From: Peltaster fructicola
Taxonomy: Eukaryota > Ascomycota > Dothideomycetes
NCBI GenBank assembly: GCA_001592805.2
Contig: CP051142.1
Coordinates: 62,001 to 126,000 of the forward strand
Length of the DNA: 64,000 bases
Direction: 5' to 3'
Shown: positions 1 through 64,000 of the stretch, piece by piece
How positions within the stretch are numbered: position 1 is the first letter of the stretch
How the letters are laid out: each line of letters opens with the position of its first letter
Notes under the pieces: model-generated
Told to the model about the DNA's origin: nothing
The model's database searches: none
Seen by the model: only the letters and a program-made list of their open reading frames with translations
Made by a program: the position numbers and the translations under genes

Positions 1-4
1 AACA

Positions 5-1732
5 ATGGGTCTCGGAGTGTTGGATGTCAAGTCGACGACACATGTCCCAGGGACAGCTGCCATTGAGGACCTGGACGAACTCAATGTTGCGCGCAAAAAC
101 ACCAGCGGCAACGTGAAGTACAGCGCGAGTGGCATCATTCTCGTACCACAGCCCAGCGACGATCCAAATGGTGCGGAAACACGATATCACGCGCACTGTC
201 ACTGACACAATCAGATCCGTTGAACCTCCCACTCTGGCGACGAGACCTGCTCACAGGCGTGCTCTGCTTGTGGTCTGTCATCGCATCCACTCTTTCACCG
301 CTGCTCGCCGCAGATTCCATCGACCTCCTCTTCTACTACAAGCCGTCACAGACCTTCACGGGCATCGCGTTGCTCACGGGATACCATTTGCTAGGAGTCG
401 GAGTCGCTGGGTTCATCTTCGTGGCCTCAGCACGCGTTTGGGGCAAGCGACACCTCTATCTGCTCGGCACGTTCATCATAATCATCAGCTCAATATGGGG
501 AGGAGCATCGGGACAGAACTACAAGTCTATGGTGGCGGCACGATTCTTTCAGGGTGTTGGACTGGCTCCCTTCGAAGCTCTCGTCAATGCGAGCGTTGGA
601 GACCTATACTTCGTCCATGAGCGTGGTTTGCGTATGGCAGTCAGTAATCTTTGCCTGTTCGGTGGAGCCTTCTTCACGCCAGTCATTGTCGGAACAATCG
701 CGTACAACCCAGCACTCAAATGGCAGTGGACCTTCTACTTCATCGCCATCTTCGGTGCTGTACTCTTCCCACTGGTCGTCTTGTTCGTCCCAGAGACAGC
801 CTACCGCCGGGATGATCGTACTGTCGAGCTTAGCCAGAGCACAGACAACGCCGTTGAGTCGAAGGAGGCTCTCACTTCAACAGAGTTGCCATCGACTCCA
901 GAGTCGACTACAGCATATCAGCCACCCACACCGCCAGGCTTGATCTCACGACGTACCTTGGCTGTCTTCACAGGCCGCAAGACAGATGAGCCGTTCTGGA
1001 AACTCCTCCTTCGCCCATTCCCACTCTTCTTCCACCCAGCTGTCTTCTGGGGCATGCTCATCCAAGGTACCTTGATCGGCTGGACCGTATTCATTGGTAT
1101 CATCGTTGCAGCCATCTACTTTTCACCACCAGTCAACCTCACCGAGCAGCAGACTGGATACCTATACACTGGCGCATTTCTTGGCGCTCTGATCGGATTC
1201 GCCATTGCTGGTCTTCTATCGTACATCCCTGTCTGGATGGCCAAACGAAACCGTGGCATTTACGAGCCTGAATTCAGACTCATTCTTGTCATTCCCATGC
1301 TGATCTTCGGCTGTGCCGGTCTTTTCGGCTTCGGAATGACTGCAAGAGGCCACGGACTCATCGTACCTGACGTCTTCTTCGCCCTTGAGGTCATTGGCAT
1401 GGTGTTAGGTGCCGTGGCATCTGCGTTGTACATTGTCGACGCTCACAAGGACATCGCCGTGGAGGCATTCACATGTCTGCTGATCTTCAAGAACATCTTT
1501 TCCTTTGCGTTGACATTCAAGGGCTACGACTGGCTCATCCAGGCTGATATCGAGCCGTTGTTCACCAAGCTTGGTGGTGTTCAGGTTGCTATCTGCTGCA
1601 CGACTATCTTTTTGTGTATGTCGAGTCTCTTCGCATGCTTCTGCCTGCTAACCTCGTGCAGATATCTTTGGCAAATGGAACAGGGCATTCTTTGCTCGAC
1701 ACGATATCTTGAAGATGACAGGTTTGAGATGA
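5..1732 (+). CDS. MFS transporter (DHA1-like), three exons
   Basis: Major facilitator superfamily permease of the plasma or vacuolar membrane; substrate unknown. Exons 5-170, 215-1615 and 1662-1732 give 545 aa. The first intron (44 nt) is fixed because joining restores the family motif DDPNDPLNLPLWRRD just before the first membrane helix. The second (46 nt) restores the usual tail YIFGKWNRAFFARHDILKM; without it the frame runs on through unrelated sequence to 1851. The N-terminus MGLGVLDVKSTTHVPGT is typical of this fungal subfamily, so the start is probably complete although it lies 4 bases from the window edge. Two blocks of hydrophobic helices are split by a hydrophilic loop around residues 210-270, as in 12-helix MFS proteins. 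It faces the dehydrogenase gene tail to tail across a minisatellite. Confidence 0.9.
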
Positions 1733-1922
1733 TCTCGGCCAATCCTCAGGTTGATAGTGTTGGGACGATCATAAGCTTACTACTTAATCAGTTATTGAGA
1801 CTCGTGGGTATCAATGCATGCGTCATCCTCTTGACGAAAGAACTCCTGTAACATCATGCTACTGCCATGCCTCTATCGTCCCATACAGACCAGCATGGTC
1901 AGCGTCGTGCTTATTGATTACG

Positions 1923-2127
1923 TGCTGCTTGAGTGCATGCTGTTCGAGTGCATGATGCTGCTTCAGTACATGTTGCTGCTTCGATACATGCTTCTGTTTC
2001 GATGCATGGTGCTGCTTCGGTGCATGGTGCTGCTTCTCCAGGGCGTGGCTGCTTCTTCAAGACGTGCTGCTGCTTCAATGCGGGTATCGCCTCTCCAAAG
2101 CATGCCGCTTCTACAAGACATGAATCC
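1923..2127. repeat. Degenerate 18-bp minisatellite in a convergent intergenic region
   Basis: About six recognisable copies of an 18-bp unit resembling TGCTGCTTCGGTGCATGG start at 1923, 1941 (15 bp), 1956, 1974, 1992 and 2010, then the array decays towards 2127. Because the unit is a multiple of three, frames stay open through it and produce spurious reading frames on both strands. It fills the 396-bp gap between the 3' ends of the MFS and glycerol-3-phosphate dehydrogenase genes; nothing else is visible in that gap. Confidence 0.85.
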
Positions 2128-2128
2128 T

Positions 2129-3340
2129 TCACAATTGCCCAGCCAGTAGCTGCGGAATGTCCTCAGGCTTGTTGTTGCCCTCCAAGATGTTGTAGACCGC
2201 TGTGAACAACGGGAAGTCCTTCTCCATCCCACGACTCTTCAAGAAGGCATTAACCTCATAAGCAGTATCAGTACCCTGCAGCTTCTGTCCATTAAGCTCC
2301 CTCTTTTCGATCTCGCCAATCGGTTTCTTCTCAGCAGTCGCCATCTTCGCACAACGGAAATTCCTGCCACCCATACAGCTTGTAATCATGTCTGCCACAC
2401 CGCAGCTTTCTTCTGTGATCGTCTCAACCTTGAATGTGTCCGCGAAGAACTTCTCGCCAAACTTCACCTCTTCCTGAATGCCAACTCGCATGACTGCAGC
2501 CTTTGCATTGTCACCCCAGCCAAGACCGTCCACGAAGCCTGCTGCCAGTGCGACGACGTTCTTCAGCGCTCCGCCGAGTGAAGTGCCCGCAACGTCGCCG
2601 ATAACTCGTACGTGGAGATACGGTCGATAGAAGAGCTTGAGGAGGTTCTCGTGGGTGATAAGTGGGTACTCGGATGGCATGGGCTGAAGAGTGATGTGCT
2701 TGTCTGAGCCGGTGAGGTAGTACTCAAATGGTTTGGCTCCAGGACCTTGGTTATCGACAGGAGGTGCGTCGTATGCAACTGTCGTCTCACTCCACTTACC
2801 CATAGCAATCTCCGTGGCTATGTTGGCACCTGATAGCGCACCACAGTATATGCCCAGCTTCTCAGCGATTGTGTTCGAGAATAGCTCACATCCTCTTTCT
2901 GCCGACACTGACACGCCCTTGATACAGCTGATACCTCGTGCATACGGCAGCACTTTGCCCCTCAGTCCTTCACAAATCTTGCCAAAGAACTGATGAGGCA
3001 TGTTGAAGATCAGTATCGTCGCATCCTTGACAGCATCGGCAGAGTCCGGGTTTGCGATGATGTTTCGTGGTAGAGGGATATCAGGGAGGTACTTGACGTT
3101 CTCGTGGAGTTCGTTGATCAGTTTCGAGAGCTTCTGGGGCTTGTTCAGCATCTCTGGATGTGAGGCAGCATGTTTCGAGTCCTTAGGCAGTGTGCAGTCC
3201 TCCTCGAACACCCACATCTGAACCTCTTCCTCGAACAGATCTGCATGCTCTTTCACATTCTCAGCAACTACCTTGCAGATGGTGGTGCCCCAGTTGCCGG
3301 AGCCTACTACAGCGATCTTGTGCTTCCTCGTATGTGCCAT
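2129..3340 (-). CDS. GPD1: Glycerol-3-phosphate dehydrogenase (NAD+)
   Basis: Reduces dihydroxyacetone phosphate to glycerol 3-phosphate with NADH, for glycerol (osmolyte) synthesis, redox balance and glycerolipid precursors. The 403-aa form starting at MAHTRKHK (3340) carries the N-terminal Rossmann motif GSGNWGTTI, followed by the substrate-domain signature [23 protein letters not shown], here cited only by its core KNVVALAAG, and a typical C-terminus. An upstream in-frame ATG at 3418 would add 26 residues, [20 protein letters not shown] onward, rich in Arg and Ser with no acidic residue, like a mitochondrial presequence. Alternative start use could therefore give two locations, as known for yeast Gpd2. 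I chose the short start because it matches cytosolic homologues. No intron is needed. Confidence 0.93.
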
Positions 3341-3986
3341 AGTCGTGGTGAAAGAGGAGTGGGAGGGAGTGGAGTGGCGCAAAAGAGATGACAGTCGATT
3401 CAGCGTAGGTCGGAGCATATACTTATGAATGGTTTGATTGTAGTTCTCGCACGTAAAGTGGTTGTGTTGATCTCGCGCGAATTGTTTCGCGTTGAGTGTA
3501 GGAAGGCGTGCCAGGGTCAAGTCACAGCAGTTCAACCAATGACGCAAAGGTCACCATGCGCTTCAAGACCTCAACCAATGCCAAACACCAGATATCAGGT
3601 CCGATAAGGCTTCGTTGTCGCACAATCAGCCCCCTGTACTACTTCTTTCACGAGCAGTCGTATGTTGGAAGCATTTCTCGAGTGATACAAGAGTCAGAGA
3701 CACCGAGGTTCATGCTGGTGTGCTCATACTGCTCATTGAGAACAATGCTGACAAGTCACTCCACGCAAGACACCTTGCCCTGTTTGACAGAGTTCACCAA
3801 CGGGAAGAGAGCTGGCGCGGAAGAGGTCAAGGTTACTAAAGACTGTGGAGGATGTGCGCGGCTAGAGGCAAGATATGCCGCCAGAGCTCTACCTCGGTAA
3901 CGTGACGTTGGTGGTAGCGATCAGTATCACAAGAGTTCTCTTTATTGAGTTCATCTCTGCATTCAAACAGCCTCCGATTAGCAACC
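3341..3986. promoter_or_regulatory. Divergent intergenic region, GPD1 and acyl-CoA ligase
   Basis: 646 bp between two divergent starts. It includes the possible longer N-terminus of the dehydrogenase up to 3418. A CCCCCT stretch near 3630 contains the STRE core CCCCT, which would fit a stress-responsive dehydrogenase, but a single short match is weak evidence. No coding sequence is recognised here. Confidence 0.4.
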
Positions 3987-5751
3987 ATGCCTGTGAAGTC
4001 AACGCTACCTGACATCACGATACCCAACGTGGGTATCTGGGACTTCCTCTTCGAGCGGAAGGACCTTGATTTCCCAGTGGACAAAGGTAGCCGGGAGAGA
4101 ATCTACTCATGACCACTTGGCTGACATCTGTAGTGATCTACCAAGACTCGGCCAGCGGAAGATCATACACATACGCTGAGGTGAAGCAAACTGCCATCGA
4201 CTTCGGCAAAGGTCTCAAGGCAGTATGGGAGTGGCAGAAGGGCGATGTCCTCGCTCTGTACTCTCCAAACTCCGTCGACACACCTGCGCTGATGTGGGGA
4301 TGTCACTGGGCAGGCGGCATCATTTCGCCAGCGAACCCAGGCTATAGCGTCGAGGAACTGACCTTCCAGCTCAGGGACAGCGGCGCCAAGGCCATTGCCA
4401 CTCAATGGGACATGCTGGAGAACGCAAAGAAGGCCGCGAAGAATGTGGGTATCCCAGAAGACCGTATCATTCTCATTGGCGACAAGCGAGACGAGACTGT
4501 CAAGTACAAGCAATTCACCTCCATCCGCAACCTTGCGGGGACAGCAAGATACCGCAGGACGAAGGTCGACCCTGATAAGGATCTCGCTTTCCTGGTGTAC
4601 AGCTCTGGAACGACTGGTCTGCCAAAGGGTGTTATGCTCTCGCATAAGAACATCATCGCCAATACACTGCAGAACGTCAGCTTAGAAGGCAAGTATCTCA
4701 GCAACAAACCACAGTCTGGACTGCCTGATGGAGATGTTATCCTGTCTTTCTTGCCGATGTTCCACATATACGGCCTTACAGTCGTGGTCCACCAGAGTCT
4801 GTACAGCGGATACAAGTCTATCGTCATGGCGAAGTTCGACATCGAAGCGTGGTGTCAAGCGGTCCAGCAACACAAGGTCACCATCGGCTTCGTCGTGCCT
4901 CCTGTCGTCCTTCTCTTGTCTAAGCATCCTGCTGTCGCCAACTACGACCTGAGTAGCCTGAAGATGATGAATTCCGGTGCTGCGCCTCTCACGAAAGAGC
5001 TCGTCCAAGCCGTCCACAAGCGGAAGGGTCTCAAAGTGAAGCAAGGCTACGGTCTGAGTGAAACCTCGCCGACCACACATATGCAGCCGTGGGAGAGCTG
5101 GCTGACTGCTGTCGGATCTGCTGGAATCCTTCTGCCAAACCAAGAAGCCAAGTTCATCTCACCAGAGGAGAAGGAGGTGCCAGAAGGAGAGGTTGGTGAG
5201 CTTTGGATTCGTGGTCCTAACGTCTTCAAGGGATATCTGAACAACCCCGAGGGTACTCGTAATGCTATGACCGAGGATGGATACTTCAAGACTGGTGACG
5301 TTGGTTACCATGATGGAAGTGGAAACTTCTACATCACTGATCGTGTGAAGGAGCTGATCAAATAGTGAGTACCGATTCGTGACCAGTGAGCATACACTGA
5401 CAGCTGTACAGCAAGGGCTTTCAGGTACCGCCTGCAGAGCTTGAAGGTCTCCTCATCTCGAACGAAAAGGTCGCAGATGTTGCAGTCATCGGCATCTATC
5501 GTGAGGACCAGGCAACTGAAGTGCCCATGGCGTTCATCGTTCCGGACAAGGGCGCTCAGAGTGGTCCTCAGCTGGAAAAGGAGATCATAGAGTGGCTTTC
5601 CCAGCGTGTAGCCAGCCACAAACGACTGAGAGGAGGCGTGCAGTTTACCACTGAGATACCGAAGAGCGCCAGTGGCAAGATCCTGCGCAGACTGCTGAAG
5701 GCCAAATACCAGGAAGAGAACAAGCAGAGCACACCAAAGGCGAAGCTTTGA
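3987..5751 (+). CDS. 4-coumarate-CoA-ligase-like acyl-CoA synthetase with PTS1
   Basis: Adenylate-forming ligase activating an aryl, fatty or other carboxylic acid to its CoA thioester. Exons 3987-4086, 4134-5364 and 5412-5751 give 556 aa. Both introns are 47 nt and restore frame: the first joins FPVDK to VIYQDSASGRSYTY, the second LIKY to KGFQVPPAELEG. ATP-binding motif SSGTTGLPKGVM lies near residue 189, the GYGLSETSP motif near 338, YFKTGDVGY near 416 and the C-terminal catalytic lysine region SASGKILRR near 526. The protein ends in AKL, a peroxisome-targeting signal type 1, so it probably acts in peroxisomes, for example in beta-oxidation of aromatic or fatty acids. The exact substrate cannot be read from sequence. 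Confidence 0.93.
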
Positions 5752-5971
5752 GTGTGCCGCCACGTATGTACTTCGTTGCGACAGCTTGTGAGTAATGAAC
5801 ATGTTGGCGCTCTTTCCCTGGCAAGAAATGCCAAGCAGCGTGAGTGCCTCCACTTTTCCTATTGACGTCTTCTCTAACAACAAGCACTTCAACTCACTGC
5901 GAACCTTCATCCACCTTTCTCACAGCACAGTGAACGTGGTCTCTTCCACACAGCACTCTAACTGCGGAAGC

Positions 5972-6811
5972 ATGACCACTTTCGCAGTACCGAGACAACG
6001 CAATACGAGACGTCGATTGCGACACCTTCTGGCTCGCAGTCAGCGCCTCGTGAAGCTGCAACGTGATGAGATTGCCAAACTCGAATCATCAGCGCAGACG
6101 GAAAGAGACAGCGAGAAGCACATAGCGGACCTTCAAAGGCAAGTGGCACAGCAAATCGAGCTGTGCAAGACAAGAGATCAGACCATTATGAAGTCCGCCA
6201 ATGCCAGATCGAAAAACAGAACAAAACGACCAGCACCGCAAGGACTTCCAACGGCGAGTACGTCCAGAGTGGTGACGAGATCGAGGCATCGAAAAGCTCT
6301 AGAGAAGAGAGGCGCTTTGAATAACCTCATTGTCGGATTGCAGGACGACAGCTTGTCCGTCGACAGGATCATGCAAGATGTTCCTAGTCACTCAACTCAA
6401 GTAACACACGATGCTAGCGGTCCAGTACACGATCCAGCTTGGAAAGACCCCAGAGCACGGAACTGTCAGCAAGAAGTCGGCGATGACCTGGCCACGCGCG
6501 GAAAGTCTGCTCGTAGCAGACGTCGCCGACAAGTCGGCAAATGCAAGGGTGCTGCAGTTCGAGAGAGAGTATCCCTTGATACCAATCTTGTGAAGGAGAG
6601 CGCCATAGAGAATGATCAGAGTACCCGAGATCTTCTGTCCCTACAGCAGCTGGTCGGTTAAATGGCTGTCGATCTGCACGAGACACGAGCATGTCTGTTC
6701 CATCAGCGCACTCGTGTACAAGAGTTAGACGCTGAAGTCTGGGACTGGAGATTCAAATTTGCCTACAGTCAAGAAGAGACATACACAGTCATGCATGTGA
6801 CCTCTGCCTAA
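5972..6811 (+). CDS. Basic coiled-coil orphan protein
   Basis: I do not recognise a family. From the ATG at 5972 the frame encodes a very basic N-terminus (RQRNTRRRLRHLLARSQR), then a heptad-like coiled coil to about residue 65, and a disordered Arg/Lys-rich middle. The same frame is open upstream to 5795 with another ATG. A stop occurs at 6659-6661, but the same frame continues as VQELDAEVWDWRFKFAYSQE to a stop at 6811. A 54-nt phase-0 intron at 6653-6706 (weak donor GTCGGT, acceptor CAG) would remove the stop and join LLSLQQL to RTRVQELDAEV, keeping coiled-coil character; this would give 261 aa. If there is no intron, the gene ends at 6661. A nuclear or bZIP-like role is possible but not shown. 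Confidence 0.45.
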
Positions 6812-6835
6812 CAATCCATCTCGCGTTGGTGAGGC

Positions 6836-8083
6836 CTAGAACTTAATGTGATCCTGGATAGGATCAATTTCGTTCTGTAGCTCTCTAGCAACACGATCTG
6901 CTTCATGCCACACTCTCAACAAATTGCCTCCTATGACCTTGGCTATGATATGAGGCTTCAATCCCTGCTCCAGCAGCTTGCTCACCAACGCCGGAAACTT
7001 CGAGACGTCTTCCAGTCCTCGTGGTAATGAAGGTGAACCATCATAGTCAGTGCCAATACCTACATGGTCGTAGCCGATCAGCTCGCCAATATACGTGATG
7101 TGCTTCACAACGTGATCGATCGTATTGTTCTCTGGCACATACTCGGGAAGGCCACCGGCTTTCGAAGCTCGACAGCTGACGAAGTCTGAGGAGAAATTGA
7201 TCATGACCAGTGAACCACGCTTCTTCACAAGCTCCAGGATCTCATCGTTCACATTTCGTGGATGTGGACAGATGGCGAAGACACTGGAGTGGCTGAAGAT
7301 GGGCGCTGCACGACTGCCATTCCAATCACCGCCTCCTCCAAGAACATCTCTCTGAGTGTCGACACTGGTGTGTGAGAGATCAACAAGCATACCCAGTCTG
7401 TTCATCTCCAAGATCAGCTCTTCTCCGGCCTTGCTCACGCCATGCCAGTAGGGCTCAGCCACGACAGTCTCGCCCTCAACACGAAGCAGAGCAGCATCAG
7501 CATATTTATTGTGGCAGTTCCAGGTCAACGTAGCATAGCGTACTCCCAGTCGATGATAGAGCCTCAAAGTCGCCAAGGAGTTGCCGATTTGATGCAGTCC
7601 TTCGATAGCGAGTGGAGAGATGAGGTAGCCGTCCTTGAAGTTGCGTTCAGCTTCCGCAGCTGATCTGGACAAGGTGAAGTAGTCTGGATAGTTCTCCTGT
7701 AGACGATAGAAGAGATCTATTTGCTCGAAAGTCTGCTTGACGTAGGGAGCGTATGCAGCATCTGAGAAGTCCAATGGGTCATCAGGACATAAGACGAAAG
7801 CAGACCAGAAGGCTCCTCCAAGCTGACCCTCATCGATACGAGGAAGATCGACCTGGCCTTGCAGACCAGTCTTTTCGAAAGCATCTGTGAAGTTGTCTGA
7901 GTAGATCTCGCTGTGATACAGATATCGCAGGAGTATCAAGAGGTCATTATGGCCATCAATCAATGGGTGTCGTTCTAGGATGCTGCGGGCGTCCTGTTTG
8001 TCAGCATTGTCCAAGACGCGCTGTTGAGACCATGAGCACAGCACCACTTGTGACAGCAGGCCTAGAAGGAGAACCGATCGCAT
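6836..8083 (-). CDS. Membrane dipeptidase family protein (peptidase M19)
   Basis: Zinc-dependent dipeptidase hydrolysing dipeptides outside the cell or in the secretory pathway. It is a single-exon 415-aa protein with a hydrophobic signal peptide (MRSVLLLGLLSQVVLCSWS). Metal and substrate motifs of the renal-dipeptidase fold are present: DGHNDL (His45, Asp47), LAIEGLHQIG with the bridging Glu, VDLSHTS, IFSHSS and the late GIGTDYDG and GGNLLRVW. Length matches the family. The C-terminus (QDHIKF) is hydrophilic with no clear GPI-anchor tail, so a secreted rather than anchored form is more likely. It shares a 152-bp divergent promoter with ILM1. Confidence 0.93.
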   Translation of the reverse strand: MRSVLLLGLLSQVVLCSWSQQRVLDNADKQDARSILERHPLIDGHNDLLILLRYLYHSEIYSDNFTDAFEKTGLQGQVDLPRIDEGQLGGAFWSAFVLCPDDPLDFSDAAYAPYVKQTFEQIDLFYRLQENYPDYFTLSRSAAEAERNFKDGYLISPLAIEGLHQIGNSLATLRLYHRLGVRYATLTWNCHNKYADAALLRVEGETVVAEPYWHGVSKAGEELILEMNRLGMLVDLSHTSVDTQRDVLGGGGDWNGSRAAPIFSHSSVFAICPHPRNVNDEILELVKKRGSLVMINFSSDFVSCRASKAGGLPEYVPENNTIDHVVKHITYIGELIGYDHVGIGTDYDGSPSLPRGLEDVSKFPALVSKLLEQGLKPHIIAKVIGGNLLRVWHEADRVARELQNEIDPIQDHIKF

Positions 8084-8235
8084 ACTGTCGACAGACTAGA
8101 GGGAGTGAATAGGAAGAGGGAGCATCGTGAGCTCAACATGGTGAGTTCTACATAGATGCGCAAATCAACTCGCTTGGTCAGCAGCTCAAAAGCACTCATT
8201 GGAGAAGCCTCAACCTTGCTACAACATTTTCAACC
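8084..8235. promoter_or_regulatory. Short divergent promoter, dipeptidase and ILM1
   Basis: Only 152 bp separate the two start codons, so both promoters must overlap here. I see no strong TATA box or known operator. Confidence 0.5.
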
Positions 8236-8845
8236 ATGGCGCTCATCTCGGCCTTCACCTTGATCAGAGCTATCTCGCTGTTTCACATCACTGCAGCGTA
8301 CTTCTTTCTCGCTTCGCCAGCAACTATAACTGATCAGAATGTGGTTTTCATTATCGGAGCTTCGATGCGCTTGGTGAGTTGCAAGACTCATCTCGTACCA
8401 GACGTCACTGACCAGGATAGCCGCAACCAACGGCACTGAGCAAGGCAGGCGACTCCAATGCCTTCATTGCAGTCCTTCTAGCATTCTTCGGCGTCGCGGA
8501 TCTCGTCGCTGCATCGCTCAGCGACCTCGTAGCCCTGGAATACTGGCTGTCGAATGTCCCCGTGCGTCTCACGCTACTCTTCACCCTAACAGGCTACATC
8601 TACCTGTTCAAAGAGGACGGCATGTTGAATACAGGGTTTGACAGTGCTGGCGAGCACCTGTGCAACAGCTGGACCTTTTCGTGGGCGTTCCTCGAGCTTA
8701 TGACCTGGTTCTGGGTGAGGAGAGACATCAGAGCATCCACCTCACTGCTGACGACTATCAGGTCTACAACAGCCTTCGAGATGAACGACACACCATAGCA
8801 CGGAAGATACTGGAGCACCGCAAGGAAGAAGAGAAGGAAGAGTGA
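8236..8845 (+). CDS. ILM1: ILM1-family small membrane protein
   Basis: Homologue of yeast Ilm1 (increased loss of mitochondrial DNA), a small multi-helix membrane protein, reported at the ER, of poorly known role. Exons 8236-8373, 8421-8714 and 8762-8845, all phase 0, with two 47-nt introns, give 171 aa. Joining restores SMRLPQPTALSKAG and later MTWFWVYNSLRDERHTIARK, the charged tail expected for the family. Hydrophobic helices lie at about residues 5-28, 60-85 and 95-115, with another at 130-145. The C-terminus is very basic and acidic (LEHRKEEEKEE). Its 3' end faces the synaptojanin gene across a 16-bp tandem repeat. Confidence 0.88.
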
Positions 8846-8861
8846 ATATGTGCAAGAACAG

Positions 8862-8948
8862 GTCGTGAGCACATGCGGTCGCTAGCACATGCGGTCGCTA
8901 GCACATGCGGTCGCTAGCACATGCGGTCGTGAGCACATACAGTCGTGA
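8862..8948. repeat. Perfect to near-perfect 16-bp tandem array
   Basis: Five full copies and one partial copy of a 16-bp unit, GTCGCTAGCACATGCG, beginning at 8862, 8878, 8894, 8910, 8926 and 8942. The three middle copies are identical; the outer ones have TGA in place of CTA, and the last has two more changes. It sits 16 bp after the ILM1 stop and 10 bp before the synaptojanin stop, in both 3' untranslated regions. Confidence 0.93.
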
Positions 8949-8958
8949 TCTATACAAT

Positions 8959-11900
8959 CTAAGTGGGCTTCAATGGCTGCCACTCTGTCAACGACCCTCC
9001 ATCATCAGTATCGAGCAAGGCATGCTCAGACCTCCTAGGTGGAAGTGCTGGACCAGACTCATCCACAGGCCTACCCGCCCTTCGAGGAGCAGGCGGTGGA
9101 GGCACACTCTGGCCACTCACATTCCTCGAGCCAGGCAGACTTGCATTCGACTGATTGCTATCTGCTCTCAGTAATGTTGGCTTGTGAGGTTTAGCAGGCG
9201 CCTTGCGCAGCGTAGACTTGAGCTGTATCCTCTTGGCTTCCTCAACAACATCAGGAACAGTCGCTGCTACGAACAACTTCTCGGACCTTGCAGGCTCGAT
9301 GCTGACATCATCTCTGACGTCAACCCAGTCCGGCTCACTACTCGACGACCACGGATTAGATGCTCGCGAAGGGTTGAGGACCGACCCGACAGGTGCATTG
9401 ACAGTCGATCGAGCAGGCATTCCGTTGTCGAGCCACCATTTCCGTTTATCAGAGCTCGCAGGGGGAAGGCCTGGCTCGACAGACTCATAGCCGAACAACG
9501 ATTCATCGTCGCTTATACCATCCGTGGCAGGTTGCCCAACAGTGGCTGTACGTCGAGCATACACTTCATTGCTGATGGCATCCTTCTTGGCTTGTTCAAC
9601 AACGTTGACCTTGCATTGGAATATGCCCCATACTGGTCTATGGTCGGAGAAGCGCAAAGGTGAGGAGTCGTAGTACACCTGCCGCAGACATTTACCTTTG
9701 GACAAGATACGATCACACCATGCTGGTATTCGAGATTTCTCAGAAGTGTCATATTCGTCAGTGTTCAAATTGAACTTGTAGGTCGGTAAGAATGTCGGCG
9801 TCTTCTCTGAGTAGTGAGGGAATGTCTTGCCGTGTGTCATCTGCAGGTTTAGTTGATCGTTCTCGTACAGTGTAGCCAGATCTCCGGCATCGATCAACTG
9901 CCTCGCACGTTCATTGCTCATGCCGATGCGGTAGTTGAAGTCACCGAACCAGATAATGGCATCGTGATCCTCGATCGAACGGTTCCTCTGAAATCGAAGA
10001 CCACTGCTGATCGTCCTGTAGTCTTGATTGCGCTCTTCGTAGTTGGCGAACCCGGCAGCAAGATGAGCAGTGACAAGGCAAATCGATGTGTCGGCGTAGT
10101 CCATGCGAATGGCGACGGCACCTTTGTTGCCAGCCATACCACTCATACCAGTCTTCTTGACCGCACCTTCGACATTCTTGACGAATGGCAGTGCAGATCT
10201 CTTGACGAAGAGTGACAACGACGCTCCCACAAGCTGACCGCCACGAAGTAGCACGTACTCTTCTTTGCCCTTTGTATTGAGTGTCTGTCGAACACTCTCC
10301 TCCCACTCCTGTCGTCTGTATGGATCTGTTTGCAAGATCTGCTGTGCATTGAGCTCGACGATCTCTTGAAATGCGACTGCAACAATCTCCTGCCGCTCAA
10401 AGGGTGTGTCGACATTAGGACGCAGCCAGGTTGATAGGTCCTCCTTCACACCATGAGTCTTACCATTGAGATTGAAAGTGCCTATCCACAAGCGAATGGT
10501 CTGAGGTGTCGTAAACTCGGACGCTCGTCGAGAGAGCTCTGCCGTGACATAATCATTCACCGGATCGTACAGATGTACAGGCATCTGACCGATGAGTCTT
10601 CCCAAGAGCATATCGATGGTATTCTGTCGACCCTTGTCTTCGAAGTTGTTGATATACAGTCGTTGCGCACTCTTACGCAGATCGGCCATTGCACCAGCAA
10701 ACGTCATCTTGCCAGAACGGGTGAAGGATGACTTAAGTGCACCAGTACCAGCATAGATCTTCGAGAGAGCATCGCCGCAGTCAGCCCAGAGCATGCCATG
10801 CCGTGCCCAGAAGTCTGAAGTCGGCAATCGATCGTCGTGCTGTCTGATAAAGACCTCGAGCGCTATCTGTGATATGATCGTCTGCACGAGATTTGTGCGG
10901 TCCAGACAATCTAAACAATTCGTTCTGAAGACACCAGCTTGCTTAAGCACTTCACTCTGCCCGGCCAGTGAGGACCTACGATCTAGTAGTGGTCGCTCTT
11001 CGGTGTCCTGGGTTAAGAAATACTCGAAAGCAATAGCAGCCTCCATGATGTATCTTCTGATGCCACTGGCAGCCTCATAACCATTCGGACCTCTCGTCTC
11101 GGCGTGGAAGTCGTAGTTGACGACCTTGACGTGCTCGTGTTCTGCAGAGCTCATCTTGGCCTGCTCGTTCAAAGAGTGATGAGCGACATGGTTCTCATAC
11201 TGTCTTGTAAGCTGCGTCTCGTTCGGCTTCTCCTCACTCAGTAGGTTAACGATATAAACATCTCCATATGCTTCGTAAAGTGCATCGAAGTGCTTGTCGA
11301 AAGCTGGTTGTGTCGCCTGTATCGAGCGAGTGATCGTCACCTTTTGTTGGCCGGGCAGTCCACTTGCTTGTTCCCAGAACAGAGGAACACTTCCACGACA
11401 TTGCACATAGGAGAAGCAGAATTGGTCAGTGCAGAAGATGGTCTCGGACTCGACGAAGTTGGCAACATTACCGTCGTCATCGATACCACGAGCGTTGAAG
11501 CGAGTTCCGGCTCGTCTACAAGAGAGCCTCGAGATCAAGGTAAGTGTCGATGGCTTCCCAGACACGGTCGCCCTGACCGGCGAAGAGGATGGCGGGACAG
11601 TGACTGTTAAGGCAAAGCCTCGAATAGCAGATGTCAGGATCTGAGAACGGTCGAGTGCTTCTCTCTCACGCTCCGAGAGCCGCGAGCGAAAGTCGACGAG
11701 TGGTTGTATCATGTATGTGTTCCAAAGGAAGCCAGCGTCAAGGCTGTCGATAGCTACAGAGTTCGCCTCCACCGGTCGGTCTTGCAACCTCTTCGTCAGG
11801 TCGAAATCGGTGCTATAGAAGAAGCTGCCGCCGCTGAGCAGCTTCTTCAATGCCATGCATGGATGCTCGATAAGAGGCTCTTTGTGCCCACTGTGATCAA

Positions 11901-12333
11901 ATCCATCTGCGTCCAACCCATCAGTCGGAAACGGATTGACCTGATCGTTGAGCAAATGGTCATAGTCGCTTTTGTTCAAGCAGTGGAATTCGACAGACTG
12001 GATCCGCAAGACGTTCTCACCTGGTCTGACTGTCGCGGCTCGTGTCTGACTGCTGACAATACACAAGAAGACATCGCCGTTGATGGTCACAAGGCCAAGT
12101 GTGCCATAGACTTGTGCTGATGACAAGCTGCGAAAGCCTTGCATGTCTGCTCGCTCCCATGGCAAGAACTCGACAATACATCGTGGCGAGCCGCCATCGT
12201 TGACAGAACTCGTTGAGCCATGCTTAGGTGTAGTAGAAGAAGAAGTGCTATGCTTAAAGATGAGCGCATGTGTTTCGGTCGCTAATGCAATCGCACGCCC
12301 TGGGCTGTCTCGAAGGAGCACTCGAATAGGCAT
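8959..12333 (-). CDS. Synaptojanin-like polyphosphoinositide phosphatase
   Basis: Bifunctional lipid phosphatase that strips phosphates from phosphoinositides, controlling endocytosis, actin and membrane traffic. The single-exon protein of 1124 aa has an N-terminal Sac1 domain (to about residue 520) with the intact CX5R(T) catalytic motif NCLDCLDRTN near residue 475. The inositol 5-phosphatase domain (about 620-930) carries GTFNLNGK, FQEIVEL, AGNKGAVAIRM, WFGDFNYR, PAWCDRIL and SDHRPVWG. A proline-rich, disordered tail (VPPPPAPRRAGRP) could bind SH3 proteins. Yeast has three such proteins; because the Sac1 catalytic Cys is kept, this is more like Inp52/Inp53 than Inp51. Confidence 0.96.
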   Translation of the reverse strand: MPIRVLLRDSPGRAIALATETHALIFKHSTSSSTTPKHGSTSSVNDGGSPRCIVEFLPWERADMQGFRSLSSAQVYGTLGLVTINGDVFLCIVSSQTRAATVRPGENVLRIQSVEFHCLNKSDYDHLLNDQVNPFPTDGLDADGFDHSGHKEPLIEHPCMALKKLLSGGSFFYSTDFDLTKRLQDRPVEANSVAIDSLDAGFLWNTYMIQPLVDFRSRLSEREREALDRSQILTSAIRGFALTVTVPPSSSPVRATVSGKPSTLTLISRLSCRRAGTRFNARGIDDDGNVANFVESETIFCTDQFCFSYVQCRGSVPLFWEQASGLPGQQKVTITRSIQATQPAFDKHFDALYEAYGDVYIVNLLSEEKPNETQLTRQYENHVAHHSLNEQAKMSSAEHEHVKVVNYDFHAETRGPNGYEAASGIRRYIMEAAIAFEYFLTQDTEERPLLDRRSSLAGQSEVLKQAGVFRTNCLDCLDRTNLVQTIISQIALEVFIRQHDDRLPTSDFWARHGMLWADCGDALSKIYAGTGALKSSFTRSGKMTFAGAMADLRKSAQRLYINNFEDKGRQNTIDMLLGRLIGQMPVHLYDPVNDYVTAELSRRASEFTTPQTIRLWIGTFNLNGKTHGVKEDLSTWLRPNVDTPFERQEIVAVAFQEIVELNAQQILQTDPYRRQEWEESVRQTLNTKGKEEYVLLRGGQLVGASLSLFVKRSALPFVKNVEGAVKKTGMSGMAGNKGAVAIRMDYADTSICLVTAHLAAGFANYEERNQDYRTISSGLRFQRNRSIEDHDAIIWFGDFNYRIGMSNERARQLIDAGDLATLYENDQLNLQMTHGKTFPHYSEKTPTFLPTYKFNLNTDEYDTSEKSRIPAWCDRILSKGKCLRQVYYDSSPLRFSDHRPVWGIFQCKVNVVEQAKKDAISNEVYARRTATVGQPATDGISDDESLFGYESVEPGLPPASSDKRKWWLDNGMPARSTVNAPVGSVLNPSRASNPWSSSSEPDWVDVRDDVSIEPARSEKLFVAATVPDVVEEAKRIQLKSTLRKAPAKPHKPTLLRADSNQSNASLPGSRNVSGQSVPPPPAPRRAGRPVDESGPALPPRRSEHALLDTDDGGSLTEWQPLKPT

Positions 12334-12780
12334 GCCTGTGAGATGGCAGTTCGTCGTAGTAGTCTATGCGCATTTGGAGTTGTGAAGAGAGAAGGTCTTG
12401 TGAATTGTTGGCATCCACGTGGCTGGTGAGATCATGAAGTATTTCCTGGAGGATGAACAGGTGCGCTCAGCTTCCAGCAACTTACAAGAACAGTTCATCT
12501 CTACACGCGCGACAGCCACAGACGAGTATGCTGATGACTGACAAGATACGCAGTACGCAGGGTGAGATCAGCACTCTGCGGGCGATCGGACCTATTACAC
12601 AAGCTAACAACAGAACAATCCTACGCCTTGCTTCGCTAACAACCTACACGAGATCAAGATCGATACATTAGGGATCTCCTCAGCGGCAGTGACACTGTCA
12701 GAGACTCCTGCGAAACTCCTCGTCAGTCAGGACGATCAAATGTGAAGAGGCCACCCAGCGTTCATCTCCTACATCCACTC
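12334..12780. other. Intergenic region with no recognised gene
   Basis: 447 bp upstream of the synaptojanin start and downstream of the RS-rich gene. Open frames here are short and show no recognisable protein. It presumably holds the synaptojanin promoter. Confidence 0.5.
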
Positions 12781-13371
12781 TCACGACCGATATTGTCGAG
12801 AACTCCTTCGGTAGTCGTCCTCGATCGTCACTCTCCTTCCATAGTCGTCTCTACTGCTCCTTGGCTGCTCATAGTAGCTGTTCCTCTGCGATGAACCTCT
12901 TCCCTGACTCCTAGGAGGCTCAACATAGCGGTATGTCTCATACTCTTCTCGCGGTCTGCCATAATCTCGTTCCCTTCTCGTTTCCTTCTCATGCACACTG
13001 TACTCCGAAGCTGGCGCCGTCCTGCGTGACTTCGAGGTCTTGCGTGTATGGCTAGTGTGTCTTGAGACAGAACTTTCTGAGCTGTCACTCGTCTCTTCGT
13101 CGACCTCCACATATGCCGAGCGTGCACGCCTTGTGCTGGGCGCTCGTGACTTTGGCCTCTCACTTCGCACCGAAGGCGCAGGGATCTCTGATCGTGCTGG
13201 AGGTGGAATCGAAGGTGGCAGAGGCCCCAATGAAGCACTCTCCGACCGTCGTTCGACGACAGTCCTTCGTATGCTTCGGACTGGTGAAGGAGGACGCGAG
13301 ATGCGTCTTACCGTCTTGACTCGTACCGGAACATACTCTTCCTCTTCATCCTTGACATTGATAAGGCACAT
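12781..13371 (-). CDS. Arg/Ser/Glu-rich disordered protein
   Basis: I do not recognise a family. The 196-aa frame starts MCLINVKDEEEEYVPVRV and is then almost entirely low complexity: SRPPSPVRSIRR, RSERPKSRAPSTRRARS, an acidic patch (VEVDEETSDSSESS) and a Tyr/Arg-rich end (YYEQPRSSRDDYGRR). No folded domain is visible. The same frame is open for roughly 43 codons upstream of this ATG (HQDARSLQAQPAYYRFCAGR and on) back to a stop near 13500, without another ATG. An upstream exon spliced into that stretch is therefore possible, and the start is uncertain. RS and SP dipeptides suggest heavy phosphorylation. Confidence 0.6.
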   Translation of the reverse strand: MCLINVKDEEEEYVPVRVKTVRRISRPPSPVRSIRRTVVERRSESASLGPLPPSIPPPARSEIPAPSVRSERPKSRAPSTRRARSAYVEVDEETSDSSESSVSRHTSHTRKTSKSRRTAPASEYSVHEKETRRERDYGRPREEYETYRYVEPPRSQGRGSSQRNSYYEQPRSSRDDYGRRVTIEDDYRRSSRQYRS

Positions 13372-13679
13372 CTTGCGAGACGTGTGTGTCTTGGCCGTGG
13401 AATAGCGACCAGCGCAGAAGCGATAGTATGCAGGTTGAGCCTGGAGACTGCGCGCATCTTGATGAGTCGAGGCAATTGTCTGCGTCGCTTAGTTTAGATG
13501 GCTACGTCAATCGACATGGCTAGCTGCGTAATTGCATCAGCCTGGCAGCGTTCGTTGGACTGATCGTCCGGCCAAGGTAATGACCATTACTATTGCACGT
13601 ACTCGTTTGCACCGATTGATACGAGCCAACAACCATGAACGTCATACAATAGTACATAATCATATCTTCATGTAGTCCA
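13372..13679. other. Gap between the AAA ATPase stop and the RS-rich gene
   Basis: 308 bp. The part next to 13371 reads in frame with the RS-rich protein and may be coding or 5' untranslated sequence. Nothing else is recognised. Confidence 0.4.
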
Positions 13680-15245
13680 TTATCCTGCATAGCCATATGG
13701 GGCCACCCAGTTGTACACAGTACTACTAATGGCAGGGTACTTGCGATCCTGGAACGCCAATGGCGCTCTCTTGAAGTCCTGCTCAGAGTCGAGAAGAGTT
13801 CTCAGTCCCGCAGCTCTCTCAGTACCACGATGAGCTTCATCGACATGGCGACGTACTTGCTCCTCGGAGAGCATCAATCCTTGTCCAGAACTCGGCGCAG
13901 ATCGCGATGGCAATGTAACTTCGCCGTAATCACGGATCTCCTTTCTCAGAACATCTGCTTGTGCCTTGAATGCACGCCAGATCTCATACTTCATGAGATC
14001 GTCATCTCCGTCTCGGACGCCTTGATCGTCCTCGCGATTGTGTGCTAGAGCCAGCATCGTAGCCACGAAGCACTCCTGCAAGAAGGCAAACGAGAAGCCT
14101 GGAGTGATGTGAGCCATAGCTGGACAGAGCTTCTTCGGAAAGTTGATATGAGGATTCTTCTCGGTCTTCTCCTGCCAGTACTGACAGTATAGCGTCCTCT
14201 CGTGCTCGTTGGGCAGCGGGAACAGATACTTCCTGTCGAATCGACTCGGTCGCTTGGTAAGACCTGGATCAAGACGGTCAAGGTAGTTGGTGGATGCTAC
14301 AATGAACAGTCCATCGTTGTTAGCCAGGCCATCCATTTCGTTGAAGAAGTAACTGCGGTTTCCCGGTGTCACAATGGTCTCAACATCCTCAAGGACGACC
14401 ATGCAAGGTGATAGGCGACGAGCTTGTGCGAAGACAGCACCTATCGTCCAAGTGTATGGCGCATTCTTGACGTACAGAGTAGGAATCGACTCCTTCCGAT
14501 CGAACAGCAACGTGTGCATGAGTGCCTTGATTGAGATGGTCTTGCCATTGCCTGGAGGACCGTGAAACAGCAGACCTCTCTTCCATGGCACACCCAGATC
14601 TTCGTAAATCTTCTTGCTGTTGAAGAAAGTGTTCGAGACATTGGTGAGCTCCTTCTTCTGGTTCTCATCGAGGATGACCTTGTCCCAGCTGGCCTTCTTG
14701 ACCTCGTTGTACAATCCTTTGTCCTGTCGCCAGTACATATCGTAGACCCAAACAACCTCATTGTCAGAGTTCTGCCAGTCACCAGCAGCCATGATCAGTG
14801 AGTCTGTGATGTTAGAAGGACCAAGTCGACCCTCGCCGTTCTTCTTGTCCGTGAGGACATATTGAACAGCACTGTAGCCGATCTGCACAAGGTAGACGAG
14901 GAAGTCTGTCTCCTTCCAGATCATCTGGAACTTGGCAAACGAGACAGCTTCACCAAGAGCTGCCTTTTGAGCACGTTTGTATGGCAAAACATAGCCCTTC
15001 CAGCTCGAGTACTGATCGGTAGTAGTGTCGAGCGCGATGACAGCGTGGCCAGCATGGGCGTAGGCGACGATATTGACATTCGATTGAGGAATTGGCGTCA
15101 CGATCTTGTCTGGGAACTCAGCCCGTAGAGCAGCGACATATTGTAGATCATGGTCAGCAGATCTGCCTGCCTCGAACGCTTGAACAACATCTGCGAGATG
15201 AAAATCGCTCTTTTCCTCTTTCTCGAGGATAGTGAATGTCTCCAT
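13680..15245 (-). CDS. BCS1-like AAA ATPase
   Basis: AAA-family ATPase of the group abundant in filamentous fungi; the true role is unknown. From METFTILEKEE (ATG at 15245) it has 521 aa and no intron. The ATPase core has Walker A GPPGNGKT (about 229-236), Walker B MVVLEDVE (about 282-289), a sensor region IVASTNYLDRLDPGL and an arginine-finger region RPSRFDRKYLFP. About 200 residues precede the AAA module. There is no obvious transmembrane helix like that of mitochondrial Bcs1, so it should not be assumed to assemble complex III. The frame is open further upstream but without an ATG. Confidence 0.87.
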   Translation of the reverse strand: METFTILEKEEKSDFHLADVVQAFEAGRSADHDLQYVAALRAEFPDKIVTPIPQSNVNIVAYAHAGHAVIALDTTTDQYSSWKGYVLPYKRAQKAALGEAVSFAKFQMIWKETDFLVYLVQIGYSAVQYVLTDKKNGEGRLGPSNITDSLIMAAGDWQNSDNEVVWVYDMYWRQDKGLYNEVKKASWDKVILDENQKKELTNVSNTFFNSKKIYEDLGVPWKRGLLFHGPPGNGKTISIKALMHTLLFDRKESIPTLYVKNAPYTWTIGAVFAQARRLSPCMVVLEDVETIVTPGNRSYFFNEMDGLANNDGLFIVASTNYLDRLDPGLTKRPSRFDRKYLFPLPNEHERTLYCQYWQEKTEKNPHINFPKKLCPAMAHITPGFSFAFLQECFVATMLALAHNREDDQGVRDGDDDLMKYEIWRAFKAQADVLRKEIRDYGEVTLPSRSAPSSGQGLMLSEEQVRRHVDEAHRGTERAAGLRTLLDSEQDFKRAPLAFQDRKYPAISSTVYNWVAPYGYAG

Positions 15246-15605
15246 GATGACTGTGATGGTGGTAAGAGGGTTGCACAATGGTTGAGTGTGTAGCTTTACG
15301 AGAGGATAAGCTTCCAAGATGCAAGCTGCAGCTCACGAACGTGCTGCGACAGAGCTTCACCACGTAAGATCAGGAACCTGCTGCCTAGACAAATGACACA
15401 GCAGGTCGAAACACCCCAGCTGTGATGAGAAGGCACAGCCTCTTTGGAGGATCGTCGTAGGATCCGATGATGACTGCAGCCCCACTTTGATGCTGCAAGA
15501 GTATACGAGATCGCTGTCAATAAAGTATACAGGAATAGCAGTGGAATGCTGCTTGCATATCCGCCCAGGACACCAACGCTAAAACTCAACAATGCTCGGC
15601 ACCAC
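15246..15605. other. Intergenic region with no recognised gene
   Basis: 360 bp between two genes transcribed leftward. It must hold the 3' end of the protease gene and the promoter of the AAA ATPase. Open frames here have no recognisable homology. Confidence 0.45.
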
Positions 15606-16475
15606 TCATGGAGCTTGATCTTCGTTCTCCTCACCAATCCGCGGAGGACTCCTGCTCTTTCGAGGATACGGTGAGTGGCTTCGACTCCTCCGACGCTCAC
15701 CTTCTCTTCGCCTTTCATCGATGATCCTGACCATCTCTTTCCTGCCACCGTATGCATCCACGGACTTGCCTCCCATACTCATGCTCACTTTGTGGCCGGC
15801 GTGAGCCTTGAGCAATCGAGACATCAGCAGGTGCTGCATGAGCAAGCACACGTAGACGCCACAGTCCGAGCTGTTCTCCTGCCTCGGAGAGTCGTCGAGG
15901 TTGACAAACTTGAGTGGCTTGCCAAGCAGTCGACCAATATGATCTGCCACCTTCTGAGCACATCTGTAATTGCTGGGCGAGAGCGAGTCGTAATGGAAAG
16001 CAACTCCGTCAATGATCGACACCAATAGCAGACTCCAGTGGGAACCTCCTTCTGCAAGCTCCACGTTGGTATTATCGTTGACAGGTAGGAAAACGTGCGT
16101 TGTCTTCTTGAAATCAGGCAGTGCTTCCTTCAGCTGGAGTGGCTCGTCAACATTCATGAGCATAAAGGACATTGAGGGTCGTAGCAGCACGATGTTGGCC
16201 TTCGGGAAGGCATTGAGCTTCTCGTGCTCAAGGTATTCCTGCCAGAATGCAATAGCATTATCCGTCAACCAATCGTTCCTTATACTGTCCACATCTTCTC
16301 TTGTCAGTCGAACGTCGTAGTAAGACAGATATGGGTCTTCTGGATGTAGCTGTGAGTCTGCAAAGTGTCTGCTGAGCTTGCCGCCAAAAGGGTGGAATCC
16401 TGATCGATTCGTCTCGCTCGATTTGCGGTGCTCAGATGATCGTGATTCTGATTGATTGCGTTTGGTGAGTGGCAT
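15606..16475 (-). CDS. Ulp1-family cysteine protease, NEDD8-protease-like
   Basis: C48 cysteine peptidase that removes a ubiquitin-like modifier from targets or matures it. The single-domain layout and sequence resemble the NEDD8-specific proteases Den1/SENP8 and fission-yeast Nep1 more than SUMO proteases. 289 aa, no intron. Conserved elements are YYDVRLTREDVDSIR, the NDWLTDNAIAFW substrate-binding region, and the catalytic set His146 (GSHWSLLL), Asp163 (HYDSL), Gln199 and Cys205 (NSSDCGVYVC). Unusual is the C-terminal extension of about 45 residues, full of Arg and Arg-Ser/Ser-Pro pairs (RRRSRSHSPYPRKSRSPP), an RS-like tail that may direct it to nuclear speckles or RNA. Confidence 0.88.
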   Translation of the reverse strand: MPLTKRNQSESRSSEHRKSSETNRSGFHPFGGKLSRHFADSQLHPEDPYLSYYDVRLTREDVDSIRNDWLTDNAIAFWQEYLEHEKLNAFPKANIVLLRPSMSFMLMNVDEPLQLKEALPDFKKTTHVFLPVNDNTNVELAEGGSHWSLLLVSIIDGVAFHYDSLSPSNYRCAQKVADHIGRLLGKPLKFVNLDDSPRQENSSDCGVYVCLLMQHLLMSRLLKAHAGHKVSMSMGGKSVDAYGGRKEMVRIIDERRREGERRRSRSHSPYPRKSRSPPRIGEENEDQAP

Positions 16476-16751
16476 GTTGTTAGTGCGAGTAGAACCGAAC
16501 TCAAGAACCTCAGAAAGGTTCTGCTCGGGATTCAGCGTCCTTGTACGTCTCGTGTAACGTCCAGCAACGTGTATTGATCAAGATCAAACGAAGGATGACT
16601 ACATGTACATGTACGTAGTGGAGGGAAGGCCAGATCGTCGTCCGATGACGTATGCGCTCGCTTGTGCTTCATCTTGAAACAACTGCGGCTCAAGCTTGTA
16701 TAAACATCGTCTAGGCTGCACCCTACTTACTACCACCATAGCAGTCCCATC
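16476..16751. promoter_or_regulatory. Divergent promoter, Ulp1-family protease and CSC1-like channel
   Basis: 276 bp between two start codons. A perfect 14-bp palindrome, TACATGTACATGTA, lies at 16600-16613, about midway (125 and 139 bp from the two ATGs). This suggests a dimeric regulator site but matches no site I can name. Confidence 0.45.
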
Positions 16752-19280
16752 ATGGAGGTAAGAGCTGATCATCGTAGCAGCAAGCCATCCTCAGGAGCAG
16801 CAATACTCGCCACTTTCATTCCAACATTCACGACCGCTTGTATATACGTTGCCATCTTCTGGGCAATACGCTCCACCTACAAGAAGATCTACGCGCCTCG
16901 TACGTTCCTTGGTACTGTGCCTGCAAAGCATCGTACGCCCGAGATCAGACCGAATGGCAATAAGTGGTTCAAGGACTTTCGAAATCTGCCCGATCATTTC
17001 GTCCTACAGCATAACTCACTGGACACATACTTGTTTTTGAGGTTCTTCAAGCTCATCATCGCTATATGCTTTGTGGGAGTTCTCCTCACCTGGCCTGTCC
17101 TTCTCCCGGTCAATGTCAACGCAGGAGGTAGCGCTCGAGAGCTAGACAGACTCAGCTTCAGCAATGTCGACAACAATGACAGCCTCTGGGCTCATACCAT
17201 CATTGCCTGGCTGTTCTTCGCCTTCATATTCGCAGTCCTGGTGTACGAGCGACTCCGACTCGTGGGTATTCGACAGGCTCACTACCTCAACGAGCCACAT
17301 TCCGAACGACTGTCAGCTAGGACGGTCCTCTTCACCAACGTGCCACACGACGCTCTGCTTCCAGATAACCTTGAGCGGTACTTTGGCAAGGAGGCTCAAC
17401 GTGCCTGGCCCGTCAAAGATGCAGGCGATCTTGAAGATCTTGTGGACGCACGGAAAGCTGCGGCTATTGATCTTGAGGGCGTCGAGTTCGACCTCATCCA
17501 CAAAGCAGCCAAGAGGACGGGCGCTCGTGATGTTGAAACTGGCACTTCCGTACCACAACATGAACGACCGGCGACGAGGAATCCTCCGTTGATCGGCTCG
17601 AAAAGCGACGCCATCACATCGAAGAGGCAAGCGGTCGTCGATCTGGACAAGAAGATCGCAACTCATCGACTGGCTCCAAGCAGGACACTGCCTGAGCAAG
17701 CTGGAATCTTCGTGGCATTTGTCGATCAAGCTGCAGCTCATCGTGCATACGAGAACATCAGGTTCAAGCTCCCGGCCATACCCTTCGCAGAGCGCTACCT
17801 TGACGTACAGCCGAAGGAAGTCTTATGGAAGAACTTGACTATGCCGACCTCGATTCGTCTGACAAAGTCGTCAGCAGCACTCGCTTTCGTCATCGTCTTT
17901 ACCATCTTCTTTTCCATACCCATCGGTCTTATCGGTACCCTCAGCAACGCAGAGTATCTAGCGGATGAGGTATCATGGCTGGCCTGGATCAAGGATCTGC
18001 CGCCAGTGATCCTTGGTCTTCTCACTGGCTTACTGCCACCATTCCTAGTCAGTGAGTTCACATCATATGTACCGAAGCTGTTCAGACACATCGCACGTTT
18101 GTCTGGCGAACCCACAATACGACAAGCAGAACTCCTGACGCAAGCATGGTACTTCGTCTTTCAGGTCTTTCAGGTCTTCCTGGTAACCACATTCTCCTCT
18201 GGAGCAGCAGCTGTCGTTGGCAAGATCATGCGAGATCCACAATCGGCGCCTGATCTACTTGCCGAGAGCTTGCCAAAGGCATCAAACTTCTATCTCACCT
18301 ATATCATCCTGCAGGGCACCACAGGAGCTGCAGACAACCTGCTCAACTACTCAGACCTCTTCGAGTATCTGTTCTACGTTCGCTTCTGGGATAAGACACC
18401 ACGACAGAAGTTCCAGGACTACGCCCAGATGAAAGGCTTCAATTGGGCGAAATTGCTTCCCAAATTCACGAACATGTTCGTCATTGCAGTCGTGTATTCA
18501 GTCATTGCTCCACTGGTTCTTGGCTTTGCAACCGTTGGCTTCAGCATATTCTATCTCGCCTATCGCTACAACTGCCTGTATGTCTACCAATCGAAGATAG
18601 ACTCACACGGTGAGGCATATCGACGAGCACTGCAACAAATGACCACTGGAATCTACCTGGCAGAGCTGTGCTTGATAGGACTCTTCGGCGCTCGGCAGGC
18701 AGGTGCTCAGACAACGCTCATGGTGGTCCTACTGGTGCTCACGGCAATTGCTAACTTGATTGCCGATCGAGTGCTGAAGCCTCTCGAGATCCTGCTCGGC
18801 CTCGACGGGTGGACTGACCAGGAAGTGCCTCTTTTGGCTCAGGAAGACAACATCGACCAGGACGACGATCATAACCTCCACATCGCCAGCCACTATCGCC
18901 GCATGGGCATGACCAAGGTTCCTCGGTCAGTCGCCAATCGCATGATCGCCGCCTGCGATGCAGTGATCACATCTGCGCGCGCCAATTGTCGAAGCTGGCT
19001 TGTGGATCCTTCCGCTAGAATCGATGAGGATGAAAACACCAGCTTAGACGAAGAGACGTTGAAGAATGCATACACAAACCCAGCGTTCACTTCGAAGGTA
19101 CCAAAACTGTGGATCCCACGAGATCCAGAGGGCATTGTGAGCAAGGAAGAGATCCAGCTGAACAAGGATGCTGGCATTCCGAGCACCGACGAGAGTGCTA
19201 GTATTGATAAACAGGGTCGGTTGCGTTGGGAACAAGAGTTCGAAAAAGTTCCGATCTGGAAAGCACCGTCGTTGATATGA
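16752..19280 (+). CDS. CSC1/OSCA-family calcium-permeable channel (DUF221)
   Basis: Osmosensitive, mechanically gated cation channel family of the plasma membrane or endomembranes (yeast Csc1, Rsn1, Phm7). 842 aa, no intron. The N-terminal RSN1_TM part has three helices at about residues 22-42, 98-120 and 143-165. The cytosolic PHM7_cyto part (about 190-390) contains RTVLFTNVPHDALLPDNL and GIFVAFVDQAAAHRAY. The RSN1_7TM part (about 395-690) has FIPRLTS-like PPFLVSEFTSYVPKL and the late FSIFYLAYRYNCLYVY. A disordered, partly acidic cytosolic tail follows. Lengths and order match the family. Confidence 0.95.
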   Translation: MEVRADHRSSKPSSGAAILATFIPTFTTACIYVAIFWAIRSTYKKIYAPRTFLGTVPAKHRTPEIRPNGNKWFKDFRNLPDHFVLQHNSLDTYLFLRFFKLIIAICFVGVLLTWPVLLPVNVNAGGSARELDRLSFSNVDNNDSLWAHTIIAWLFFAFIFAVLVYERLRLVGIRQAHYLNEPHSERLSARTVLFTNVPHDALLPDNLERYFGKEAQRAWPVKDAGDLEDLVDARKAAAIDLEGVEFDLIHKAAKRTGARDVETGTSVPQHERPATRNPPLIGSKSDAITSKRQAVVDLDKKIATHRLAPSRTLPEQAGIFVAFVDQAAAHRAYENIRFKLPAIPFAERYLDVQPKEVLWKNLTMPTSIRLTKSSAALAFVIVFTIFFSIPIGLIGTLSNAEYLADEVSWLAWIKDLPPVILGLLTGLLPPFLVSEFTSYVPKLFRHIARLSGEPTIRQAELLTQAWYFVFQVFQVFLVTTFSSGAAAVVGKIMRDPQSAPDLLAESLPKASNFYLTYIILQGTTGAADNLLNYSDLFEYLFYVRFWDKTPRQKFQDYAQMKGFNWAKLLPKFTNMFVIAVVYSVIAPLVLGFATVGFSIFYLAYRYNCLYVYQSKIDSHGEAYRRALQQMTTGIYLAELCLIGLFGARQAGAQTTLMVVLLVLTAIANLIADRVLKPLEILLGLDGWTDQEVPLLAQEDNIDQDDDHNLHIASHYRRMGMTKVPRSVANRMIAACDAVITSARANCRSWLVDPSARIDEDENTSLDEETLKNAYTNPAFTSKVPKLWIPRDPEGIVSKEEIQLNKDAGIPSTDESASIDKQGRLRWEQEFEKVPIWKAPSLI

Positions 19281-19396
19281 GCGGCGTCTGTATGAACATT
19301 CGGAGTGTTCGTCGATTCCTTGAGTCCGCATGAATGGTCACCGAAACGTGTGCATGTATGCTCCATCATTGTGATTACTCCTCGTGTGCTGCCAGC

Positions 19397-20397
19397 TCAC
19401 CGCGTTATGCTGGTTGCATCCTGATCAAGCAAAGCCTGCACTGCAAGGAGTTCGGCGTCATTGTATCCATTGCAGTCGTGCTGAGTCTTGCTCTTACGCA
19501 CTACATCGGCGAGCTTTTGAGTAGCTAATTCGTTCAATTTCTGAACCTTGACTATCGGGAGATATGCTGAGGTGGTCTGGGTAGGGAGACTGATATATCT
19601 CGTAGTTGACTGAAAGAGATCAGCATGCAAACGGCCCTTCTTCGGACTACTCACCAGTTTCAGACCGTAGTAGCCTCTCAAGTACTCACTGCTGAGCTCT
19701 ACGCTTCTGGAGAACCGCTTGATACTCTCACTCAGTGTGCTGACAGCATCTGGGCCTTCGCTCTGCTTAGCGCGCAGATATAGAACCTCTCCCAGCTTGG
19801 CTTGAATGTTCCAAGCATTCGGCACGACCAGAATTGCCTCTTCCAGGCTGAACATTGTCTGCTCGAGGGCTCCTGACTCTGGTAAAGGTCTGCCAGCTCA
19901 ATCCAGGCTTCGGCATCAGTGGGTGAAGCGTCTAAAATCTCGACGACGGCGGTAATGGCCTCTGTCGTCTTGCCCATCGATTTGAGCAGTGCAGCCCTCC
20001 TCTTACGCACACCAAACATCGTTGGCGACTCTGCAAGTATATCTTCGTAGCGTTTGAGTACTTTCTTGAGCTCACTGTCGTCCTTGGCTATAGCCTCGTA
20101 GTACATGCCCTTCAAAATGATGACGCGTTCGTTAAGCTCGCCGAATCGCTCTGTGAGCGCCTCTACGCACTGTCTCGTAGTGTCATAGTCTCCAGTCTGT
20201 ATGCTTGCGATCAGGATGTTCTCGTAGGCGGCCCATTTCTCTTGCGACTCGCTGGTGAGAAGCAAACTCAATGGGTATGGAAGCTTCAAGGCGCTCTTCT
20301 GTGCGGCAAGGAATCGCGGTGCATTGCGGACGATGGTCTCTGCACGTCGTGGGTCTGTAGAGACAGGCGGCTCAAGGAATGCGACAAGATCGGACAT
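19397..20397 (-). CDS. EMC2: ER membrane complex subunit 2, with an apparent one-base deletion
   Basis: Cytosolic TPR subunit of the ER membrane protein complex, an insertase for tail-anchored and multi-pass proteins. From MSDLVAFLEPP (20397) the first frame reads to ELADLYQSQ; the rest continues in another frame as ALEQTMFSLEEAILVVPNAW to the stop at 19397. The switch lies at about 19870-19876. No intron fits there, and one extra G (a run of three where the sequence has two) restores ELADLYQSQGALEQTMFS, exactly the conserved TPR region. The full span plus one base is 334 codons, 333 aa, a normal EMC2 length. Sequence on both sides is well conserved, so an assembly error is more likely than a pseudogene. 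Confidence 0.85.
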
Positions 20398-23126
20398 GTT
20401 GTTGCTGTGGTGTGGGAGGTATGATGTACAGGCTAGGAAAGAAATGAAGCCTGGGAAGAGACGTTGCTCACCACGACTCCCACCTTCGCGCGAAATCGCG
20501 ATGCAACTTAGCACAGCATATTATACAAGGCTCTAACACGATGTTCAGAGCGCATACCGCGATGCGACAATACATTAGATCGTACGTCATATTCTACTCC
20601 ATCGGCGAGGCATCAGACCAATGCTCCAACACAGCTCGACTACGCACCAGCAGCGATTCCTCGATTCATCGGCATGGTCAGCCCTTGGGTGATATGCATT
20701 GTTGCAGGCTAGAGCAGCTCGTGACCGCGACCATCTTCTCGGTCCTCTGTATGCTGAACGCAGCTATACAGCATTGATTGCTGATGTGCCTTCATTCAGT
20801 ATCGATGACATGCTCGTGGTGCAGAGATCACAAGGGTCTGTCATGCATCTCTTACTGTGATAAGGGATGCTGTTCGCTCGACATGCAGCAGATTGTATCT
20901 AAACGACAGTACTGCCAACTCGTGCTACATCAACATTCCGCATGGCAGCAATTCTGCAGGCCTCGTGGAACAGGCCACAGAGACGCCGTACACTCCGCAA
21001 GCAATCACGTCAATGGAGGATCGCTCCATGCATGAGCAGCACATCTCCGGCATAAGGATCGCTGCAATTCAAGTATGGTTACCAAGAAAAGGCGTCTCAA
21101 TCTTCTACACCACGGTCGATTTGTTGGATCGCACGATGCGGGATATGGCCATCCAGGCGTCCCTACCAACACAACTGATCAGACCCGAAGCATAACCCAC
21201 TGCTATGAGGAGCAGGTTTGTCCAACGATTACTGACAATAGTTGTCGTCAGACTGCTTACGCGTATAGTCGATATGTCGAAAGCTTAGCGAGATGAGTAT
21301 GGAGTGAGCGAGATACCTCTGGCTGCAGCGACGACCAAGAACGACACGGTGAAGAAGCCGACAAGGAGCAATACATACCTCTAGTCGAGCCGCCGCCACG
21401 GTAGTACGAAGGTGTCGTCTGCAAAGAACACAAAATCGAACGCTATATCGACTCCTACGACCAGTACCAAGGCAAAAGACAGTTCGCATGACTGGAATGA
21501 GGCCGTTGGGTCGTCCTAGCTGATTTGACCTGCCGGCTTCCGTTCAGTAACAATGCGACCCTATACACGGCGAACGCAAGTGTAGTTGGATGCCCTTGTG
21601 GCAAGCAGAGCAACGTAGAACATACCCATCCGTGCAGGGCCCACAGCACCGCAGCCCGCGACATACCCTGGATCATGCACGTATGCGTAATTGACCATCA
21701 CAAGGTGATCACCATTCTTGGCAGTACTTCGTTCGCCAAAGGTCAGCGTCGCTCGATCAGCTTGGTGAAACACCTTCGATCGGGCCACATCGATGGTACT
21801 GGCGCGTCCTGCCTATTGCGGCATTTGTCGAGTATGCACAGGGCGTAGGTCGTGCCTGCGAGTGCAGACGATCCATCACAAGCTAACTTGATGATCGTAT
21901 GCCACTTGACATAAGGCGTACTGCGTACTACTCTGTACCAAGAGACCACCAGAACCAATGGAAGCTATGGTTATCAGGGAGACAACAGACTGCACCAAGA
22001 AAGGTCGTCAGGCTGTCTAAGGGCGCGAGTCGAAATCGACAAGGAGTCTACGAACAATGAATGAGAAGTGTATCGTTTGGTAATCCCCGGCCAACTCGTA
22101 TGGCACACGACTCTGCTACTCAGCCTGAGTTGACGTCGTTTAGCGCTGGTCTCGATCGTCGGACGCATGCCAGAGACACTCTCTGGATCGACTTCCAGAG
22201 TGTTCACATCGTTGCCGAGGTCGTGGCAAGCTCTCTCTCCGGGAGATGCAGCTCCATCATTTGTATGAGCTCGCCAGTCATGGCAATCTCTGTGATTCGA
22301 CCGTCGGAGTATGGTGGCTGCAGCGCTGCACAGAGTCTTGTGGCCTAAGACTTGGCAACTATGCGGTGCGATCCGGTGATCCTCGTCGATGTTCGCACAA
22401 GGTTATGTCGACATGTATCTTCATGGTTGCCCACGAATGCTCTCGACCTCATTGGCTGAACATCGGATGCCTCTCGAGGCTCGATTTCGACTAATTGATA
22501 GACAGCGAGGACAAGATGTCTGTCCTGAACTGTGTTTAGAGTGATAAGCAGTATGCAGCTGAGACTTGCCGCCCGTGTCCTCCTCAACAAGTGCATAATA
22601 GCTTGATCGCGACATGCCGATAGTTTGTCAGAGATGAGCTTCGCACCTGTCGCTGAGCAGCAATGACATCTTTGTGTGACACGGGCGGATTCGTTTAGCG
22701 ATCTTTGTTGCTTGGAAACCCTTTGGGTTGAAAGGAACATACCTCACCACCAGAGCGCACATGGTGATCGACGGTGGTTTTCCAAGATGTTGCAAGACAG
22801 GCAGCTACAGCTGGCTGGTCCACAGGCGACTACGGCGGAACGGAGAATGGCGGAGTTGCTTTCCAAGTGTGGTCTTTGGAATATTGCCGAGCGGCTCGAC
22901 GTGACTGTGGCCTATCTGTATGCTGTAGACAGGTCTGTGGTGGTGAGCCGGTCTCATGCTTGTCGGAAGACACATTTCCATCCAATCCGAGATCGTGTTC
23001 CACAGGATGACCGCATGATCACTATGGATGCTTCGCGCCTTTGATCTCTTCTCAGCACCCAAGCCGTGCATACTTTAACTGCTGCCCTCCCTTCGATTGT
23101 CCGGACGAAAAGCGACATTCACTATA
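20398..23126. other. 2.7-kb region without a recognised gene
   Basis: The longest gap in the window. Many short open frames lie on both strands (the longest about 110-130 codons), none with a domain, codon pattern or splice structure I can support. Base composition looks like the flanks and there is no repeat, TA-rich decayed stretch or transposon signature. It could hold a non-coding RNA, long promoters, or remains of a gene too decayed to see. Confidence 0.5.
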
Positions 23127-24622
23127 ATGGCTGAAGAGCGTCTTGTGGAGCCGGTCGTTCGAAGGCTCAAGCTACGGTCCAAAATGGCTGCATAGCCTGC
23201 AAGCTCGCCAAGCATAAATGCGACGAGGTAAGACCAGTCTGTGGTCCATGCCGGCGCAGAGGGCAATGTGAGTGGTTGTCCAGTCTATCTCCGGATGGGA
23301 TCCAGGCCTACGAGCGTCGCAGAAACCAGAGACGCAAGTTCGAGCTCATACTAAAGGAAAAGCCTGGAACAGTTCCTCCCTCTTGGCTCGGCAGTGACCA
23401 GCAGGGTCTTCGAATCTCCTTACTCCTGCACTCGCTGTTCAGAGGAGCAGACGCACCGTGCTCAGGAGCTGGGAACAGTTCGTTGTCGGTGCATACCGAG
23501 CTGTACTTTGCTAGTGAAGGCTCTCTCACACGCAGCTGCCTTGACGCAATGTCAATGGTCCACTGGGGACACATGAAGAAAGATCCGACCACTCTGCGGG
23601 CGGGCCTTGCGGCACGAGGAATGAGCTTGATGCGCATGCGTTGTGCTTTGACAGATGCCCCTCGATCGTCGGCAGGTGATGTCGTTGCTGCTGTGGCTTT
23701 GACAAGGGTCTTTGAGACGATGCTGCCAGGCGCGAAGGACTCATGGGTCCTTCATGCTCAAGGGCTAGCAAGGCTGTTTGCTATTATGGGACCAGGATCG
23801 TTTCAATCGCCAGAGATGCTCAGGCTCGTCGAGAACAATAGATGGCCAATCATAACTTCGAGTTCGGCGCTGCGAAGACCTTCAATGTTCGACTCGGATT
23901 CGTGGAGGACCGTTCCATGGCAGAGGACGGAGAAGGATATGCTGCAGCAACTTCTCGATACTTACTCCAGAATGCCTAGTATCCATGCGTTGTGGGACGA
24001 GACTCTTCATTCGAGCGAGAAAGAAGACTTACTGGTGGTAAAGCTGCAACAGACTCTCTCAGAGATGCATGCCTGGCGAAACTCTGTTGACTCGGAGATC
24101 ACTGCGAGCGCCAAACTCTGGCGACCAGCTGAAACCATTGAGCCGTGCGCATGGCAAGCTGCGATATCGTTCGAGGAACTCATCCATGGATATGGCATCG
24201 CACTATTCAATATGATGATCATTGTCTTGAGTCAGTATATCAGTCGACATCCCGGGGCTGGAGACATTGTGAGAGGACCGGTGCATAGTAGTCAGGAGCA
24301 CGCACTTCTGCGTGGCTCGTTGTTACCTCTTGGCTCTGCTCGTGCGCGGGCAGCGCAAGCAGCGGATGAGATAGCGTCCATGATCCCGTGGGCACTGCGA
24401 CAGAGGACCGCTGGCGCAGGAGCCTTTTATATGGCTGGTAAGGATCGATCTGAAGGTCTGAGGATCAGTAGTGCTGACGAAGAAGGTCCAATACATATCG
24501 CAGATCAATTCTGGAGGCTACACGACCCAAAGAAAGCTCAGTGGTCCGGTACTGTGATTCATCATATCAGCTCTTCTTGGTCCAATGTGCTGTTATCCAA
24601 TGTCGACTTTGTGAGGAGATGA
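23127..24622 (+). CDS. Zn2Cys6 transcription factor, with an apparent one-base deletion
   Basis: Fungal binuclear zinc-cluster regulator. The ATG at 23127 opens MAEERLVEPVVRRLKLRSK, then hits a stop. Adding one A to the AAAA run at 23181-23184 continues as NGCIACKLAKHKCDEVRPVC, a textbook zinc cluster with six Cys (residues 22, 25, 32, 39, 42, 48, spacing 2-6-6-2-5), and the frame then stays open to 24622. The span plus one base is 499 codons, 498 aa. The middle resembles the acetamidase/thiamine-type regulators that have a C-terminal DUF3468-like helical region, with no fungal_trans motif I can point to. Target genes are unknown. Either a consensus error or a recent break; the open 480 codons downstream favour an error. 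Confidence 0.75.
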
Positions 24623-25400
24623 AGATCAAGGTGAAGTGGTCATTTCCAGCGGCAATGGAAATATGTATCTGAACCAGCTCGTCCAGGGGCGGTCGCACGA
24701 CGTGGTAGCTTGTAGTGGGCACTGAGCTGTGTACAGTAGGACCAAGAAAAGGTCGATCGTAAGCATCATGGGTACGACATGTCTGCATTCCATTTCCAGT
24801 CGTCTCCAAACCCATGCTGTGACTGCGTCTAGGCCTTGTGATGCATTCGCGAGTCCTTCGATTCGAGGACTAGTGCTGGCGAATGAGAGACTTTCGTCAC
24901 ACAGGTCCAATCAAAGCCAATTGCGAGCTGCAGGTCAGTGTACCACATGCATGGAAGTACTCAGCGTTGGTTGGAGAAGCTCGAACAACATCAAGTACAT
25001 CTCTCATATTGATGTCAGGTAAGGGAAAGGATGAAGCAGCGCTAGACTGAAGAACAAGCATCGATGCAGTGTCATGCTTGAAGTCGTTGCAGCAGTCAGC
25101 ATTTGCAGGTATGGGTTGTGCTGGTTGTGTCGGTCACTAGGTATCTTCACTACATGTGCAGTTACGATGATGGTAGGTGCTTCGGTATTCCTAAAGAGGC
25201 ATTCCCGGTCAAAGGTCGAATCTATCATCATATTGACTTGGTCATGCGACATTGATCTGGGCACCACAACGACTGCATTGACCAACGCTGTGCTATCACT
25301 GCAAACGGTCGCTGGACATCAGGCATGCACCCACCGACAGCTTCAAAATCATTATAGCACCCATGAAAGCGCAACTCGAGGACTGCTGGTGCGAGTCGTC
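24623..25400. other. Intergenic region upstream of AP-3 delta
   Basis: 778 bp between two rightward genes. The frame of the AP-3 gene is open upstream to an ATG at 25074, but that part does not resemble any adaptin N-terminus, so I treat it as 5' untranslated or promoter sequence. Confidence 0.5.
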
Positions 25401-28367
25401 ATGTTCGAAAAGGATGTCCTCCAGCTCATCCGTGGCCTGCGGGCTCACAAAGGACAAGAGAGGGAATATATACAGTCAGCGTTGCGCGAGTGTCGTAAGG
25501 AGATCAAGAGCCAGGACATGGACATTAAGGCGATTGCGCTGTTGAAGCTGGTCTATCTCGAGATGTTCGGGCACGATATGAGTTGGGCTTCGTTCAATGT
25601 CCTGGAAGTCATGTCCTCTCAGAAATTTTTGCAGAAAAGAGTGGGCTACCTTGCGGCGGTTCAGACGTTCCGGCCAGATACTGAAGTGCTCATGCTGGCG
25701 GAGAACCTCTTGAAGAAGGATCTGGGCAACACAGACAAGAACACCATTTCTCTGACACTCTCGACAATCCCTCATGTCATCAACCCTAGCATGGCGAACA
25801 GTCTTCTCATTGACTTGCTGCCCAGAATGAGCCACTCAAATCCGACGATCAGGAAGAAGACCATCGTGACATTATACAGGCTTGCGGTCGTGTACCCTGA
25901 GGTCTTGCGCCCTGCTTGGCCTAAGATCAGAGAGCGCCTGCTGGACGAGAACGAGGATACCAGTGTGACAGCTGCTATAGTCAACGTCGTATGCGAACTC
26001 GGGTGGAGGAGACCGCACGACTTCCTCCCACTTGCACCACGATTCTTTGACCTGCTCACGCAAAGCAAGAACAACTGGATGGGCATCAAGATCATCAAAC
26101 TCTTCTCTGTGTTGACACCAATCGAGCCAAGGTTGGTGAAGAAGCTCTTGCCGCCATTGACGGAGTTGATCAAGACTACACCGGCGATGAGTCTGCTGTA
26201 CGAATGTATCAATGGCATCATACAAGGTGGCATCATGGAAGCTGCACAGGGTACGACCGAAGGAGATGACATCGCCAGACTGTGTGTCAGTAAGCTGCGA
26301 GGCATGCTCGTGGTACAGAACGATCCCAATCTACGATTCGTTGCTCTGATCGCCTTCACAAACATCACGAGCAGCCATGCTGAACTAGTCGCTGAACATC
26401 AAGATGTCATTCTGGAGTGTATCGACGATCCAGACGTCTCGATACGCACTCGTGCACTCGATCTCGTCATTGGTATGGTCAATGTGGACAATCTGCAGCG
26501 TATTGTGGACAGACTGGTGAAGCAACTTCAGATCTCTGGCGTAGCATCTGCGTCCGACGACCCTGACAATGACCGTGGAGCACACTCGGGTATCGAGCCG
26601 CTTGCTGAAGATGGCGACGAAGACGAAACATCTGTACGAGCCAAGAGCCGACCGACAGAGCAGGCGCCGCCTCTACCAAACACATATCGGGCTCTGGTCA
26701 TCGAGCGTATCCTTGAGATGTGCACCAAAGACATGTACGCCAACATGGCAGACTTCGAGTGGTACATCGATGTGCTTGCTAGTCTAGTCAGACAAATCCC
26801 AAGCTCCAATGCAGACGACGGCTTCACTGCCATGTCCGAGCGTATTGGTGGTGAACTGCTGAATGTCACTGTCAGAGTCAAAGCTATTCGCCCTGAAGCA
26901 TTAGCAGCAGCACAGGCTTTACTTTCTGACGAACACGATGATACACCCATCGAGGGCAGTAGGGGAGCACTAACAAGCGCTGCGTTCATAGCTGGAGAAT
27001 ACGCAACGTTGCTACCTGACCCAGACCTTGTCCTCACCTCTCTACTACGGCCCGCCAACTCACAGTTGCCTGCAAAGGCACTTGCGGTATATGTGCAAGC
27101 TATACCGAAGATATTTGTTGCGCTCACAGGAGATGAACGACAGTCTTGGTCTACAGCGCGATGCACGCAGATTACACTGCTGATAGCCAGAATAACACAC
27201 TTCCTGGAACCTCTAACATTGCACCCATCTCTAGACGTGCAAGAGAGATCAGTCGAGTATCTGGAGCTGTTCCGGCTTGCCAACGAGGCATCTGCCCATC
27301 ACCTAACCTCTGATGATGAGTATGCTGAGCCACCACTACTGCTCACCCAAGCAATCCCAGCTCTCTTCGCAGGTATGGAGCTCAATCCAGTTGCCGCAGT
27401 AGCGATTACACAGGTTCCTACACCAGAAGGTCTTGATCTGGACACGCCGATCAACAGCTCACTACAAATGATCTTACAGCAAGCTGACTATGATACTGAT
27501 GTCGCTTCCACAGAGAGCACTGATGTTAGGCAATTCTACTACGAGAAGCCCACTTTCACTCACACAACATACAATCAGAACAGACCGGCGGCTGAGGTTC
27601 TAGAGGATAATACAGCTGCACCAAGCCAGATGGAGTCAGCACGAGATCCTGAAGCTGCAGAACGTACACGACTTGCTAAGCGAGAACGACACAAGGATGA
27701 TCCATACTATATCGATTCTGGACGAAACTCCGGTGCCAGTACGCCCCTAGGCAGCATCCTACGTTCTGCAACCAGCGGCGAACAGCTTGATGTGGACGCC
27801 ATTCCCGTCATGGAACTTGTGCTCGACCACAAGCGTGAACCTGTCGACAAAAAGCACAAGCCTGTCGCCAAGAAGAAGCCGCAACGACGCTATGAGATTA
27901 CTACTGACGAGACTTTGCCACCTCTGTCAATCACTGGCGCCTCAACTCCAACTACTGCTTCCAGCAAGACGAAGAAAAGTCTGCTGCAAGTTGACTCGTC
28001 TGGTCTGTCGACATTGAGTCTGGAAGCAAGTGACAGACCTCTCGATGTCGAGCAGCGTGCTCGTGAGGACGAAGAAATGGCTCGTGCGATAAAAGAGGTC
28101 GAGCGCCTGAGACTCGCAATGCAGAGGCGAACAGAAGGTATACAGGAAGTCGACAACGGCGAAGGCGTCATCGTGAAGAGCCGGCGGAAGAAAGCCAGGA
28201 CAGGCCTCATTGAGCAAGAACCCAATGCCGATGAAGCAGGTCCTGCACCTGCAAAAGAAGAAAAAGAAAGAAGAAAACCGAAACTACCATCGACGACGGC
28301 GAGGCTGAGAAGCCCAAAGCCAAGAAGAAAAAAGAAGCGAGTGGTGGCTCTCGATGGTGGATCATGA
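25401..28367 (+). CDS. APL5: AP-3 adaptor complex subunit delta
   Basis: Large subunit of the AP-3 coat, which carries cargo such as vacuolar membrane proteins directly from the Golgi to the vacuole. 988 aa from MFEKDVLQLIRGLRAHKGQE, chosen because adaptin-delta homologues start here. The N-terminal trunk is built of HEAT-like helices, with conserved blocks SQDMDIKAIALLKLVYLEMF, GHDMSWASFNVLEVMSS and LMLAENLLKKDL. A disordered hinge starts near residue 680. The C-terminal part is rich in Lys/Arg and Glu (KKKPQRRYE, EEMARAIKEVERL, PKPRRKKKR), as in fungal delta subunits. No intron. Its stop lies 38 bp from the MSH3 stop (tail to tail). Confidence 0.93.
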   Translation: MFEKDVLQLIRGLRAHKGQEREYIQSALRECRKEIKSQDMDIKAIALLKLVYLEMFGHDMSWASFNVLEVMSSQKFLQKRVGYLAAVQTFRPDTEVLMLAENLLKKDLGNTDKNTISLTLSTIPHVINPSMANSLLIDLLPRMSHSNPTIRKKTIVTLYRLAVVYPEVLRPAWPKIRERLLDENEDTSVTAAIVNVVCELGWRRPHDFLPLAPRFFDLLTQSKNNWMGIKIIKLFSVLTPIEPRLVKKLLPPLTELIKTTPAMSLLYECINGIIQGGIMEAAQGTTEGDDIARLCVSKLRGMLVVQNDPNLRFVALIAFTNITSSHAELVAEHQDVILECIDDPDVSIRTRALDLVIGMVNVDNLQRIVDRLVKQLQISGVASASDDPDNDRGAHSGIEPLAEDGDEDETSVRAKSRPTEQAPPLPNTYRALVIERILEMCTKDMYANMADFEWYIDVLASLVRQIPSSNADDGFTAMSERIGGELLNVTVRVKAIRPEALAAAQALLSDEHDDTPIEGSRGALTSAAFIAGEYATLLPDPDLVLTSLLRPANSQLPAKALAVYVQAIPKIFVALTGDERQSWSTARCTQITLLIARITHFLEPLTLHPSLDVQERSVEYLELFRLANEASAHHLTSDDEYAEPPLLLTQAIPALFAGMELNPVAAVAITQVPTPEGLDLDTPINSSLQMILQQADYDTDVASTESTDVRQFYYEKPTFTHTTYNQNRPAAEVLEDNTAAPSQMESARDPEAAERTRLAKRERHKDDPYYIDSGRNSGASTPLGSILRSATSGEQLDVDAIPVMELVLDHKREPVDKKHKPVAKKKPQRRYEITTDETLPPLSITGASTPTTASSKTKKSLLQVDSSGLSTLSLEASDRPLDVEQRAREDEEMARAIKEVERLRLAMQRRTEGIQEVDNGEGVIVKSRRKKARTGLIEQEPNADEAGPAPAKEEKERRKPKLPSTTARLRSPKPRRKKKRVVALDGGS

Positions 28368-28405
28368 AATCTACACTATGATACATTATGATACAACTCT
28401 ATCGC

Positions 28406-31400
28406 TCACAACTGTTCGATACCCATTGTAAGATGCTCAAGCATAGCATGATCCACAGCACTTGCGAATCGATGGATTGCTTGAGCAAGATATGCGACTC
28501 TCCTCCGTCTTTCTCGCTGCTCCATGTCGTGACTACGCGATGCCGCGTGGTCGATCAGAGGCTTTGGAAGCCCAGCCAGCTTGGCGACGTTCAAACCGTA
28601 GCTGCGATGGGCAATTCCTTCTCCTATCTCGTACAAGAATGTTATACCGTGGTTCTCGTCATCAACATTGTGCTCAGCGAACCGCATGTGTACGTTCTTG
28701 AGCTCTCCGTTGTAGCGTCCCGCCATGCGAGCCAAAGTCTGATAGTGCGTTATGAAGAGTGTGAAGCTCTTCAGCTGCGTGACCATATAGTCCAAGACCG
28801 CCTCAGCAATCGCCACGCCATCGTGTGTCGAGGTACCTCTTCCGAGCTCATCGAGTATGACAAGAGATCTGGGTGTAGCTTGTTTGAGAATGTCGGACGT
28901 CTCTGAGAGCTCGACCATGAAAGTGCTCTCACGCTTCATCATGTTGTCAAAAGCACCCATCCTTGTGAAAACAGCATCAAGCAAGCCAAGACAAGCCGAG
29001 TCTGCAGGCACATAGGAGCCGCATTGCGCCATGATAGCAATCAATGCCACAGATCGCACATAGCTCGATTTCCCGCCCATGTTCGGTCCAGTCACAAGAA
29101 GGGCCCTTGTGCCATCGGTCTCGAGTTCAACGTCGTTCGGCACAAATGATGTGAGTAGTACTTGCTCGACCATGGGATGGCGACCCGCCCTGATCGTGAC
29201 GCCGGGCTTGTCTCTGAACTCCGGCTTGGAATATCCTGGTTGTGAGGCAACCTCAGCAAGGGAGAGGAGGCAGTCTAGCTGTGCTAGTGACTGTACGCAG
29301 TCCCGGAAGGTCTGGTACTTGCCGCTTATCTCGATAAGTAGATTGGTAAAGGCTGCATCACACGCATTAGCAAGAGCCTCTTTATGTTGGTCGCGTTCGC
29401 GGACCAAAGCAACCACTTCTGGTGCATGATATCTTGAACACTTCTTAGTGCCACTGATCTTGATCCATGAAGCAGGTACGTTTCTGAGTGCAGTATTGTC
29501 AAGCTCAATCAAGTAGTCGATGCCAGCAACTGTGACATAATCCACACGCTTCCTCTTGAGCTTCTCGGCAGCAACAGCTCTGAACTCTTCGAGATCCTGT
29601 TCTACTGCGACGATACCGACCTTATGACCTGTGATGTCTTCTGTCTCATGCTCGTCACGAAAGAAGTTGTACTTATCGTTTGCCTTGCCAGCCTCTGCGT
29701 TAATACGTTCGAGGTAGTCAACCGCTTCAACTCCTATCTGTGGAAGTGCAGCAATTGCTTCACTAATCAGAGAAGAAGTAAATCCAGAGTCTGCTGCAGA
29801 GCTCACATGGCCATACTCCTGGGCTATTGATTGTAGTGTTTGCAGCACAGCTAGAAGCTCTGCTCTCGTACACTTCTTGTAGTAGATACGGATGAGTGAT
29901 CGTTCCAGGTCCGTCCTGATACGTCCCAGGAGTGCCTGAAGTTTGCTGACTGAGGTGGAGTGTTGACCATTCTTCAGCTCGGTCACTGCAGACAAACGTT
30001 CTTGTAGTTTGCTCAAACCAAGAAGAGGTCGTGCAACCCATTTCCGCAGAAGACGTTGCCCGAAGCGAGTCTGTGTGCGGTCCATAGCCCAGAAGAGACT
30101 CCCGTACGACGTCAGGTCAGTTTGGTTGCGGAAGATCTCGAGACTGTTGAGTGTGTTTCCATTGATGAGCATATGTGATCGAGCACTGAACGACTGAAAG
30201 TACATCGTCAAGTCGAAGACGTGCTCCAATTTGTAGCTTGACAAGTGCTTGATCATGGCTGACAAGCATATCGTCGCATTCTCAGAAAGCTTGTGGACCT
30301 TGTCCAGTAAAGCACCTGGTTCGAGGGAGCCTACAGCAGTATTGTCGACCTTCAGCTTATCAGCGTAGAACTTCGTCAGATGGCTATGAGCCTGCGCTGC
30401 CATGGTCTTTGGCTTGTCTACATTCTCGATGCGGGCTTTGTCTCCGAATACATTCGATCGCGAGGTTGTGAGATGCTGTATCAGCTTCTGGGTTGCGTTA
30501 GTGACCTCGCCGACAATGAGGAACTCGCATGGCGCAATATGAAGTAGACGGGTCTCAAGCTCACTTCGCATCCAGCCATCCTCAAAGTCGTCGTAGATGA
30601 TATCTCCAGTAGCAGGCTGGACAGCAACAAAGCCAATTTGTACACGTTCGTCTGTACCCCAGCCTTTTGGGAATGTTTCTGTCGGGCAGAAGAGATGGCC
30701 AGTGTCTGGCACTGTGTTCGTTTCCGCAGAGGGAGCCGAATCTAGTCCTTCTTGATCGTCAATGTATGTGCCCTTGGTGTACAAGTTCGTGAGACCGCGC
30801 TCAAAAGCGGAATTACGATTCGAGCCAGCAGCTTTCAGCGCAGCAGTTTCCAGCTGCCGAACAACTCCCACCTTGTGTCCTGCCGAGACTAGACGTCGTA
30901 CATGAACATGCAGCCGATGGACAGGCACACTAGCTGAGGCGAACTTGTCCAGATGTGCCTCTGACGGATCCTCGTCAAAGCGATACTTTCCAGGTATGCA
31001 GAATATGTTCAACTCTTTGGCGGCAATACGAGCGTCCTCTCCGAAAAAACGGAACTTGTAGCCTACCTCAACGACCAACAGTGTATCAGGATTCGTTCTC
31101 TTGATGTCGATGACTTGTCTTTCCAGCGGTGTGTACTTGTCTTTTCGCGAAGCTGGAGCCTTCTTACCTCTCGCAGGCTTCGGCTGTGGTCTCTCAGCGT
31201 CGTCCTCTTCACTGCCAGCATCATCTTGCTCAAGCTCCTCATCCAACACACTGTCATTTCGTCTCTTCAGTTTCGCGAGACTATCAGCCCCACCAAGCTT
31301 CTTGACGAAGCTCTCATGCAACTTGGACCTTCGCTGCTGTGTCGCTTCATCCACTACTTCCTCTTCAATTTGTCCAGAAGATGCCACTTGATCAGCGGAG

Positions 31401-31780
31401 CTCGAGAACAAGTATTTGGACGTCCGGTCACTGATGGCCGTCTTTGGAGATGCCAGATCTTGTTGGTTGGTCTTGCTTCTGCTCGAGCTCGACCGTACCA
31501 ATGTTGCATTTTCGGAGCCAGTGTCTCCTATCCTGCGTCGTTTGTTGCTGGGCAGAGCATCGTCATCATCGGAGGGTCTCTTCGAAGAATCATGTCCTTC
31601 GTCGGCGCTTATTGTGTTCTCCTGTTGCGGAGCGGGATTGCTTGTCTGTCGTGATATTGCAGGTTTGGCGACATGTATCTTTGGTGGTCCTGCTGTGAAG
31701 AAGCTCGAGATCGACTGCTGCTTCTTCTGTGACGACTGTGGAGGCGATTGCACACCAGAAGATGGCCTACGGCTTGCCAT
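28406..31780 (-). CDS. MSH3: DNA mismatch repair protein MSH3
   Basis: MutS homologue that pairs with MSH2 (MutS-beta) and recognises insertion/deletion loops in the nucleus. 1124 aa, no intron. The N-terminal PCNA-binding box QQSISSFF is at about residues 21-28. A disordered region is followed by the mismatch-binding domain ([27 protein letters not shown]), with the MSH3-type KF pair in place of the Phe-X-Glu of MSH6. The connector, lever and clamp domains follow, then the ATPase with Walker [15 protein letters not shown] near residue 900 and Walker [17 protein letters not shown] near 972. The C-terminal helix-turn-helix is present. It is divergent from PEX1 and has MluI cell-cycle boxes upstream. 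Confidence 0.96.
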
Positions 31781-32021
31781 GATTCATCGTGGTCGCTGAA
31801 TACGGAAACATGTGTTGAGCTCAATGACGACAGTTTGAGATAATTTGTAGCACGAGTCAGGCGACGCGTCGCAACGCGTGCTCACGTGAATATTTCGACG
31901 ATGTCAAACCTCGGAAGTCTGTTCACTGCCGAGCCATACCTACAAACCACAACTCGTGCAAGCAGCATGTCAACCATGAGATAGATGCTAACCACAGGAT
32001 CGTATCCTGCGCGAAGAGGTC
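31781..32021. promoter_or_regulatory. Divergent MSH3/PEX1 promoter with two MCB boxes and CACGTG
   Basis: 241 bp between the start codons. Two perfect MluI cell-cycle boxes ACGCGT lie at 31864-31869 and 31874-31879, exactly 10 bp apart (one helical turn), 84-99 bp upstream of the MSH3 ATG. A CACGTG E-box is at 31883-31888. In yeast, MBF binds ACGCGT pairs upstream of S-phase and DNA-repair genes, so MSH3 is the likely target. Whether PEX1 responds too cannot be told. Confidence 0.7.
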
Positions 32022-35000
32022 ATGGCTTCTCGACGTCCAGCCAGCTCGCTGACACAAGCTGAAGTGGTGCTGCTCCCGAATCTCAGAAACTGTCTGGTCA
32101 ATCTGCCATCGGCGCTGGTAGGACTGCTCACGAACGTCAATGCAGTCGTACAGAATGTCATCATTGAAATTCAATTCAAGCAGGCACTCCCTGCTGCAGC
32201 GAGCGCTCGCGACAAAGCCAATGTCGCCCCGAAATCTGTGTTCTTTGGCTGGACAGGTATGCAATCTCAGACACGGCGGAGTCTACCTAGTACAAGTGGG
32301 CGACAACTCCAGGATGGACCGACAGTCGAGATCGACGCGACCTTTGGTAAGCTCGTTGGATTGACAGACGGAGCAAAGGTGAGTGCACGACACATCATCG
32401 TGTTACGGCGCATAACCTTTGTCAGGTTTCAGTGATGATCCACCTTGATCCTCCGCAGGCTCACACTATCAACATTGAGCCATTGACGCCTACAGACTGG
32501 GAGAGTATGCGACCGGAAGTCATTGTGATGCAAGTGACTAACGTGTCACAGTCATCGAACTCCATGCTCGGTTTCTTGAGATGAACTTCATCACACAAGT
32601 GCGAGCGCTACCCAATCCTACAGATAGCAGTGCTTCGCACCCTATCACACTCCATCTGTCGCCGACCTCGACAGCGAGCATTATAATCACCTCACTTACA
32701 CCAGCCGTCCCAGCAGCACAACCATTCGTAAAGCTAGCTCCTGATGCAGAGGTCATTGTGGCGCCGAAGGTACGACAGCCCGTTCGATCTACTGCGCGTG
32801 ATAGCCAAAGCGTCACCAGTGCTGGTCGTCGAAGTGCTGGTGGCCGCAGTAATGGAGCTCGTAGCACAGGCGGCGGTTCGAGGCACAGGACTGCTCGCGA
32901 AGAAGAAAAGACGAAGCCATCGCTCTTTCTCCGGGGCATCTCACGCGAGCTGAGCAGCGAGTGGTTTGACGACCACTCAGATGAGCTAAAGGACGATGGC
33001 TTGCGAGTTTGGGTCGACAGGGACCATCTACTGGCGAAGAGTCTGCGTGGTGTCACCTGGGTGACTGTCTCTATCATGAGACCTGCAGGTCTACAAGAAG
33101 TTGGAGAAGTGCAGGGCCAAGACGACGGCGCAGTGAAGCCTGCCATCAAGGTTGTTGCGCGATTGAGCGCCTGGGAAGATGCACCAGACACTCAGCATGC
33201 AGCACTCTCGACCTTACTCTGCGGTGTCTTGGGATGCCCGGACCTTGTTGGTGGTATCGTACGAATCGATCCTGCACCTAATCCACTCCCACGAACAGCA
33301 AGTGCCATGAAGGATCCATCACAACAAGCGAGTAAAGACGCTATAGTGAAGCGTTTGCGCATTACGCCTTTTGCAACTGACGAAGCTACCACCAAAGCTG
33401 GTGCTCTCAGGTTCGGTGGCGATCCGAACGTAGAGAAGACTAGCCAGCAATCTTCCTCCTACTTTGCGAAAACATTCCTTGCTGGACCTCTCACAGATGG
33501 CATGCTTCTACCAGCAACTGAGGACCACCCGAGCTGCATTGTAGACTTTGAGCCTCCACCACCAGGTGATCCTAACAAGCAACGTACGCATTGGCTGATG
33601 GGAAGTGAGCGCAAACTCGATATCGCTATGCAGCCACAGATAGCTCCACCCAAGCTGCCTGGTCTCATCGGGGAGCCCTTGAACGCTACTGCGCCAAAAT
33701 TGGTTGGCATTGAGGACATGCTGGAGAAAGCCAAATCCAACTTGCTACACAGGTCGTCTGTACTGCTTACTGGCGGTCTAGGCTCAGGCAAGACTTCAAT
33801 CACTCAGGTCCTGGGACACGAGCTTCGACGGCGATATCTGTTCAATGTCACCTACCTAGCATGCCGCACCATGGTCACGGAGGAGACTCGTATCAAGACG
33901 ATCAAGGAAGACTTGAAGAGATGCTTTGCGACAGCAGCGTGGGGCGCACGACTTGGTGGTCGTAGTCTGCTAGTTCTTGATGACCTCGATCGTCTATGTC
34001 CTGCGGAGACAGAACTCCAAGTTGATGCCAATGGTCGAAGCAGACAAGTAAGTGAGTTGCTCGGTACGCTTGTCAAACAGTACTGCAGGCACGACCAAGG
34101 AGTTGTACTGCTTGCGACTGCTCAGAATAAGGAAGCTCTGCACAATCTTATCGTTGGCGGCCATCTGGTACGTGAAGTGGTCGCACTCAAAGCTCCCAAC
34201 AAGGAGGGACGACGAAAAGTATTGGAGATGCTCATCGAGCAAAAGAATGTTCCGTCATCAGGAACGACGAATGCATCAGAAGACTGGATGGAACACGAAC
34301 ATGTCGACGACGAAGATGGAGCCTCGGAGGCCCAGCAAGATGAGTCAAACCTCGACTTACTCGATATTGCTGGACAGACCGACGGATACATGGCTGGTGA
34401 CCTCGCTGTGCTGGTCTCCCGAGCTAGGAGTGAGGCGCTCATCCGAGCAGTGTCTGAAGACTCAAGCACACCAAGCGTGACACTACGCGATGTTGACTTT
34501 GCTGCTGCCATCAAGGGCTTCACGCCTGCATCACTTCGTGGTGTCACCCTGCAATCATCGACTACAACCTTTGCATCCATTGGTGGCCTACGAGAAACTC
34601 GTCAGACACTGCTTGAGACATTACAGTATCCCACAACATACGCACCACTCTTCTCCAAATGCCCGCTGCGTCTCCGATCTGGACTGCTACTCTATGGATA
34701 CCCGGGTTGTGGCAAGACATTGTTAGCTTCAGCAGTGGCAGGCGAATGTGGGTTGAACTTCATCTCAGTCAAAGGGCCGGAGATTCTGAACAAGTACATT
34801 GGTGCATCCGAGAAGAGTGTAAGAGACCTCTTCGAGCGTGCAGAAGCGGCTAAACCATGTATCTTGTTCTTTGACGAATTCGACTCAATCGCGCCAAAGC
34901 GAGGACATGACAGCACAGGTGTGACGGATCGTGTGGTCAACATGTTGCTAACGATGATGGACGGTGCTGAGGGACTCAGTGGAGTGTATGTGCTTGCAGC

Positions 35001-35715
35001 AACGAGTCGACCAGACTTGATCGATCCAGCTTTACTACGACCAGGACGTCTAGACAAGAGTCTGATCTGCGATATGCCCAGCGAGGAGGACAGAATGGAT
35101 ATCCTACGAGCTGTAGGTGCAAAGCTGAAGTTCGATAATATGGTCTTGAACGGACGTGGTCATCAGAGTCTGGTTGAGGTCGCTCGAAGGACTCAGGGCT
35201 ACTCTGGAGCTGATCTACAGGCTGTCGTCTACAATGCTCATCTGGAGGCTATCCATGACGTTCTAGGCTCGACAGAAGACATTGTCGCAGACTACTCGAA
35301 GAAGAAGTCTAGCGGACCACGAGGCGCGAAGCAGGACTTCACATATTTCCGATTGGGAGAAGACGCTGGACAGGACAACAGCGTGCCACTATCGACAATA
35401 GCTGCGGAACGAGCACAGATCGCAGCAAAGCTAACAGCGATGCAACTTGCTCGCAAGAAGGCCAGGCAAGAGCGACATACTGCACAAGGTCGCCCTCTTG
35501 TTCCGATGCAGAATGGATCCCACGAGGAAACACAAGAGCCGGTGATCTCGTGGCGTCATCTCGCGAAGAGTCTTGAGAGCACACGATCGTCGATCAGTTC
35601 TCAAGAGCAGAGACGACTTGCTGCGATCTATCATGAGTTCATGGTAGGACGGAACGGAGATATGGCGGATGGTCAAGCAACGACACAGATAGGAGGCAGG
35701 ACAAGTCTGATGTAA
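32022..35715 (+). CDS. PEX1: Peroxisome biogenesis AAA ATPase PEX1
   Basis: Type II AAA ATPase that, with PEX6, pulls ubiquitinated PEX5 receptor out of the peroxisomal membrane. Exons 32022-32378, 32426-32504 and 32552-35715 (introns 47 and 47 nt) give 1199 aa. Joining restores DGAKVSVMIHLDPPQAHTIN and TDWEIIELHARFLEMNFI of the PEX1 N-terminal domains. D1 has Walker A GGLGSGKTS near residue 553 and Walker B LLVLDDLDRL. D2 has Walker A GYPGCGKTLL near 860, Walker B ILFFDEFDSIAP and the second region of homology with RPDLIDPALLRPGRLDK. Its 3' end is 8 bp from that of the next gene on the other strand. Confidence 0.95.
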
Positions 35716-35723
35716 TACATCTA

Positions 35724-36032
35724 CTACTGCTTGGTGTTGCCTGAGTTCTGGGTGTTCAGAGCAGTATCAACTGTCTTTCCTGAGATACCCTTCTCTCCTG
35801 GCAGGTTGTCTCCTGCGCGCACACCGACGTACGAAGAGCCTGAGTCTGATGCGACTGGTGCTTCACCTGGAGCATGTCCCTCGGTGTGACCAGCAGCGTT
35901 CTCAGCTCCGAGACCTTGCTCTACGACCTGTCAGTCTAGCTCTATAGTAACACGGTTGTACTCACGTTGCGCTTGCTGCTTCTGGAACTTCTCACTGGCT
36001 TGCTGGCCACCTGGGGTCTTTGTGTGAGGCAT
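35724..36032 (-). CDS. Small Gly/Gln-rich hydrophilin-like protein
   Basis: Two exons, 36032-35966 and 35920-35724, with a 45-nt intron, give 87 aa. The splice uses acceptor GTCGTAG and phase 1, joining KFQKQQAQ to QQGLGAENAAGH; an earlier AG would break the frame. The protein starts MPHTKTPGGQQASEKFQ and ends NTQNSGNTKQ. About 16% is Gly, with many Gln, Ser, Thr and Asn, almost no hydrophobic residues and no Cys or Trp. This composition fits hydrophilins, disordered proteins made under desiccation or osmotic stress, but no named family is recognised. A GA/TC repeat lies about 300 bp upstream. Confidence 0.65.
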
Positions 36033-36848
36033 GATTAGTGCTGTGTTGCTTGGTGTCGCTCGAAGTGATTGTTGATGTGAAATATTTGTGTTCAGAGGAA
36101 GTGTGGATTAGCACAATATACAGACCGTTGATCAGATCTCTTGGCAATCGATCTCAGATCTATCGTTCTCTTCTCATGATGTGCATTGCACGTCACGACT
36201 CTATTGCGGGTCCATGTGACGTCGTGATATTTCGTAGTTTCAACTTCTTTCTTCGTCACCTTCACTGTCAGAACGTCCATGACAATGACTGTGCCTAACA
36301 TCAGCTCAAGAGCGCTCTCACTGTAGAGTCTGTCTCTCTCTCTCTCTCTCACTGCGCAAAACCGTGACAATCGATCATTGGTAGCAATAAATCCATGTTG
36401 CATTTTCACGTCTCTTCGAGGCTTCAAAGTTTTGGTCTTACCAGCGAGTAGAGGCCGTTGCAGTGCCAAAAGTGTCTGATCGATGCTGACATTCGAGATG
36501 TGTTCAAGTAGTGTCTCTACGCTCGAGGACCGTCCATGAGCAAAGCTGAAACCCATACGGCTTCGATGTGTTGTCCAATGGATTCGGTCGACTTCGTCAA
36601 CGGCAATGTCGGCCATCTTCAACCTCGATCCTTTCGTCTGTCCTGATGGCTCATTCAATAGCTGGTTGTCTACCCTGCCGACAGTGGAATATGCGAGATT
36701 TAGTACATCTAGAGCATGCAGCATTTATCAAACAACAATGACACTAGGTAAAGCTTCAAATCGAGGTCTTCTCAACAGCGACGACTCGTAGAAGAACTGA
36801 CACACCAATCGTCATGACACGGAGTTGTAGGCAACACATACAAGATAC
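36033..36848. other. Intergenic region with a doubtful 210-codon frame
   Basis: 816 bp upstream of the hydrophilin-like gene and downstream of the SDR. An open frame on the minus strand (36724-36092) has no recognisable domain and overlaps the region expected to be promoter, so I do not call it a gene. Confidence 0.4.
36333..36350. repeat. (TC)9 microsatellite
   Basis: Nine TC units; GA on the strand of the small gene at 36032, about 300 bp upstream of its start. Such GA/CT tracts are common in fungal promoters. Confidence 0.9.
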
Positions 36849-37740
36849 CTACCTGGCAAAGTTTGCTGGTGGCTCAGTAGCAGGACCTTCAGGCGTGACA
36901 TATGCTTTGGTCATTCCACCATCAACAACAAAGTCTGTACCATTGACGAAGCTGCTCTCATCGCTCGCCAGGAACAGCACAGCTTGTGCCTGCTCGATAG
37001 CCTCACCGAAGCGTCCAGTTGGGAAATGAATCTCGCGTCTAGCTCTCTTCGCCTGGTCGTCGCCAAGCCAGTCCTGCAATAGTGCAGTGTTGAGGGGCGC
37101 AGGACAGAGCGCATTGAATCGATAGCCCTCGCGAGCGTGCACAATAGCAAGCTCTCGTGTCATAGCAAGGACTGCACCCTTCGATGCCGTGTATGCTAAT
37201 TGTGGTGTAGCTGCGCCGACAAGAGCAACGATTGAGGCTGTGTTGATGATGCTGCCGTTCTTCTTCTTGTGCTTGCGGAGCGACAGGATAGCGTGCTTGC
37301 TGCCGAACCATATGCCCTTGACGTTGATGCTGTGTGTAAGGTCCCAGATCTTCTCTGATGTATTGATGGCGTCTATACATGAAGTCAGTAAAGTCTTCCT
37401 ACCGCCGTATGGACTCACCATCGTCGTCAGCATGCATGATGCCAGCATTGTTGAACATGATATCGACTCCTCCCCATTCGTCGAGCGATTCTACCGCTTT
37501 CTGGACGTCTGCTTCCTTGGTGACATCGCATCGAGCGATCGCCACACGACCAGTGTGGTCTGGAACGATCTCTTTGGCTTTTGCAAGAGCTTTCTCGAGT
37601 GCTGGCTCAGAGACGTCGGTCATGAGCACTGATGCGCCTTCTCGCAGGAACAGAATCGTGGTTTCGAGGCCTATGCCACCTGCAGCACCGGTCACAAGGG
37701 CATTCTTGCCTGCAACTCGTCCTCGAGCAGCAGTCGCCAT
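36849..37740 (-). CDS. Short-chain dehydrogenase/reductase
   Basis: NAD(P)-dependent oxidoreductase of the classical SDR family; substrate unknown. Exons 37740-37419 and 37372-36849 with a 46-nt intron give 281 aa. Joining restores NNAGIMHADDDDAINTSEKI. Cofactor motif TGAAGGIG at residues 17-24, the structural NNAG motif, catalytic Ser in NTASIVALVG, and YTASK with catalytic Tyr and Lys are all present. The C-terminus carries the usual SSFVNGTDFVVDGGMTKAYV. An acidic Asp after the second strand (MTDVSE) suggests NAD preference. It resembles the bacterial-type FabG/2,5-dichloro-diol dehydrogenase-like SDRs widespread in fungi. Confidence 0.92.
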
Positions 37741-38355
37741 GGTGTAAGAGTGGTGAGAGAATTCCTCGGTCGAAGCTTTATTACGTCGTTTATCGTCCCC
37801 GTATCACGCAAGGTCATTAGGTCTTGTCTATTAGCGATCAATCGAAACACAAGAATGAAGTCCAGTTTGGTTGACAAGCAATGTCAAAGATTGTGGCTCA
37901 CCGCCTGATAACAGATGGCGATTGCTCGCCGAAATATCGGCTAGAGGCGTCCTAAGGAAGGGCCGTTCCCCGATAGCAAGCCATCGATAGACCAATAGAC
38001 GCAGGCATGACTGAAAGCATCATGCTTCATCGGAATGCATGCTGGCTATCACGACTCTCCTCAACACGTCCACAGATGTGCAAACGATGTCAAATAGACA
38101 GGAGTAGCAAAACAGGCTGGTCAAGGAGATAGAAGTGCGCCACGATCTGCATAGCGAGACGCTAATGCAGTAGCTATGGGAGACGGGAGAGGTAACAAAT
38201 GGATTGGCAATGGTTCTATAGATGAGAGTCACTGCATGACTTTCTTCGCGATGCTCTTCCGAGACGTCCCATCAACTCGAGGCGTCCAACTCAAGTACGT
38301 AGTGGTAAATCCAGAAAGCTCATCCACTCGTCAAGGTTACATTTCAAGCAGATCG
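37741..38355. other. Intergenic region with no recognised gene
   Basis: 615 bp upstream of the SDR and downstream of ALG13. Frames are short and unremarkable. It presumably holds the SDR promoter. Confidence 0.45.
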
Positions 38356-38982
38356 TCAATCAAGAAAGCCCATCTCCTCGTCGAAGATTCCCCTCAAGCC
38401 CTTCACCTCTCTGTGATCGCCGCTGTTAACCGGCGGCCATTCTTGATGTCGCTTGGCGAGTACCTCAGCATCGAGGAGGGCCTGTGGAAGTCCGTTGAGC
38501 TGTCCGTGGATGACATAGCCCTGCTCAGCCAGCGCTTCAGCGAGCTCGATCTGATGGTTATCCAGCAGCGATGCATTGGGCACCACTATCAAAGGCACTG
38601 ACAACCGTAGCGCATCCAGGATCGTGCCAGAGCCTTCAGCGTCAGTCCATAGCATTGCGCCTCGTCAGTACGACCTACCGGCATGGGAGATCACCACTCC
38701 TGCTGTCGTGACGGTCCCTCGAGCCTCGAGCATGTATGTGTTAAGGCCGTTGGCATCAAGCTCGAAGCTATTGATGGTAACATTGTGCGACACAGCTTTC
38801 GATGCTGCCAACGCCTTGTCGAAGTGTGCCTTGTTACCAACACCATACTGAACGAGCAGCTGTGTGTAGTTCTGGTTTTGCAGAGCCGCCAAGAAGTCCG
38901 GTCTCAGAGCAGCGTCAATGAGTTCATGGAAAGAGGCTGTTGCGCCGACAGTGACGAAGCACAACTTTTGTGCGCCTGCCAT
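38356..38982 (-). CDS. ALG13: UDP-GlcNAc transferase catalytic subunit ALG13
   Basis: With the membrane anchor ALG14 it adds the second GlcNAc to the dolichol-linked oligosaccharide on the cytosolic face of the ER, for N-glycosylation. Exons 38982-38679 and 38633-38356 with a 44-nt intron give 193 aa. Joining restores the donor-binding motif VVISHAGSGTILDALRL. Also conserved are the start KLCFVTVGATASFHELID and the later PLIVVPNASLLDNHQIELAE. Length is normal for fungal ALG13. Divergent from the mS35 gene by 258 bp. Confidence 0.93.
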
Positions 38983-39240
38983 TTTGCCTCAAGGTATAGC
39001 AACGATGTGTTGATGCTTCGGAGGCGAATGCGGATGGAGAGAAGTAGATGTACTGTACATCGGACAGAGAAGTTTTCGGTACTTCGTGGACATCATCGTA
39101 CTGCATGGTTGATGCATACTGGAGTATGATGAGTGCCGGCTGAATTTGGCTCAGGCTCGTCGGACTCCGCGGGGGTCTTTCCAATATGCTCTTCGTGGCT
39201 TGCAGTTCGAGATAGCCTGCACAACAACACACATTCAACC
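38983..39240. promoter_or_regulatory. Divergent promoter, ALG13 and mS35
   Basis: 258 bp between the two start codons. No strong TATA box or known operator is seen. Confidence 0.45.
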
Positions 39241-40254
39241 ATGGCATCCAGCATCAATTCCAGCTGTCAATGTCTGACAGGGACTTCCTTACGTGCAGCG
39301 AGAAAGATCGTCAGGACACGCAGACCAGCTGCTCGTCTCTACGCGACGACCAACAACCACAATACGTCTCGATCTCAAGAAGTGGAAGAATTGTCACCAT
39401 CATTCAACATCAACGACATCTCGTCCATGGCACATGTCGAGCTCGAGACACATCGGGAACTGCGAGATCTCGCCCGGCGAGCAGCATGGGAGATGCCTTT
39501 GCTGTCAAAACTCTCCAAGCCATTCCAGCCTCCGACATCAGCACAACCCTTGCGCTGGCGCTTCACTACCTACCTTGGTGAGTTGCATCCTGCCGCACAG
39601 AAGGTCGTCGTGGAATTCTGCCTGCGCGATCTGCAAAGTGTGAGCGAACAGGAGCGACAAACAATGCGCAAGATCGCTGGGCCACGATGGGACCCCAATA
39701 CCGACATCATCAAGATGAGTTGCGAGTCCTTCGAAACCCAGGCTCAAAACAAGCGACACCTAGCAGAGACTATCACAGCTCTGATCAAGGAGGCAAAGGA
39801 AGGAGCAGACAAGTTCACGGATGTCCCCATCGATATGCGACACTCAGCAGCACGAGCAAAGAGGAGGCACAAACGTACACCAGGTGTCAAATTTCCTGAT
39901 GAGTGGAGGATGACGCCTGAGAGACGGGCTGCATTGGATGCAAAGCCTGGACGTGTACCACAGCCAGTGCAACCAGTGCAGACACAAATTGAGCCACCAC
40001 AGGCTACGCTCACGCAAGAGCAGACGTACGAGGCAATCAAGCAGGCTGCTCTATCACAGGGTGCATCGCAAACGCAAAGCCCCGAGGTCGCGCAGGGTCC
40101 GACGATCGTCAGTGGTGTGGACGCAATAGACAGAGCGAGACAAATCGACAGTCGTCGTGTTGAAGAACCAATCATGGCTGAAGCTCGTCGACCGCTACTG
40201 AAGGGCAAGATGGGCAAGAAAGAGATGGGCCAAGCACCGCCTCAGAGGAAGTGA
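39241..40254 (+). CDS. RSM24: Mitochondrial small-subunit ribosomal protein mS35
   Basis: Component of the mitochondrial 37S ribosomal subunit (yeast Rsm24, human MRPS35). 337 aa, no intron, starting MASSINSSCQCLTGTSLRAA; an Arg-rich, acid-poor presequence (ARKIVRTRRPAARLYATT) fits matrix import. The family core runs from about residue 95 to 210: PLRWRFTTYLGELHPAAQKV, GPRWDPNTDIIKMS and FETQAQNKRHLAETI. The C-terminal 120 residues are Gln/Pro-rich and probably disordered. An in-frame open stretch upstream from 39133 lacks a supported ATG. Confidence 0.92.
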   Translation: MASSINSSCQCLTGTSLRAARKIVRTRRPAARLYATTNNHNTSRSQEVEELSPSFNINDISSMAHVELETHRELRDLARRAAWEMPLLSKLSKPFQPPTSAQPLRWRFTTYLGELHPAAQKVVVEFCLRDLQSVSEQERQTMRKIAGPRWDPNTDIIKMSCESFETQAQNKRHLAETITALIKEAKEGADKFTDVPIDMRHSAARAKRRHKRTPGVKFPDEWRMTPERRAALDAKPGRVPQPVQPVQTQIEPPQATLTQEQTYEAIKQAALSQGASQTQSPEVAQGPTIVSGVDAIDRARQIDSRRVEEPIMAEARRPLLKGKMGKKEMGQAPPQRK

Positions 40255-40384
40255 TGATTCACTCTGGAACAGCCAGGCGGAAGAAGAGAACGAACAACCA
40301 CCAGCGAAGCTCTGTATAGTACACGTCAGGACTGTGCATCCTTGGGCGCCAGATCTATCTACGACGACGTTGTCGTCATCACTT

Positions 40385-42671
40385 TCATTCCATCATCTCG
40401 AATCCGCCAAGCGACATCACATCCGGATCAGGTAGGTCGCTTGGCGAGAACGAATAATCCTCGGACATTTCCATAAAGTAGTCGAGCGAATTGGCCAACG
40501 CAAAATCGTCGTCTGTCAGGGTATTGCTGTAATCGTTCCCTATTGGCATATTGGGATCAGCTGGTAACGTCGGCCTGGTCGCTGTGGCTGGCGACGGTCT
40601 TGAGCCAACGTGAATCTTGCCTAGGATTGGAATTTGTAAGGTCAAGGCACGAGGCTTGCCCTTGGTCGAGCCTTCGAGGATATCGATGACACTGCGTATA
40701 GCAGTGCCGACCTGCTTTGCGAACGCCCCTCCTGTCTTGTCACCGATCCTGTCTGTCACCTCCAAGATGCCTCGGACCAACATTGCTGGCGATTCTGGTG
40801 TGGCCTGGACAGCACTGCCAGGCTTGTAGTAGCTATGCAGCAGAAAGATTCCCGGCGTCAATACCTGCACATCGTAGAGCCGGCCGGCGAAGAACTCTGT
40901 AGGCATCGCTGTTCGGAGCTGAGGATAGCGAATCGCCATGTTACGACAAGCCTCGATGCAACGCATATGACTGTAGGCCAGGGTGTTGTGCTCATCGTTA
41001 CGAAGGGCAAGCTGCAGATGCAACCGCACTCCAATGTATTGATACCAATACAGGATCATGGCATCCGCACTGAGTGGAGGAGAATGCCACCATCGTGCTG
41101 GTGTCAGATCTGCCAGTGCACGCCATTCCTGGTCTGCTAACATGACCCGCTCGGAAATCTCATGCAAAGGTCGTTGAGCCGCGACCATTTCATCAATCTC
41201 CAGTACTGCGACTGCACTGGCGGACATTCGCAGTAGGACACTCGGCAGATGGACTGTACCATTGACCATGACACCATCTGGAACCGGTACCTTGTGTGCT
41301 GCTGTCCCTACAGGCAAGTTGAACATCAGACTCGTCACTCTGTCGATCGAGACGATGCAGTTCCAGAGATCGATAGCAGTCTGTCGCCTTTCCCCGAATA
41401 CGCCAGATCGAGGGTGTGTGGTGGCTGCTCTGGGGATGTCTAGCATTTCTGCCATGGCGACAATACGGCGTAGGCCTACCCAGACCTTCCTGATTCGTCC
41501 TTGCAGCATCTGCCTATCGCTGTGTCAGTCAACCGGGAGGAACGTATCTCACCGTACTCACAATCTCAAAAACATAATCGCCATTTCAAGACCTGCAAGG
41601 CTGGCGATCATGTGATCCTCACCGAAGATATACTGCTCAATCGCATCCGAAACCTTTCTGACGTATCGTTGGCCATCTTTTAGGCCCTTGAGCTCGTCTC
41701 GAACTGCATTCTCAGGAACATGCAGCACTGTTATAGCCAGAGGACACAGGTAATTGGCCAGTGTTGTTGGGTGCGCATCGTCGCTTTGCATCGCCTCGTA
41801 CCGGGAGATCATATCCAAGGAAGACTCGCCAACAAAGCTGGTCGGAAACACACTCTGCATCATGACCACCCAAATGCCGACATATTTCTGCATGATGGCG
41901 ATGTCTGACTTTGGTGGGAGCAGGTCCTGTAGGGCTCTTCGTGCCGCCTTGAACGATCCTGGCGATGAGGCTTTACCTGGCGAGGACATGGGATCCGGTT
42001 TTGGTGTACCCAGCAGTCCATTGTCGAAGAGCTGTTGCAGATGGGCTGGTGCATGGACAGGCGAGCAGTCCGAAGCTTCAGACTCGGAGTACTCGTCTCG
42101 AGAAGCAGCTGGCTGCACATCGCTGTAGGGTGCTTCGTCTAAGGGTTCCAACGAAAGCCTAGATTCGAGCCGTTGTATACTAGCCTGTAGATTCTGTATC
42201 ATGCCTTCGAGCTTGCCGATACGCTCTCGCGAGGTGAGACGAATAGCGTCAGTGGTTGCTGAAGAGTAGACTTGAGAGACACCTTGGACAGTGTCAATGA
42301 GTCGCTCATGAAAGTACGCATCGATACTCACAAGGTCGACCACGTGCCTCGCAGTTGTTGCACACCTCTGCCGGCGGCTGACCAGGAGCCTTGTGTATGG
42401 TCAGAAGAAGATTGCTAAGATTGGGTACACTGCATCACTTACCGTCTCGGACCAGATGCATTTGATCTTCCGCTGTCTGCCTGCATGAAGTTCAGCTTTG
42501 AATATCTGTCGGTGAAGACAAACGTCACATACATTCGACACAGCTCTTGGTACCTTTCCTCACCTTCCTGAGAGCAGTATCCTTCGGCATGTTCGCTGAA
42601 GACGCCACATCACGCCTGTTCTTGGGACGACGAGGAAGCTGAGTAGAGGACTGCTCGCCATGCGACTTCAT
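40385..42671 (-). CDS. Zn2Cys6 transcription factor, five exons
   Basis: Nuclear zinc-cluster regulator with a fungal-specific middle region; target unknown. Exons 42671-42533, 42480-42443, 42389-42332, 42282-41562 and 41513-40385 give 694 aa; introns are 52, 53, 49 and 48 nt. The DNA-binding domain is spread over the first four exons and appears only when all three 5' introns are removed: SCVECRQRKIKC, then CNNCEARGRPC, giving six Cys at 44, 47, 54, 69, 72 and 79. A coiled-coil dimerisation segment (ERIGKLEGMIQNLQASIQRL) follows the cluster. The C-terminal half is helical, and the end is acidic (DNYSNTLTDDDFALANSLDY type), like an activation domain. An internal ATG at 42590 is an alternative start. 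Confidence 0.9.
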
Positions 42672-43230
42672 CCGTTTTGCGGCCGAAGACATGCTGCCAA
42701 GAACCCTGTACTGTCCGGTCGTTTGTCGAGTGAAGAGCCGTCAAATTGGCGAAGTGATCTGAGGGCCACGTCGTATCGAAGGGAATCGCTAGCTATGCTC
42801 AACGTATGTGTGTTGATGCTGGGTGGTGGTGTCAATCAGAAGCTTTGGGTTGGTATTGTGCTTGAAGCCATAGCGGCTTTGATCAAGATATACTCGTCCC
42901 AGCATTGTCGTTCGTGCGATTTACAGCGTGGCTGTGTCGTCGCCGTCGTCATTGTCAATAATGGCATTACCAGGAGTACAAGAGAGATAGCACTTTGGAA
43001 GATCCCATATCAGCGATGTGTGGGCCACAACTGCGGAGGATCACGGCTATTGTGCATGAGTAATAGAGCATACGAGGAAACGACACGAAGGAACCAATCC
43101 AATGGAATACATCTCTGGTATTAGTCAATTGTGTAGATATGGTGCATGCCAGGACTAGAGAAGATATGGAAGCGCGTCAAATAAGCGTGGTGGTTAGCAA
43201 GCAGACATGCCTGTCACCGCTCCTTCGCTT
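42672..43230. other. Intergenic region with no recognised gene
   Basis: 559 bp upstream of the five-exon regulator. An open frame on the plus strand that begins inside the first exon of that regulator has no homology I can see. Confidence 0.45.
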
Positions 43231-45888
43231 CTACGACTGGCACAGCTTAAAAGCATGCCGGAAGGATCGAATGTTCCGTGCGCGGTGTGCGACTCGTGCG
43301 GCGGAGCTGAACTGATCCTGCGAGCGATCGAGAGCAGAATAGCAGACAGCCAGCAAGCAAGCCATTGCTGCTGGTAGTGTTGAGCACGTGAGCAGAATGA
43401 CCAGCAGAAGCGCCATGATTGGAAGACCTCTCCTGCCGTGGTGATCCCGCACCCAAAAGCGATCAATTGTCTGATACTCCTTGTATCGCTGGGTTGGTGC
43501 TGCTTTGCTGCGCGAGTCCTGCTCGTCGTGGCTGTCGATCGATCTGGTCTCGATGCTGGCCTGCTTATTGCTCGTGCATTGCGGACGAACACAGTCAGAG
43601 GGTTCCTGCTCGTGATCTGAGCCCTGTGGTGTCTTGCTGCTGCCATATAGGTCTGCAGAGGATGCATGTGGGTGTATTTCGAGCAACATAGGATTGGTTC
43701 GGATCGATCTTGTCGATAGTTGACAGCCACCGGTGAGATCCTTGGCGAAGGACATCTCTCTTCGAAGCCTGAAGAGGTCGCTTGATGGACTGGTGCATCG
43801 CTTGGCGTTTGCACCGTGTCGCGCTGCCTGTCTTCCAAGATGTGACGTTGCGAATCCTTCGCTTGTTGGTGCCTGAGTATAAGCCTTCGAAGCTGCAAAT
43901 AACCCAGGATTCTCAAGTGCCGAGATATATCCACGTGCAGTGCAGGTTCGCGAGTCTTCCTGAAGGATCGCTTGAGTTGTGGCCAATCCACTTCCGGTGC
44001 CTGAGCCATTGGGCCTCGATATGGCCGCCGTGCCGTGGCTGAGAGGCTTGCGAATCGATAGACTGCTGACATCAGTGTGTATAGATAGTCCTCGTTGGAA
44101 GCAAGATCGTCGTGGCGTCAAAGGAATATCCGCGCGAATAGCAGAGCCCAGACTTGTTGTATGGGTCAATGCTGCCGGTGGATGTAGGGCTTCGTCTTGA
44201 GTACCAGAAGCTGCCGATTGTTGTAGCCACGATAGCACATCTTGTCGCCGTAGCATCGAGCGTGAGTCTGCAGTAGTGTAGAAGTGTTCCACCAGCTGTC
44301 GTCTGGTCGCATGTGCGTTTCCATTGCCTGCTAGGGCTACCACGCGGTCGGACCTGTCCAAGCTGACGGAAAGAGAGACTTCTTTGTCGCTGACTGTTGG
44401 GTGGTGTATTTCGTCCCTTTCTCCGACAGCACTTGACTCGGTGAACAACGGGCTGATTAAGCCTGTTGCGTAGCCTTGTACTGTCGCCGCTTGCTCTCGG
44501 TGTAGTGCTCTCTGTGATTGTAATGTTCGCTCAGTGAGTGGTACTTGCTTGGTATCCAGTAGTTCATGTGGCAGTAGTAGGACTTGCGACTGTGGTTCTG
44601 GCGGTGCATATGATCCTCTTGCTGTACGGAGTAATAGGTCCTGTCCTTGTGCAACGAGGTCTTGGTTCTCGATCTGAATATCTTGTACCACTTGCAGTCC
44701 ATGTAGTAAGCCAGCGGGTTCTTGTAGTAACACATCGTTTCCACTCGCAGCAATGTCTCGTTTCCTGCTTTGTAGTCCTTGTAGCACTTGTAGTCCTTGT
44801 AGTAAGCCAGCAGCTTCTTGTAGCCGTTCATCGTGGCCAGATGCAACGATGCCCTGGTTTTTGCGTTGTGGTTCCTGTAGTCCTTGTAGTCCATGTGGTC
44901 CATGTAGTAAGTCGGCACCTTCCTCTGACTCCTTGATCAGTGGTGTGTCGCTAGCTAATCCTACTTGTGGGCGTGCGTTTCCAGGAACATGCGGCAGCAG
45001 CTCTTGCAGACTAGCAGAGCTAAAGCAAGATGCATAATCGATAGCAGGTTGGACAAGCCACTGAGGATCGACACAATCGATGCCATGGAAGAAGCTGTTG
45101 ATATCGTCTGTCTGGAATAAGGTGTCGTAGTCCATCATATCGTCTGACAGGAGAGTGAAGTCATCGAAATCCGTGCTATCTAACGACACGATGTTGTTGT
45201 CGACAGCGTCGTAGCCTGACTGCTGTGCAGACTGGACTTGGTGGCTTTGTTGTGCGATCGTCTGCCTAGCGGAAGGCTTGGCGACTCGAGCGTTCGTGGG
45301 TGCAGCGACTGACGTGACATGGTCAGTCGCTTGATTATGGGTGCACTTTCGCTTCCGCTTCGCGCACTTGTCACAAGCCTTCATGACACGACGCTTTCTA
45401 TACTCGATCTTCTCAGCTTCAGTCATCTTTCTTCGCAGACGCTGTTTTGGTTGTTCCGCAGAGTTCAGACTGAAGACACCAGTCATATCCGCGATAGCTG
45501 GAGTGCTGTTCTGTCGAGAGCTGGAGCATTGTGTGGCAGAATAGTCTTCGAAGGACGGTGTACGCAAACCAGCGATCTCTGGACTCGTGTTTGCTGTAGA
45601 GCTGATCGACGGGTCTGAGAACAATCGGTGCCAGGGAGAGGTTGCGTCGATTGAGGAGACGACAGGAGAAGCTGTCTGACCATCTAGCTCCTGCTTCAAG
45701 AACTCGATGGAAGCATCACGCATGCGCTCAGAATGTGTCTTGAGATGCGGAAACTTGGCTCGCAGAGCGTAGAACAGCTCATCAGATTCCTTGGCTGGGA
45801 AGAAGGCCAATGGCGCAGTGAGATCACCGGCTTCACGGTAGATGAAGTAGGTGGGAGCTGACATATCGAAGTCGGTCGTGAAAGCCAT
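43231..45888 (-). CDS. Large protein with half a zinc cluster and hydrophobic C-terminus
   Basis: Putative regulator, 885 aa, no intron. The only recognisable domain is a basic stretch EYRKRRVMKACDKCAKRKRK followed by C, with Cys172, Cys175 and Cys182: the first half of a Zn2Cys6 cluster. The second half (three more Cys in the next 30 residues) is absent; the next residues are THNQATDHVTSVAAP. I recall the RRVMKACDKCAKRKRKCTHN block as conserved in ascomycete proteins, so it is probably not decay. Acidic patches (TDFDDFTLLSDDMMDYD) could activate transcription. Residues 327-425 hold three Leu/Gln-rich repeats. Near 821-853 a 30-residue hydrophobic segment (LPIMALLLVILLTCSTL) suggests membrane anchoring, with a basic tail after it. 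Confidence 0.75.
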   Translation of the reverse strand: MAFTTDFDMSAPTYFIYREAGDLTAPLAFFPAKESDELFYALRAKFPHLKTHSERMRDASIEFLKQELDGQTASPVVSSIDATSPWHRLFSDPSISSTANTSPEIAGLRTPSFEDYSATQCSSSRQNSTPAIADMTGVFSLNSAEQPKQRLRRKMTEAEKIEYRKRRVMKACDKCAKRKRKCTHNQATDHVTSVAAPTNARVAKPSARQTIAQQSHQVQSAQQSGYDAVDNNIVSLDSTDFDDFTLLSDDMMDYDTLFQTDDINSFFHGIDCVDPQWLVQPAIDYASCFSSASLQELLPHVPGNARPQVGLASDTPLIKESEEGADLLHGPHGLQGLQEPQRKNQGIVASGHDERLQEAAGLLQGLQVLQGLQSRKRDIAASGNDVLLQEPAGLLHGLQVVQDIQIENQDLVAQGQDLLLRTARGSYAPPEPQSQVLLLPHELLDTKQVPLTERTLQSQRALHREQAATVQGYATGLISPLFTESSAVGERDEIHHPTVSDKEVSLSVSLDRSDRVVALAGNGNAHATRRQLVEHFYTTADSRSMLRRQDVLSWLQQSAASGTQDEALHPPAALTHTTSLGSAIRADIPLTPRRSCFQRGLSIHTDVSSLSIRKPLSHGTAAISRPNGSGTGSGLATTQAILQEDSRTCTARGYISALENPGLFAASKAYTQAPTSEGFATSHLGRQAARHGANAKRCTSPSSDLFRLRREMSFAKDLTGGCQLSTRSIRTNPMLLEIHPHASSADLYGSSKTPQGSDHEQEPSDCVRPQCTSNKQASIETRSIDSHDEQDSRSKAAPTQRYKEYQTIDRFWVRDHHGRRGLPIMALLLVILLTCSTLPAAMACLLAVCYSALDRSQDQFSSAARVAHRARNIRSFRHAFKLCQS
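44614..44910 (-). repeat. Three coding repeats of 32-35 residues
   Basis: Within the half-zinc-cluster protein, residues 327-361, 362-393 and 394-425 share the pattern LLxGLQ(V)xQ(G)(L)Q then a charged spacer, ASGxDxxLQExAG. At DNA level there are nested 9-bp repeats of TTGTAGTCC on the plus strand. The helices would be amphipathic and Leu/Gln-rich. Confidence 0.75.
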
Positions 45889-47149
45889 ACTAATGGGAAT
45901 AACGGTGACGATGGAGAAAGTAAGTCGGGAGTAATGTAGTACTTCTGGTGTGACCCTCGCTGTGTATACAAGTCTTGAAGTGTAGATCTGTGCGATCGTA
46001 CGACTCTTGAGTTTGTCTCGGAAGCTGTCGAGTTGTGCTGATGCTGTATAGAGCTCGTGACTCGAATCAGTATCTGGTGCGCTTGTGCAGATCGTGAAGG
46101 CAGAGTTGCGCGGTCAAGGAGACCCTCTTGTTGCGACGAAGTCCAGACTGTCACGTCAAGCGTTCATGAGATTGAATAACAAACCGTAAGACCAGGCAGC
46201 ATAGGCTGGTCCGTAGTCGTATATTAGTGAGAGCATGGCCTGAGTCACCGGTCGCCAGCATTGGATACAGCAGGCTAAACTGCTTTCAAACACCGCAATG
46301 AGCTTGTCAAAGCCAATTGCTGCAGCTGATTCTGCGTTTCGCCGGGCTCAGCCTCACTGTATGAGGGGATGATGGTGGATACCCAAGGCGCAGCTCGTAC
46401 AGATGTTCCAACGAGGTCAGCGTATGATCTGTACGCACGGCAGACTGTAGGGGTGGCTGCAATCTTGTCTCCTGAAGGTATTCGCTCATATCTCAGAAAA
46501 GATTGTCTCTGCAGCTGCCAAGCATTCCGGCAAGCAGGAGCGTTCGAGGCACTCGTCAACTTCGATTGCGCGGTGAACCAATATATTCGTCGACCTCGAG
46601 TGCTCAGTCGACCACATCACCCAATATACGATCTTAAGCACAATCTTTGACCACTCGAGACGCAGATAGATCCTCCTTTCGAGTTGGCACCAGACCTCTT
46701 GGTTCTGCTTCCGAATGTGATAGGCGCCCACCTAGACGCCCTCGACCTCGAGCCGCCAGCCTTATGCACTCCACTCCAATCACAGGTGCTGTAGCACTTG
46801 GCCTTCAATGCGCGGCCATATAGGTTGATGGTAGGTACACATTTTGTTGTCATTCACAGCAAGGACCTCTCCATCTCATCCTTCAGTCACTTTACAGCTG
46901 TAGACTCAACGCGCCTCATCTGTCGACCAGCCAGTGAGCACATCGGCCATAATTCTTGCAGCGAATCTGAGCTTCAAAGAGCACAGGTAGGATGGCTTCA
47001 GGTGCTCAATACTTCCCACGTATGTCCTATAGCAGCGCACGATGATTAGTCCCTTACTGACCTGGCACAGCTCCTCCAGGAGGCGACAACAACGAAGGTG
47101 ATTTTTCCAGTGCCATCTTGCTATCCACGAACCTGACGACAATGTAGCC
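45889..47149. other. Long divergent intergenic region
   Basis: 1.26 kb between the half-zinc-cluster gene and the AIM24-domain gene. Several short frames on both strands show no domain. The size suits complex upstream control of the regulator gene; I can name no site. An upstream exon of the AIM24 gene could also lie here. Confidence 0.45.
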
Positions 47150-48212
47150 ATGCAACACTTTGCTCCTCCTCCTACCTCGACGGGCACATATCCGCCTCCA
47201 CCAACAGAGAAGACCGCAGAGCCGATTCCTCAATTTGCTCCTCCACCTACCTTTGATGGTCCTCCCATGCTACCACCACTCGCAGACGGTAACGTTGGCA
47301 ACTCACACAGGAAAGAGCTGGAGCTCCCATACTACCCAGGTCCTCCACAGGAAGGCGTACCACATGAGAAAGAGCACGAGCACCACGAACACCACGACCA
47401 CACACCTGTAGACACATCTCTGCCGGCGAACCTCGATCATGGTGCGCCACTACAAGACCACTTCATTGGAGCGAGTGCAACCATTGACGACGTGGGCACC
47501 TTCAATGGCGGTAGCTATCGAATAAGCCATCGAGACAGCAACTCCATTGTGACCATCCAGCTTGCCGTCGGTTGTCCCGTTACTGTGAAGCCGGGGCTAA
47601 TGATCGCCATGTCACCCACCATGACAGTCAAGGGAGCAATTAAGTTCAGCTTCAAGAAGCTGCTAGCAAGAGGCGAGATCGCCCATGCGACATATACCGG
47701 GCCAGGAGAGCTGCTTCTCGCACCACACTGCTTCGGGGACATCACAAACATTCGTCTCACTGGCGAAGACTCGTGGATGGTCGGTAGAGATCAATTTCTA
47801 GCCTGCACAAGCGGTGTCACCAAGGACTACAAGGCACAAAGTCTAAGCAAAGCCATGTTCTCTGGAGAAGGTCTCTTCGTCTACAAGATCGGTGGAGTAG
47901 GTTTGCTCTGGTTGCAGAGTATGGGAGCCATCATACGCAAGGATGTGAGTATAGCTGCGGTCGAACCAATCATTGTGCTGATTGAAGTGGTAGCTGCAAG
48001 ATGGGGAGAAGTACATCATCGACAACGGACACCTTGTCGCCTGGAACTGCGAATATGTCATCCAAAGAGCCGCATCCGGTGGTCTGGTGTCTAATTTCGC
48101 AGCAGGAGAAGGTCTGGTCTGCAGATTCACTGGTCCCGGTACAGTGCTCATGCAAACGCGCAACCCTGTACAAGTAGGTGCATACTTGGCAGCACACGCG
48201 GCTACTGTGTGA
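47150..48212 (+). CDS. AIM24 / DUF124-domain protein
   Basis: Contains the AIM24 (DUF124, TRAP-like fold) domain found in yeast Aim24, a mitochondrial inner-membrane organiser, and in bacterial proteins. Exons 47150-47944 and 47994-48212 with a 49-nt phase-0 intron give 337 aa; joining restores [20 protein letters not shown]. The domain runs from about residue 115 ([19 protein letters not shown]) to the end ([20 protein letters not shown]). Before it lie a Pro-rich region ([17 protein letters not shown], with a second [11 protein letters not shown]) and a His/Glu cluster ([13 protein letters not shown]). No mitochondrial presequence is seen, so location is open. Confidence 0.9.
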
Positions 48213-49243
48213 GATGTTACAGCCTATGGTGGGCTGGACAGCACATGTGCTGCTATCATCACAACCTATCCGCTGCCAAGTATCACAACCTACAGGTCGA
48301 ATGCGTCACATATTCCGTGCTTGGAGGTACAGCACGACCTTAAGATAGCACAGATGCTGGTAAGGCGCAGATCTAATCCTTGAAGTTAACGGCACGACTC
48401 TATGACATACAACGGCAACAGCAGCAAACGCATCGGCTGTTAAGGCCCATTTCTCAGGCATCCGAGTGACACACCCACAAACTGATATCGATAATCGGAC
48501 AATGTATGCATCTACCTCTCTCTCAATTTGTCACTACATCCTAGCGCTATATCATACCGAGAGGGGGCCTCCAGAGATCACACCCTTGTCGAAAATTGCA
48601 GCTGATTCGTATGGATCGACGTCGTGCTTCTCTAGGCTTGCCTTGGAATGGCGTATGCCTCCGCATTTTCGTCTGATACTGCAGCGACAAGGTGACCACC
48701 TTAGTCTGCTTGCCACGCTCATCCTCTCTCGGCAAGCGACGAGCTACCACGCAAACGAAACTGTCCTTGCTTGCAAAGTCAGGAGCCGTTTCAACCATTA
48801 TCCCTGCAGGCATGATGCTTGCTCCACAAGTCCTGCGTGCCGGCACTACCGCACTACGTCTATTGTGCCGAGAGGAAAGTCGATACTTCACGACAACCAC
48901 ACTGCGCCGCTTGTCATGTTTTTCTTCATGCACGTACTACAGGGCTGATCTCCGTCCACTCAGCTCGAGCGAACGACTTCTAGCCAGATCGATGAGCACA
49001 AGGGAAGCTCCACAATACCGTCGCCTCGTGAGTGTTTCACCACATCAATGGCTAAGTACACACCATTGTGTCCTCCCTTTTTCTCTCAGCCTGGTCATCC
49101 TATTTGTGCTTCTGTTCCGTCAACATTGCTCTAATACGTCCTTCGCACTGCTGTACAAGAGCACTGTTGCCCTCCTGTTTGTGTTATAAGTATACTCTTC
49201 CCACCAGGTGTGTTACTCGCTGAGTCAAGCGTCGGACAGCGAC
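48213..49243. promoter_or_regulatory. Upstream region of the peroxiredoxin-like gene
   Basis: 1.03 kb. Pyrimidine-rich tracts at about 49070-49130 and a TATAAG at 49185-49190, 54-59 bp before the ATG, look like a fungal core promoter. A 160-codon open frame at 48466-48948 has no recognisable feature and is not called. Confidence 0.45.
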
Positions 49244-50362
49244 ATGGCTGCACGAGACCGATCAGTCAGTCCAATAGGCACCTCTCGATTTGAAAGACCA
49301 TATACGCCAATGTCTCGCCATGCCACCCCAACGACTCCCTCGTCAAATTTCTCGAAAGGCCACTTCAGTAAACCCTCACTATCGAGATGGTCTGAGACGG
49401 ACTCTCAAGAAGGATATTCCACTGCACCATCGTCGATACACCAGACGACCGAAGAGATGTTACCGCCGACGCTGAAAGAGCTTGGGGTCTTGCACAGTCA
49501 TCAGCACTTCGACAACACTGATAGTGGCTCTGAGGATTGGTATGCTCACTTCGAAGCCGATGAAGACAATGACACGCTGGGAGACGAGTGTCCGGATGGT
49601 GCCACTCTTGCTGCTACATTCGATATCCCAGTCTACACACCTGACGGCCATGAGATACCCTTTGGCCACCTGTACTGTCCAGCGACAGCACTCAATCAGC
49701 GGCAGCTAATCGTCTTCATCAGACACTTCTACTGCGGTGCTTGCCAGGCATATGTCAAGGCTATTAGCGAAGGCATTTCCATGCAAGACTACTTCGCGAT
49801 ACCTATACCGACATCGATTATTATTATTGGGTGCGGTCACCCGAACCTCATACCCTTCTACAAAGAGATTACAGGTACTAGTTTCCCAGTATTTGCCGAG
49901 CCTTCTCGCCGCTTATTCAAGAAGCTGGGAATGGTGCTCTCCGGTAGCATAGGTCGACAACGGCCAGAGTACATGCGTGACATTTCCGCTCCAGCCTGGT
50001 TGGCCGGGCAAGTGACCACGATCAGGCACGGTCTGAGAGCGAGAAAGGAAGTCAAGCGCATCGTGAAGATGACGTCTGGCTTCGACTTGATCCAAGCACC
50101 TCGATATCAAAACAGCACATCCGATTCCAACTCGCAAGAGGAGGATCCATACCAGCAATGGGCAGATCTGAAGCGTGCTGAAATGGTCGCTCGAGCCAAG
50201 TCGATACGAAAGCGAGACTTGATACGGGGTGGGAATCCGCTGCAGATCGGAGGAGAGTTCCTGTTCGAGGATGGCGAGGTGATCTGGTGTCATCGCATGC
50301 GACATTATCGCAATCATGTCGAAGTCTCCGACATCAGGCGGCTACTCGATCTGGATGATTGA
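49244..50362 (+). CDS. Peroxiredoxin-like AhpC/TSA family 2 protein
   Basis: Thioredoxin-fold protein related to human PRXL2/AAED1, likely a redox enzyme or sensor. 372 aa from MAARDRSVSPIGTSRF, no intron. The first 90 residues are Ser/Thr/Pro-rich and disordered. The fold spans about 115-290: IPVYTPDGHEIPFGHLYC, IVFIRHFYCGACQAYVKAIS with the CxxC motif, then SIIIIGCGHPNLIPFYKEIT and FPVFAEPSRRLFKKLGM. A basic region (RAKSIRKRDLIRGG) precedes GGEFLFEDGEVIWCHRM, the usual end of the domain. Its stop is 10 bp from the stop of the next gene on the opposite strand. Confidence 0.92.
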   Translation: MAARDRSVSPIGTSRFERPYTPMSRHATPTTPSSNFSKGHFSKPSLSRWSETDSQEGYSTAPSSIHQTTEEMLPPTLKELGVLHSHQHFDNTDSGSEDWYAHFEADEDNDTLGDECPDGATLAATFDIPVYTPDGHEIPFGHLYCPATALNQRQLIVFIRHFYCGACQAYVKAISEGISMQDYFAIPIPTSIIIIGCGHPNLIPFYKEITGTSFPVFAEPSRRLFKKLGMVLSGSIGRQRPEYMRDISAPAWLAGQVTTIRHGLRARKEVKRIVKMTSGFDLIQAPRYQNSTSDSNSQEEDPYQQWADLKRAEMVARAKSIRKRDLIRGGNPLQIGGEFLFEDGEVIWCHRMRHYRNHVEVSDIRRLLDLDD

Positions 50363-50372
50363 AGTTCGGTGG

Positions 50373-53008
50373 TCAATCGCCATTCAAAGGCTGGAACGCC
50401 GACCTGTTGGGAGGCTTGTTCCAAGCAGTGTGTCGATTAGTCCACTGAGTGCTCATACGCTGTCGGAGTCCTTGCAAAGGACTACGAGCACCAAGCTGTG
50501 GAGTTTTCTGTATGACCACACCAGAGTCGCACTCCTTGACAGCCCAGCTCGTGTCTAGATCTGAGCCTGTCGGGACTGGCTTCCACTCTTTGCGACTACC
50601 GCTCTCGCCGGACTCGTGGCCTGCAGGCATAGCAGGTGTCGACACAGCCAAGCTGAGCAATGTCTGTGGCTCACTCAAATCGACGAGCCATTCGCGGTGC
50701 AAAGCTAGGTAGACCAGAGCGATCAGATTCAGCAAGAACATAATGAAGAGCACCGGGAAGAAGGCTCGATGATAGCTCATGCTGCCTCCACTCGCGTACT
50801 CCTGTACCCTCACCTGTGCCGGGAAGTTCTGATACACACTAGTATTCAGTATGTTAGGCGGCCCTTGCGTCAAGTTCCAAAACTCCACCACAGGTGCATC
50901 AATGGAAGAAGTCAGCGCAGTGTTCGCAAGTAGTACCGCTAACGATTCTGCCATGGAAGGAAAGCTGTCGAGCAGCTTGGGCTTCCGCACGATCTGCTGT
51001 GATAGTAGACGTGCTATGGATGCATTGCCGTCGAAGACACCCTGGTTCAAAGCCAGTGCTGTTCCCCATAAGAAGCCCACATTGGGCCAGTCGAGTGCAC
51101 CACTGCTTGCAGAGTTGGCCAGCGTTGTGTTTCTGCTGTTGCTGTCGCGGTAGCGCTCGTACGCCATAACGTCGTTCGGATCTTCGCAATGCGCAATGAG
51201 TGTATTTCCTGAAGACGCTGCGGTGAACCATGTTGAGCAATTTGCGGTTTGCGAGATCTTCATCTGGCACAAAGCGTAGTCTTGGTCATTCCCAAAGTCA
51301 GTCTCATTGTTGATGTCTGCGGGACCGGCCTTGGCGAGCATGTAGTTGCTGTCTCTGCCCCATGCGATGCCTCCGATGCCAGTGAAGTTCATGACGGTGT
51401 TGTACTCTCGTGGCAGACGAGGGAAGATGGGCGGTATTGCCATCTCTCCGAAAGAAGGACCCCACTGGAAGATAGAGTCCAGCTTTGTGCCGTTGAGGTA
51501 TTTGTTGACACTCGGCATCTGCTGTGGCCAGATGGTCATGTTGACTGGCAGTGAAGCATTGTCGTACAGCTCGTAGACAAAGGGCTTGAGATCGGTGCGA
51601 GATAAGGTGACGCACATGACGTTGATCACCGGGCTTGGCACACCGGCTCGTACTTCATAAGCACCCAGACCATCAAGATCACTAGGCTGTAGGATGTTGT
51701 TGACGGGATCCTTGGACGCAGCGACGATTCCTGCATGTGGTATAGCCAGAGAGACATTGTTGATGACATAGCCGGTCTTGTCGCGGGCAGCTGCCATGTC
51801 AGTGGCATAAACCCATGGCGCCGTGACGATGGTGTTGCCAAAGATGGACGCCGTTCCATTTGGTCTCTGCCCAGGCAGGGTGGTGTTCCACATGGCGAGA
51901 TACTCATTCAGGTTGTAATAGCCCTGCGCGGCATTCTCGATCGAAACGCAGGTCGACTGTGCGTACAGAGGATCGTACTTCACAGGGACGGGCGTCTTGC
52001 AGTTCATGTCGATATAGACGTCGTTGGCAAAGAAGTCCGAACGCCTGCCTGTAGCGTGCGCGCACGCCAATCGAGCATCCTCAGCTGCGGCTGGACGAGC
52101 GCAGTCGCTGCAGGTGTGTACAGTGCTGCCACAAGCGTCGCAAGCAGTGACAAGATGCCGAGCACTGTGATACCTGCATACCGCACCGTCTCCCATCTTG
52201 AGATCAGCGTACCAGGCTGGACGATCCAGCTGCGCATACCCACCTCAGCCATGGAGACGCCTACCCATTTACTCTTGCCATATGCTCGTTTCGAGAGCTC
52301 CTGGCCAAGGACAGCGAGCATGGCTGTGGCGAAGGTTACTTCGATAAATTTGGCAAACAGAGTGGTAAGGAAAGCAGCAGTAGAAGAGGACAAGTTTCCG
52401 TTGACGGAGATGTAATGACCATAGGCTGGCGCACGGAACGCGATGGCGAGATAAATGCCTGAAAAGACTGTGCTAAAAATGGACAGCAAGAAAGTCGATA
52501 TCATTACCCATGAGCACCAGCCTCGACGTCGGAAGACTGTCCTGTTGCGGCGAGGTGTCGAAGGTCCCTCAAGCTGCTCATCGGATCCTGCTTCGCCGGG
52601 CATGTCTCTCAGCAGAGCCTTGGAATTAGTCCTCACTGGAAGCATCTCGAAGGAGGAGACTGAGTAGAAGGATGGCTTGACGGAGCCGACATCGCCATAG
52701 CCAGCGCCATCATATGGACCGTCGGTGTATGTACTCTGCGAAAGCTGGTTCGTGGACGGTGGTGACAATAGTGGCTGTTCGGCCTGCTGCGCAGTATTGT
52801 CGGTATTTTGCTCTGGCAAGGTTACTGTACTGACTGCTCGACTGTGCCCTGATGCTTGGCCTTCTGTAGAGATCCCTAATCCTTCGAGATGACGTGGTTG
52901 CTCGTTGTCGATGTGTACTGGTGATATCGCAGGCGACTCTTGGAACCGCTGTCCTTGCTGATGGACGCCTTGAGACGACATCTTCTGTCGCAATGTGCTG
53001 TCACGCAT
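50373..53008 (-). CDS. Large glycosylated membrane protein, with an apparent one-base deletion
   Basis: A fungal membrane protein of unknown function. From MRDSTLRQKMSS (53008) the first frame covers a disordered cytosolic N-terminus and three helices (WCSWVMISTFLLSIFSTVFS, FATAMLAVLG, ITVLGILSLLATLVAALY). It then reaches a stop at 52004-52006. The protein continues in another frame from FANDVYIDMNCKTPVP to the stop at 50373. The switch is at about 52029-52036. One extra T in the TTT run (minus strand) gives LQAGVRTSFANDVYI, and the span plus one base is 879 codons, 878 aa. The second part is a large extracellular domain with many N-glycosylation sites (NTTL, NGTA, NMTI, NETD), a final helix FPVLFIMFLLNLIALVYLAL and a cytosolic tail. 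No small intron fits. Confidence 0.75.
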
Positions 53009-53783
53009 CCATCTGTGAGAGAATGGAGATGATCCGTTTGAAAGCTGGCGCGAACTGTGAAATTGTTGGCGGTCCAGATCCAGCTGTGTCAGATGGGATT
53101 GAATTGCGCCGCTTCAATGCAGGAGATCATTGAAGGTACAGCGACTGAGTTGGCGAACAAGTTTGCTGTCGCAGATAAAAGAGTTGTACAGGACAAGGAA
53201 TCGAAACGCCCAAATTGACAAGCTCCACTACCGTCAATCCTTCTTGGTGCACGAGCGCCGTTGTGAAGCGTGGCATATTGACATAGCTGTGCCTCTCGCC
53301 TAATTGAGAACGGGTTATGTTGTGAACCATAAGACAGTCTTGCGTCGCGAGATACTTGCTGAGACGCACTCATATGCTTTCTACCACTTCTAAGTCAGGA
53401 GTGTATGTGTCTAGGACTGCCGTGCTTCAGTCTCGTCGTGATCGCGGGTCCGGCAGCTATGACAAGCTTGATGGCACCAGGATGAGATGATCTCGGCCAT
53501 GCTGTGCCACAGCAGCACATGCTTGAGCTTCTGTTGGATTCGCAGTCGTTTGCCGCGTGGTATCGCTTCCAGAGACAGAGCGAGACTCAATAGTCTTTGA
53601 TGAGAACATTAATGTATACTGGTGTATATCCCGCAGAAAGGACAGGACTTAGTCACGACTTCTGTCATATGGCTCTCTCCACTCAATGTCATCATTCGAG
53701 CAGTTGATGCATGGCCTTCACTTTACCTTCGATCAATGCAACCAACGAGACGATTGTTGCAGATACACAGCCAGATATCGAGG
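53009..53783. other. Divergent intergenic region upstream of YSA1
   Basis: 775 bp between the membrane-protein gene and YSA1. No coding feature recognised. The YSA1 frame is open upstream to 53622 but without family resemblance. Confidence 0.45.
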
Positions 53784-54767
53784 ATGTCTCGTCAACCCAA
53801 GATCAATAGAATATCGCCATTGAGTGCAGACGAGGCCAAATGGACTGAGCTTCGCAAGATCGAGGTACACTGCACGCACATAGAAGAAACCTCGAATACA
53901 GGCTGACTATCAACAGTGGACTGATCAGGCATGGTCGCCGATGATCTCCTAAGACACTACTGATAGCATCCAGCAAGGCAAGAACCGAGTTTGGGAGGCG
54001 GCAGCACGACGAACACGAAAGTCAACTGGTGTAGATGCTGTAGCAATAGCACCTATCCTACGCCATCCAAAAGCTCCCAGCACCGTCATCCTGCTCCAAT
54101 ACCGACCACCAGTTGAGGCATTCTGCGTCGAGTTCCCTGCTGGCTTGATTGACGAAGGCGAGTCGCCCGAGCAGGCCGCCATTCGAGAGCTCAAGGAAGA
54201 AACCGGTTACGAAGGCAAAGTGCGTGGTATCCAGGATGTCTCGCCCGTGCTGTCCAAGCAGCCAGGCATGACAACTGCAACGATGATGGTACGTCTTACT
54301 GACTTCGATTTACCTCGCAGGTAGTGGATGTCAGCCCAACTATCGTTGCGGACCCTGGTCTGACCAACGCAAACATGCAGGTAGGCATCGATCGCTGTCT
54401 TCTTCGAGTAACTATACCTCAACACAGCGCAAAAGCTGATATTTGCAGATGGTAACTGTCGAAGTCGAGCTGGGCGAAGGGGATGAACTTCCTGAGCAGC
54501 ATCTCGATGAAGGCGAAAACATCGAACGTCTGGTTGTCCCATTGTCTGATCTTTACAGCAAGCTGAAAGGTATGCTCCGACCCTTCTCTTTGATTGTCAA
54601 CCTGTCACACTGGCCGTCCCTGACCAAACACTGCACAGAGCTGTCGAAGGAGGAGAACAAGATCGTTGATGCTCGGTAAGTCTAGATGATGGCAGTAGTT
54701 GACGGACGCTGACAGCCTTAGTCTTTACCACTGGGCTCTTGGCTTGCACTGGAGCAAGAATCTCTGA
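53784..54767 (+). CDS. YSA1: Nudix ADP-ribose pyrophosphatase with alternative exons
   Basis: Hydrolyses ADP-ribose to AMP and ribose 5-phosphate, clearing a reactive NAD breakdown product. Constant exons are 53784-53864, 53917-53928 (12-nt microexon, WTDQ), 53974-54219, 54449-54569, 54639-54675 and 54722-54767. Between the third and fourth there is a choice: exon b 54321-54380 (total 200 aa) or extension a 54220-54288 (203 aa); both keep frame. The Nudix box is complete: GLIDEGESPEQAA then IRELKEETGY (residues 88-110). Downstream are MVTVEVELGEGDELPEQHLD and KIVDARLYHWALGLHWSKNL. The intron after the microexon has a GC donor; the others are GT-AG. Start MSRQPKINRISPL fits homologues. Confidence 0.88.
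54220..54380 (+). other. YSA1: Pair of homologous alternative exons a and b in YSA1
   Basis: Extension a (54220-54288, 23 codons) reads VRGIQDVSPVLSKQPGMTTA then TMM. Exon b (54321-54380, 20 codons) reads VVDVSPTIVADPGLTNANMQ. Over 18 aligned residues 9 are identical (DVSP, PG, T, A, M). Donors: GTGCGT at 54220 (skips a), GTACGT at 54289 (ends a), GTAGGC at 54381 (ends b). Acceptors: CTCGCAG ending 54320 (b) and TTTGCAG ending 54448 (shared). Only 32 nt separate the end of a from the start of b, too short to splice, so a and b cannot readily be joined. Reading from a straight on meets a stop at 54322-54324. Confidence 0.75.
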
Positions 54768-55231
54768 GCTTGAGCTGACCATGGCTGTCATACCACAGAA
54801 CTTGCCCAAGATGGATACGTTCCTGATATCTATGTCGCCTTTTTCGCCTATGGGTGGCACCATGGAGGCTTACTGAACCATAGCGATACATAATGTCGAG
54901 CTGTACGCTGTATGTGGCTGATGGTCGTCCCTGTCAGTAGTGTGTCACAACTTGTTGACACTGCTGATTAGTGTGTCTGTGTGGGCGTGCTTGTGTGTGG
55001 ACAGGGGTCTTGTGATGCTCCTTGTCCCTCTTTTGACCTTGTTCTGTCCACTGCTGCTCTTCACGCCATCTCCCATGTGAAGTTATTCCGTCCATGGCTA
55101 CTCTTCTCGCCGTTTCCCTTGTGGTCTCGTTCTGCCCATGGCTGCGCTTTCCGCACCGACATGTGCCATGCTTGTTGGTGACAAGATGTGCACCGTTTCC
55201 GATATCTCTTGTATCATCATGTTATCGAAAT
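54768..55231. other. Convergent intergenic region
   Basis: 464 bp between the 3' ends of YSA1 and the mitochondrial bS16 gene. A short GT-rich stretch (about 54970-55000) is the only notable feature. Confidence 0.45.
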
Positions 55232-55710
55232 TTATGTCTGAGACTTTCGCTCTTCATGAGTTGGAAAGCGTACAGCCTTCAACGCTACATCTTTCTGTGG
55301 CCCGCTTGCAAGATAACGAGGCTCGAGGAGACCAATCTGCATCAGGTCAGCAGAGCGCCGCAAGTCGAATCTCGACGTAGGACTCACCATAGCAAGGATT
55401 CGCCATGCAGTATCCGTAGGTTGTGCCCCGACTCCTAGCCAATATTTCGCTCTGCTTACATCGAGCTTGATGTCCTTCTGCTTGCGAGCTCCTGGTTCTG
55501 AGCCAACAGGTGTTTTAGGGATAGGATCGTAGGTGCCAAGTACCTCCATCGGCTTCGAGTCTCTGGCAGTCCTGCATATCGTAAGTAATGGTCGCGGAGC
55601 TTGATCGACTCCTCAAACCTCGCCTGCGCCAGGACGATGTTGTATATTGGTCGATGACGCTTGCTGCCACCGGGAGTCGCCACACGCGCAAGACGGATCT
55701 TAAGCACCAT
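55232..55710 (-). CDS. MRPS16: Mitochondrial ribosomal protein bS16m
   Basis: Small-subunit protein of the mitochondrial ribosome, bacterial S16 family. Exons 55710-55619, 55571-55388 and 55336-55232 (introns 47 and 51 nt) give 126 aa. The first join restores YNIVLAQARTARDSKPMEVL, the S16 core; the second joins DTAWRILAM to IGLLEPRYLASG. Conserved start MVLKIRLARV and VSRAKYWLGVGAQPTD are clear. The basic first residues may serve for import, as S16 homologues often lack a cleaved presequence. Divergent from the dynein gene by 175 bp. Confidence 0.93.
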
Positions 55711-55885
55711 GTTGACAATGTGTAAGTGTACTCGACGTGATGTTGGAGTGTGATGTCTCCGTGTCAATTTTGTCTTCAATGCGGCGCTCGGGGATGCAAG
55801 ACCTCCTGCCTAGCGCGTCACATCGCTTCGAACGAGACCACATTTGCGTTCAGCTATGCGTGCATCCCAGCACACAGCATGAGAC
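55711..55885. promoter_or_regulatory. Short divergent promoter, bS16m and dynein chain
   Basis: 175 bp between start codons. No known operator seen. Confidence 0.45.
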
Positions 55886-57727
55886 ATGGCGGCAATCACG
55901 ACAAGGACCACCGCGTCACGACTCGATGGTGTTTCTAAACCGAAGCAGAATCGCACTGACATTTGGACCTCCCTCCTCAAACAAACACAAGTCGCCCAGT
56001 CACGGAACAAGTCCAACACAATAGCAAAGAAGGACATCCTCGTGTGTGGCGGCTCCCCTGAAGATCAACGACACTTTCTGTCCTCCCTCACACGACGTCC
56101 ACCACCACAAACAGTACGACGAACGCGCAATGACAAAGTCGAGCAGCAGGAGAAGGGCACTCTTGCGTTAAGCAATCGCTATGCATATGGCTATGGCCAC
56201 TGTTCGCTCTACTCAAGCCACCAGGTTGGCGGTGTCGGAGCATCAGCACTTGGCGCAGAGAGTGAGGAGGTCGTCCGCTTGCAATGCCATTGCATACCAG
56301 CACCTGAGGTCACGTACGAGAAGGTGCTTAGACGGATACTCCTGAGGCCTGAGAAGACCAGCGAGGAAGAGGAGGAGGAGGATCAAGACCAAGATACGCC
56401 GAGCAGAGACGCTTTTAAAGATCGTTTGAGTATTTCGATACTGCTCTCCTGGAATGAGCCCTGGAAATTCCTACAGCAGATACGAGCATGGCTACAACTG
56501 TTGGGACGAGCTATCAACTCAGACCAAGAGCTTACCTATGATGACCAGGTGCAGCTTCTCCTCGACCACGGAGTGCCGATCACGGTGGTAGTGCAGCATG
56601 TTGAAGCACAACAGGAGCTTGAGCGAGAAGGTTGGACGGAGGAGACCTTCGATCATGTCTGCCAGGTGTTAAGGACAGTTCTCTTACCGCTTCATCCCTT
56701 GACAGCGTTGATATACGCACCGTCGATCTCTTCATCACATTCAACTAGCTCCGCCTTGACGGAGATACAGAAGGTCATCTTCTCATCTCTGAACCTCGAC
56801 ATGTTTGCATTGACACCACGACCGACATCGTCTGGCGGTGCTAGCCAAGCGTCAAAGAAAGAAGAACTACTGCCTCGGCACAATGTCGTCGACAGAATCA
56901 ACATAGTCATACCAAGATCGTGGGACTCAGCAGGCAAAGTGCGCTTGCTATCAGAGACGTTTTCTCCAGAGGACCTAATCACAGCCTGGTCCAACGACAT
57001 GGCGAAGTCGGTGTTTCCCACCAGCGTAATTCCAGCTCAAACACAACCTGAGCATGTAGTCTCATCGACAGAGGTTTCGCAACGACAGAATGAAGAAGTG
57101 TTCTCTGTAGAGCCAACCTCGCCTGTCTCAACGATACCCAGCTTACCACCATCGCCATCGAAGACAGCCCCGTCAGCATTGAGAGCCTACGAAGCACGAA
57201 TAGTTGATCCTAATGCACACAAGGCAGCACGACCCGTGTCCATCACCGTGGTCACGCGGCCTGAGCAAGAGTTTCTGAGGGAAATGAAAGTGGAGCTGGA
57301 CAACTACGCTGGCAAGGACAAAGAGAAAGGCACACCAGGCTCAACTGCTTCTCCAGTGCCGCCTCGTATGGTAGGCATACCCACAGGAGATAGCACTGGA
57401 GCGCTCGATAGCCTTGGCGACGTCAGCATCAACTTCGGCGGCGTCAGCTACAACTCGTCTTCAGCAGAGGCAGCCATTGAGAGGCTGAAACGGCCTCATG
57501 CTCCTGGGGTACACGACAGCGCTAGTCCAACAACTAATAGTAGTCGAGCTGGTACACCACGTCCTCCGCGAAGAATGGAGTCAGATCGTGAAGGCACACC
57601 AGATGTGACTACACCCTCAAACAACAAAGCGAACTACCCTGCTGAAGACCTCGAGAAGTACTTCGCAAGTCTCGTCAGGCAATCTGGTGGTGTCGACAGT
57701 AGACAGGGAACACCAAGTCGAAAATGA
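55886..57727 (+). CDS. Cytoplasmic dynein light intermediate chain
   Basis: Links the dynein-1 heavy chain to cargo adaptors for minus-end transport of nuclei and endosomes along microtubules. 613 aa, no intron. The N-terminal Ras-like fold starts at DIWTSLLKQTQVAQSRNKSN and KKDILVCGGSPEDQRHFL, where the P-loop is degenerate (no GKS/T), as in other fungal light intermediate chains. Conserved blocks include ILLSWNEPWKFLQQIRAWLQ, DHGVPITVVVQH and the DRINIVIPRSWDSAGKVRLL region near residue 340. The C-terminal half is Ser/Thr/Pro-rich and disordered, with a short helix LEKYFASLVRQ near the end that could be the adaptor-binding helix. Confidence 0.92.
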   Translation: MAAITTRTTASRLDGVSKPKQNRTDIWTSLLKQTQVAQSRNKSNTIAKKDILVCGGSPEDQRHFLSSLTRRPPPQTVRRTRNDKVEQQEKGTLALSNRYAYGYGHCSLYSSHQVGGVGASALGAESEEVVRLQCHCIPAPEVTYEKVLRRILLRPEKTSEEEEEEDQDQDTPSRDAFKDRLSISILLSWNEPWKFLQQIRAWLQLLGRAINSDQELTYDDQVQLLLDHGVPITVVVQHVEAQQELEREGWTEETFDHVCQVLRTVLLPLHPLTALIYAPSISSSHSTSSALTEIQKVIFSSLNLDMFALTPRPTSSGGASQASKKEELLPRHNVVDRINIVIPRSWDSAGKVRLLSETFSPEDLITAWSNDMAKSVFPTSVIPAQTQPEHVVSSTEVSQRQNEEVFSVEPTSPVSTIPSLPPSPSKTAPSALRAYEARIVDPNAHKAARPVSITVVTRPEQEFLREMKVELDNYAGKDKEKGTPGSTASPVPPRMVGIPTGDSTGALDSLGDVSINFGGVSYNSSSAEAAIERLKRPHAPGVHDSASPTTNSSRAGTPRPPRRMESDREGTPDVTTPSNNKANYPAEDLEKYFASLVRQSGGVDSRQGTPSRK

Positions 57728-57841
57728 TGATTTTGGCAGGTCCGAGATGAGGGCTGACATTGTATATTTTGTTACCTATATACCCCGTTGCCGCGAGGCA
57801 AGCTGAAACACGCCATTCCAAGTAATCCAATCGCTCGCTCT

Positions 57842-59444
57842 TCAGAATCGTCGTGGTGCGCCAGGCTGTGGACTGTTGCTATCCTGCCTTCGTTCTGCCT
57901 CTCGAGCAAGTTGCTCTTCGCTGAGGCATCCTATTCGGTTGAGAATATCTTTGTGCTCGCCTAGGTTGAGACCTGAGGAGATTCCTTTGCTCTTCTTCCT
58001 GATCCCGGACGGTCTGTTGCTCGATGACGATACGCGTTGCGAAGAGTAGTATAGGTCGTCAGCTTCGGCTGTGATCTCGATGAATTTCTGCTCAGAAGGA
58101 CGCTTGCCCGTGACGGGTCGAGTTTGTACTTCTTGCTCCTCGTCCTCACCATCAGATCTACTGTCATCTGCGCCCTCGCCGCGGAGCACACGGGCGACTA
58201 CCCTGCAGATCATGACGAACCACACGCAGGTGATGACCTGAAGGCCACCCAGCATGATGATGAAGGTCCATCTGACAACAGGATTCCACTGTACAGTAGT
58301 GGCACCAGGATTGATCATGGTTTGGAGCATGTTGCCGAGGATGTCGTTGTTGACGTCCGTGGAGATCATGTGTGAGTCTATCGTGCTGTATGTGCCGTAC
58401 AACATTATGGTGTGGCTGTTGTGGACACAAAGAGAATAGAGAATGGTTAGATACGACACGTGTCGTGCAAGACACCAGGTAACGACAAAGACACCGAAGG
58501 CTATGTCGCAAGCAGTCTGAAGGCCCAGGTACCGCAGGCATTTGGCAAGCTGTGTGGTCAGCATGATAGTAGTCTCTTTGAGGTCAACTTACTGGGAAAA
58601 CCAGGTCTACCACGTCCATCAAATTGAGAATGGCGTTGCCCACCCTGGTCATTCGGCAGGAGTAGGACGAGATCAGCAAGCCACAAGTGATGAAGTGGTG
58701 CGCCAGCATCTGCCAATGATCTTTTCTGCGCTCCTCCAGGTGAATGACAATAATCTGCTGCAGCCAGAAAGCCGTCTGCACCAAGTAGTATGCCTTCATG
58801 GATGCTGAGAGTGTCAACACTGGAAAGCCTTTCCACAGGGACATCAGTAGATCGTGAGTCCAGCCTGACAAAGTTGTCGCAGACGAAGCAGGTGTGTCTG
58901 CTATGAACTCCCGCATTCCCCACGTCCATATCACAGTGTAGTATAGCAGAAGATATGCTTGCTCAGCAAATCTGATCTGTGCCTTCTTCTTTCTAATGCC
59001 ACATACTCTTGCAAACGGGATCAACATGTAGTCCATGCATGCTGCTCGCATACCAGTGAATAGCACGATGTACCCAAGCACAATCCATGTGTCCTGTGGT
59101 CCTTGGTAGTGCAGACCTGATCGGAGAGCATACTGCAACGTGAAGAATGGTGTAAGTCGTTCGCGAAGGCTTGGGAAGAATGCATATGTCATGCCTAGCA
59201 GGAAGAGAAGGTTGAGGGATATGCCAAGCTGGTGCTGGACGATGCCATGGCGTAGCATACCTCCCAAAGAGCTCTTTGAGTCTGCAGATAAATTCTTGCG
59301 TCTTGAGACTGCTGTGTCTGCCGGGCTGGCACAGAAAGATATGTCGTTGATGTGCTGTGCGTGCAACCTCAATGGGTTGCTCTGATAGTCTGCATCTCTT
59401 GAGGTCAGGTCCTGCAAGCCTGAGCCTGCTTCGTTGTGCTCCAT
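57842..59444 (-). CDS. LAG1: Ceramide synthase, LAG1/LAC1 type
   Basis: Acyl-CoA-dependent ceramide synthase of the ER membrane, joining a fatty acyl-CoA to a sphingoid base. Exons 59444-58593 and 58549-57842 with a 43-nt phase-0 intron give 519 aa. The TLC domain spans about residues 135-390; the join falls inside it (VVDLVFPLAKCLRYLG). The Lag motif is present with its two His: HHFITCGLLISSYSCRMTRV then NAILNLMDVVD. Six to eight helices are visible. The C-terminal 130 residues are acidic then Ser-rich (SRSDGEDEEQEVQ), as in fungal enzymes regulated by phosphorylation. Filamentous fungi often have two such enzymes; which one this is (LagA or BarA type) I cannot tell. Confidence 0.94.
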
Positions 59445-60124
59445 AATATAGTGAGTCTATTCCAGCATGTATGTGGTGGTTTCGCAAGGTCAGGCGGGTT
59501 TTGTCTCTATCGTTTGCCGGACTGGTTGTACTTTGGGTCGGATAAGGGTTGTAAGCAGAAACGGGTGCAGGCGATTTGAGCAGGGAGTCGTCAATGGCGA
59601 CACCTGCCAGAGGCGTCTGTCTGGAAACGAATGTGAGGTTGGTGCTTTCTGGCAACCGATGAGAAGATCTCAAGGACCTGTCATGAACGATTGATGGAGG
59701 AGAGTGTTATCGAGGTATCTGTTGACCGCATCTACCTGTAAACTTTTGCTCACCTTGTCAGGGTCCATTGAGTTTCGTGCATGGCGGCTTGAAGACACCG
59801 CTGCCTTCCGAGCCTTGGTGCAACGTCACCTCCACTTCGTCCGACAATAAAAGAACTCCTGCATCCTGAGAAGATGGCAGTGCTGCATATGGAAGGCGAT
59901 TTAGCAGATGGTGTTGCCTGAACTTGACGGCTCCCTGGTCAGCCACCAACAGCATGGGTCCAGAGCATTACAATCCTCCTCGCTGGCTCTTCTGCTGTCT
60001 TCTACTTTGCAGGTCGATCAAGGTGAGATTCCGCTGGGACCGTTCAGCAGAAGACGATGCTCCGCGCGGAGGCTCCACGATTCAGATTGTCTATCTTCAT
60101 CTGTACATACCCTCATATAATCAT
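59445..60124. other. Intergenic region with no recognised gene
   Basis: 680 bp upstream of LAG1 and downstream of the PROPPIN gene. Only short frames; nothing recognised. Confidence 0.45.
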
Positions 60125-61573
60125 TCAGTCGGCGAACTGCCTTGTAAGATACCTCCTAAAACCTTCATTCACCAGCATCCAACCGTTCGAGCCAGCGTTG
60201 CCTCGTACAAGTCTGAAGCGCTCCCATCTAGCATCATTGCCGCCTCCGATCACATACATCAAAGCTCCATCATTGTCGTCCATTTCTTCAGCTGCGAAAG
60301 CAAGCACACCCTTTGGAGGTCGGCCACTAGGGTCATTGGCAAGAGGTGGCACGGGATTCCTAACTCTTCTTCTAGTGCCATCTGGACCAGTCGTCCACGA
60401 GTATGCAGCACCACCCTGCCAGTGCTGTGACTCATTGCCAATGTAGAATGGCCCGCTTGCCACACTACGTATGTCTTTGAGAGCTCGAGGTGCGAAAGCT
60501 GAGTGTTTGAATGCGTTCAGCGCTGAAGTTGCTGCCGTGTGAGAGGCTGGAGTGGCGATCGACGGAGCTGGGAGCAATCCATAGTATTCCTGGATACTGC
60601 CCTGGTATTGCACACTGCCAGGCGGAGACGATCGGGCCACGCTGGCATTCGAAGGTGCCTGGCCTTGTGAGACTGACTTTCGATGAGGCAAAGGTCGTTG
60701 TGGCTCCACAGGCGCTTGGCTGCTCGGCCGTAAGTCAAAGACATGGAGAGTGCCCTTGTCGCTAGTACATGCCACCCATCGGTTGCCACGACTAATTGCA
60801 AGTGAATATACGATGGAGCTGTCGACACCTCGTCGAAATTCTGCAATCTGGTCGAGTGTCATTGTGTCGAAGACTCGCACCAGTGTCCCTTGGATGGAGG
60901 CTGTGGCTATAAGTGAACTGTCATCAGAAAGAGCCAGGGCTCGAAGTGCAGTGTTATGAGCTCGGAAGACTCGTTTAGAGCCGGACGGGAATGGTATGAT
61001 CTGTATCTGTCCAGTGCTCTGTGCTGGAACTACGACAATCGTCTTCGAGATCTGACAAAGTCCGTACTCGTTAACGGCTGTTCTGTGCAGTGAGTGAAGC
61101 TCGTTCGGTCCTACCTCATTACCGCCAGTAGGTTGTCGCTCTGATATAGTTCCATCTAGTGGGATAAGTTGCTGATACTGCAAGAGAATCGTCCGCTCCT
61201 TCAGGACGATTGCTGCGAAAGCTGAGCCCAGCTTGATGCTAACAATCGGCTCATGTAAGTCGAATACGGAGATTTGCTTTCCAAGCGTCGCATCCCAGAA
61301 GACAAAGATGTGAGGGCTTCCTTGGGGCGTCCGACCTCCCTTGGCAAAAGCGAGATATCTGTCATCGAAGACAGATGCAACACCGACGCCGCCATCAGCT
61401 ATGGCCTTCTCGTCTGTGGCTAACCTCGGATGATGTGTAGTCAAGCAATTATCTGCTCTGAAGACACGACAGCCTTCGCTGAGGCCAACAGCAAAACGTC
61501 TGCGAGAGTGAGACCAGCCTATGCTGAGCACTGTATCTTGGTCGGAGGACTGGATAGCATTACGAGTGTTCAT
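60125..61573 (-). CDS. HSV2: PROPPIN WD-repeat protein, HSV2/WIPI3-4 type
   Basis: Seven-bladed beta-propeller that binds PI3P and PI(3,5)P2, acting in autophagy or vacuole and endosome traffic. 482 aa from MNTRNAIQSSDQDTVLSIGW, a start typical of the Hsv2/WDR45 group and chosen over an upstream non-ATG frame. The phosphoinositide-binding FRRG lies near residue 245 within TLDQIAEFRRGVDSSIVYSL; LIATASIQGTLVRVFD before it and WVACTSDKGTLHVFDL after it are blades 5 and 6. A Pro/Ser-rich insertion of about 90 residues follows, the variable membrane-inserting loop region. No intron. Symbol is by similarity; Atg21 is less likely. Confidence 0.88.
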   Translation of the reverse strand: MNTRNAIQSSDQDTVLSIGWSHSRRRFAVGLSEGCRVFRADNCLTTHHPRLATDEKAIADGGVGVASVFDDRYLAFAKGGRTPQGSPHIFVFWDATLGKQISVFDLHEPIVSIKLGSAFAAIVLKERTILLQYQQLIPLDGTISERQPTGGNEVGPNELHSLHRTAVNEYGLCQISKTIVVVPAQSTGQIQIIPFPSGSKRVFRAHNTALRALALSDDSSLIATASIQGTLVRVFDTMTLDQIAEFRRGVDSSIVYSLAISRGNRWVACTSDKGTLHVFDLRPSSQAPVEPQRPLPHRKSVSQGQAPSNASVARSSPPGSVQYQGSIQEYYGLLPAPSIATPASHTAATSALNAFKHSAFAPRALKDIRSVASGPFYIGNESQHWQGGAAYSWTTGPDGTRRRVRNPVPPLANDPSGRPPKGVLAFAAEEMDDNDGALMYVIGGGNDARWERFRLVRGNAGSNGWMLVNEGFRRYLTRQFAD

Positions 61574-62022
61574 GCTGCTCAAGGAGGATTCCTTGTCGTC
61601 CCTTGAAATGCTGTATCAGTCGATGTACGAGGTAGATGTTGCTTGGATCAAAGAAGCATGATTGACACACAAACAGAACGACATGATCGATCACCTTACA
61701 GTCGTCAGTCACATGAAGCTGGTGGTGACCTCTTGATAACTGACACTAGCGCGATTGTAAGCGAGCCAATCGGGCAGTGGTTCTCCGCGAGATGAACCCT
61801 GCACTGATGGCCCCTTTCGACTTTCCTACGTGTTTTACTTGACAGCTTCATCTGCTTGATCATTGAGCATCCACGATCCATTGCAATTCCCCAGTCATCT
61901 CCCTCCGACTCCTCGACACCTTCTGGAGTCAGTCGCGCTATTGACATCAAGCGTCGACGTTGCGCAGTCCTCACACAATACCAGCGTCGCTCATCCTCAA
62001 ACCACACACGAATTACTGAAAA
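61574..62022. promoter_or_regulatory. Divergent intergenic region, PROPPIN and septin
   Basis: 449 bp between start codons. No known operator or conserved coding sequence recognised. Confidence 0.4.
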
Positions 62023-63245
62023 ATGTCGTCCGGCGGTAATGCAATCAGGCTCCGCCGCAAGAAGAATGTCAAGAAGGGTATTCAGTTCTGTCTGATGGTC
62101 TGTGGCGCATCAGGAACTGGTCGCACGACATTTGTCAACACTCTTTGCGGTGGTAGTGTGCTGCAAGGAAAGAACAGAGACGACCCGACCGTTGCTCACC
62201 TCGAGGAGGGCGTCACGATCAAGCCTGTCACCGTCGAGCTTGAGCTGGATGAAGAGGGAACTCGTGTCAGCTTGACCATTGTCGATACTCCTGGCTTCGG
62301 TGACCAGGTTGACAACGAGAGCGCTTTTGGCGAGATCAGCAACTATGTTGAGCGTCAATACGACGACATGCTTGCTGAGGAGAGCAGAATCAAGCGTAAC
62401 CCACGGTTCAGAGATAACCGTGTTCACGTGTTGCTCTACTTTGTTCAACCAACTGGTGAGTCAGCAGTACAAGTCACGAATGGTACTAACCTGTCCAAGG
62501 TCACGGTCTTCGAGAGCTTGACATCGAGCTCATGCGCCGCCTCTCACCACGTGTCAATGTCATTCCAGTCATCGGAAAGGCTGACTCCCTCACACCACTC
62601 GAGCTCGCAGAGTCCAAGAAGCTGATCATGGAGGACATCGAGCATTACCGCATTCCTGTCTACAACTTTCCTTACGACATCGAGGAGGACGACGAGGACA
62701 CTGTTGAAGAGAACGCAGAGCTCCGCGGCCTCATGCCGTTCGCTATTGTTGGATCAGAGGACACCGTCGAGTTCGAGGGTCGCCGCATTCGTGCCCGTCA
62801 GTATCCATGGGGTGTTGTCGAGGTTGACAACCCACGTCATTCCGACTTCCTCGCCATCCGCTCCGCGCTTCTGCACTCCCACCTTGCGGATCTCAAGGAG
62901 ATTACCCACGACTTCCTCTACGAGAACTACCGTACTGAGAAGCTGTCCAAGGCTGTTGGCGAGTCGGCTGCAGGCGAGACTAACGATTCCCTCGACCCAC
63001 AGAGCTTGGCCGGCCAGAGTATCAGACTCAAGGAGGAGCAACTCCGCCGTGAAGAGGAGAAGCTGCGTGAGATTGAGCTCAAGGTGCAGCGTGAGATCAA
63101 CGAGAAGCGACAGGAGCTGCTTGCTCGTGAGAGTCAATTGAAGGAGCTTGAGAGCCGTCTGGCTAGGGACCACGGCGCACAGATGCCATTGCACGCTGAG
63201 GAGCCATCATACGCCGCTGAGGGCGCCGACCACGACCTGCGTTGA
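62023..63245 (+). CDS. CDC11: Septin, Cdc11/AspA group
   Basis: GTP-binding cytoskeletal protein forming hetero-oligomeric filaments at septa, hyphal tips and appressoria. Exons 62023-62455 and 62500-63245 with a 44-nt intron give 392 aa; the intron has a perfect TACTAAC branch site at 62484-62490. Joining restores YFVQPTGHGLRELDIELMRR. A polybasic stretch (RLRRKKNVKKG, residues 9-19) precedes G1 GASGTGRT (28-35), where Arg replaces the usual Lys, as in the Cdc11/AspA group. G3 is DTPGFG (88-93) and G4 is VIGKADSLTP. The septin-unique element YPWGVVEVDNPRHSDF is intact. The end is a coiled coil (REEEKLREIELKVQREINEK) shorter than in Cdc3 or Cdc12. Confidence 0.95.
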
Positions 63246-63454
63246 AAGAGATGATACCCCGTCCGACTAGGACATCTCGATCGATGCTTGTGGGAGATAA
63301 TTGAGTCTGATTTTCCTTTGTTACGGTGAGAAAAAGGCCTGTCGATCTCAGCAAAGGCGCAGTGCGCTGGGAATGGTTAGATGTATAGGCATACCCATTG
63401 AAATAATATTGTGTTCAGTCTACTCTGTCTCTGCCAAGTCATTGAAGCTATCGT

Positions 63455-64000
63455 TCAGAGTGTCCTGCCCCTTGCTAGTGATCCTTTGAAGCCACTCAGT
63501 AGGCTCATCCATCTGTTTCTATTGCTTGCTCGCCATGAACGTACTATCTCGAGCGCTGCAAGATCGTCCTTCATTCTTGTTGCGCTCGTTGTGCCTATCA
63601 GCACGCTAACATTGAGACCAAGAGCGATGAGGGTGTACAGTGCAGCTTCTGGTTGTATGCCAGCACTTGAAGACAAGTCTTGCACAGGAGAGTCTTGAAG
63701 CAGGTGGTCGTTGTCGTTTAACACACCGTAGCATTGATATGCGATATCCTTGTCCCTGCAGTACAACCGCAGCCTCTGATCGTACCCATTGTCTGCACAG
63801 AAACGATTCTGGACGATAGAAGGTTTGATCTTGGTGTCCTGATGAAGCTGGCTTACCTGCTCGAATGTCATGTTGCTCACACCAAGCATACGGGCGGACT
63901 GAGGAGCATGCGTGGAAAGCGTGTTCCATACCAATTCAGTGTCCTTCTGATCTTCATATGGTGAGTGCAACAGGAGCGCGTCGACATGCGGCTTAGGCAT
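63455..64000 (-). CDS. Aldo-keto reductase, C-terminal part
   Basis: NADPH-dependent aldo-keto reductase family; the gene enters from beyond the window end, so the N-terminus with the catalytic Asp, Tyr and Lys is not visible. The visible 181 codons include the catalytic His region VDALLLHSPYED, then ARMLGVSNMTFEQVSQLHQD, KPSIVQNRFCADNGYDQRL and the late cofactor-binding VSVLIGTTSATRMKDDLAAL. It fits the fungal group of small reductases with an unusual NRFCADNGYD in place of NQxEHPxLPQ. The Met at 64000 is probably internal. Substrate unknown. Confidence 0.88.
   Translation of the reverse strand: MPKPHVDALLLHSPYEDQKDTELVWNTLSTHAPQSARMLGVSNMTFEQVSQLHQDTKIKPSIVQNRFCADNGYDQRLRLYCRDKDIAYQCYGVLNDNDHLLQDSPVQDLSSSAGIQPEAALYTLIALGLNVSVLIGTTSATRMKDDLAALEIVRSWRASNRNRWMSLLSGFKGSLARGRTL

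Follow-up and report, generated by a model that had tools for sequence, protein, structure and literature searches.

A gene predicted to encode a YSA1/NUDT5-type Nudix ADP-ribose hydrolase in Peltaster fructicola contains two neighbouring, related versions of its X-loop, segments a and b, in an arrangement where splicing would place one or the other in the enzyme. The gene lies in a stretch of 64,000 nucleotides that we call the window. Our reading, to which we give a probability of roughly 0.55, is that the segments are mutually exclusive X-loop copies derived from a tandem duplication, with b dominant and a a selected minor form. At the level of sequence, the duplication, the common origin of the copies, their conservation and their exclusive layout are well supported. 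We infer that mRNA and enzyme of the a form are made and that this enzyme has a changed specificity.

A predicted ADP-ribose hydrolase gene with two X-loop segments

In our own model, the gene extends from start codon to stop on the forward strand at 53784-54767. When joined through segment b (the b form) it has seven coding exons and a single open frame of 200 residues, in which the Nudix box was recognized by Pfam PF00293 (NUDIX) with 62.5 bits. The closest solved structure to the product is human NUDT5 (E 8.4e-47). A search of the Peltaster genome for a second YSA1/NUDT5-type copy found none, and the gene is single copy. The predicted product is a fungal YSA1/NUDT5 ADP-ribose (ADP-sugar) hydrolase.

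All of the following features are on the forward strand. Exon 3 carries the Nudix box (53974-54219) and terminates in EETGYEGK. Segment a (VRGIQDVSPVLSKQPGMTTATMM; 54220-54288, 69 nt, 23 codons) is continuous with this exon and opens with the donor GTGCGT. It is followed by a spacer of 32 nt (54289-54320) containing the a-form donor GTACGT, a branch-like CTGAC (54299) and the CAG acceptor of b. Segment b (VVDVSPTIVADPGLTNANMQ; 54321-54380, 60 nt, 20 codons) has an ancestral-type X-loop and aligns with the MDPG stretch of human NUDT5. An intron of 68 nt (54381-54448; GTAGGC...CAG, branch-like CTGAT at 54436), whose acceptor is common to the a and b forms, separates b from the common downstream exon (54449-54569; MVTVEVELGE...). 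The initial annotation had described two in-frame segments after the Nudix box at 54220-54288 and 54321-54380, and these coordinates, the frames and the splice dinucleotides hold.

The deposited P. fructicola protein AMS68_005418 (P0032) corresponds to the b form. It uses segment b and is identical to the product of the window gene except in exon 3, where 36 residues are missing and two different ones are present. According to the available part of PMC7181583, it derives from a BRAKER annotation with RNA-seq.

In the available part of PMC5389931, the X-loop follows the Nudix motif at a distance of about 17 residues, contains the proline of ADP-ribose diphosphatases and makes contact with the X moiety, here the terminal ribose. 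Segments a and b correspond to this loop, which meets the substrate. The loop tripeptide is Gln-Pro-Gly in a versus Asp-Pro-Gly in b. The proline lies 15 residues after the Nudix box in b, within the 15-16 sought for an ADP-ribose proline, and 18 residues after it in Peltaster a. The replacement of Asp by Gln next to this proline could change recognition of the X moiety.

Segments a and b resemble each other more than any other part of the sequence searched

Aligned without gaps, segment b and the C-terminal 20 residues of a share nine identities and have a BLOSUM62 score of 50. Among 282,753 stop-free 20-residue windows read in six frames from 264 kb of the Peltaster genome, this score against b was reached only by a and by b itself, so the similarity claimed for the two segments stands. 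We also scanned the same 264 kb for similar adjoining 18-residue stretches (offsets of 54-169 nt, a score of at least 42, low-complexity filter) and obtained eight regions. The a/b pair, with an offset of 92 nt, is the only one of the eight whose offset is not divisible by 3; the other seven resemble what we take to be WD40, zinc-finger, ankyrin, cysteine-rich or low-complexity repeats. As expected of duplicated exons, the two segments are homologous neighbours (9/20 identities) in the same phase (phase 0) and of similar length (69 and 60 nt).

Using a profile built from 32 fungal outgroup homologues, we obtained 328.3 bits for the b form, 309.5 for the a form and 267.1 for a form with neither segment. 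When a was shuffled 200 times, the mean was 281.3 and the best 293.2 bits. The a form thus scores above every shuffle, indicating that a fits the place of b. The score of a form with both segments against this profile (330.1 bits) was set aside, since it may combine two partial matches. The Pfam NUDIX scores were 62.5 bits with b, 62.3 with a and 54.5 with both.

The spacer is probably too short for an intron

The joined exons confirmed that both segments can be spliced to 54449 in phase 0. Four junctions can be drawn, removing 101 nt (b form), 160 nt (a form), 229 nt (neither segment) or 32 nt (both), and the first three products are all in frame; the form with neither is a third possible product, joining 54219 to 54449 with both segments skipped. 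Segment a had been presented as a free-standing exon. It instead extends the Nudix-box exon at its 3' end, and the a form amounts to use of the later donor together with skipping of b. Reading through a had also been thought to give a stop at once, but the TAG (54322-54324) comes as the 12th codon past a.

We examined intron lengths by scanning 264 kb for donor-branch-acceptor triples, taking donors GT[AG]NGT only. Triples of 44-55 nt were in excess (66 observed versus 22.5 expected), with a sharp peak at 45 nt, and those of 28-43 nt showed no excess in the same 264 kb (23 observed versus 26.7 expected). The donor-to-branch distance was 28-37 nt in 55 of 76 candidates of 44-60 nt; in the spacer it is 10 nt. 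The median P. fructicola intron is 50 nt in the part of PMC7181583 available to us. A 32-nt intron linking a to b, which has good donor, branch and acceptor motifs, was considered and rejected, there being no excess of triples below 44 nt in this genome sample. Because the spacer has 32 nt and the intron minimum is near 44 nt, steric constraints should keep a and b from being used together. The earlier statement that the gap is too short for an intron is thus supported by length statistics, and the 32-nt gap and the stop on read-through are indirect evidence that inclusion of both segments would be prevented. The mutually exclusive layout that had been proposed survives in part: the duplication is true and old and the arrangement in Peltaster is exclusive, but in most relatives with a the two copies abut without a spacer.

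The duplication is shared with members of two orders

We pooled 196 different homologues from three protein searches (the best 120 of 1,985 matches, all 29, and the best 120 of 968); the second and third were run with a-type queries and so are biased towards intact a. Among these 196, pattern matching placed 133 as b only, 46 as tandem a and b sharing an open frame, 5 as a only, 8 as a followed by other letters and 4 as neither. Zymoseptoria, Dothistroma and Septoria are among the species with b-only models. An a-type copy was thus found in 59 of the 196 homologues listed, several of them from the same species, and in 46 of the 59 it is contiguous with b, with no spacer. Holders of a include Hortaea and Recurvomyces (Mycosphaerellales), Cladosporium and Cryoendolithus (Cladosporiales), Coniosporium and Peltaster (Dothideomycetes incertae sedis), and also Friedmanniomyces and Meristemomyces. 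We take the a-bearing sequences from a lichen metagenome bin (P0028) and cork oak (P0070) for contaminants.

The pair sought in related species was therefore present, in 46 tandem homologues. For each of these, the nearest copy in another homologue was a for a (46/46) and b for b (46/46), which argues for one old duplication. These comparisons support a true and old duplication that members of two orders and Peltaster possess.

The concern that a might not be conserved in relatives was not borne out. Mean pairwise identity at positions 3-18 of distinct copies was 62% for a (52 copies) and 85% for b. The control, in which translation was continued in frame through the intron that follows b, gave 9% (positions 3-10, 29 tails). 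In 50 distinct copies of a, with P0172 and P0196 left out, residues S5, L8, S9, P12, G13, T15, N16 and A17 are each conserved at 84-100%. Segment a retains the S, P, PG, T and A of b and has Gln for Asp. At residue 11, a has Gln where b of the tandem homologues has Asp (46/46); Gln at this position formed part of the search pattern for a, but when the b-only homologues were checked, none turned out to have a tandem copy in which a different residue takes its place. Copies of a are 20, 21 or 23 codons long, differing by whole codons, and that of P0129 has one extra residue. A few copies have decayed: the end of a is lost in P0172 and P0196, P0165 has QLG and P0182 is much diverged. The displacement of QPG three residues further on, previously described for a, applies to Peltaster and its metagenomic relative P0171; in the other a copies read, QPG is at the place of the DPG of b.

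Splice signatures and spacers in relatives

Donors in relatives were deduced from encoded residues; a scan of viral contigs and one of prokaryote contigs for DNA of relatives yielded loci of phage or bacterial type. Segment a starts with V[CSRG] in 59 of 59 homologues, permitting a GTNNG donor via residue 2, and in P0188 this V[CSRG] is the start of an apparent intron ahead of a. A GTNNG-compatible start occurs in none of the 46 b copies of tandem homologues and in 2 of 133 single-copy homologues. The true intron after b served as a positive control; V[CRS] was present in 29 of the 36 tandem homologues with enough tail, the other seven having VY, VQ, VL, AS (3) and AN. The end of a is mostly CAG-compatible, Q being the residue there in 43 of the 50 distinct copies. 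Residues at the duplication ends, read from protein only, allow AG|GT in relatives (K|V, Q|V).

Where a is out of frame with b, V[RGS] comes next in all six homologues with intact a (P0147, P0164, P0167, P0170, P0171 and P0188), which fits a donor straight after a. Of the two without the end of a, P0172 (V-W) fits a donor and P0196 (F-C) does not. A two-frame test located b behind a spacer of 4 nt in P0147 (20/20 residues), 8 nt in P0164 (13/13), 16 nt in P0170 (60/60, continuing through to the exon beyond) and 32 nt in P0171 (19/19); with 200 shuffled targets the best matches were 8, 8, 23 and 11, respectively. P0172 and P0196 each matched at 15/20, and the tails of P0167 and P0188 are too short. 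P0171 matches Peltaster in having a 23-codon a ending in MM and an inferred 32-nt spacer.

Since a and b abut in 46 of 59 homologues, the simplest alternative to b there is keeping both. In the spacerless tandem homologues b lacks a donor-like start codon (0/46), making a clean exchange unlikely. We see the strictly exclusive layout in Peltaster and in a few other lineages.

Transcript-like sequences mostly contain b

We treated as cDNA-like those proteins from contigs shorter than 1,300 bp that run into the next exon, a property also expected for a gene without that intron; a hand count of 25 short-contig proteins listed gave 19 that qualify. These comprise 17 with b, one with neither segment (P0051) and one, P0170, that keeps both segments and a 16-nt spacer which puts them out of frame. 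Neither the a form nor an in-frame form with both was found among the 19. The six other short contigs (P0129, P0137, P0139, P0144, P0150, P0167) stop at or inside the intron that comes next. The a form is present as five database gene models only (P0013, P0024, P0028, P0033 and P0070). In Hortaea, contiguous a-b sequences (P0012, P0150) occur beside a short contig (P0015) lacking exactly a, the species of P0015 and P0150 being assigned from their sequence, which suggests that a may be cut out there as a 60-nt intron. AlphaFold2 modelling of the Hortaea form with both segments gave a mean pLDDT of 83.7, with residues 115-132 (a) below 50 and b modelled with strands, a result biased by an alignment in which most rows are without a. 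In this model, a protein containing both segments would carry a loose insert.

Discussion

We propose that a tandem duplication copied a 60-nt X-loop stretch in a common ancestor of Mycosphaerellales, Cladosporiales and Peltaster. The upstream copy a would open with a splice donor, making it removable like an intron and leaving the old loop b. In Peltaster, the 32-nt spacer would put the donor of a and the acceptor of b too close for mutual splicing, so that joining donor 54220 to acceptor 54320 would give the b enzyme and joining donor 54289 to acceptor 54448 the a enzyme. The b enzyme would be the main, ancestral form, and a a minor alternative with Gln for the Asp of the loop. Segment a would have been kept through selection on protein sequence, and it probably alters recognition of the X moiety. 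More tentatively, and with some doubt, we suggest that fungi of at least two orders have long exchanged the X-loop (Asp-Pro-Gly versus Gln-Pro-Gly) by splicing and so may obtain two specificities from one gene, in a system born from duplication with stages running from abutting copies through spacers of 4, 8 and 16 nt to an exclusive pair at 32 nt.

Other explanations of segment a account for part of these data. It could be a coding intron (exitron), usually removed to give b and sometimes kept to give both loops with no clean exchange, the Peltaster spacer having merely ended the form with both. The 46 of 59 a-bearing homologues listed with contiguous, in-frame copies agree with this, as do several deposited models that keep both (P0003, P0006, P0011, P0012), the donor-like start and mostly CAG-compatible end of a (Q in 43/50) and, in Hortaea, the contiguous sequences beside one lacking exactly a. 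We nonetheless think it unlikely. The two segments are out of frame with each other in Peltaster, P0147, P0164, P0170 and P0171, where a donor-fitting V[RGS] still follows a; none of the 19 cDNA-like contigs has both in frame; and a in the Hortaea model falls below pLDDT 50, albeit with a mostly b-only alignment. Out-of-frame copies lend themselves to a further account, in which a is a poison segment whose inclusion adjusts the amount of enzyme through decay of the resulting frameshifted or loopless mRNA, and whose conservation serves RNA signals. P0170, a transcript-like sequence that keeps both segments out of frame around its 16-nt spacer, P0051, which is without both segments, and the stop met on read-through in Peltaster could all be so explained. 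This is distinctly improbable given conservation that goes beyond donor and acceptor (S5, L8, S9, P12 and G13 at 84-100% of 50 distinct copies), length changes of whole codons (20, 21, 23) and the 46 homologues with both in frame.

The predominance of b in 17 of 19 transcript-like sequences and the decay of a in P0172, P0196 and P0182 would also be expected if a were a relic, a tandem duplicate turned into an ordinary intron that is always removed and whose coding look is merely inherited. Residues specific to the a type are common to many taxa, and a has 62% identity versus 9% for the true intron after b; we regard a relic as very unlikely. A chance resemblance, for which one could point to merely nine identities in 20 residues in this window, is scarcely credible, as no other among the 282,753 stretches of 20 residues scores equally and the pair recurs in 46 tandem homologues; the scan of these stretches, the neighbour-pair scan and the relatives together rule it out.

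Mutually exclusive X-loop copies, the reading that we prefer, can be compared with several known systems. An exitron is an exonic intron, a stretch within a single coding exon that is in frame, free of stops and able to be spliced out. In the zero-spacer relatives (46 tandem homologues, at the residue level) a is exitron-like in being stop-free, a multiple of 3 and splice-compatible at its ends; unlike an exitron, it copies the neighbouring loop, and in Peltaster the 32-nt spacer with its in-frame stop removes the retained form. The gene shares with human NUDT5 and yeast YSA1 the Nudix box and, in b, the DPG stretch after it (human NUDT5 matches the b form with 163 bits and the a form with 150), and differs from both in having a second, Gln-Pro-Gly copy of the X-loop that splicing is predicted to reach. 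The X-loop varies between enzymes in the available part of PMC5389931, whereas here two versions occur within one gene. In animals, exons Ab and 3 of U2AF1 are mutually exclusive duplicated exons, with steric interference among the causes (PMC5224494, in part). Like these, a and b are tandem homologous segments of the same phase, with use of one at a time predicted here from the layout. The Peltaster pair is unlike them in being fungal and 32 nt apart, in that a is an exon extension, and in that use of the a form is predicted. The Rogers model describes intron gain via tandem duplication of an AGGT segment, with ATP2A1 and fission-yeast cases (PMC4974935, in part). There too a duplicated coding segment gains splice signals and its removal restores the old protein, but the new 'intron' of Peltaster still encodes a conserved variant of its source piece.

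Mutually exclusive exons make up less than 0.2% of events in human fungal pathogens and are possibly irrelevant in fungi, according to the part of PMC6176087 available to us. In Schizophyllum, 171 genes were reported under a definition that does not require homology, mostly in untranslated regions (PMC5034255, in part). The titles and abstract openings that we searched, which for some topics covered part of the matching papers, do not name this exon pair, although it may already have been published. The pair is old and shared and would exchange the proposed substrate-choosing loop of Nudix enzymes in a core enzyme of ADP-ribose metabolism, a kind of switch hardly known from fungi. Because relatives show stages from a bare tandem duplication to a sterically exclusive pair, the birth of such a system is traceable. 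The exchange can be tested with already existing RNA-seq; for Peltaster, the available part of PMC7181583 gives GSE121872 as deposited.

Other observations

RNA structure was considered as a switch and rejected, the fold of the whole region having a z of -1.98 and 8 of 200 shuffles folding equally well or better. An 8-base complementary pair, GCAACGAU at the end of a (54277-54284) and AUCGUUGC in the middle of b (54342-54349), would enclose the spacer; we did not rely upon it. P0188, a Cladosporium-like metagenomic sequence, has an apparent stop-free intron of 63 nt (fitting GTNAGY...GCTAAC...CAG) between the Nudix-box exon and a, and segment a may be a separate exon there. Elsewhere on the forward strand of the window, the scan for neighbouring pairs brought up in-frame tandem protein repeats, one cysteine-rich at 44699 (offset 96 nt) and one proline-rich at 47150 (offset 75 nt). 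The intron ahead of exon 3 (53929-53973, 45 nt, GCATGG...CAG) appears to be GC-AG; AMS68_005418 does not use it, and the 36 exon-3 residues absent from that protein are conserved. Our gene model also contains a micro-exon of 12 nt (53917-53928) flanked by two short introns and encoding WTDQ, residues that occur in relatives as well.
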